Below are positions 1 through 36,428 of a stretch of DNA of 36,428 nucleotides, in pieces. The position numbers and the translations under genes were made by a program. The stretch is from an uncultured Planctomycetaceae bacterium. GTDB lineage: Bacteria; Planctomycetota; Planctomycetia; Planctomycetales; Planctomycetaceae. The notes beneath the pieces were generated by a model. It was not told where the DNA came from. It did no database searches and worked only from the letters and a program-made list of their open reading frames with translations. Numbering within the stretch: position 1 is the first letter of the stretch; each line of letters opens with the position of its first letter. The DNA lies in assembly GCA_903858815.1 (NCBI GenBank), contig CAIOKE010000058.1:1-36428 (forward strand). The letters run 5' to 3'.

Positions 1-43
1 CACGAAAGGGTGGGATGTCTGTGTGTATTTGGGCGAGCAGTTT

Positions 44-205
44 TCAGTGATCAGTGAGGCGGGGTTGTGTTTGGGAGGGCGAGGCTCCTGCCGAGCCGCA
101 GGTGGTGTTGCGGTACGGGGGGTGTTACCGAGCTGGTGCTCGGTGGTCCCGGGTGGGCTGTGGGCGGGCCGTTAGTGGAAGCTGACGGGTGCGGGTGGTG
201 TCTTT
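44..205. repeat. Composite intergenic repeat, copy 1
   Basis: This non-coding stretch has three parts in a row. Two heptamers TCAGTGA lie at 44-57. Module A (71-100) contains a hairpin GGCTC-CTGCC-GAGCC. Module B (121-153) contains a perfect 7-bp hairpin ACCGAGC-TGGT-GCTCGGT followed by GGTCCCGGG. The same order and spacing recur at 3505-3688, and the similarity continues through the GC-rich tail to about 205. One frame of module A reads WEGEAPAEP. I see no gene in positions 1-277. The first bases, CACGAAAGG, resemble the CACGAAA-type repeat at 3692-3725, so another repeat may be cut by the left edge. Confidence 0.8.
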
Positions 206-261
206 TGGGGTGAGGGCAGAGCAGGGGAGTTGTTGCTGGATTTCAGTTTTCAGTGGGTGCC

Positions 262-273
262 GGGGGGGGGGGG
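262..273. repeat. 12-G homopolymer tract before a start codon
   Basis: Twelve consecutive G residues end 4 bases before the ATG at 278. The tract occupies the place where the ribosome binding site of the first sulfatase should be. A TCAGTTT-TCAGTGG heptamer pair (242-255) lies directly in front of it. Such tracts are prone to slippage and also to sequencing error. Confidence 0.85.
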
Positions 274-277
274 ACTG

Positions 278-1738
278 ATGCACGTTGTGTGGCGGTTGGT
301 TGTTCTGCTGGTGGTATCGGTGTGTATCGGTCGGTTGGTAGCTGCTGAGTCGGCTGATGTGCGGCCGAATGTGCTGTTTATTATGGCGGACGATTATCGT
401 CCTGAGCTGGGGGCTTATGGTTCTGCGGCATTGACGCCGCATCTGGATCGTCTGGCCGCATCAGCGCGATTGTTTCGGCGTGCGTACTGTCAGCAGGCGG
501 TGTGTAATCCGTCGCGTTCTTCGCTGCTGACGGGGCGTCGTCCGGATTCGCTGCAGATCTGGAACAACAGTGTGCATTTTCGTGAGCGGAATCCGGATGT
601 GATGACGTTGCCACTGTGGTTTCGTCGCCACGGCTATCAGACTCGTTGTGCCGGCAAGATCTTTCACAACTGGCACACGAAAATCCATGGTGATCCGGTT
701 TCCTGGAGTGCTCCGGAGTTTCTGCATTTCGCCAATCACGGTGATGATTTGGCGCGGGTAGTGGGTGAGTTGCCGCCGAATCGTGCTGTGACGACGAAGG
801 GCTTTGGGTATGCGGGGCCGGGCATCTGTGAATGTCGTGACGTACCGGACGAGGCGTATTATGACGGGCGAGTGGCGGCAGAGGCGGTGCGTCTGCTGGG
901 TGAATTCGGGGATCAGCCATTTTTTCTGGCGGTAGGTTTCTGGAAGCCTCATGCGCAGTTCAACGCGCCGCAGAAGTACTGGGATCTGTATCAGCGGGAT
1001 GAGCTGCCGGTGCTGGATGGTCGTCGTCCGGAAGGGGCAGTGGAGGCGGCGTTTCATGAGAGCACTGAGGTGCTGGGTCCTGTGGCTCAGCAGAAGGTTC
1101 CTTCAGCAGCGCAGGCTGCGGAAATGCGTCATGGCTATTTTGCGAATATCAGCTACCTGGATGCTCAGGTGGGGAAAGTTCTGGGGGCACTGGAATCGAG
1201 TGGTCTGGCAGATCGCACGATCGTGGTGTTTCTGAGTGATCATGGTTATCAGGTGGGTGAGCATGGTTTGTGGGGCAAGACCTCGAACTTCGAATATGAT
1301 GCTCGAGTGCCACTATTGATTCGCAGTCCGGTTCAGCAGTCGGGTCCGGGAGAGACGAGCAGTCTGGTGGAGCTGATTGATGTGTTTCCGACTTTGGCAG
1401 AGTTGTGTGGTCTGCCGCAGCCAGCGGGTCTGGAGGGTGTCAGTCTGGTACCGGTTCTGCGGGACGGTGGCATGCGTGTGAAGGCAGCAGCTCGAACCCA
1501 GCATCCTCGCCCGGCCTACTACGATCGAACTCCTGCGGGTGAGCCGCAGCTGATGGGGTATAGTGTGCGGACTGAGTCAGCGCGGTACACGGAGTGGCGG
1601 GACTGGAAAACGGGAGTGGTGCAGGGTCGCGAGTTGTATCTGGAATCTGACGAGCCCGGGGAGCTGCGGAACGTGGCGGGTGACGTGGCTGCAGCGGATG
1701 TGCTGCGTGAGTGTGAGCGACTGTTGCGGCAGGACTGA
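278..1738 (+). CDS. Sulfatase, iduronate-2-sulfatase-like
   Basis: This is an exported type I sulfatase of 486 residues, expected to hydrolyse sulfate esters on a glycan or small organic sulfate in the periplasm. The ATG at 278 is chosen because it opens a clear signal peptide (residues 1-23, ending VAA), whereas the frame upstream gives an unlikely leader. The metal-binding pair D38-D39 follows PNVLFIMA. The maturation motif C76-N-P-S-R is followed by SSLLTGRRP, so Cys76 would become formylglycine. A later SDHGYQVGEHGLWGK block is typical of the iduronate-2-sulfatase/choline-sulfatase branch. It is 91 bp upstream of a close paralogue in the same direction, probably co-transcribed. The usual Shine-Dalgarno position is occupied by a 12-G run. 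Substrate cannot be read from the sequence. Confidence 0.93.
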   Translation: MHVVWRLVVLLVVSVCIGRLVAAESADVRPNVLFIMADDYRPELGAYGSAALTPHLDRLAASARLFRRAYCQQAVCNPSRSSLLTGRRPDSLQIWNNSVHFRERNPDVMTLPLWFRRHGYQTRCAGKIFHNWHTKIHGDPVSWSAPEFLHFANHGDDLARVVGELPPNRAVTTKGFGYAGPGICECRDVPDEAYYDGRVAAEAVRLLGEFGDQPFFLAVGFWKPHAQFNAPQKYWDLYQRDELPVLDGRRPEGAVEAAFHESTEVLGPVAQQKVPSAAQAAEMRHGYFANISYLDAQVGKVLGALESSGLADRTIVVFLSDHGYQVGEHGLWGKTSNFEYDARVPLLIRSPVQQSGPGETSSLVELIDVFPTLAELCGLPQPAGLEGVSLVPVLRDGGMRVKAAARTQHPRPAYYDRTPAGEPQLMGYSVRTESARYTEWRDWKTGVVQGRELYLESDEPGELRNVAGDVAAADVLRECERLLRQD

Positions 1739-1829
1739 AGGGCTGAGATCAGCAGGTCAGGGAAAAGCAATCAAAATCCGGACGGTTTGACAGAATACTA
1801 TGGAACAGTGGTTGTGAAGGGGTGGAGCG

Positions 1830-3500
1830 ATGGGACGAATCGTGCAGTTTCTGGTGTTTGTGGTGTTGCTGGCCGGTGAGGTGGGTTTGGGTGCGGGTGA
1901 GTCGACTGCTGTGGTGGCTCAGTCGCGTCCGAACGTGTTGTTGATCTGTGTGGACGATCTGAAGCCGTTGCTGGGCTGTTATGGTGATTCGCTGGCGAAG
2001 ACTCCGAATCTGGACCGTCTGGCGGCGGGTGGTGTGCGGTTTGAGCGTGCCTATTGCAATCAGGCGGTTTGTTCTCCTTCGCGTAACGCGTTGCTGACGG
2101 GACTGCGTCCGCAGACTCTGGGGATTTATGACCTTGGTACAAATTTCCGGGTGGGTCGACCGGAGGCGATTACGCTGGGCCAGCATTTTCGTGCTCAGGG
2201 GTATTACGCGGAGAGTCTGGGGAAGATTTTTCATGTGGGGCATGGGAATGGAGATGATGCGCGTTCGTGGGATGTGGAGTCATGGAAGGCGAAGGTCAGT
2301 CAGTATGCGGTGGCGGAGCATGGATCTACGGGTACTGAGACGAAGGGTGTGGCGTATGAGTCAGCGGATGTGCCTGACAATCAGTATGCGGATGGTCAGA
2401 CAGCGGATGAGGCGATTGTGCGATTGAGGGCTGCGCGTGAGCGGGGGACTCCGTTTTTTCTGGCAGTGGGATTTCTGAAGCCGCATCTGCCGTTTGTGGC
2501 ACCGCAGAAGTACTGGGATCTGCATGATCGTGAGAAGTTTGTGCCGGCGGGTCTGCAGACACCACCTGCGGGAGCTCCGCAGTGGGCTCCGCAGTTTGGC
2601 GGTGAGTTGCGGAATTATCGTGATCTGCCGAAGCAGGGGCGGTTATCGGACGATCTGCAGCGAACATTGATCCATGGTTATTATGCGGCGGCCAGTTATA
2701 TGGACGCGCAGGCAGGTCGAGTGCTGGATGAGCTGCAGCGACTGGGTCTGCGTGACAACACGATTGTGGTCCTGTGGGGTGACCATGGCTGGCATCTGGG
2801 TGATCATGGGATGTGGTGCAAGCACACGAACTATGAGCAGGCGGCAAGGATCCCTCTGATTGTGTCGATGCCGGGTGCCAAAGCGGGTGTCAGCAGTGCG
2901 GCGTTCATTGAGGCGGTGGATGTGTATCCGACGTTATCTGAGCTGGCGGGACTGCCGCAGCCGACGGGGCTGGACGGTCGAAGTTTTGCAAAGCTGTTAT
3001 CGGATCCGGCATCACAGCATCGAGATCATGTGATTCATGTGTATCCGCGAACGGCTGAGGGGCGTGGCAGTCTGCTGGGTCGGGCGATTCGCACGGAGCG
3101 TTATCGTCTGGTGGAGTGGAAGCCTGCGGGTGGTGCGGCAGCGGAGGCGGAGTATGAGTTGTATGATTATGCAGCTGACCCGCAGGAGTCGGTGAATCTG
3201 GCGGGGACTCAGCCGGAGACTGTGCGTGCACTGCAGAAGCTGCTGGCCGGTCATCCTGAAGCGCGGCCGCAGGTGCGGGCCGGGGATTCCGGTCAGCCGT
3301 CGGCCGCGACCGGCAAGCAGGACCGTGATGCGATGTTTGCGCGGCGTGATCGGGATGGTGACGGCAAGCTGTCTCGAGCGGAGTTTCTGGAGGGTCAGTC
3401 GGATCCTGCGAAGGCACCGGGTCGATTTGTGAAGTTTGATGTGAACAAGGATGGTGTTCTGAGTCGGAATGAATTTGTGACAAGTGGGGGGAGGGAATAG
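1830..3500 (+). CDS. Sulfatase with C-terminal EF-hand pair
   Basis: This is a second iduronate-2-sulfatase-like enzyme of 556 residues, closely similar to its upstream neighbour: both share FFLAVGF-KPH, APQKYWDL and GLPQP blocks. The signal peptide spans about residues 1-24. Metal ligands D42-D43 and the formylglycine motif C81-S-P-S-R are intact. After the sulfatase domain, a linker rich in Gly, Ser and Ala leads to two canonical EF-hand loops. These are at 507-519 (DRDGDGKLSRAEF) and 537-549 (DVNKDGVLSRNEF), and both have all calcium-coordinating positions. The first sulfatase has no such tail. The EF-hands may stabilise the enzyme with Ca2+ or mediate attachment; this is inference. A purine-rich GGGGTGGAGCG precedes the ATG at 1830. 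Confidence 0.93.
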   Translation: MGRIVQFLVFVVLLAGEVGLGAGESTAVVAQSRPNVLLICVDDLKPLLGCYGDSLAKTPNLDRLAAGGVRFERAYCNQAVCSPSRNALLTGLRPQTLGIYDLGTNFRVGRPEAITLGQHFRAQGYYAESLGKIFHVGHGNGDDARSWDVESWKAKVSQYAVAEHGSTGTETKGVAYESADVPDNQYADGQTADEAIVRLRAARERGTPFFLAVGFLKPHLPFVAPQKYWDLHDREKFVPAGLQTPPAGAPQWAPQFGGELRNYRDLPKQGRLSDDLQRTLIHGYYAAASYMDAQAGRVLDELQRLGLRDNTIVVLWGDHGWHLGDHGMWCKHTNYEQAARIPLIVSMPGAKAGVSSAAFIEAVDVYPTLSELAGLPQPTGLDGRSFAKLLSDPASQHRDHVIHVYPRTAEGRGSLLGRAIRTERYRLVEWKPAGGAAAEAEYELYDYAADPQESVNLAGTQPETVRALQKLLAGHPEARPQVRAGDSGQPSAATGKQDRDAMFARRDRDGDGKLSRAEFLEGQSDPAKAPGRFVKFDVNKDGVLSRNEFVTSGGRE

Positions 3501-3504
3501 GGGG

Positions 3505-3688
3505 CAGTGATCAGTTGTCAGTTGTCAGTGGGGCAGGGTTGCCCTTGGGAGGGCGAGGCTCCTGCCGAGCCGCAGGGTGCTGTTGCGGCGGGGGTGGTGG
3601 TCAGGGGGTGTTACCGAGCTGGTGCTCGGTGGTCCCGGGCGGGCTGGGGCGGGCCGTCGGTGTCAGCCGTCGGGTGTTGTTTGGGTGA
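3505..3688. repeat. Composite intergenic repeat, copy 2
   Basis: This is a second near-complete copy of the repeat at 44-205, in the same orientation. It has heptamers at 3511-3531 (TCAGTTG, TCAGTTG, TCAGTGG), module A at 3545-3574, and module B with the ACCGAGC-TGGT-GCTCGGT hairpin at 3607-3639. A GC-rich tail follows. It separates the second sulfatase from the third. Modules A and B are essentially identical to those of copy 1, while the linkers between them differ, suggesting that the hairpin modules are what is conserved. Confidence 0.85.
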
Positions 3689-3691
3689 TGC

Positions 3692-3725
3692 TTTTTTGAA
3701 CCACGAAAGACACGAAACGAAAGAC
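3692..3725. repeat. CACGAAA-type dispersed repeat
   Basis: A T-run followed by GAACCACGAAAGACACGAAA and a further CGAAAGAC. This resembles a short intergenic element that I recall from many unrelated bacteria with expanded intergenic repeats. It abuts copy 2 of the composite repeat and precedes the third sulfatase. Confidence 0.6.
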
Positions 3726-3784
3726 GCTGGACGACAGTTTGATTGTGACAGGCTGAGGTGGGCGGTTGGAGGGAGGGGGGAGTG

Positions 3785-5278
3785 ATGCGGGATATGTTTT
3801 TGTGTGGGTTGTTTGCGTTGTGTGTTGAGTTGGGGGTGGTGGTGGACGTGTGTTTGGCGGGTGCCGAGCGGCCGAACATTATTCTGTTTCTGGCGGACGA
3901 TCTGGGTTGGGGTGATCTGGGGTGTTACGGTCATCCTGTGATTCGGACTCCGCATCTGGATACGTTTGCTGGTCAGGGTCTGCGACTGACATCGTGTTAT
4001 GCGGCGAGTGCTGTATGCAGTCCGTCGCGTTCAGCGCTGCTGACCGGCAGGACTCCGCATCGCAACGGTGTATACACGTGGATCGCTGAGGGTGCTCCGG
4101 TGCATCTGCGGACGACTGAGCGGACCTTACCGACTTTGCTGCGTGCGGCGGGTTACGGCACCTGTCACACGGGAAAGTGGCATCTGAACGGGCTGTTCAA
4201 TCAGGCGGATCAGCCGCAGCCGGATGCTCATGGATATGACTGGTGGATGGCGACTCAGAACAACGCGGCTCCCAGTCATCACAACCCGGTGAACTTTGTG
4301 AGGAACGGTGTACCGGTGGGTCCATTGGAGGGTTATTCGGCGTTATTGACGGTGGATGAGGCGGTGCGGTGGCTGCGGTCTGAGCGTGATCGGAGTCGTC
4401 CATTTTTCCTGACTGTGTGGACTCATGAACCGCATTATCCGATCGCTGCTGCTGCGGAATATCAGGCATTGTATCCGGAGCTGCCGGATGTGGTGCAGCG
4501 TGAGCATCACGCCAACGTGACTCAGCTGGACGCGGCGTTCGGGCGATTGATGCAGGAGCTGGACGCTGAGCAGCTGACGAGTGAAACGCTGGTTGTGTTT
4601 ACGTCGGACAATGGTCCGGAGGGCGATGGTGTGACGTCACCGGGTCGAGGATCGACGGGTGGTCTGCGTGGTCGCAAGCGGCACTTGTACGAGGGTGGGA
4701 TTCGCGTGCCGGGTCTGGTTCGCTGGCCTGGGAAGGTGGCGGCTGGTGCGGTCTGTGATGTACCGATCATTGGCAGTGATGTATTTCCGACGCTGCTGGC
4801 GGCGGCGGGAGTGAGTGTGCCGAGTGAGCGGGTGCTGGACGGCGTGAATGTGCTGCCGGTGCTGACGGGGCAGGCAGCTGCCGTGGAGCGGGAGCGTCCG
4901 TTATACTGGCGTCTGCTGATGGCTCCGCAGATGAAGTCAGCGCTGCGTGACGGAGACTGGAAGCTGCTGGCTGATGAGCGACTGGAGCGGATGGAACTTT
5001 ATAATCTGCGTATGGACGAGCATGAGACGACGGATCTGCGGGAGCGTGAGCCGGAGAAGTTTGAGCAGTTGCGTTCGCGATTGATTGCGCTGACTGCGGA
5101 GATTGATGCGGAGGGTCCGGACTGGTGGAAGACGCTCAGTCCGAATGGTGGCGGTGTTGTGCGGGATGAAAAGCAGAAGAACAAGCAGAAGAAACAGCAG
5201 TCGGGAGTGAAGCAGGGGCAGCGTCAGCAGGTGTCGCCGTCGGGTGGTCGTAAGGCAGAGCAGCAGGAGCAGCAGTGA
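3785..5278 (+). CDS. Sulfatase, arylsulfatase A-like
   Basis: This is an exported sulfatase of 497 residues, from a different branch to the first two. It begins with a signal peptide (about residues 1-27, ending LAGA). The motif [20 protein letters not shown] gives metal ligands D38-D39, and C78-S-P-S-R followed by [11 protein letters not shown] is the formylglycine site. The start at ATG 3785 is favoured over upstream codons because it follows GGAGGGAGGGGGGAGTG and opens the signal peptide. The central TGKWHLNG and TSDNGPEG blocks are typical of arylsulfatase A-type enzymes. The last ~35 residues are a Lys/Gln-rich, low-complexity tail of unknown role. Its stop codon overlaps the start of the next gene by one base, so the two are probably translated together. 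Confidence 0.93.
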
Positions 5279-6624
5279 TGGGGAGTCTGTTGAGTTATCG
5301 CATGTTTGTGGTTGTGTTGTTGCTCTGGTCTGCCGGGTGTTTTTCGGTACAGGCGCAGCAGTCGCCTTATGCTGAGTATCCGGAGGCAAAGGCTCCGTAT
5401 TATCGAGTGCGTTACGAGGTATCTGCGGAGCCTGATGGGTTGATTTTTCCGGTGAATTACGCGCTCTGGGTGCCTCCGGGTGTCTCGCGGCTGCGAGGTG
5501 TGGTGGTGCACCAGCATGGTTGTGGGGAGGGTTCGTGTCGATCGGGTTTGACGGGAGCGTGGGATCTGCACTGGCAGGCGCTGGCAAAGGCTCATGATTG
5601 TGCCTTGTTGTCACCGGCTTATGAGCAGCCGGAGGGTGCGGACTGTCAGCGGTGGTGTGATCCACGAAATGGTTCGGCTGCTGCCTTTTTGCGGGCGCTG
5701 CGTGATCTGGGGGCGGCGAGTGGTCATCCGGAGCTATCGGAGGTTCCGTGGGCCTTATGGGGTCACAGTGGTGGTGGTCACTGGGCTGGGGGGATGGTGT
5801 TGTTATATCCGGAGCGAGTTGCGGCTGCGTGGCTGCGTTCGGGAGTTCCGTTGCTGGAGGCGGATCCTGGTCGAGTGGGCGTGCGGGCTCATCAGCTTTC
5901 GGAAGGTGCTTTGCAGGTGCCGTTGATGTGTAATCTGGGGACGCAGGAGGGCGTCACTGTGAAGGACGGTCGTTTTGCCGGTGTGTGGCCGGCGAATGAG
6001 ACATTTTTTCGGGCGGTACGTGGCCGGGGCGGTCTGATTGCGGTGGCGGTTGATCCGTTGTCGAGTCATGACTGCGGTAATCAGCGATATCTGGCGATTC
6101 CGTGGCTGGATGACTGTCTGCGGCAACGATTGCCGTCTGCTGGTGAGGCGGGTGTCGGGCTGCGGTCACTGGAGTCCGCAGCAGCGTGGTTGGCTCCTGT
6201 CTCTGGTGGTACGGCGGTGGTGGCCGAGGGTTTTCCAGGGAACGTTCGGGAGCTGGGCTGGTTACCGAGTGAGCAGACTGCACGGCGCTGGGAGCAGTAT
6301 GTGCGGGACACGAAGGTGGAGGATGCCACCGCAGCACCTCAGCCGGTCAATCTGCGGGTGCGTGGGAACGAGCTGACGTGGGAATGCGAAGCGGATCTGG
6401 AAAGTGGTCTGGCGGGATTTGTGATTGAGCGGGATGGTCAGGAGCTGGTACGGCTTCCGGAGCAGGGGAAGAATCCCTTTGGTCGGGTGTTGTTTCAGAA
6501 TCTGCAGTACAGTGATACTCCGACGATGCCCCTGGTACCGATGCGTTACGTGGATCGTACGGCTGAGGTGGGGCGTCGTTATGAGTACCGTGTGCGGGCG
6601 GTGAATACGGCAGAGCGGATTTAG
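5278..6624 (+). CDS. Secreted alpha/beta hydrolase with Fn3-like tail
   Basis: This predicted exported hydrolase of 448 residues is likely an esterase. The N-terminus is hydrophobic. Signal peptidase I could cut after VQA (residue 26), or S-A-G-C21 could act as a lipobox. An HQHGCGEG block near residue 78 resembles an oxyanion-hole loop, and GHSGGG at 162-167 is the nucleophile elbow with Ser164. About residues 345-448 look like an Fn3-like beta domain ([15 protein letters not shown], then VIERDGQEL and YEYRVRAVN). The ATG at 5278 shares one base with the stop codon of the preceding sulfatase. A GTG at 5275 is possible but less likely. The context suggests it removes ester groups from the same sulfated substrate, but this is inference. 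Its TAG stop runs directly into a heptamer repeat array. Confidence 0.85.
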
Positions 6625-6704
6625 TAATCAGTAATCAGTGGTCAGTAATCAGTGGTCAGTAATCAGTTTTCAGTAATCAGTTTTCAGTTTTCAGTAATCA
6701 GTTT
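6621..6704. repeat. Heptamer tandem repeat array TCAGTNN
   Basis: Eleven perfect TCAGTNN heptamers run without interruption from 6628 to 6704, after one imperfect unit (TTAGTAA) that includes the stop codon of the hydrolase gene. The two variable bases are only ever AA, GG or TT here. The same heptamer, with GA, TG, TT or GG endings, occurs in short runs at 44-57, 242-255 and 3511-3531. Confidence 0.95.
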
Positions 6705-6725
6705 TCATCGCGCGAGAAGTTCGTT

Positions 6726-6756
6726 TTGGGAGGGTGAGGCTGCTGTCGAACCGAAG
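6726..6756. repeat. Degenerate module A of the composite repeat
   Basis: The sequence TTGGGAGGGTGAGGCTGCTG and its continuation to 6756 match module A at 71-100 and 3545-3574, with several substitutions that weaken the hairpin. Module B is absent. The rest of 6757-7210 shows no gene I can support: two open frames of about 70 codons there have no recognisable content. Confidence 0.6.
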
Positions 6757-7210
6757 GTCGCTGCTGCCTGATGGGCGTTCGGTTCAATGGGGGGCTGGCG
6801 GGTATTTCCATGGTGATTAATCGTTCTTTCTATGGAAGCACTTGGACGTGGACTGAGAGTGGCCGGTTTGTGGTCAGTTGCCTTGCGGGGTTGCGGGATG
6901 GTGGCATATTGTGTGCGCGGGAGAGGCTGGTCGAGGTGCAGTCATCAAGTGCGTGTTCCCTGGGAGCTTATTGGTCTGATACATAGGGCGTAGTGATGCC
7001 GTTCGCGTGCAGCCGGAGTTCGCGTGAGCACACAGCCTTGTCCATCTTTTCTACCAACAAGCCGCGTGTTCGCGGGCAGAAACATCTGTCGTCTGCTATG
7101 GTTCTGCGGTGGTGATCTTGATTCTTCTGATGAAACAGATGCAGGCACTGATGGACTGCAACTTATCAGTGTGCATGTGATTTCGGTTTGGTCCAGTTTT
7201 TGGACAGTTT

Positions 7211-7231
7211 GTCGGGTGTCGGGTGTCGGGG
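7211..7231. repeat. Triple heptamer GTCGGGT
   Basis: Three tandem heptamers, GTCGGGT twice and then GTCGGGG, lie 18 bp upstream of the ATG at 7250, immediately before its ribosome binding site. Confidence 0.8.
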
Positions 7232-7249
7232 CAGACGGAGGGGTTTGAA

Positions 7250-9781
7250 ATGCGACATGCAGTTGTGGCGTTCCTGCTGGCTCTGGGTTCGTTGGGATTG
7301 TCGTGGCACACGGGTGCTGGTGAGAGTGTTGGTCGGGGTGTGAGAGCGGGGCGATCGGACGTTGTGCGTCCTGAGCAGCTGTTGCCTTCTGATAGTTTTC
7401 TGGGCTGGCGTTATGACGGTGCGGAATCGCACATGCTGCAGATTCGGGAGACAGCCGACTGGCGTGCTCTGGAAGAGACTCAGTTGATGGCGCGAGTGCT
7501 GGATCTTGTGCAGATGTTTGCGGGGGCGGCGGGCGAGCAGAGTGGGATTGTGGTGCGGCAGTTGCTGGATCAGATTCGGCGGAAGGGCATGACGGCGGCG
7601 GTGGGGATTCGAGAGGGTGATGCGGGTTCTTATCCGGTTGCGGGGATTGTGCTGCACGAGGCTGGTCGATATGGGGCGATCGCGGCACCTTTGCTGCGGG
7701 ATTTGTTGAATGCGACATCGACAGTAGTGGAGGAGCGGGAGCTGCTGCTGCGAAAAACCTGGGTCTTGCGGGGTGCCGGTGATTTTTTGGTGACATGGTG
7801 GGACGAGGGCGGTCATCTGGCGATTGGGCTTGGGCCGGGTTCTGCCGAGTGGATGCTGGCGGCTGCGGCGGGTGATCTGGAGAGTCTTGAGCAGCATGCC
7901 TTGTGGGGGCGACTGCGGGTGGCTGAGGGATATGAGACGACCAGTTTTGGGTGGCTGGATGTGGGCAGTCTGGTGCAGCGTTTTGGCGAGGTATCGCTGC
8001 CGCCATTTGAATCCGGAGCTTCGTTGACGGTGACGCAGTTGCTGCGTCAGCTGGGCCTGACGGGTGTGCAGAATGTGACGATGCAGAGTGGATTCCGGGG
8101 CGCTGCGACGTGGCATGAGACGTGTGTGAATGGTCAACCGGATCCGGGACTTCTGGAGCGTTATCTGCGCCCGACTCGTTTAAGTTTCGACGAGTTGCCT
8201 CCGTTGCCGGATAAGGTTTCGGGGTTTACCGGTGTGAAGCTGGATGTGGCGGCACTGGTGGATGATGTGGTGCGAACCGGCGTGCGGATGCAGCAGATAG
8301 CGGGACTGGATTTGCCTGAGGGTAACAGTGGGATTGGCTGGCTGCAGTCCTTTGTGGGTGGTTACACGCTGCGTCAGTTTCTGGCGGGGCTGGGAGACGT
8401 GTGGTGTGAGTACAACGATCCTGCGCCGATGGTGGTACCGCTGGGTTATTCGCCAGTGCTGGCAGTCAGTGTGAAGGATCCGCAGCTGGTTGCGGCCGGT
8501 TTGTATCGACTTGAACCGCTGTTGGCAGCTCTGTTGCGATCGACGGGTGCGGAGGGAGCTGTGACACTGACGTCGAATCGGAAGGGTGACCGGACCTACT
8601 GGACGCTGAAGTCTGAGAGTCTTCCGGTGGCTCCGACTCTGATGCTGACGAATCAGTGGCTGGTGTTTGCCGTGAATCCACTGGCGCTGGAGAGTCTGGT
8701 GCTGCGAGTTGCGGGCGAGCAGAAACGGTGGGTACCTGGTGAGCAGGTGCAGGCGGCTTTGAGTGAACTGCCGAAGGAGTTCGGTTATGTGTCGGTATCT
8801 GATCCGGTGCCGACGTATCGGTTGATGTTTGAGTCGTTGCCGATGGCGATGCTGGTATTGAATTCACAGGTGTTGCCGAATCTGGGTGAGGGCGTGGAGC
8901 TGCCATTTGGTCTGGAGGAGATGCCGGCTGCGGACACGGTGCTGGAGCCGTTGTTTCCGAATGTGACGGTGGGTTATGCGACGGAGGGCGGTTATGCATG
9001 GAGGACTCGTCAGAGCGTCCCAGGGACTCCGGTGGGCAATCTGTCGGCGGGTGCGGTCACGGGAGTGCTGGTGGGTCTGTTATTGCCTGCGGTGCAGCAG
9101 GCTCGCGAGGCTGCGCGGCGAACGCAGTCGAAGAACAATCTGAGATACATTGGTCTGGCGATGCATAACTATCATGACGTCTATGGGACGTTCCCTGGGG
9201 GGACCTTGGAGGTGCAGGAGTTACCTGTTGAGCAGCGTTTAAGCTGGGCATATGGGTTGCTGCCGTTTCTGGAGGAGGCTGCGGCGTATGAGGCTGCTGA
9301 TCGTGAGCATGGCTGGGAGGGTCCGGGGAATGCGGAACTGATTGGTCGCAGGTTTGACGTCTTTCGCAACCCGTCGCAGCCGGGTGAGCGGCAGCATGAG
9401 TCAGCGGGCGACTATGTGGGAATAGCCGGTGTGGGTGAGAACGCGGCTGAGCTGCCGGATCGGGATCCGAAGGCCGGGATTTTCGGGTTCAACCGATCGA
9501 CATCACTCCGGGCGATTACCGACGGGACATCGAATACGATGATGGTTGCGGATTCGTCACGGCCGAATGTGTCGATGTTTTCTGGTGGCGCTGCAACGGT
9601 GCGGGGATTCAGTCAGCGACCGTATCTGAATGGTCCGGACGGTATTGGTTCACCGCATATTGGAATTGTGCATGTTTTGATGGCTGATGGTTCAGTACGG
9701 GCGCTTTCCGTGGACACAGCTGCGGAGGTGATCGAGGCATTAGCTACGAAGGCCGGTGGCGAGGTAGTGGGAGATTTCTGA
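7250..9781 (+). CDS. Large exported protein with C-terminal DUF1559 domain
   Basis: This protein of 843 residues starts at ATG 7250, after GGAGGGG, and has a signal peptide (about 1-25). Residues ~30-590 form a long domain of repeated alpha/beta character that I cannot assign with confidence. From about residue 598 a hydrophobic segment (GAVTGVLVGLLLPAVQQ) runs into AREAARRTQSKNNLRYIGLA and HNYHDVYGTFP, the hallmark of the planctomycete DUF1559 (pseudopilin-like) family. The family's H-X9-DG motif is present as H803...D813-G814. DUF1559 proteins normally carry this hydrophobic helix at the N-terminus behind a prepilin cleavage site. Here it is internal, so the domain is fused to a secreted module. 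Function is unknown; a cell-surface or secretion-associated role is inferred. Confidence 0.88.
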   Translation: MRHAVVAFLLALGSLGLSWHTGAGESVGRGVRAGRSDVVRPEQLLPSDSFLGWRYDGAESHMLQIRETADWRALEETQLMARVLDLVQMFAGAAGEQSGIVVRQLLDQIRRKGMTAAVGIREGDAGSYPVAGIVLHEAGRYGAIAAPLLRDLLNATSTVVEERELLLRKTWVLRGAGDFLVTWWDEGGHLAIGLGPGSAEWMLAAAAGDLESLEQHALWGRLRVAEGYETTSFGWLDVGSLVQRFGEVSLPPFESGASLTVTQLLRQLGLTGVQNVTMQSGFRGAATWHETCVNGQPDPGLLERYLRPTRLSFDELPPLPDKVSGFTGVKLDVAALVDDVVRTGVRMQQIAGLDLPEGNSGIGWLQSFVGGYTLRQFLAGLGDVWCEYNDPAPMVVPLGYSPVLAVSVKDPQLVAAGLYRLEPLLAALLRSTGAEGAVTLTSNRKGDRTYWTLKSESLPVAPTLMLTNQWLVFAVNPLALESLVLRVAGEQKRWVPGEQVQAALSELPKEFGYVSVSDPVPTYRLMFESLPMAMLVLNSQVLPNLGEGVELPFGLEEMPAADTVLEPLFPNVTVGYATEGGYAWRTRQSVPGTPVGNLSAGAVTGVLVGLLLPAVQQAREAARRTQSKNNLRYIGLAMHNYHDVYGTFPGGTLEVQELPVEQRLSWAYGLLPFLEEAAAYEAADREHGWEGPGNAELIGRRFDVFRNPSQPGERQHESAGDYVGIAGVGENAAELPDRDPKAGIFGFNRSTSLRAITDGTSNTMMVADSSRPNVSMFSGGAATVRGFSQRPYLNGPDGIGSPHIGIVHVLMADGSVRALSVDTAAEVIEALATKAGGEVVGDF

Positions 9782-9800
9782 GACGGTGTTGTGGGGGGGG

Positions 9801-10508
9801 CTATTGAAGGGCTGGCAGCAGGAGTTTTGTCCAGACTTTGTAGCCTTCGTCATTCAGGTGCAGGTCGTCTTTATCAAGGAGTGCCGGGTTTGGCTGTCCG
9901 GCAGAGTCGAGGCCGGCGGGCCAGGTGTCGATGAAGACGGCTTTGGGGTGTTTTTTGCAGACTTCGCTGATGAGTTGATTGGCCTTGATGCCCTGTTGGT
10001 GGATCGCCCAGCGTTTAATGCTGGGTTTGATCCCGAGGAAGATGATACGGCGGCAGTTGGGCAGGTGTTGTGTGGCTTTATCAAGGAACAGCTGAAAGTC
10101 CTGACAGACGGTTTCCGGTGATTTTCCTGCGTTCAGGTCGTTATCGCCGGCGTAGAGCACGACGGTGTGTGGGTGCGCGGGGATGACGAGTCGTTCGAAG
10201 AAGTGCACGGAATCGCTTAGTTGTGATCCGCCGAAGCCGTGATTGACGGCATTGAGAGCGGGGAATGATTGCTGCAGTTTCCAGCGGCGAATGGTGGAGC
10301 TGCCGATGAAGACGACGTCCGCGGTGGGTGGATTACGTTTTGCGAATGCGGCTTCGAGTTTGCGGACATCGGGTTCCCAGCGTTCGGGCGATTTGGGTTG
10401 AGATTTGGATTTTTCATCCCCGCATGTGGTGGCGAGTTGGGGGAGTGCGGTGAGGGTGACCGCGAGTGCCTGGAGGAAGTTGCGGCGAGTTGGTGGATGT
10501 GTTGACAT
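9801..10508 (-). CDS. SGNH/GDSL-type hydrolase, Tat-exported
   Basis: This is a predicted exported esterase or acetylhydrolase of 235 residues. It starts at 10508, because the residues before it are Pro/His-rich noise, and it then opens with TRRNFLQALAVTLTALPQL, a twin-arginine signal. A Cys follows, so lipidation is possible. All four SGNH blocks are visible: GSSTIRRW (nucleophile Ser), NHGFGGS (Gly), AGDNDL (Asn) and DDLHLNDEGY (catalytic Asp and His). It converges on the DUF1559 gene with a 19-bp gap and is divergent from fmt. The family acts on acetylated sugars or lipids, but the substrate here is unknown. Confidence 0.9.
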   Translation of the reverse strand: MSTHPPTRRNFLQALAVTLTALPQLATTCGDEKSKSQPKSPERWEPDVRKLEAAFAKRNPPTADVVFIGSSTIRRWKLQQSFPALNAVNHGFGGSQLSDSVHFFERLVIPAHPHTVVLYAGDNDLNAGKSPETVCQDFQLFLDKATQHLPNCRRIIFLGIKPSIKRWAIHQQGIKANQLISEVCKKHPKAVFIDTWPAGLDSAGQPNPALLDKDDLHLNDEGYKVWTKLLLPALQ

Positions 10509-10671
10509 GAGTTTCTGGTGGGTGGGCGGGAAATTCGGGTGTGGTGGGGTGCGGGTATGGGCAGTTCGCTGGTGAGATGTTAAAGAGGTGGGGTAGTGGA
10601 GTGCCAGCGAGCGGGGTGGTTTGCGTGGATTGTTGTGTGATTGTGTTGTGTGGTGTTTGTGGGGGTGGTTC

Positions 10672-11643
10672 ATGCGGATTGTGCTGATGGGTACGGGTGA
10701 GTTTGCGCTGCCGGCATTTCGTGCTGTGCTGGCATCTGAGCATCAGGTTGTGGCCGTGGTGACTCAGCCGGATCGCACGGGTCGTGGTCATCATCAGCAT
10801 GTGAATGTCGTGAAGGAGTTGGGTATTTCGGGGGGGCTGCCGGTATTGCAGCCGGAGCGGGTGAATCATCCGGAGGTTCTGGAGCAGTTGCGGAGTTTTG
10901 GTGCGGATCTGTTTCTGGTGGCGTCCTATGGGCAGATATTGAAGCCTGAGTTGCTGTCGATTCCGCGTTTGGGGGCATTTAATCTGCATGGGTCTCTGTT
11001 GCCGAAATATCGCGGGGCGGCTCCGGTGCAGTATGCGATCTGGGCGGGCGAGCGAACGACGGGGGTGACAATTTTCCGGATTGAGCCGGCATTGGATTCT
11101 GGTCCGATGGTGGGGAAGGTGGAGACGGAGATTGGGGAGGAGGAGACTGCGGGTGAGTTGATGTTGCGTCTGGCGGATTTGTGTGTGCCGTTGACGCTGG
11201 AGGTACTGGATCGGCTGGAGCGTGGTATTGCTGAGTTTGAGTTGCAGGATCCGGCGGGCGTGGTGTTGGCTCCAAAGATTGTTCGCGAGGCCGGCCAGTT
11301 GGATTTTCGGCAGAGTTGTCGGCGGATTGACTGTCAGATTCGTGCATTGCAGCCGTGGCCGAAGTGCAGTGCGGTGTTGCGGCGAGCGGGGCAGCCGCCG
11401 TTGCGTTGTCTGATCTTGCTGGGCAAGTCGTGGTGTGGCGGAGCGGCGTCTGGCGGTAGTGAGTTTCGGTTGGGTGAGTTGCGGGTGGTGGAAGGTCGTC
11501 CTTTGGTGCGGTGTGGTGATGGCTGGCTGGAGGTCTTGCGAGTGCAGCCGGAGGGGCGAAAGGCGATTGACGGCCGTTCGTTTGTGAATGGTATGGCGGA
11601 TTTAGCGGGGGCAATTTTTGGTGAAAGTCCGGGTGATTCCTGA
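10672..11643 (+). CDS. fmt: Methionyl-tRNA formyltransferase
   Basis: This enzyme transfers a formyl group from 10-formyltetrahydrofolate to initiator Met-tRNA in the cytoplasm. The 323-residue length matches the family (about 310-320). The start at ATG 10672 gives the standard opening MRIVLMGTGEFALPAF; longer frames upstream add only noise. The catalytic region FNLHGSLLPKYRGAAPVQ contains Asn104, His106 and the SLLP loop. TGVTIFRIEPALDSGP supplies the conserved Asp142. The C-terminal half is the OB-like tRNA-binding domain. It stands alone, without def (peptide deformylase), and is divergent from the SGNH hydrolase gene. Confidence 0.96.
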   Translation: MRIVLMGTGEFALPAFRAVLASEHQVVAVVTQPDRTGRGHHQHVNVVKELGISGGLPVLQPERVNHPEVLEQLRSFGADLFLVASYGQILKPELLSIPRLGAFNLHGSLLPKYRGAAPVQYAIWAGERTTGVTIFRIEPALDSGPMVGKVETEIGEEETAGELMLRLADLCVPLTLEVLDRLERGIAEFELQDPAGVVLAPKIVREAGQLDFRQSCRRIDCQIRALQPWPKCSAVLRRAGQPPLRCLILLGKSWCGGAASGGSEFRLGELRVVEGRPLVRCGDGWLEVLRVQPEGRKAIDGRSFVNGMADLAGAIFGESPGDS

Positions 11644-11875
11644 GAATGCCGCGGTGCTGAAGGCGGATTTTTCGCGGATGGTGCGCGGTTTGCGTGGGTT
11701 GGGCTGAGTTTGCCGTTGGTTTGCTGTAAGTGTTTTTGTGGCAGTGGTTTAGTGATTTCGAGGGGTGTGGTTCGGGGATTTGTCGGTGTGGTGGCGGGAA
11801 GTGAGATTTTCCAGCTGGGTTGAGTTTCGTGGGATTCTTCCATGAGATGCTCGTTCACTTTTGCCAATTTCCAAC

Positions 11876-11900
11876 CGGGGCGCAGTAAACCCCGAATTTT
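11876..11900 (+). terminator. Weak intrinsic terminator after fmt
   Basis: The stem CGGGG/CCCCG has a 9-nt loop (CGCAGTAAA) and is followed by AATTTT. The stem is short and the T-run is only four bases, so this is a tentative call. Confidence 0.35.
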
Positions 11901-11962
11901 ACCGTTAGAATTCACGATTTGAGGCACAGGAAAGTGTCGGGGTGCAGAAGTCTGGTGCGGTG

Positions 11963-11990
11963 TTGTGTGCCGTGCTCTGGGCCGTATTAT
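11963..11990 (+). promoter_or_regulatory. Candidate sigma-70 promoter for ketosynthase/exporter block
   Basis: TTGTGT, a 16-bp spacer, then TATTAT. The -10 element matches consensus at five of six bases and the -35 is poor. Transcription would begin near 11997, about 40 bases before the ATG at 12038. Confidence 0.4.
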
Positions 11991-12037
11991 TGTGGCGGCC
12001 TGTGTGTCTGGAATCCGCGTTGAGTGAGTGATTTTGC

Positions 12038-13342
12038 ATGACCGCTGAGACTGCTCGAGAAGTTGTGATTACGGGCATCGGGGTATTCAGTCCGATTGGC
12101 ATTGGTCGCAGTGCCTTTTGGTCGGGATTAGCTGAGGGCCGTTGTGGTCTGAAGCGTGTGCAGCATGCAGCGTGGGTGGCGGCCCCGGGTTGTATTGGTG
12201 GCGAGGTCAGTGATTTCAACGACGAGTCGGCGAAGAAGGAGCATCTGAAGAGTCTGCGTAAGAGTCTGAAGGTGATGTGTCGTGAGATTCAGATGGGTGT
12301 TGCGTCGGCTTTGCAGGCGATGGACGACGCGGGTTTAACGGTGGGTATGGTGCCACCGGATCGGATTGGTTGTGATTTCGGTGCCAATCTGATGAGCAGT
12401 CCTCCCGAGGTGATTCTTGAGGGTGCTCTTCGTTCAAGGACTCAGCGGACTGGCAATCTGGCGTTTGATTACGACCAGTGGGGTGAGGTTGGGATGCCGG
12501 GTCTGGAGCCATTGTGGTTATTGAAGTATCTGCCGAACATGCCTGGCTGTCACATTGGGATTGCTCTTGAGGCGCATGGTCCGAACAACTCGATTACTCA
12601 TGACGAGGCTTCTGGTGGTTTGGTGCTGGGTGAGGCGTGCAATGCGATTCGTCGGAATCGTGCGGACGTGATGGTGGCTGGCGTCACGGGGACTCGCCTG
12701 CACACAGTGAAGGCCTGTCAGTCGGCTCGTCTGGATGTGCTTGCGGAAGGTCCGGCTGAGCAGCGTTTGCGGCCGTTTGACCGTCAGCGTTCTGGTGAGG
12801 CGTTATCTGAGGCGGCGTGCAGTCTGATTCTGGAATCGCGTGCTCACGCTGAAGCTCGTGGAGCGAAGATTCTTGGCACAGTGCTTGCCTGTGGCGCCAG
12901 TTCTGTGGCGAGTCGTGACGGTGCAGCGGACGAGGCGGAGGCTGTTTATCTGGCGGGTCGAGCGGCGCTGGAGCGAGCGGGTGTATCGGCTGCGGATCTG
13001 GGTCATGTGAATGCCTGTGCTGCGGGCAATCCGGCGCGTGATCGTTACGAGGCAATGGGGTTGCGGAAGCTGCTGGGTTCAGCAGCGGACAGCGTGCCTG
13101 TGACAGCGATCAAAAGTTACATCGGAAGTTCGGGCAGCGGGTCATCATTGGTTGAGCTGGCAGCGTCATTACTATCCCTGCGCGATGGCGCAATTGCTCC
13201 GACTTTGAATTATTCGTCTGCCGACGAAGTGGCTCCTTTGAATGTGGTCCATGGTTCGTTTGCGAAGGCAGCCAGCGGGCTATTTCTGAAAACCAGTGTG
13301 ACTCGAATGGGCCAGGCGAGTGCTGTGGTCGTGCGGGTTTAG
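12038..13342 (+). CDS. Ketosynthase-fold protein lacking the catalytic triad
   Basis: This 434-residue protein is homologous over its whole length to beta-ketoacyl-ACP synthases of the FabF type: VVITGIGVFSPIG at the start, ALQAMDDAGL, RRNRADVMVAG, then PFDRQRSGEALSEAACSLILE. The catalytic residues are missing. At the active-site Cys position of the GPSYTVSTACASS-type motif, the sequence is GPNNSITHDEASGG, placing Glu190 there. The first catalytic His (NAHGTSTP in the family) is Cys327 in NACAAGNP, and the second (TKSMTGHLLGAAG) is Ser364 in IKSYIGSSGSG. The lysine of that motif, Lys359, is kept. It resembles chain-length-factor or KSQ-like partners rather than a condensing enzyme. No acyl carrier protein or active ketosynthase lies nearby. 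It is followed after 18 bp by the exporter genes. Confidence 0.88.
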   Translation: MTAETAREVVITGIGVFSPIGIGRSAFWSGLAEGRCGLKRVQHAAWVAAPGCIGGEVSDFNDESAKKEHLKSLRKSLKVMCREIQMGVASALQAMDDAGLTVGMVPPDRIGCDFGANLMSSPPEVILEGALRSRTQRTGNLAFDYDQWGEVGMPGLEPLWLLKYLPNMPGCHIGIALEAHGPNNSITHDEASGGLVLGEACNAIRRNRADVMVAGVTGTRLHTVKACQSARLDVLAEGPAEQRLRPFDRQRSGEALSEAACSLILESRAHAEARGAKILGTVLACGASSVASRDGAADEAEAVYLAGRAALERAGVSAADLGHVNACAAGNPARDRYEAMGLRKLLGSAADSVPVTAIKSYIGSSGSGSSLVELAASLLSLRDGAIAPTLNYSSADEVAPLNVVHGSFAKAASGLFLKTSVTRMGQASAVVVRV

Positions 13343-13360
13343 TCTTCACCGGGTGTGCCT

Positions 13361-14665
13361 ATGACAGTGGCTGGTTCGGGTGGTTCCGGCGATGCATTAG
13401 CGAAGCTGCGGATCCGACGTGACGAACCGTCGCGGGGTGGTGGCTGGCTGGGTGGATTTCTGCGTCTCGTGGTGACTCTGGTCATCCTTGCATTGCTGGG
13501 CATTGGAGGCTGGATTTTTCGCAGTTCTCCGGGGATGCTGGCGGACGCGGATCGTCTGATGGAGTCGGTGCGATCGAAGCCGGAAGTGCGGGTGGTTCTG
13601 GCCAGTATTGAGGAGGGCCGATCGGCGGACGCGACGGTGGTAGCGACGGGATATCTTCAATCGCGTCAGCAGGCCCGGATTGGTGCTCGAGCGACCGGTC
13701 GGATTCGGGAGGTGCTGGTTGAGGAGGGTGTGCGTGTCGGGACGAACGACGTGCTGGCGATTCTGGAGCACGCGGATCTGGACGCAGCGCTGGCTGCGGC
13801 TCAGGCGTCATCGGCTCGCTGCAGCAGTGAGTTGCAGGAGCAGGATGTTGTGATTCGTCGTACGAAGCGGGATTTGGAGCGAGCAGAGAAGCTGCTGGCT
13901 GGTCGCACGATGACTCAGGCCGAGTTTGACACTGAGCAGTTTGAGTTTGACGCGGCGGTAGCGCGTCGTGAATCGCTGCAGGCGGCATTGCAGTTAGCCG
14001 AGGCGCGGGTGCAGGAGGCGGTGCAGCTGCGAGAGAATATGTTTGTGCGAGCGCCCTTTGCGGGCACGGTGATTTCGAAGGATGCGGAACTGGGTGAGTC
14101 GATCATGCCGGGTGGCATGGGAGAGGCATCGGGTCGTGGTTCTGTGGTGACGATTGCGGATCTTGAGCATCTGGAGGTGGACTGCGACGTGAAGGAGGAC
14201 TTCATCAGTCGGGTGGCTCAGGGGCAGGTTGCAGAGGTTGCGGTGGATGCAGTTCCGGGTCGTCGTTATCGCGGTGTGGTGCGTAAGGTGATTCCGATGG
14301 GTGATCGTGCACGAGCGACGGTGAAGGTTCGAGTGGCGATTGAGGATGCGGATGAGAAGTTATTTCCGGAGATGAGCAGTACGGTGTATTTCCTGCCGCC
14401 TGATGAAGTGGTGGGTGCTGAAAAGCCATCTGAGGCGCGAGGCCGCCGGGTTTTCTGTCCGAACGATGCTTTACAGGTGTCGGGCAGTGAGGTTTGGGTC
14501 TGGGTGGTGGGTGCCGAGGATCGATTGAAGCGCGTGGTGGTGCAGGCTGGCGAGAAAAAAGAGGGTCGTACAGAGATTGTGAGTGGTCTGGTGGGTGGCG
14601 AGCGGTTGGTGGCTGGTGGTTCTGCTGACTACCGAGATGGTCTGGTTGTGAAGGTTCAGCAGTAG
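13361..14665 (+). CDS. HlyD/MacA-type periplasmic adaptor protein
   Basis: This membrane-fusion subunit of a tripartite or MacAB-like exporter links the inner-membrane ABC pump to the cell envelope. It has 434 residues: an N-terminal cytoplasmic tail, one transmembrane helix (about 30-53), and a lipoyl/biotinyl-like half-motif near ATGRIREVLVEEGVRVGTND. A long alpha-helical hairpin rich in Ala, Gln and Glu follows (about 145-235), then the second lipoyl half (FVRAPFAGTVISKDAELGE) and beta-barrel domains. The ATG at 13361 is preferred; a GTG two codons upstream (13355) is possible. It lies 18 bp after the ketosynthase-like gene and 63 bp before the ATPase gene, so the genes probably form one operon. 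Confidence 0.88.
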   Translation: MTVAGSGGSGDALAKLRIRRDEPSRGGGWLGGFLRLVVTLVILALLGIGGWIFRSSPGMLADADRLMESVRSKPEVRVVLASIEEGRSADATVVATGYLQSRQQARIGARATGRIREVLVEEGVRVGTNDVLAILEHADLDAALAAAQASSARCSSELQEQDVVIRRTKRDLERAEKLLAGRTMTQAEFDTEQFEFDAAVARRESLQAALQLAEARVQEAVQLRENMFVRAPFAGTVISKDAELGESIMPGGMGEASGRGSVVTIADLEHLEVDCDVKEDFISRVAQGQVAEVAVDAVPGRRYRGVVRKVIPMGDRARATVKVRVAIEDADEKLFPEMSSTVYFLPPDEVVGAEKPSEARGRRVFCPNDALQVSGSEVWVWVVGAEDRLKRVVVQAGEKKEGRTEIVSGLVGGERLVAGGSADYRDGLVVKVQQ

Positions 14666-14728
14666 CGGTGCAGTGGGTGTGGTTTTTTCCGGGCATGCGA
14701 TCAGCCTGAGTGTCAGAGGGGGTGAGCA

Positions 14729-15451
14729 GTGAGTGGGACAGTAGGTGAGCCGCTGGTTATTGTGCGGAATGTTGGCAAGGAGTTCCGTCGTGATCAGCTG
14801 GTAATACCGGTGCTGAACGGCATGAATCTGCAGCTGGAGTCTGGTGGTTATCTGGCGTTGATGGGTCCTTCGGGGTCTGGCAAGACGACGTTGCTGAATC
14901 TGATTGCGGGGCTGGATCGTCCGACGTCGGGTGAGGTGATTGTGTGTGGTCAGGATCTGTCGCGATCGTCTGAGGGTGAGCTGGCGAAGTGGCGAGCGCG
15001 GTACATCGGGTTCATTTTTCAGATGTATAATCTGATTCCGGTGCTGACGGCCTATGAGAATGTGGAGTTACCACTGACTCTGACATCGCTCAGTCGTCGT
15101 GAGCGTGACGAGCACGTCAGGGCGGCACTGGAGGTCGTAGGTCTGGCGGAGCGAATGGATCATTATCCGCGTCAGTTGTCTGGTGGTCAGGAGCAGCGGG
15201 TGGCCATTGCGCGGGCGATTGTGACTGATCCATCGTTGCTGGTGGCTGACGAGCCAACCGGGGATCTTGATGCGAAGTCTGCGGGAGAGATTCTGGATCT
15301 GATGCAGCGTCTGAATACGGAGTTTCAGAAAACGATCGTGATGGTGACTCATGACCCGGGAGCGGCAGCGCGAGCGAAGCGTGTGCTGCATCTGGAGAAG
15401 GGTCTGCTGGTATCGGATACATCGACTGCTGGTCTGCGGGGAGCGGTGTGA
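14729..15451 (+). CDS. ABC transporter ATP-binding protein, MacB/LolD type
   Basis: This is the ATPase subunit of the exporter, 240 residues. Walker A is GPSGSGKT (46-53), the Q-loop glutamine is Q98, the signature is LSGGQEQR (150-157), Walker B is LLVADEP with Glu175, and the switch His208 lies in MVTHDP. This pattern and length fit the MacB/LolD/FtsE group that pairs with FtsX-type permeases. The start is a GTG at 14729, well placed behind AGAGGGGGTGAG. Its stop codon shares one base with the ATG of the first permease, indicating translational coupling. Confidence 0.95.
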
Positions 15452-16608
15452 TGCACACACTGAAGTATATCTGGCGAAACATGCGTCGGAACGCTGTCCG
15501 GACTTTGCTGACGGTGCTGTCGGTGGGGTTCAGTCTGGCGTTGATGACGGTGCTGTATGGATTTCTGGCGTCGCAGGACACGTATCGTGATGCTGCATCG
15601 CAGGCCAGCCGTGTTGTGGTGATGAACATCCAGGGGTTCAGTGGTCGGCTGCCCATTTCTGCTCTGGACGACGTGCGTGGCATGGAGCATGTGGCGGCAG
15701 CGGTGCCGTTATCGTGGTATGGCGGATCTTATCAGGACGAGCAGATGCCGTTTGCTCAGTTTGCGACGGATCCGCAGCAGCTGTTTGAGGTGTGGCCGGA
15801 GTATTCGATGCCGGCGGAGCAGCTGGAGTCGTGGAAGCAGAACCGTCAGGGTTGTGTGATTGATCGGCGAATTGCAGAGCGGCGGGGCTGGAAGGTGGGT
15901 GATCGGATTCCGTTGAAGGGCAATCTGTATCCGTTTGATCTGGATCTGCAGATCTGCGGGATCTTTGATTCACCGAAGAACACGGATTCGCTGTATTTTC
16001 ACTGGAGCTATCTGAACGAGGGGTTGCGGCAGCAGAATTTTGCGGTGCTGGACAATGCCGGTACGATTTTTCTGCGAGTGGGTGAATCGCCGCAGATTCC
16101 GGCCGTGATCAAGGGGGTGGATGATCGTTTCGGCAGTTCTGATACTCCCACGCGTTCTCAGACCGAAGCCGCATTTGCTCAGATGTTTGTCGATATGCTG
16201 GGCAATGTGCAGGTATTGATTCGGAACATTGGTCTGGCGGTGGTGTTTTCACTGTCGTTGGTAACAGCCAATTCGATGGCGATGGCGATGCGTGAGCGTG
16301 TGACAGAGATAGCGGTCCTGAAGGCGATCGGTTTCAGTCGCAGTCGAATTCTGCGCATGGTTCTGGGTGAAGCCTGTCTGATAGCGATCAGCGGGGGTGT
16401 GCTGGGTACAGCGATCGGTTGTTTATTTCTGCAGGGCATGAACCGGTTATTACCGCAGTTTTTCCCTTTCACGGTTGCTGAGATGCTTGGTCCGTGGGTC
16501 AGTTATGGTTTTCTGGCGGCGGTATTTCTTGGTTTGGTGAGTGGCATCGTACCGGCACTTCGAGCAGCGCGGATGTCGGTAGTGGACGGACTGCGACGGA
16601 TTGCCTGA
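15451..16608 (+). CDS. FtsX/MacB-type ABC permease, first of two
   Basis: This is an inner-membrane permease of 385 residues with the MacB/FtsX layout. One N-terminal helix (about 16-38) is followed by a large periplasmic domain (about 40-250), and three helices form the C-terminal FtsX domain. That domain contains MRERVTEIAVLKAIGFSRSRIL, the coupling region that contacts the ATPase. The ATG at 15451 overlaps the stop of the ATPase gene. The second permease follows after 15 bp and has the same length and layout but a different sequence, so the transporter is probably a heterodimer. Confidence 0.92.
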   Translation: MHTLKYIWRNMRRNAVRTLLTVLSVGFSLALMTVLYGFLASQDTYRDAASQASRVVVMNIQGFSGRLPISALDDVRGMEHVAAAVPLSWYGGSYQDEQMPFAQFATDPQQLFEVWPEYSMPAEQLESWKQNRQGCVIDRRIAERRGWKVGDRIPLKGNLYPFDLDLQICGIFDSPKNTDSLYFHWSYLNEGLRQQNFAVLDNAGTIFLRVGESPQIPAVIKGVDDRFGSSDTPTRSQTEAAFAQMFVDMLGNVQVLIRNIGLAVVFSLSLVTANSMAMAMRERVTEIAVLKAIGFSRSRILRMVLGEACLIAISGGVLGTAIGCLFLQGMNRLLPQFFPFTVAEMLGPWVSYGFLAAVFLGLVSGIVPALRAARMSVVDGLRRIA

Positions 16609-16623
16609 CGTGTGGGGTGAGAG

Positions 16624-17781
16624 ATGATACCGGCGAAATATAATGTGCGGAATCTGCGAGTCCGCTGGATCACGACGCTGATGACCGTGCTGAGTACGGG
16701 TCTTGTGGTGTGGGCATCGGTGTTGTGTTTTGGTCTGACGGATGGTCTGCGGTATGCTCTGCAGGTGACAGGTCACGAGCTGGATCTGATCGTGCTGCGC
16801 AAGGGTTCAGCGGATGAGATTGGCAGTGGTCTTGAGCAGAAGGTTGCGCGGGAAGTTTCGACATTGCCGGGGATTGCAAAGGACGGGAGTGGTCAGCCGC
16901 TGTGTTCGGTGGAGTTTGTCACGATTCTGACGAAGCCTCGTCGCAACAACGGCGGCACAGTGAATCTGATTGTGCGGGGTCTGGAGGATGTTGGTCGGGA
17001 TCTGCGTCCGGACTTTCGTATTGTGGAGGGTCGTGATCTGGAGCCGGGTAAGTTTGAGGCGATTACAAGTCGCAGTATGGCAGCGCGGTTTGAGAATCTG
17101 GCGATTGGCGAGAAGCTGGAGGTGAATCGTCAGTTTTTTGAGGTGGTGGGGTATTTTGAGGCTGCCGGCAGTGCGGCCGAGTCTGAGGTCTGGACGGATC
17201 TGCGGGATCTTGGTCTGGCGCGAAAGTCACCGGCGGCGGTCAGTTCGGTGTGTCTGCGGGCTGAGAGTGTTGAACAGAGGGATCAGCTGCAGCAGCAGCT
17301 GCAGGACGACAAGCGATTCCAGATGAAGGCGATTTCAGAGAAGCAGTATTTTGAAGACCAGATGAATCAGTCGAATGCGATTCAGTACATCGGGTATATC
17401 ATTGCGGGTTTCCTGATTTTCGGTGCGATGTTTGCGGCGGCTAATACGATGTTTGCAGCTGTGGCCAGCCGAGCTCGCGAGATCGGTACTCTGCGGGCAC
17501 TGGGATTTTCCCGAGTGGCGATCCTGTCATCGTTTCTGTTTGAGGCGATTCTATTGTGCCTGCTGGGTGGATTACTGGGTTGTCTGGCGACGTTGCCGTT
17601 CAATGGTTTGTCCACGGGTACGATGAACCAGTTCAGTGAGATTACGTTTTCCTTCCGTTTTGGGCCTCGCGTGCTGGCTCAGGGAGTCATTCTGGCGGTC
17701 TCAATGGGATTACTGGGTGGTCTGTTACCGGCTTTGCGTGCTGTCCGGTTGAACATTGTGACTGCGCTGCGTGAGCGTTGA
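16624..17781 (+). CDS. FtsX/MacB-type ABC permease, second of two
   Basis: This is the partner permease, also 385 residues: an N-terminal helix (about 14-36), a periplasmic domain, and a C-terminal three-helix FtsX domain. It contains ASRAREIGTLRALGFSRVAIL, equivalent to the coupling segment of the first permease. The start at ATG 16624 follows GGGGTGAGAG. The periplasmic part (HELDLIVLRKGSADEIGSG, then LIVRGLEDVGRDLRP) is of the MacB-like kind. Nothing in it identifies the substrate. A 228-bp gap with no gene separates it from the C39-like protease. Confidence 0.92.
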   Translation: MIPAKYNVRNLRVRWITTLMTVLSTGLVVWASVLCFGLTDGLRYALQVTGHELDLIVLRKGSADEIGSGLEQKVAREVSTLPGIAKDGSGQPLCSVEFVTILTKPRRNNGGTVNLIVRGLEDVGRDLRPDFRIVEGRDLEPGKFEAITSRSMAARFENLAIGEKLEVNRQFFEVVGYFEAAGSAAESEVWTDLRDLGLARKSPAAVSSVCLRAESVEQRDQLQQQLQDDKRFQMKAISEKQYFEDQMNQSNAIQYIGYIIAGFLIFGAMFAAANTMFAAVASRAREIGTLRALGFSRVAILSSFLFEAILLCLLGGLLGCLATLPFNGLSTGTMNQFSEITFSFRFGPRVLAQGVILAVSMGLLGGLLPALRAVRLNIVTALRER

Positions 17782-18009
17782 TTTCCTGTGAATTGCCGGC
17801 TGGACCTGAGTTCCCGAGGGTGGCTTAGCCTGAGTGGAAGTGCGTGACTCGTGCGGTTTTCTGCCGGTTGGGAGGCCGATGGCCAGTACAGTTTCGTTAA
17901 TTTCCTCAGGCTTAAGAACGGAATGCACTTGAGGCAGGTCGAAAAAATTCGCAGAATCTTTAATGAAAGTGACGGTTGCATCCTGAAGTAAACCGGCGAG
18001 GTACAGCGA

Positions 18010-18930
18010 ATGTCCGATCTGCAGACCAGCCTGTTGCTGATGATGGGGCTGGCTGCGGCATTCGCGGGTCTTGGTGCTGTGCTGCAGCGATTGCCCAGTG
18101 GCCGTCCTCTGGCAGTTGGCCTGGTTTCAGTGACTCTGCTGATGCTGGTCTATGTTGTTTTGATCTGGGACAGTCCTCTGCTGGTGCGTCTGTTGCCATT
18201 TTCCGGCGCGATCATTCTGGGCAACTGGTTGCCATTGATTGGCGCGTTCTACGCGGGTGTGTGTTTTCAGGCCACAGGCGTACCCATCGTGCGTCGTGTG
18301 CTGTTATCCGGTGTTCTGGTGGGATTGTGTGGTTATTCGCTGGTCAGTCCATTACTGGGAAGTACTCCTTGTTGTGCGCGTGTGGAATTTGAGCGTGTGC
18401 TGGAGTTCCAGACGACGGATTCCACCTGTTCGGCTGCATGTGCTGCAAGCTTACTGCGGGTTCACGGGATTGATGCCACAGAGCGAGAGATGGCCAGTCT
18501 CTGTCTGACTCGCGAGGGGACTCACTGGCTGGGTCTGTATCGTGGTCTGAAGGTGAAGACGGCGGGCACGGACTGGGATGTGGTGGTGGAGCGTGTTTCC
18601 GGCCAGACTTTGTTAAGTCAGGGCAGTGAGTCGGGGGTCCTGTCGCTGACCTTTCATGGTTTTGCCTCGAATCGATCATTTGAGACGGGTTTTGCGGTGC
18701 AGTCAGGGCATGCTGTTGTGTGTCTGGGGCGAGGTGGTCCCGGCGTTTTGAAGGTCTTCGATCCGTCTCCGGACTACGGCTTTGAGAACTGGGACTGGAA
18801 GCAACTGGAGCAGGTGGAGTCGGCAATTCTGGTGCGACTGGAGCCGCGTGCGGGTCGTGCTGTTGAGCGGATTCCGGATCCTCGTCAGTTGTGGGACAAG
18901 AATGTTGTCTACTGGGAACGTGCCCGCTGA
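18010..18930 (+). CDS. Membrane-anchored C39-like cysteine protease
   Basis: This protein of 306 residues has about four hydrophobic helices (6-25, 35-53, 63-85 and 96-117), then a C39-like papain-fold domain. The domain starts FQTTDSTCSAACAASLLRVHGI, giving the oxyanion Gln134 and nucleophile Cys140. It continues with SGHAVVCLGRGGPGVLKVFDPS, giving His234 and Asp251. C39 peptidases typically cut double-glycine leaders of exported peptides and are often fused to ABC exporters; here the domain is on a separate membrane protein. Its start (ATG 18010) has GGCGAGG upstream. It is the next gene after a complete MacAB-like exporter, but the 228-bp gap leaves co-transcription unproven. I see no double-glycine precursor in the window. 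Confidence 0.75.
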   Translation: MSDLQTSLLLMMGLAAAFAGLGAVLQRLPSGRPLAVGLVSVTLLMLVYVVLIWDSPLLVRLLPFSGAIILGNWLPLIGAFYAGVCFQATGVPIVRRVLLSGVLVGLCGYSLVSPLLGSTPCCARVEFERVLEFQTTDSTCSAACAASLLRVHGIDATEREMASLCLTREGTHWLGLYRGLKVKTAGTDWDVVVERVSGQTLLSQGSESGVLSLTFHGFASNRSFETGFAVQSGHAVVCLGRGGPGVLKVFDPSPDYGFENWDWKQLEQVESAILVRLEPRAGRAVERIPDPRQLWDKNVVYWERAR

Positions 18931-19057
18931 GTCTGCAGCAGTTGTGCGTCACTTTGTGGCCCTGCATCAAATGACGTGTGGTGTGTTGCTGTGCCGTCTG
19001 CGTGTTGGTGATTCTTCACCACCGAAGGATACGGTGGTCAGTGCACGCAAAGTTCCC

Positions 19058-19283
19058 CTTGTGAGGGCGAGGTTCCTGCCGAGCCGAAGTCATTGGTCCG
19101 TGTTCAGTTGTTGTTGTTCTCCGACAACCGTAGCGTGGGCATTCCTGTCCGGCCGCCTTTGGCCCACACAAAGCCGCAACGTGGCGAGCGTTTGCCCATC
19201 GTTCAGCCCTTCCGTGGGCTGATAACCACGAGGCAAAGGGGAGGCTCGGCATCGTGACCGAGCTGGTGCTCGGTGGTCCCGGG
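19058..19283. repeat. Composite intergenic repeat, copy 3, split by an insert
   Basis: Module A occurs at 19058-19089 with a few changes, and module B at 19254-19283 with its hairpin intact. The modules are 164 bp apart instead of about 20-30 bp. The intervening sequence contains GTAGCGTGGGCATTCCTGTC (19130-19149), which looks like another dispersed planctomycete intergenic element. The rest of 18931-19375 has no gene I can support. Confidence 0.7.
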
Positions 19284-19365
19284 TGCGAGGGGTCGGTGGA
19301 CACCTCCTGGTGCTGTGGTGGTCTTTGGGTCCAACGGAGTTCTGTTTCATTGGGGGTTGAAGACG

Positions 19366-19397
19366 AAACAGAAAAGGGCGACCATTGCTGGTCGCCC
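19366..19397 (-). terminator. Intrinsic terminator of clpC
   Basis: The perfect 8-bp stem GGGCGACC/GGTCGCCC (19376-19397) has a 6-nt loop. On the - strand it is followed by TTTTCTGTTT. It lies 32 bp past the clpC stop codon. Confidence 0.9.
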
Positions 19398-19429
19398 TGA
19401 GAGCTGTTTTGACGAGCTGATTGACCTGA

Positions 19430-21958
19430 TCAGGCAGTTGCCGTTTCAGCAGAGGGTGCTTCTGTTTCCAGTGCCCCGTGGAATTCCAGTTGTTTCTGGT
19501 CGCCCACTTCCTTCAGGCCAACGTGGATGACGTTCTTTCCATCGAAGGTGCCTCGCAGCAGTTCTTCTGACAGCGGATCTTCGATGTATTTTTCGACGCT
19601 GCGTCGCAGCGGTCGAGCACCGTAGTCCAGACCGTCACCGGCTTCACCCTTGTCAATGATAAAGCCTCGTGCTTCATCAGAGAGCACCAGCTTCTTGCCG
19701 CGTTCCTGCAGGCGTTCGAACACCTTCCGCAGTTCGATGTCGACGATCTGCATAAGTTCGACGCGAGTCAGCTTACGGAACACGACGACTTCATCCAGTC
19801 GTCCAAGGAATTCGGGTTTGAACTGCTTCTGCAGTTCGTGCATCAGGTTGACCTTCATTTCTTCATAGGAGCGATCGGCATCGCGTTCCCGCAGCGTGTG
19901 CAGTCCCATGCTGCCCCCGTGTGCCATGCGAGCAGCACCGGCGTTCGTGGTCATGATCACGATCACGTTTTTGAAGTCCACGCGTCGACCGAAGCTGTCG
20001 GTCAGGTGTCCTTCTTCCATGATCTGCAGGAGCATGTTGTACACGTCGGGGTGGGCTTTTTCGATTTCGTCGAGCAGCACGACAGAGTAGGGGCGACGCC
20101 GAATTTTCTCTGTGAGCTGTCCACCTTCATCAAAGCCGACATAGCCTGGAGGTGCACCGATCAGGCGACTGACGTTGTGCTTCTCCATGTATTCGGACAT
20201 GTCAATCTGAATCAGTGCGTCTTCATCACCGAACATGAATTCGGCGAGAGTTTTGGCCAGCAGCGTTTTGCCGACGCCTGTTGGTCCACAGAACAGGAAC
20301 GCACCGGTGGGGCGTTTGGGATCCTTCAGTCCGCTGCGGCTGCGGCGGACGGCCTTGCAGACCTGAGTGATGGCCTGTTCCTGGCTGATTACGCGTTTGT
20401 GCAGTTCCTGCTCCATCTGCAGCAGTCGCACGGCATCTTCGCTGGAAAGTCGAGTCAGGGGGATCCCGGTCATGCGAGCCACGACCTCGGCGATGACTTC
20501 CGCGTCCACGACACCATCGGTCTGGCGGGATTTTTCACGCCATTCTTCGGTGAGTTGCTCTTTCTTCTTGCGAAGTTTGTCCGCCTGATCGCGGAAGGAC
20601 GCTGCTTTTTCGAATTTCTGTTCAGCAACAGCCTCTTCCTTGGCGTTGTTCAGCCGCTGGATTTCTTCTTCCAGTTCTTTCAGGTCGGGTGGTCGGACCA
20701 TGGATTTGAGTCGAACTCGAGCGCCCGATTCATCGATGACGTCGATGGCTTTGTCGGGCAGGCAACGAGCAGTGATGTAGCGAGTGGACAGTTCGACGGC
20801 TGCTTCAAGGGCATCATCGGTGATCTGCACGCGGTGGTGTTCTTCGTAACGATCGCGGAGTCCTTTCAGGATCTCGACAGCCTGAGATGGTGTCGGTGGA
20901 TCGACCATGATGGTCTGGAAGCGGCGTTCGAGGGCAGCATCCTTTTCAATGTACTTGCGATATTCGTCGAGTGTTGTGGCACCGATACACTGAATTTCGC
21001 CGCGGCTGAGTGCGGGCTTGAGGACGTTGGAGGCGTCGATGGCGCCTTCAGCACCACCAGCGCCGACCAGTGTGTGCAGCTCGTCGATGAACAGAATGGT
21101 GTTGCGTGCTCGACGCACTTCGTTCATGACGGCCTTGATCCGTTCTTCGAACTGACCGCGATATTTAGTGCCGGCGACCATCATGGCGAGGTCCAGCACA
21201 ATGATGCGGCGATCGGCGAGGATATCGGGGACAGCCCCGTCAACCACCATCTGAGCGAAGCCTTCGACGATGGCCGTTTTGCCCACGCCGGCTTCACCCA
21301 GCAGTACCGGATTATTCTTCTGGCGACGGCAGAGGATCTGCACGACGCGTTCAATTTCACGTTCGCGTCCAATGACCGGATCCAGTTTCTTCTGGCGTGC
21401 CAGTTCGGTCAGGTCACGACCGAAGCTGTCGAGTGCAGGTGTTTTGCTGCGACTTGCGCCCTTCTGTTGTGCGGCACCTGAGCCGCCACGTTCTTCAGCT
21501 CCTGGTTCTGCCGATTCCATCCCGTGGCCCAGCAGATTCAGGACTTCGTCGCGAACGTCTTCCAGCTTCAATCCCAGATTCATCAGGACCTGGGCAGCCA
21601 CACCTTCCTGTTCCCGGAGCAGTCCCAGCAGGAGATGTTCCGTACCGACATAGTTGTGGTTGAGATTGCGAGCTTCGTCCATCGCATACTCAATCACCTT
21701 CTTGGCGCGTGGGGTCTGGGGCAGTTTGCCCATGGTAACCATGTCCGGACCCGTCTGCACAATCTTTTCCACTTCGATGCGGATCTTGCGGAGATCGACA
21801 TCGAGATTTTTCAGGACATTTGCGGCGACGCCGGAGCCTTCCTTCACCAGACCCAGCAGGATGTGTTCGGTACCAATGTATTCATGGTTGAATCGCTGGG
21901 CTTCCTGGTTCGCCAGCTGCATGACCTTACGGGCCCGGTCTGTGAAACGCTCGTACAT
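19430..21958 (-). CDS. clpC: ATP-dependent Clp protease ATPase subunit ClpC
   Basis: This is a HSP100 AAA+ unfoldase that feeds proteins to the ClpP peptidase in the cytoplasm. It has 842 residues, the usual ClpC length. The start at 21958 gives the family opening [16 protein letters not shown] and follows AGGA. The N-terminal Clp repeats contain [12 protein letters not shown] and [12 protein letters not shown]. The first AAA module has Walker A GEAGVGKT (221-228). A UVR-type middle segment ([21 protein letters not shown]) distinguishes ClpC from ClpA and ClpB. The second AAA module has [14 protein letters not shown]. No mcsA/mcsB or ctsR is adjacent. I found no CIRCE-like operator in the 334 bp upstream (21959-22292), which hold no gene. 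Confidence 0.97.
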
Positions 21959-22292
21959 GATGCATTCCTGAGTAACTGTTCGGAACCGCCCGACATTGGT
22001 CGTGGCGGCGTGGTCTGTTCGCACCGATATTGTGACGGGTTCTGGCAGCCTCGTCCACCCCCACCCGGTTGCTGGCCGGAGGGCTGAATCCATTCGCAGG
22101 CTGTCAACTGCTGAACTCTAGCGGGAAATCCTCGTCAGGCCTGCTTTTTTTCCCCACGAGGGCGAATCCGGAGGGGATTTTCTCAGGATTTTCCAGAGAG
22201 GCCTGTGGCTTTCAGGCAACACACGAGGCAGATCCTGCGGTTTTGGGAAAAAATCGGGTGAAAGTTGGGATTTTCGGGCAGCCTGCAGATGT

Positions 22293-23663
22293 TCAGGTGT
22301 AGCGAACGGCTCGATGTCGAGGTTCAAAGTATTCTGGCAGCAGGCTGTCGACCTGCAGCAATCCGCGGCGGGTCAGTCGGAGTGTGTGGCCGTCCAGCTG
22401 CAGATATCCTGCATTCTGCTGGTTTGCCAGCGGAACGGCAAATTCGGTCAAAGTGTCAACTGCGTATTTCCGGTCAAGGCGAGCGAGATCCACGGTCCCT
22501 TCCTTCATCAGGAGCACAAGTTCACGAATCAGCAGCTGATGGGGAGTCGGTTTGAGGGCGCGATTGATGGGTAATCGGCCACTGGAAACGGTCTCCATGT
22601 AATCTTCGATGCGATCGAGATTCTGATAATGGACGCCCTGAAAATGGCCAAACGATGAAACACCGGTTGCCAGCAGATCACAGCCACGCCAGACATTATC
22701 GCGGTATACAAAACGGTCCTGTTCCGGATTACGGACCAGTTCGTTACCGCTGGAAATGTGATATCCGGAGGCCAGCAGGCGGTCCATGGCTTCACTGACC
22801 CAGCGGCGTTTTGTGGGCCAGTCAGCAACGGGAGACTGCAGTCCCTGTTCCCGCATCTCTTTTGAATAGACCGTATTGAACGGCAGTTCCATCTGGTAGA
22901 TGGTGATGTTGTCAGGTGCCAGCTGCAGGGTCAGATCGATATTGCGATGCCAGTTTTCGTCTGTTTCCCCGACCATACCGGCAATCAGGTCGATATTCAC
23001 CTGCGGAAAGCCGATGTTGCGGATCCATTCCCAGGCGGTGAAGACTTCGGGTGACAGGTGAGCGCGTCCGTTTTCTTCAAGGATCCGGTCGTTGAAGCTT
23101 TCGACCCCCAGTGAAATGCGAGTGATTCCGATATCGCGAAGGGTTTCCAGTTTTTCGACGCTGAGCGTGCCTGGCTCGCATTCGAAGGTGACTTCTTCTG
23201 CCTGATCCCAATTGATCCAGGCGCTCATACGTTCGCGGAGTGAGCGGAGTTGTTTTGAGCTGAGATAGCTGGGTGTACCACCGCCGAAGTAGACAAATTT
23301 CAGCGATCGTGAGCCGATAGCGGATCGCTGGCTGATCAGTTCGAGTTCGGCAATGAGTGCCCGAACGTAATCTTCAATCGATCTGGCATTCTGGTTGGTG
23401 TAGACACGGAAGTAGCAGAACTTGCAGCGTTTGCGGCAGAAGGGGATATGGATGTAGAGGCCCAGCGGGGTGTCCGCGGTGTCTGCCGGGCTGGCGTCGA
23501 GTGCCTGCAGGGCCTGCGGAACAAACTCTGTCTGCCACTGGGAAAATGGCGGGTAGTTGGAAATGAAGTAGCTGCCAACTTCGGTTGTTGCAGCGGGGGC
23601 CGGGGTGACCAGCTGGGGCAGGGTGCCTGACGCCGGTTCAGATGCTGGTACAGGAGTGCTCAT
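22293..23663 (-). CDS. HemN/HemW-like radical SAM protein
   Basis: This radical SAM enzyme of 456 residues belongs to the coproporphyrinogen III oxidase superfamily. The iron-sulfur motif is C76-RKR-C80-KF-C83 in [16 protein letters not shown], followed by FGGGTPSYL, the SAM-binding glycine motif. A HemN-type C-terminal domain is present ([21 protein letters not shown]). The first ~65 residues are a Pro/Ala-rich extension absent from typical HemW. The residue after the third Cys is Tyr rather than the Asp of HemW or the Gly of HemN, so neither function can be assigned safely. ATG 23663 is chosen; a GTG at 23675 is an alternative. It lies 49 bp after the PQQ-propeller gene, probably in one transcript. 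Confidence 0.85.
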
Positions 23664-23712
23664 GAGTGTTTCCACAATACCGAGATACGGCCTTAACGGT
23701 TGGTCTTCAGTG

Positions 23713-24972
23713 TCAGGCGAAGCACAGCAGCCTGCCGTTCTGCTGGTCTTCGCCGGCGATCAGCACACCTTCACCGATGGCGAGTCCGGCATTGATGTCC
23801 TTGCCTGAATTGTACTTCCAGAGTTCCTTACCGGTGTTGATATCGAGTCCATACAGGTTGCCGTCCCCGGAGCCGATGAAAAAGCGAGTATCGATAGCGA
23901 CGCCCGAACATTCGATTTTGGCGCGAGTGGCGAAGGTCCATACGACTTTGCCGGTGTCACGGGCAACCGCGTGCACTGTTTTGTCGTGACCGCCGACAAT
24001 CACCAGCTGTTCTGTGACAACGGCCGAAGCGTGAAACGGCATTTCGCGAGGCCCTGCATACTTCCAGACGATTTCGCCTTTTCGCCAGTCCACACACAGG
24101 ATCAGGCCAGTGTGAGTTCCCACGTAGAGCAGATCCTGCACGATGGCGGGCGAGGCGATGAGGAAGGATTCCAGCGGCATGTCGCGGAATTCTTTGCCGG
24201 TATCAAGATCGATGACTCGCAGATGTTCATCGCAGCCAGCGACGAAGGTGTAGTGGTCGGCAACGGCCGGTGAGCAGTTGATCCGATCGTTGGTCTGCAC
24301 CTTCCAGATTTCCGTGCCGGTTTGCGACAGGCAGTACAGGCAGCTGTCGTGAGACGCCAGCAGCAGATGATCGCGGTACTGGGACACGCAGCCGGCAATT
24401 TCCGATCCGGTTGTGAAATTCCAGAGCTTCTTTCCGGTGGTGCGATCGAGTGCGTGCAGGATGCCGTCTTCATCCCCGGCGTAGACCGTATTGCCGGCAA
24501 CGAAGGGGGCAGCTTTGAAGCCGGGGGCAAATTTTTTCGGGTCAGGGTCTTCGATGGAACGGTATTTCCAAAGTTCCTTTCCGGTCTGCAGATTGAGGCA
24601 GTAGAGGAAGCCGGCCAGTGCAGGGGCATAGACCTTACCGTCAGCAATCGCCACGCAACCAACCCAGCCATCGGGCGAACTGAATTCCCAGCGGAGCGTG
24701 GGGGTGGCACTGAGTGTACCGCGTGCGAGTCCGCGCTGATCCGGTGCACCGCGGAATGAACGCCATGCGGTATCAGTGGTGTCGGCGGTTATCAGCTGGG
24801 CTGGCAGTGGGGCGGTAACGGGTTGTGCCGCGGTGAGACCGACAGGGCCACGGCTACTGCTGACTGCGGCAGCGGCGAGGGACCCGAGCAGAGTGCGTCG
24901 GGAGAGGATGCCACGGCGCGATTCGGCTGACGGGAGGCTGTCAGGACATTGGCGAGGGCGTTCGTTGAGCAT
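23713..24972 (-). CDS. Tat-exported PQQ-like beta-propeller protein
   Basis: The 419-residue protein starts at 24972, where a twin-arginine signal appears ([19 protein letters not shown] at 25-26). Residues from about 70 onward form repeated beta-propeller blades with the Gly-Lys-x-x-Trp signature: [49 protein letters not shown] and [10 protein letters not shown]. Such WD40/PQQ-like propellers in planctomycetes are often exported. Many, possibly including this one, do not bind PQQ, and no dehydrogenase active site is evident. It is followed by the HemN/HemW-like gene. A candidate promoter with a consensus -10 lies upstream (25089-25117). Confidence 0.88.
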
Positions 24973-25088
24973 GGCAGAGTACGAAATGAAAAGGAGGGTG
25001 CGGAGGCGAGGGCAGTGGAATTGGGGACAGGGGACGAGGGTGTGGTGAACTGCTGGGCGACGCGAGATCGCCCGGGATCCTGCCACAG

Positions 25089-25117
25089 ATTATAGCAGCA
25101 AAGCGGGGCACAAAATC
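25089..25117 (-). promoter_or_regulatory. Candidate promoter for the PQQ-propeller gene
   Basis: On the - strand the sequence reads GATTTT, 17 bp, then a perfect TATAAT -10 box (25094-25089). The -35 is poor. Transcription would begin about 110 bases before the start codon at 24972. Confidence 0.45.
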
Positions 25118-25186
25118 GGCAGTTTGGGGCTGGGCAGGCGGTTTTCGAGGGATTCCGTCGAATTTTCCGCCGTTCAGCCGTTTCGA

Positions 25187-25215
25187 TTTCCACGGTTCTC
25201 CACGGCGGGTATATT
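25187..25215 (+). promoter_or_regulatory. Candidate promoter for the DUF3500 gene
   Basis: TTTCCA, a 17-bp spacer, then TATATT. Transcription would start near 25222, about 50 bases before the GTG start at 25274. With the - strand promoter at 25089-25117, it makes the 301-bp gap 24973-25273 a divergent promoter region. Confidence 0.5.
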
Positions 25216-25273
25216 GCAGGGTGAGTCCAGCGTTCTTCAATCCCACCTGACCTGTTCCTGCGGGAGCCCTCCT

Positions 25274-26272
25274 GTGAAGCCCAATCTCTGTGACTGTTCT
25301 GCCACCAGCCTGTCTGTCGATCGTCGTTCGTTTGTCAAAGGAATGGCTGCTGCTGCGGCACTTGTGCTGCCTGGGCGAGCCCTGCAGGCAGGACTGTACT
25401 CCGGTCCTTCCCGGACCAGTGCGGCCGAGACGGCGGTCACTGAACTTCATAAAACCCTGACGGACGAGCAGAAAAAGGTGCTGTGTCTGCCCTTTGAGCA
25501 TGAAAAGCGGCAGCGCATCAGTGCCAACTGGCATGTGACCGAACCGACTCTGGGGCAGCAGAACTTTTACACATCGATGCAGCGCGAGCTGACGACGCGG
25601 ATTGTGAAGGGGTTGTGCAGTGAAGAAGGTTATGCCCGGCTGACACGTCAGATGGATGAAGATGCGGGCGGGCTGCATGAATTCAGTATAGCCTTCTTCG
25701 GTGATCCGACCGATCAGGCTCAGCCCTTCGAATTCATGCTGACGGGTCGCCACCTGACTCTGCGAGCGGACGGCAACACTGTGGATCGGGCTGCCTTTGG
25801 TGGTCCGATTATCTACGGGCACGATCAGGTTGATCCGGTGGCATCGAAGAATATTTACTTCTATCAGACTCAGCAGACAGATGCCGTATTTCGGTCGCTG
25901 ACTGCAGAGCAGGCCATGAAGGCCGTGGTTGCTCAGGCGCCGGCTGAGGCTGCTGTGCAGCTGCAGGGAGCTGCCGGGAAGTTTTCCGGTATCCGCGTCG
26001 GTGAACTGAATACCGAACAGAAGCAGCAGGTGGAACAGACACTGAAGGTGCTGCTGGCTCCGTATCGGTCTGAAGATGTATCAGAAGTCATGGAGACTCT
26101 GAAGACCAGTGGAGGTCTGGATCAGCTGCACATGGCCTTTTACAGTCAGGGTGATCTGGGGAACGACCGGACGTGGGATATCTGGCGTGTGGAGGGTCCC
26201 AGTTTTGTGTGGCACTACCGGGGTGCTCCGCACGTGCACGCCTACATCAATATCGGGACGAAAAAGGCCTGA
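25274..26272 (+). CDS. DUF3500 family protein, Tat-exported
   Basis: The protein has 332 residues and starts at a GTG (25274) with GGGAG nine bases upstream. Reading further upstream adds no sensible leader. A twin-arginine signal is clear: VDRRSFVKGMAAAAALVLPG (RR at 17-18). The mature part matches the DUF3500 family as I recall it: KVLCLPFEHEKRQRISANWH, GDP followed by FEFMLTGRHLTLR, and FGGPIIYGHD. The C-terminus is aromatic, with VEGPSFVWHYRGAPHVHAYI. The biochemical role of DUF3500 is not established. The His-rich end and Tat export could fit a cofactor- or metal-bound protein, but that is speculation. A strong terminator follows at 26316-26345, so it is probably a single-gene transcript. 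Confidence 0.85.
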   Translation: MKPNLCDCSATSLSVDRRSFVKGMAAAAALVLPGRALQAGLYSGPSRTSAAETAVTELHKTLTDEQKKVLCLPFEHEKRQRISANWHVTEPTLGQQNFYTSMQRELTTRIVKGLCSEEGYARLTRQMDEDAGGLHEFSIAFFGDPTDQAQPFEFMLTGRHLTLRADGNTVDRAAFGGPIIYGHDQVDPVASKNIYFYQTQQTDAVFRSLTAEQAMKAVVAQAPAEAAVQLQGAAGKFSGIRVGELNTEQKQQVEQTLKVLLAPYRSEDVSEVMETLKTSGGLDQLHMAFYSQGDLGNDRTWDIWRVEGPSFVWHYRGAPHVHAYINIGTKKA

Positions 26273-26315
26273 ACACGACGACATTGACGTTGGGTTGTCG
26301 CCGGTTGAGAATGAG

Positions 26316-26345
26316 GCCCGGTATCTCGCAGATGCCGGGCTTTTT
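26316..26345 (+). terminator. Intrinsic terminator after the DUF3500 gene
   Basis: The 11-bp stem pairs GCCCGGTATCT with AGATGCCGGGC, including one T-G wobble, closed by a CGC loop and followed directly by TTTTT. It is one of the two strongest terminators in the window. Confidence 0.92.
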
Positions 26346-26464
26346 GTGTTCTTCAGGTCGGCGTTGGTCCAGAACCCTGAGAGACACGGTGTGTTTTGCA
26401 CCGCAGTCAGGTTTGATTGTCGGTCCGCAGACGGGGAAGCAGGAATATGGGAAGGTCGACGCCG

Positions 26465-27766
26465 ATGCACGCTGATGGACTATTTTCACGCATGCTGTTG
26501 CTGGCGGCAATGTGTCTGTCGAGTCTGCCACTGCGGGCTGCAGAGACGCTGATTTATGCGGCTCGGCTGATCGACGGACGGGCTCCAAAGCCAGCCACGG
26601 ATGTGACTCTGGTTGTGGCTGACGGCCGAATCAGTCGCATAGTGCCCGGGTTTATGGCTCCGCAGGATGGTCAGCGAGTGGTTGATCTGCGGAAGTACAC
26701 CGTTGTGCCGGGGTTGATGGACATGCATACGCATCTGATGTCGCAGCATTCGAAGGAGGCGTATACAGAGAAATTCTTCATGGAAGATTCTGAGTATGCG
26801 TTGCGATCCACGGTGTATGCGCGATTAACGCTGCTGGCGGGTTTCACGACGGTGCGTGAGCTGGGTGACAACGGTGTGAATTCGGTCGCGCTGCGACGAG
26901 CGATTCGTGAGGGCTGGATCATCGGGCCACGGATCTACACGGCGGGAAAATCGCTGGCGACAACCGGCGGGCATGCGGATCCCAGCAATGGTCAGAAGGG
27001 TCGGTTTCGTGAGGATCCGGGGCCAGTAGACGGAGTAATCAATGGTCCGGACGAGGCTCGCAAAGCTGTTCGCCAGCGTTACAAGGATGGTGCGGATCTG
27101 ATTAAGCTGACGGCAACTGGCGGAGTGCTCAGTCTTGCGGCCAGCGGTCAGAATCCGCAATTCACCACGGCCGAGCTGCAGGCCATTGTGGAAACGGCGA
27201 AGGATTACGGCATGACCGTGGCAGTCCACGCTCACGGGGCCGAGGGAATGAAGCGGGCTGTGCTGGCTGGCGTGGATTCCATTGAGCACGGTACGTACAT
27301 GACTGAAGAGATTATGGGGTTAATGAAAGACCGTGGAACATTCTGGGTGCCGACCAACATGGCGGGTGAGTGGGTGGCTAAGAAAGCGGCTGAGCCTGGA
27401 TATTTTCCGGAGGTGGTGCGTCCCAAAGCGGCAGCCATCGGGCCAGCGATTCGCAGCACATTTCAGAAGGCCTATCAGTCTGGTGTGAAAATTGCTTTCG
27501 GGACGGACAGTGGTGTGTCTGTGCATGGCGAGAATGCTCATGAATTTGAGCTGATGGTGGAGGGCGGGATGCCGCCGATGGAAGCGATTCAGTCAGCGAC
27601 GCTGCAGGCGGCGAGACTGCTGAAGATCGAGGACACCCTGGGAACTCTGGAGGCTGGCAAGCTGGCTGATGTAGTGGCAGTCGATGGAGATCCGCTGCAG
27701 GATATCAGTGTGATGAAGAAGGTGGTGTTTGTGATGAAGGAAGGGCAGGTTTTCCGTGAGCCCTGA
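26465..27766 (+). CDS. Exported amidohydrolase, imidazolonepropionase/dipeptidase-like
   Basis: This is a metal-dependent hydrolase of 433 residues with a signal peptide (about 1-26, ending LRAA). The N-terminal beta-sandwich ([15 protein letters not shown]) leads to [13 protein letters not shown], with metal ligands His88 and His90. [12 protein letters not shown] carries the lysine that is carboxylated in binuclear members. VAVHAHG, IEHGTYM and FGTDSG supply the remaining His and Asp ligands. The end, [18 protein letters not shown] and [13 protein letters not shown], is typical of the branch that includes Xaa-Arg and Xaa-Lys dipeptidases. ATG 26465 is chosen with GGAAGG nine bases upstream; ATG 26447 is an equally placed alternative. 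It converges on the ATP-grasp gene with a 5-bp gap. Confidence 0.9.
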
Positions 27767-27771
27767 GTCGG

Positions 27772-28635
27772 TCACAGGTGACGGACGATACTGGTCGCGA
27801 AGCGAGCCGCCGATGGTGGATCGAAGGACAGGTACAGCGATGGCTCGATCAGTTCAATTTCCATAATTGCCGGTTGGCCATCGGGCAGCAGCACCAGATC
27901 GACGCGGGCATACAGCAGCGGTTGCGGGCAGGACTGCAGGCTGCGTTCAGCACAGGCAATCATTTCCGGGGGTGGCTGGATGGCCTGAATGATCCCACCG
28001 TGTTCTTCCTGGACTCGAAAGTCGCCCGCTGCCGGAGTTTTCAGGACAGCATGGCTGAACTGTCCCTCGAAGAAGATCAGTGAGTATTCGCCGAGGGCAG
28101 TGACACTGCTGATGAAGGGTTGTGCGAGGGCAGTGGTTTGCTGGAAGGCCGCGACAGCCTGCTGCAGCAGTTCGGGGTCTGGATTGCGGGGCAGACGAAA
28201 GGCATTGTCTGCGTTTGCTCCAACGATCGGTTTCACGACAGTCTCAGCGCAGTTCCAGTGGTCCGGCAGTTGAGCCAGTTCCGCGGCTGTCGGCGACTGC
28301 AGCCAGATTGTGGGGACGACGGTGTGGCCGGCCGTTTGCAGTTCGCGAAGATAACTTTTGCGAATGTTCCAGCGAACTGTGGCCAGTGAATTCAGCAGCC
28401 GAGCGGAGGACAGTTCGATGTGTTCCAGGACCTGCAGGAAGGCCTGTGGGTCGGACTGATAGTCCCATGGCGAACGAATGACGACCGCCGCATACTGACT
28501 CCAGTTTGGAGCTGGATGTCGCCACGAAACTTCCTGCACACTGACTCCAGCCTGCCGTAGTTCCTCAACCACCAGATGGTCGTAGGCGACGAAGTCAGCA
28601 AGCGTGTCCATGGTGAGAAAGGCGATTTGCGGCAT
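27772..28635 (-). CDS. ATP-grasp domain protein
   Basis: This protein of 287 residues has the ATP-grasp layout of the glutathione-synthetase/RimK/DcsG-like group. The N-terminal domain is MPQIAFLTMDTLADFVAYD with VVIRSPWDYQ. The central segment AETVVKPIVGANADNAFRL carries a nucleotide-binding lysine. The C-terminal metal-binding block is YARVDLVLLPDGQPAIMEIELIEPSLYL, with Asp and Glu ligands. Such enzymes form amide or ester bonds by acyl-phosphate activation, but the substrate is not evident. It follows maf after 6 bp and is the last gene of the probable folP-containing operon. Confidence 0.85.
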   Translation of the reverse strand: MPQIAFLTMDTLADFVAYDHLVVEELRQAGVSVQEVSWRHPAPNWSQYAAVVIRSPWDYQSDPQAFLQVLEHIELSSARLLNSLATVRWNIRKSYLRELQTAGHTVVPTIWLQSPTAAELAQLPDHWNCAETVVKPIVGANADNAFRLPRNPDPELLQQAVAAFQQTTALAQPFISSVTALGEYSLIFFEGQFSHAVLKTPAAGDFRVQEEHGGIIQAIQPPPEMIACAERSLQSCPQPLLYARVDLVLLPDGQPAIMEIELIEPSLYLSFDPPSAARFATSIVRHL

Positions 28636-28641
28636 GGTGGG

Positions 28642-29349
28642 TTACCGTGACTGGCTGACGATCCGGATCAGCTGAAGTGTTTCCAGCAGTGGCAGTCCGA
28701 TGACGGTGGTGAGACTGCCCGAGACGCGGTGTACGAAGGCAGCAGCCAGTCCCTGAATGGCATAGCCTCCAGCCTTGCCCAGTGGTTCACCGGATTTCAC
28801 ATACCAGTCGATCTGGGTATCGTTCAGTGGCACGAATTCCACTTCGGTGGTGACGATCTGTGACGTCCTCTGCTGGCCACAGGACGCCATGACAGCGGTG
28901 TGGACTTTGTGAATTTTTCCGGCCAGCAGGCGCGTCAACCAGTCGCGGACATCGGCACCGTGTTGTGATGGGTCCGGCTGACCGCAAACTTCGCGGAGAC
29001 CATCCTGAGTTCCGGCAACAACTGTCGTGTCTGCAACCACGACAACCGGCGGGCAGTGCGGGTCAAACCAGGGTTGTGAAGGCAGTTGTGCAAGGACGTC
29101 GCGGTGTTTGGTTTCAAGGATCTGCTGCAGTTGATCACGAATGGCCCAGTCGTGACGCAGGCCGTCGAAACCGGCTTCTTCTGAGGCTGCCGGTGGCAGG
29201 CAGATCAGACGATCTGCACCGACGGCAGCGGACAGAAGATCTCGGCGGCGGGGGGAACGCGAACCCAGTACAATCTGCATGTGACTGGCAGCAAGTTCTG
29301 GTGGCAGCAGCAGTCCGTCGGGCAGATGCGGTGAGGATTTGAGAGTCAC
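28642..29349 (-). CDS. maf: Maf family nucleotide pyrophosphatase
   Basis: This enzyme hydrolyses non-canonical or canonical nucleoside triphosphates to monophosphates and may guard nucleic-acid synthesis. Family signatures are QIVLGSRSPRRRDLL, VVADTTVV, HKVHTAV and EPLGKAGGYAIQGLA, ending with SLTTVIGLPL. The start is uncertain. GTG 29349 overlaps the folP stop as GTGA and has GGAG seven bases upstream, giving 235 residues. ATG 29280 has no visible ribosome binding site but gives 212 residues, closer to the usual 190-210. I chose the coupled GTG, so the first 23 residues are less secure. The catalytic Asp of the ADTTVV block is present. Confidence 0.9.
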   Translation of the reverse strand: MTLKSSPHLPDGLLLPPELAASHMQIVLGSRSPRRRDLLSAAVGADRLICLPPAASEEAGFDGLRHDWAIRDQLQQILETKHRDVLAQLPSQPWFDPHCPPVVVVADTTVVAGTQDGLREVCGQPDPSQHGADVRDWLTRLLAGKIHKVHTAVMASCGQQRTSQIVTTEVEFVPLNDTQIDWYVKSGEPLGKAGGYAIQGLAAAFVHRVSGSLTTVIGLPLLETLQLIRIVSQSR

Positions 29350-30194
29350 GGTGAATCTCCGCTGACGGCCTGCCATGCAACCAGCGCATCGCGAACCGGT
29401 TGCACATCATGAATTCGCAGCACGTCGACTCCGCGGGCGGCAAGTGCCACGGAAACGCCGATTGTGCCTGCCTGTCGTTCGTCCACTTCCCGACCCAGCA
29501 GGCGGGCCAGAAAGCGTTTGCGAGAATGGCCGATCAGTACCGGTCGCTGCAGGCTGTGCTGCAGTAGAGGAATGGCTCGTAACAGCTGCAGATTGTGTGC
29601 GGCGGTCTTGCCAAAGCCGATCCCCGGATCAATGCACATGCGCTCGGCCGGGATACCGGCCATCAGACAGCGGTCTACCTGCTGCTGCAGGAATTCAGTG
29701 ACATCGACAACGACGTCGTTGTAGGACGGGTTGAGCTGCATGGTTTGCGGCGTTCCCTGGATATGCATCACGCAGATTCCGGCATCCGTCGTGCGACAGA
29801 CTTCCAGCATTTCAGGGTCGAAGGTCAGGCCGGAAATGTCATTGACTATTTCTGCTCCAGCATCGAGTGCCTGTCGAGCAACTTCGGATTTTGTGGTGTC
29901 GATACTGATGGGGATGCGAATTTCTGCGGCCAGTCGCCGAATGACGGGAATTGTGCGACGCAGTTCTTCGTCGAGCTCCACGGGGCTGGCCCCGGGACGA
30001 GTGGATTCACCGCCGATATCCAGAATATCGGCTCCTTCAGCCTGCAGTCGCAGCCCCTGTGCGACTGCCTGATCAATTGCCTGAAAACGACCTCCATCCG
30101 AAAAACTGTCGGGAGTGACGTTCAGGATGCCCATCAGCAGTGGCAGGCTGCTGCGGGTGAGATCTCGAGAGCGAATTCGCCACGAATGGTGCAT
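29346..30194 (-). CDS. folP: Dihydropteroate synthase
   Basis: This enzyme condenses 6-hydroxymethyl-dihydropterin pyrophosphate with p-aminobenzoate in folate synthesis. It has 282 residues and the whole signature set: LLMGILNVTPDSFSDGG, ADILDIGGESTRPGA, IPISIDTTKSEVA, EIVNDISGL, CVMHIQGTPQTMQ, CIDPGIGFGK and VLIGHSRKRFL. ATG 30194 is chosen because longer frames would run into the upstream membrane-protein gene. Its ribosome binding site is weak. The stop overlaps the maf start by four bases. Confidence 0.96.
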   Translation of the reverse strand: MHHSWRIRSRDLTRSSLPLLMGILNVTPDSFSDGGRFQAIDQAVAQGLRLQAEGADILDIGGESTRPGASPVELDEELRRTIPVIRRLAAEIRIPISIDTTKSEVARQALDAGAEIVNDISGLTFDPEMLEVCRTTDAGICVMHIQGTPQTMQLNPSYNDVVVDVTEFLQQQVDRCLMAGIPAERMCIDPGIGFGKTAAHNLQLLRAIPLLQHSLQRPVLIGHSRKRFLARLLGREVDERQAGTIGVSVALAARGVDVLRIHDVQPVRDALVAWQAVSGDSP

Positions 30195-30276
30195 AGGGGT
30201 CGATCCAGGACAGCAGTTGCGGGATGCGACAGCATATGCGATCTGTTGCAGAACATCCAGATGCAGGCAGACCAGT

Positions 30277-30654
30277 TCAGCCTGTCGCTGACGGTGGAGT
30301 TCCTGTGAGTTGGGCAGTGTTCTGTGAGTTGTTTCCAGCGGCCAGCAGTCGATCAAACTCGCTCTCATCCGGCGTGGCGGCGGCAGTGCACATCAACGCG
30401 AAGCCGAGACCAATGCAGGGGATGGCCAGCAGCAGGCTGGTAAACAAAGCGGGGATTGAGAGTGTCCCCGTGACGGTCTGCAGAGTATCGGTGAGGAAGG
30501 CGATGGACAGAATCAGCACGACGCCAGTTCCGGAGAGCAACAGTCCCAGCAGAAACTGTCGCGGTCGGAATGGTCGAGCGACAATCGGCTGATTGGCCGT
30601 TGGTACGAGATCAACGGTCGATTCTGGTGTCTCAGCGGTATTGAAATCTGGCAT
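30277..30654 (-). CDS. Small two-helix membrane protein
   Basis: I do not recognise this 125-residue protein. It has a polar N-terminus of about 30 residues, two hydrophobic helices (about 34-54 and 70-93), and a polar C-terminal tail (DESEFDRLLAAGNN and onward). It lies between ybeY (110-bp gap) and folP (82-bp gap) in the same direction and is probably part of that operon. The hydrophobic pattern and clean ends support a real gene. Confidence 0.75.
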   Translation of the reverse strand: MPDFNTAETPESTVDLVPTANQPIVARPFRPRQFLLGLLLSGTGVVLILSIAFLTDTLQTVTGTLSIPALFTSLLLAIPCIGLGFALMCTAAATPDESEFDRLLAAGNNSQNTAQLTGTPPSATG

Positions 30655-30764
30655 TGGTTTTGGTCCCGAACTGCCAGGAAAAGTTCCAGCAGCATTCCGG
30701 TAATCTGCAGAAAAACGTGCAGACTTCGGGCTGGATCACAAAAGTCCGGAAGATTTCATGAAGT

Positions 30765-31367
30765 TCATTCACCAACAGGCTCGTCCGCATAGACAGGGTT
30801 GAAACCAAGGGAGTTCATGGCGAGGATTTCCCGGGTCTTCATCAGGCTGCGGTCAGCGGGCGTCAGGTCGTCATAGCCACACAGATGCAGCAGTCCATGG
30901 ACAACGTATAAGGCCAGTTCGGCGTCGGCAGACCACTGACCTTCAGGGGCCATCTGTACAGCCATTTCCGCACTGGCAATGATCTCACCTTCAACAGCAG
31001 CGCCGGCGGCTGGCAGTTCACTGACAGTCAGATCCGCAGCATCGTCACGTGCTGCGTCCGCTGCTGTTTCTTCAGGGTCTGCTGGACTGAGTTCACTGAA
31101 CGACTGGGGGCGGTCGTCGTCAGGCTCACAGTCGGGCAGTTCGCTGTCGGTGAAGCCCAGCAGAAAACTTATCACATCGGTCGGGTAGTCATGCTGCAGA
31201 TGTTCGCGATTGATGCGATGAATGGTGGCGTTGTCAACAATCGTGATGCTGACAATGGCCGAACCCACCTGTTCCTGTCGAAGCACGCTGGCTACTGCGT
31301 CCTGCAGCAGGCCGGTATTGACTGGCAATGCGACCTGCTGGCTGACGATATCAATTTCCCACGGCAT
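30765..31367 (-). CDS. ybeY: YbeY endoribonuclease with acidic insertion
   Basis: YbeY is a metal-dependent RNase needed for 16S rRNA 3'-end maturation. This version has 200 residues rather than about 150-170. The DYPTDVISFLL block (60-70) is followed by an acidic insertion of about 55 residues (71-125) rich in Asp, Glu and Ala, before the normal GEIIASAEMA. The metal motif HGLLHLCGYDD has His157 and His161, but Asp167 at the third position, where most members have His. It starts 5 bp after the symporter gene, so the two are co-transcribed. The ATG at 31367 gives the full family N-terminus. Confidence 0.9.
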   Translation of the reverse strand: MPWEIDIVSQQVALPVNTGLLQDAVASVLRQEQVGSAIVSITIVDNATIHRINREHLQHDYPTDVISFLLGFTDSELPDCEPDDDRPQSFSELSPADPEETAADAARDDAADLTVSELPAAGAAVEGEIIASAEMAVQMAPEGQWSADAELALYVVHGLLHLCGYDDLTPADRSLMKTREILAMNSLGFNPVYADEPVGE

Positions 31368-31372
31368 AGCGA

Positions 31373-33151
31373 TTACTTCGCAGCAGCACGAACTTTTTCC
31401 TGGTGTTCTCGATCGAGTTCACCGCTGGTCAGTTTGCGCCAGTAGGTGTCCAGATCGCGACGAACCTTTCCGGACAACAGAAGGAGCCCGATCATGTTGG
31501 GCAGCATCATGCCAAAGATCATCAGGTCACCGAAGTCCATCACGTTCTGAGCGGAAATCACGGAACCGAGGAATGTAAATACAAGGAAAATGATGCGATA
31601 GGCCATCGAAAAGCCTTCGCCGAACAGATAGGCCCAGCAGCGTTCCCCGTAGTAGGACCAGGAGATCATGGTGCTGTATGCAAACAGGAATGTGGCCAGA
31701 GCCAGCACGTAGCGGAAATACGGGATTTGACTGTCCATCACAACGGAAGTCAGCGATGCACCGGCAACGGACACTTCCCCTTTTTCATTTTGCGTGAACT
31801 GAGCCTTGAAGTCAGCAGGAAATGCCGGGTTTTTGTAGTCGTAGGCACCTGTGATCACAATCACAAGAGCAGTCATAGTGCAGACCACGATTGTATCAAC
31901 GAAGGGTTCCAGCAGCGCGACAATCCCCTCGCGAATGGGGTAGTCAGTTCTGGCAGCTGCGTGAGCAATAGCTGCGGACCCGACACCCGCTTCGTTGGAG
32001 AAGGCAGCACGCTTGAACCCCTGAACAAGGACGCCGATGAATCCGCCACGGAATGCTTCAGGAGAAAACGCTGAAGTGATGATCAGGGAGATGGCCCCCG
32101 GGACACCCGAATAATTCTTCAGCAGGATGAGCAAACCGGCAAGCACATAAACACTGCACATGACCGGGACAATTTTGTCTGCAGTGGAGGCAATGCGCCG
32201 AATGCCACCGATGATTACGATGGCGGTCAGAACCAGCATTGCAAGGCCGTAGATCCACGGATTTTCGCGGAAGAACGGCACCGTCTGGCCGACGGCATCG
32301 AGGCTGCCTTTGACCTGGTAGGCATTGCCACCGGCAAAGGAACCGCCGACACACAGCACTGCGAAGCAGATGGCGAAAAACTTGCCCAGCGGTGCAAGTC
32401 CAAGTTCGGCAAGTCCGCGAGACAGGTAGTACATCGCACCACCCATAATTCGACCGTCTGGACGAACTTCCCGGTACTTCTGACCCAGAGTGCATTCGAC
32501 AAATTTCGAGGACATGCCGAGGAATCCTGCCAGCACCATCCAGAAGGCGGCGCCAGGTCCTCCGAGGGCGATGGCGGTTGTCACGCCTGCGATGTTACCA
32601 AGACCGACGGTTGCTGACAGGGCAGTTGTCAGAGCCTGGAAGTGACTGACGTCCCCGGTGTCATTCTGGTTGTCGTACTTGCCGGCGATGATGGAAATGG
32701 AATGCTCGAAACCACGCAGGCTGATGAAACCCATGCGGAATGTGAAGAAACAGGCGCCGGACACAAGGATCAACACCGCGAATGGAATCTGGCCACCACC
32801 ACCAATCGGGATGGGAATGGGAAAGAAAATGAATCCGGCGACATACCCGTTGATTGTGCCAAAGAATCCATCGACGGGTTCAAGGGTTTTGTTGATGCGT
32901 TCGAAGAGCCCGGATGGCTCTGGGGGTGTGGCGGGCGCCACTGCCGTTGCCGACGAGCTGACGGGGGATGCAGAAGTTTCGGTCGGTGGCTGAGTTTCAG
33001 CGGGGGCGACAGACGTGGTTGCTGGAGCGACTGGTGCTGGTTCCTGCCCCAATGCCGAAGCGGGGTAGCCGAACAGTGACACAGTGATCAGCGTACCCAG
33101 TACAAGGGACGCCAGTGAGCGGAAAGTGGTATTGGGGCTACGGAAGTTCAT
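31373..33151 (-). CDS. AGCS family sodium:alanine/glycine symporter
   Basis: This inner-membrane protein imports small amino acids with Na+ or H+. It has 592 residues, against about 450-500 for most members. The start at 33151 opens a signal-like segment (about 12-36, ending SALGQ), followed by a Pro/Ala/Thr-rich stretch (37-80). The symporter itself begins around residue 95. AGCS signatures are TALSATVGLGNIAGVTTAIALGGPGAAFWM, GGAMYYL and FSNEAGVGSAAIAHAAA. About ten or eleven hydrophobic helices follow. It heads the - strand operon with ybeY. An extended N-terminus of this kind is unusual for the family; the reading frame through it is continuous. Confidence 0.93.
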   Translation of the reverse strand: MNFRSPNTTFRSLASLVLGTLITVSLFGYPASALGQEPAPVAPATTSVAPAETQPPTETSASPVSSSATAVAPATPPEPSGLFERINKTLEPVDGFFGTINGYVAGFIFFPIPIPIGGGGQIPFAVLILVSGACFFTFRMGFISLRGFEHSISIIAGKYDNQNDTGDVSHFQALTTALSATVGLGNIAGVTTAIALGGPGAAFWMVLAGFLGMSSKFVECTLGQKYREVRPDGRIMGGAMYYLSRGLAELGLAPLGKFFAICFAVLCVGGSFAGGNAYQVKGSLDAVGQTVPFFRENPWIYGLAMLVLTAIVIIGGIRRIASTADKIVPVMCSVYVLAGLLILLKNYSGVPGAISLIITSAFSPEAFRGGFIGVLVQGFKRAAFSNEAGVGSAAIAHAAARTDYPIREGIVALLEPFVDTIVVCTMTALVIVITGAYDYKNPAFPADFKAQFTQNEKGEVSVAGASLTSVVMDSQIPYFRYVLALATFLFAYSTMISWSYYGERCWAYLFGEGFSMAYRIIFLVFTFLGSVISAQNVMDFGDLMIFGMMLPNMIGLLLLSGKVRRDLDTYWRKLTSGELDREHQEKVRAAAK

Positions 33152-33831
33152 GGACTGTTCCGGAATGGGGATCACATGTACGGCTGGAAAGATATCGAGG
33201 CTTACCGGGTAGGCGGAGAGTGCAGGATAACGGTGAAAAAAGGCGGATGGAAACGGACTGTGGCGGAACCTTGAGGAAAACGGTGATTTCGCGGACGGGA
33301 AGCGGGGAGGGTGGAGGAGGTGGTTTTGCGGTGGTCGGATGGGGATTTAGCGGCGGCAACGGAATCGGTGGATCGGCGTCGACGATGTAGACGTCATTTG
33401 GATGGCGCAACAGGCAGGCTTTTGTCGCGTTTTTTGTAGGGAGCGATTTTGAGATGAACCTTTTTACAAAATTCGGGTCTGGAATTGTAGGACTTACAAA
33501 GTGAGTGGTCGTTGAGTGGCAACTGTTTGTGTTGTGCGGTGTGCGGATTTGCTCGTTTGCGGCAGAAACAGCCGATTCGAGTGGGTGCTTGACCTGCCGG
33601 CCGGGGTTTGTGGAGTAGGTGTTGTGGCAGAAATTGCGGAAATCGGTCTTTGAACGGCGAAATTTGCTGATCTTCGGTGTGTATCTGCCGTTTTGAGCGT
33701 GGGTGGGAGTGAGCTGGGGTGGATTCTGTTTTTTGTGGCGCGGCGATTGCTGTGTTGTGGATTGTGGAAGAGCTGTTTGAGGGGAGTGAGTGCGTTTTTT
33801 GGTGTGAATCACAGGGAAGGAGAGTGCGGTT
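33152..33831. other. 680-bp intergenic region between divergent genes
   Basis: This gap separates the symporter operon (-) from the sigma-factor gene (+). I see no gene with recognisable content. The long - strand open frame that crosses it is rich in Pro, Thr, His and Ser like other shadow frames. ACAAA-containing AT-rich DNA at 33460-33505 is the only compositional break and may hold promoters, but I could not define -35/-10 pairs with adequate spacing. Confidence 0.5.
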
Positions 33832-34938
33832 ATGGTCAGGGCATCCAAAGGTTACTCGGATCAGGCTGCGTGGGGACTTGTGCCGGCGACAACTGACGTT
33901 GGCAGGGGGAGTTCTCCTGGGGTAATGCAGGCTGCGGAGGGATCCGGCGTTATGGGTGAGGTGGCTGCTGAGCAGCTGCTGAGTCGTCTGGAGGCTGGTG
34001 CGACATTGGATTCCTTGATGTCGTTGTCGGGTCTTGGGCGGGCGGCGGTTCAGGACAAGCTGATGCGGGCTCGAATTGATCGTTTGCGGCAGTTTGAGTG
34101 CCAGTATATCGACAGCGAGGAGTTTCGGGCGGAGGGTGCGGAGCAGTTGATCTGCGGCACTGCGGCTCCTGAGTCAATCCCGGCTGGCCGCGTGCGAATT
34201 CCGGAGGGGATTCCTGCGTATCTGGCTGAGCTGTATCGGGTGCCGTTGTTGACTCGCGAGCAGGAGCAGTATTTCTTTCGCCGGATGAATTTTCGAAAGT
34301 ACCAGTATTGCCAGTTGCTTGAGGGCTTGCAGTCCAGTCGTTCGAAGCGGCAGGTGATTGCTCGCCTGGAGGGTCTGGCATTGGAGATTACGGAGCTGAA
34401 GAACCATCTGATTCGATCGAACCTGCGACTGGTGGTCAGTATTGCGAAGAAGTTTATGAAGCAGATGGATGGGTTTTACGAGTTGGTGAGTGACGGGAAC
34501 GTGTCTTTAATGCGAGCTGTGGAGAAGTTCGACTATCGTCGTGGGAACAAGTTTTCGACGTATGCATCGTGGGCGATTCTGAAGAACTTTACTCGCACGA
34601 TTGCCGCTGAGGCTCGTTGTGTGGGCCGCTTTCGGACTGGCAACACCGACGTGTTTTCTCAGACTGTGGAAAACCGCACTTCACACTCAGCATCTGAACG
34701 CACTTGCATTGCTCAGAAGGGTGTCATCCGTGAGTTGTTGGATGAGTTGGACGGTCGAGAGCGGAATGTGATTGCGTTTCGATATGGGTTGGGTGAGGGT
34801 TTGGAACCTGAGACGCTGGAACAGGTAGGTTGGCGTCTGGGCGTGACGAAGGAGCGAGTGCGTCAGATTGAGGTGCGGACATTGGAGAAATTACGGCGAA
34901 TTGCTGAGCGACGAGCGTTTGAGATTCCTGGAATCTGA
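33832..34938 (+). CDS. Sigma-70 family RNA polymerase sigma factor
   Basis: This transcription initiation factor of 368 residues starts at ATG 33832 behind AAGGAGAG. The N-terminal ~120 residues include a helix-turn-helix-like stretch (about 44-90) not found in standard factors. A region 1.2-like segment (IPAYLAELYRVPLLTREQE, about 127-145) is followed by region 2 (about 190-260), with NLRLVVSIAKKF, SDGNVSLMRAVEKFDYRRGNKFSTYASWAI and the promoter-melting and -10 recognition helices. Only about 40 residues separate it from region 4 (about 300-357). Region 4 has GRERNVIAFRYGL and TLEQVGWRLGVTKERVRQIEVRTLEKL. Region 3 is therefore missing or reduced. It resembles group 2/3 factors rather than ECF factors. 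The regulon is unknown. Confidence 0.9.
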   Translation: MVRASKGYSDQAAWGLVPATTDVGRGSSPGVMQAAEGSGVMGEVAAEQLLSRLEAGATLDSLMSLSGLGRAAVQDKLMRARIDRLRQFECQYIDSEEFRAEGAEQLICGTAAPESIPAGRVRIPEGIPAYLAELYRVPLLTREQEQYFFRRMNFRKYQYCQLLEGLQSSRSKRQVIARLEGLALEITELKNHLIRSNLRLVVSIAKKFMKQMDGFYELVSDGNVSLMRAVEKFDYRRGNKFSTYASWAILKNFTRTIAAEARCVGRFRTGNTDVFSQTVENRTSHSASERTCIAQKGVIRELLDELDGRERNVIAFRYGLGEGLEPETLEQVGWRLGVTKERVRQIEVRTLEKLRRIAERRAFEIPGI

Positions 34939-34961
34939 AGGAAAGTCTCAATTCCGCAATA

Positions 34962-34988
34962 CTTCCCGCCGAATGTACGGAAGATTTT
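34962..34988 (+). terminator. Weak terminator-like hairpin after the sigma-factor gene
   Basis: CTTCC (34962-34966) pairs with GGAAG (34979-34983), followed by ATTTT. The stem is short, so this is tentative. Confidence 0.3.
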
Positions 34989-35172
34989 GCCGGGGGGTTG
35001 TCTGGCGTCTGCGCGATGGGTGGAACTGGAGTTGAGGGAACAAGGGGAGTGACTTAACAGTTGTGTGGGTGTTGGGTGGTGGGTGTGCGTGGGGGTGTTG
35101 TCTGTTGAGGCACATTCCCTGCAAAACCCCCTCTCTGCTCTGCTCGACTTTGAGACGATCGCCGGCTTTCTC

Positions 35173-35200
35173 TTGATAAACCACCATCCCTCGTTATACT
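35173..35200 (+). promoter_or_regulatory. Stable-RNA promoter for the tRNA cluster
   Basis: TTGATA, a 16-bp spacer, then TATACT: nine of twelve consensus bases or better, the best promoter in the window. The bases after the -10 (CCGCGACCCG) form a GC-rich discriminator, as in promoters of stable RNA under stringent control. Transcription would start about 24 bases before the first tRNA. Confidence 0.8.
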
Positions 35201-35230
35201 CCGCGACCCGCTAGAAATGCGCCGGATTGC

Positions 35231-35303
35231 GCTAGTGTAGCTCAATTGGCAGAGTTCCGGTTTTGTAAACCGGCGGTTGTGGGTTCGACTCCCACCGCTA
35301 GCT
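35231..35303 (+). tRNA. tRNA-Thr (anticodon TGT)
   Basis: A full cloverleaf is present: acceptor GCTAGTG/CGCTAGC with one T-G pair, D arm GCTC...GAGT, and anticodon stem CCGGT/ACCGG around TTTGTAA. The T arm is GTGGG-TTCGACT-CCCAC. The discriminator base is T and CCA is not encoded. It is the first gene of the cluster. Confidence 0.97.
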
Positions 35304-35560
35304 TTGCGCTTTTCTGCTGGCTTTCTCAGGTTTTTTGTGTTTTATCTGTTTTGCCGTAGTTGCTCCGATTACGTGCTCTTTGGCAAGTTCTGCGGTTTTT
35401 GGCCAGCTTTCGAGCGGGTTGAAGTCGCCGTGTTGAGAGAATGTCGCATTGAGGCGAAGATCGCGAAGTGGTTGTGAACAGATCGCGGACGACAGCAAAA
35501 AGTGTGCAAAGCGTGTGAAACACGTGAAACAATTGAAACAAGTGCAGATGGATGTCTCTG

Positions 35561-35643
35561 GGGAGAATACCTAAGCGGCCAACGGGGCCAGACTGTAAAT
35601 CTGGTGGCTTATGCCTTCACAGGTTCGAATCCTGTTTCTCCCA
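35561..35643 (+). tRNA. tRNA-Tyr (anticodon GTA)
   Basis: This is a class II tRNA of 83 bases with a long variable arm. The acceptor is GGGAGAA/TTCTCCC, the anticodon stem CCAGA/TCTGG surrounds CTGTAAA, and the T arm is CACAG-GTTCGAAT-CCTGT. The discriminator is A and CCA is not encoded. Confidence 0.96.
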
Positions 35644-35709
35644 GTGTGTTGTGAGTATCGGGTATCCCAGCCTATTCTTCTGGCTTGGTTGCTCGGATGA
35701 TTTCGAACT

Positions 35710-35780
<71 letters not shown>

Positions 35781-35941
35781 TTTAGATGATTTTCTGGTGT
35801 TGGGTCAGTGTTGCAGGTGCTAGGACAGTCGGTGAGTCAACTCTTGACAGGCTCGGTGGGCAGCGTCAGTGGGTAGGCTCATGAGTGGATAAAAGGGTTC
35901 CAGGATTTGGGTGGATTTGCGGCCTCAGGGTCCTGTTCATC

Positions 35942-36428
<487 letters not shown>

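Follow-up and report, generated by a model that had tools for sequence, protein, structure and literature searches.

A maintained planctomycete ketosynthase homologue without its three catalytic residues and its putative role as a KSbeta-type subunit

Type II fatty acid synthases are regarded as working with homodimeric ketosynthases (KSs), whereas heterodimers of KS and KSbeta are seen as a speciality of polyketide synthesis. KSQ decarboxylases carry Gln in place of the nucleophile Cys and keep both catalytic His. The KSalpha/KSbeta pair sets chain length, as described in the available part of PMC4383371, and elongating KSs have a GFGG gating loop, as described in the available part of PMC7138838. 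Altered KSs of planctomycetes are in print as well: in its available part, the 2009 paper of Rattray et al. (PMC2649909) gives Rhodopirellula baltica NP_866153 with Glu163, His298, Lys328 and Asn333, R. baltica NP_865682 with Asp163 and both His kept, and three Kuenenia paralogues without the Cys and both His (Val/Asn/Glu, Phe/Asn/Glu and Ser/Ser/Asn). An acid in place of the Cys, and paralogues without all three residues, were thus already printed for planctomycetes in 2009. Its authors listed the residues, built a tree and suggested that substrate and function differ; the available part of the paper neither reads any copy as a KSbeta nor links the acid-bearing ones to fabF, and lists no Glu-bearing copy without both His. 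A 2023 catalogue of such pairs outside the actinobacteria (PMC10132072), again in its available part, counts Planctomycetes among 14 phyla with pairs of a KS and a chain-length factor (CLF) and notes pairs of two FAS-type KSs, and that part goes without residues, fabF linkage or orphan KSbetas. In the open-licence literature, mostly titles and abstract openings, we found no KSbeta beside fabF, no stepwise KSbeta series and no orphan with Glu, Cys and Ser in planctomycetes. Here we describe a KS homologue encoded in the window (the whole stretch of 36,428 nucleotides that was analysed) from an uncultured Planctomycetaceae bacterium.

Fold and altered catalytic positions

The gene and the positions discussed below are as follows.

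12038..13342, + strand: Cys-less ketosynthase homologue, putatively of KSbeta type, 434 aa (ORF list; Pfam PF00109/PF02801; clade of 60 Cys-less planctomycete KSs; model pLDDT 95.3)
12500..12595, + strand: residues 155-186 (around PLWLLKYLPNMPGCH), conservation hot spot of the Cys-less family (invariant-column count)
12605..12607, + strand: codon GAG of Glu190, aligned with the FabF nucleophile Cys163 (phmmer and MAFFT)
13016..13018, + strand: codon TGT of Cys327, aligned with FabF His303, the first catalytic His (phmmer and MAFFT)
13112..13114, + strand: codon of Lys359, retained, equivalent to FabF Lys335 (Lys in 55/60 rows of the Cys-less family)
13127..13129, + strand: codon AGT of Ser364, aligned with FabF His340, the second catalytic His (phmmer and MAFFT)
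13301..13312, + strand: residues 422-425, TRMG, where elongating KSs have the GFGG gating loop (alignment)

The ORF opens with an ATG. Both Pfam KS domains (PF00109 and PF02801) scored above cut-off in the query protein, the AlphaFold2 single-chain model was confident (pLDDT 95.3, pTM 0.93), and the best Foldseek match by E-value was FabF C163Q (2gfv; TM 0.84 on the query). Model and structure search thus place the protein in the KASI/II fold, in agreement with the preliminary description of this DNA, in which FabF fold signatures were said to be kept. With the NCBIfam fabF model (TIGR03150) the query reached 202.7 bits, below the cut-off of 493.75. When the query was aligned with E. coli FabF by phmmer, Cys163, His303 and His340 corresponded to Glu190, Cys327 and Ser364; the MAFFT alignments concurred, confirming the replacements as they had first been read, and no Cys-His pair turned up at other places of the alignment. 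The query therefore has Glu, Cys and Ser where an elongating KS has its Cys and two catalytic His, and it has neither GFGG loop 1 nor Asp265, since FabF residues 399-402 are replaced by Thr-Arg-Met-Gly and Asp265 by Val290. Thr270, Thr305 and Thr307 of FabF are also changed. The preliminary description had not mentioned these further losses, and the altered pantetheine and gating positions argue against ordinary acyl-ACP loading.

The first MAFFT alignment was made minus 3 duplicate rows. The larger one leaves out KSs no longer than 350 aa and rows that share the same C-terminus; it includes eight short loci chosen by a motif that contains the acidic residue, all of them earlier orthologue matches. 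Set A1 took in 55 of the 60 Cys-less rows.

The Cys-less family, its maintenance and the adjoining exporter

We searched 59 genomes with the query and obtained KS matches in all of them. Within the genus, orthologues (15/18 genomes) shared 68-92% identity with the query; for the other members of the family (17/19 genomes) the figure was 46-52%. A close orthologue was missing from three of the 18 genus genomes (G001, 100% complete; G002, 94%; G016, 79%), and the gene is thus dispensable. Among the 60 Cys-less planctomycete KSs (acid-KSs hereafter), residue 190 is Glu in 44, Asp in 14, Gly in 1 and Ser in 1; both His are lost in 24 (15 genus rows and 9 elsewhere), one in 31 and none in 5. The genus rows carry Glu190 (15/15), Ser364 (15/15) and Cys327 (14/15, with one Ser). 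As to whether Glu is fixed, a point raised with the preliminary description, it is so in the genus but not in the clade as a whole.

A further set of named loci comprises the best 80 of at least 593 confirmed loci and for that reason leans to the window's kin; several are the same contigs as loci carrying a genome handle, so that the sets are not independent. In these best 80 of at least 593, the tally for residue 190 was 71 E and 9 D. Residue 327 was read as H in 60, C in 8, N in 3, S, Q, F and D in 2 each and G in 1, residue 364 as N in 66, S in 12, D in 1 and a gap in 1; both His are lost in 20. Position 327 was read across the sets also as F, N, T, D, Q, V, S, C or G. Judged from these sequences, an acidic residue at 190 is the family's most constant trait and Asn in place of the second His its commonest state. 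In the tree of an 83-row clade, from which the truncated locus L150 was excluded, those named loci (best 80 of at least 593) whose residue 327 is Cys, Ser or Gly fall within one 16-row clade (support 100) that includes the window, and other double-His losses (e.g., L036, L069, L050 and L095) are placed outside it.

These residues bear on one alternative, a non-condensing enzyme with a new dyad of Glu/Asp190 and His327 (without the His in the window) that would catalyse a different reaction on acyl-ACP, for instance malonyl-ACP decarboxylation, a hydrolysis or the shift of a double bond. The acidic residue in all 80 and His327 in 60 of the best 80 of at least 593 loci, Lys359 in 55/60 rows and the fatty acid genes that adjoin part of the family are in line with such an enzyme, and the His-keeping relatives could be catalytic in another way. 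We nevertheless consider it unlikely, because both His are lost in 24/60 rows and in 20 of those best 80 loci, the constrained genus of the window included, residue 327 is so varied, and KSQ decarboxylases keep both His.

All 15 genus orthologues were open over the full match without internal stops, and dN/dS was low (0.049/0.589 for the query vs G010 and 0.127/1.174 for another genus pair, some pairs being saturated). The genus orthologues are under purifying selection; the query is a maintained protein and not a lone decayed gene, and the loss of its catalytic residues is more than chance or decay. In the acid-KSs, 8 of 23 invariant columns fall within residues 155-186 (hypergeometric p 8.1e-05, for a stretch picked post hoc), vs 0 of 46 in 31 Cys-KSs, a set that mixes FabF, KSalpha and Streptomyces KSs and excludes L081 and L082; this region we take to lie near the two-fold axis and the tunnel end in KAS dimers. 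A functionless, decaying relic would fit the loss of all three catalytic residues and the absence of the gene from 3/18 genus genomes, but is hardly credible beside the open orthologues, the low dN/dS and the family-wide invariant columns. That this copy might be a lone decayed case among homologues with an intact triad had been named as what would overturn the preliminary description: such homologues do occur at the KSbeta position in four loci, yet the gene is maintained, and a lone decayed copy was excluded by the 15/15 open orthologues and the low dN/dS. Since the residues needed by the known condensation mechanism are missing and the protein is maintained, the non-catalytic role that had been suggested is likely.

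The gene is followed by an exporter operon.

13355..14665, + strand: HlyD/RND-type membrane fusion protein, a neighbour, not counted in the function (Pfam PF16576)
14729..17781, + strand: ABC ATPase and two FtsX/MacB-like permeases, neighbours only (Pfam)

From the KS stop to the HlyD ORF, on the same strand, there are 12 bp to the listed GTG start and 18 bp to an ATG, so that the spacing of 18 bp first given holds from the ATG. A HlyD orthologue (E up to 1e-40) was found in 13/18 genus genomes and is adjacent to the KS in five of them (G000, G010, G007, G003 and G008); in seven, KS and HlyD orthologue are both present but on separate contigs, and G001 has the exporter and no close KS orthologue. 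The KS is present and the exporter absent in G009, G013 and G017 (61% complete), and G002 and G016 have neither the exporter nor a close KS orthologue. A HlyD gene lies nearby in 2 of the best 80 of at least 593 loci, these being the contigs of G007 and G003 once more. The linkage of KS and exporter is recent. It had been thought conceivable that the protein senses acyl groups or binds cargo for this HlyD-ABC-FtsX exporter, and the spacing of 12-18 bp on the same strand, together with the linkage kept in G010, G007, G003 and G008, speaks for that role. It is, however, very improbable: only 5/13 exporter-bearing genus genomes keep the adjacency, so that the exporter neighbours did not prove conserved, each gene occurs without the other, the two HlyD-linked loci of the best 80 are those same genus contigs, and the His loss predates the linkage. 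An exporter accessory was accordingly rejected on the patchy linkage and the order of events, the His having been lost before the move.

Elsewhere in the window, a 306-aa ORF behind the exporter (18010-18930) has no Pfam or NCBIfam match and occurs in 4 loci of the neighbourhood set including the window, a 449-aa ORF (5275-6624) has no Pfam match and occurs in 3 loci including the window, and 230-5278 holds a tandem of three sulfatase genes, one bearing EF-hand repeats.

Tandem ketosynthase pairs and linkage to fabF

On the window's contig the only KS match is this gene (Pfam PF00109, E 0.001), and no ACP was found in the window (PF00550, E 0.001); ACP matches of the same genome lie solely on contigs C37 and C87. 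The absence of a partner KS or ACP first noted thus holds for the window, where the gene is not beside a catalytic KS and an ACP as a KSbeta gene would be, but it fails for many relatives, in which KS and ACP adjoin. In its own genome the query adjoins neither fabF nor KSalpha. Contig C87 carries a KSalpha with an ACP and a FabA-like gene, with no KSbeta between, and contig C37 a FabF with an ACP; either may therefore be the partner of the query. A second Cys-less KS of this genome (L031; contig C162, 7758-9260), with Asp, Gln and His and no KS alongside, may compete with the query for the same role. On contig C119 (118508-118684; L057) there is also a short partial KS-domain match, 57 positions long, within a 516-aa frame.

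Of the 60 acid-KSs, 14 are followed immediately by a Cys-His-His KS, with gaps of -135 to 122 bp (starts chosen automatically). All of these tandem pairs fall outside the window's family (14/22 rows vs 0/38 inside), and for 41/60 rows the locus as read, in some cases short, has no Cys-His-His KS on the strand of the gene. In L048 (5865-14968) the gene order by Pfam is FabA-like, SDR, ACP, FabA-like, acid-KS, KS, alpha/beta hydrolase, a gene marked unknown and GH3, and other tandem loci share these genes by sequence cluster to a varying degree. An operon FabA-like - FabG - ACP - FabA-like - KSbeta - KSalpha - hydrolase - GH3 recurs (L048:5865-14968, L037:4013-12954 and others); GH3 (PF03321) was found in 1/14 control genomes.

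Eighteen further loci were fetched, 17 of them from outside the class. Of these 17, 13 hold a Cys-less KS (Cys replaced by D, E, N or S; H, T, F, N or D at the first His), and nine of the 13 are paired with a Cys-His-His KS (L199 and L204-L211). Among the unpaired loci, L203 holds part of a Cys-His-His KS, L214 and L216 end too soon and L215 has none. In L200, L201, L202 and L212 both tandem members are Cys-His-His, and the upstream members of these loci together with L049 are sister to the acid clade (bootstrap/SH-aLRT 99/96); these pairs may show the KSbeta lineage as it was before the loss. The tree has a KSbeta clade of 34 rows (100/98) that contains the acid clade of 29 rows (100/99), with a KSalpha clade of 22 rows (100/99) as its sister, and places the acid-KSs as descendants of the KSbeta of a KSalpha/KSbeta pair. 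On the tree of the 60 Cys-less planctomycete KSs, CLFs included, there are two Cys/non-Cys changes. The grouping of the intact pairs suggests the series intact pair, Cys lost, His lost.

Linkage to the housekeeping fabF was found in another part of the family. In 26 of the best 80 of at least 593 named loci the gene is preceded, within 3 kb and on its own strand, by a FabF; 25 of these 26 have an ACP match, 20 a FabD and 13 a PlsX. The remaining 54 of the best 80 have no such FabF, 15 of the 80 holding no more than 3 kb there. In L123 a relative is located 1.6 kb behind a KSalpha operon. Five further loci are fabF-linked: L213, and at 31-380 bp L036, L042, L072 (the contig of the named locus L143) and L074, in which NCBIfam names plsX, fabD, acyl carrier protein and fabF. 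All 27 FabF rows are Cys-His-His. Both His are lost in 4 of the 26 fabF-linked loci of the best 80 of at least 593, among them L116 and L118 (66 and 65% identity to the query) in the window's 16-row clade, which indicates that in the window's lineage the loss preceded leaving fabF and reaching the exporter. Members linked to fabF are found in each of the two large sub-branches of the 83-row clade, and, judged by eye, the linkage looks ancestral there; the query belongs to the fabF-linked branch but has relocated. When distances were compared in the 14 loci with all four genes (of the best 80 of at least 593; FabD was also compared), the acid-KS correlated with PlsX at r 0.80 and with FabF at r 0.73; PlsX thus tracks the acid-KS as well as FabF does, and no special tie to FabF shows.

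Two observations on these loci are recorded here. Upstream of FabF in L148, FabD matches lie in three separate open frames, possibly through a frameshift or assembly error. The fabF-linked acid-KSs of L182 and L186, both labelled Candidatus Kuenenia stuttgartiensis, cluster with those of the Planctomycetaceae/Planctomycetia MAGs L168 and L173, and the bin label may be wrong. Separately, a FabH substitute or sole initiator had been considered, as no FabH was seen in the annotated or probed fabF-side stretches (FabH was not among the probes); it was rejected, since FabH is over cut-off in 53/59 genomes including the window's own and PF08541 is present in 59/59.

A regulator or scaffold would also be compatible with a family that is maintained, Cys-less and partly fabF-linked: the dead KS would bind acyl-ACP or FabF and tune fatty acid synthesis outside the condensing tunnel. 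This we regard as improbable, given the changed pantetheine and gating positions (Thr270, Thr305, Thr307, Asp265 and GFGG) and because heterodimers explain the KSbeta-KSalpha pairing more simply.

Proposed role and comparison with known systems

From sequence comparison, the query is probably a non-condensing partner subunit of KSbeta type for FabF or for the operon KSalpha, with no chemistry of its own and no part in the exporter. It shares a clade with the KSbeta half of the tandem pairs in planctomycete FabZ-(FabG)-ACP-FabZ operons. On the trees built here the Cys was lost a single time at the base of the acid-KS clade, where the position is now mostly Glu or Asp, and one sub-branch is often found directly behind the housekeeping fabF. 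The lineage of the window subsequently lost both His, and its gene has left the side of fabF. The query may bind a catalytic KS as a heterodimer, as an actinobacterial CLF does, FabF being the most likely partner and the KSalpha on C87 the other; it would line part of the acyl tunnel and so shape chain length or substrate choice, and Glu190 may keep the dead nucleophile site in shape. A bolder reading, which we put forward as doubtful, is that in many Planctomycetia the housekeeping condensing enzyme is a heterodimer of FabF and a dead, acid-bearing KSbeta and not a FabF homodimer, so that the type II polyketide architecture would have been built independently into primary metabolism, the orphan, fully inactivated version of the window still acting in trans. 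A KSbeta that passed from the intact pair through loss of the Cys to loss of the His and reached the housekeeping fabF would be a stepwise natural series for the role of a dead KS subunit. What PMC2649909, as far as its available part goes, left open in 2009 also becomes testable as a pairing with fabF or KSalpha.

Among the described proteins, FabF (KASII) is like the query in fold (TM 0.84 to 2gfv) and in its Lys335, and unlike it in having the Cys, both His and the GFGG loop. The query (E, C, S) is no KSQ decarboxylase by its residues. The E-H-N pattern printed for R. baltica NP_866153 is that of the query's family, and the Rhodopirellula and Kuenenia paralogues, known here by the residues printed in the available part of PMC2649909, likely belong to the acid-KS clade.

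A close comparison is with the CLF of actinobacterial type II polyketide synthases, which like the query is FabF-like in sequence, with the Cys replaced, both His lost and the Lys kept. In six annotated Streptomyces CLFs the Cys is replaced by Q in 4, E in 1 and G in 1, the first His by D (6/6) and the second by R (6/6). The contrast once drawn with CLFs, that the query uses Glu and has lost both His, does not stand: all six lack the three residues and one has Glu, so that the query's loss matches these CLFs. Measured against these six, the query is a KSbeta/CLF in the broad sense, having the KS fold but a replaced Cys and no intact His pair. The two differ in that among the query's relatives His327 is often retained and the second His is often Asn, and in that GFGG is more fully replaced in the query. 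The six Streptomyces CLF genes lie between KSalpha and ACP, whereas the neighbours of the query's relatives are fabF or a FabZ/GH3 operon, and the window copy is linked to no KS. In the tree with the 34-row KSbeta clade the Streptomyces CLFs lie outside that clade; in an AU test on another row set, acid-KSs and CLFs as one clade gave p 0.657, with the constrained tree 9.0 log units above the quick free tree. As the AU test does not reject the joint clade, an origin of the planctomycete KSbetas separate from the actinobacterial CLFs is suggested by the KSbeta tree and is not firm.
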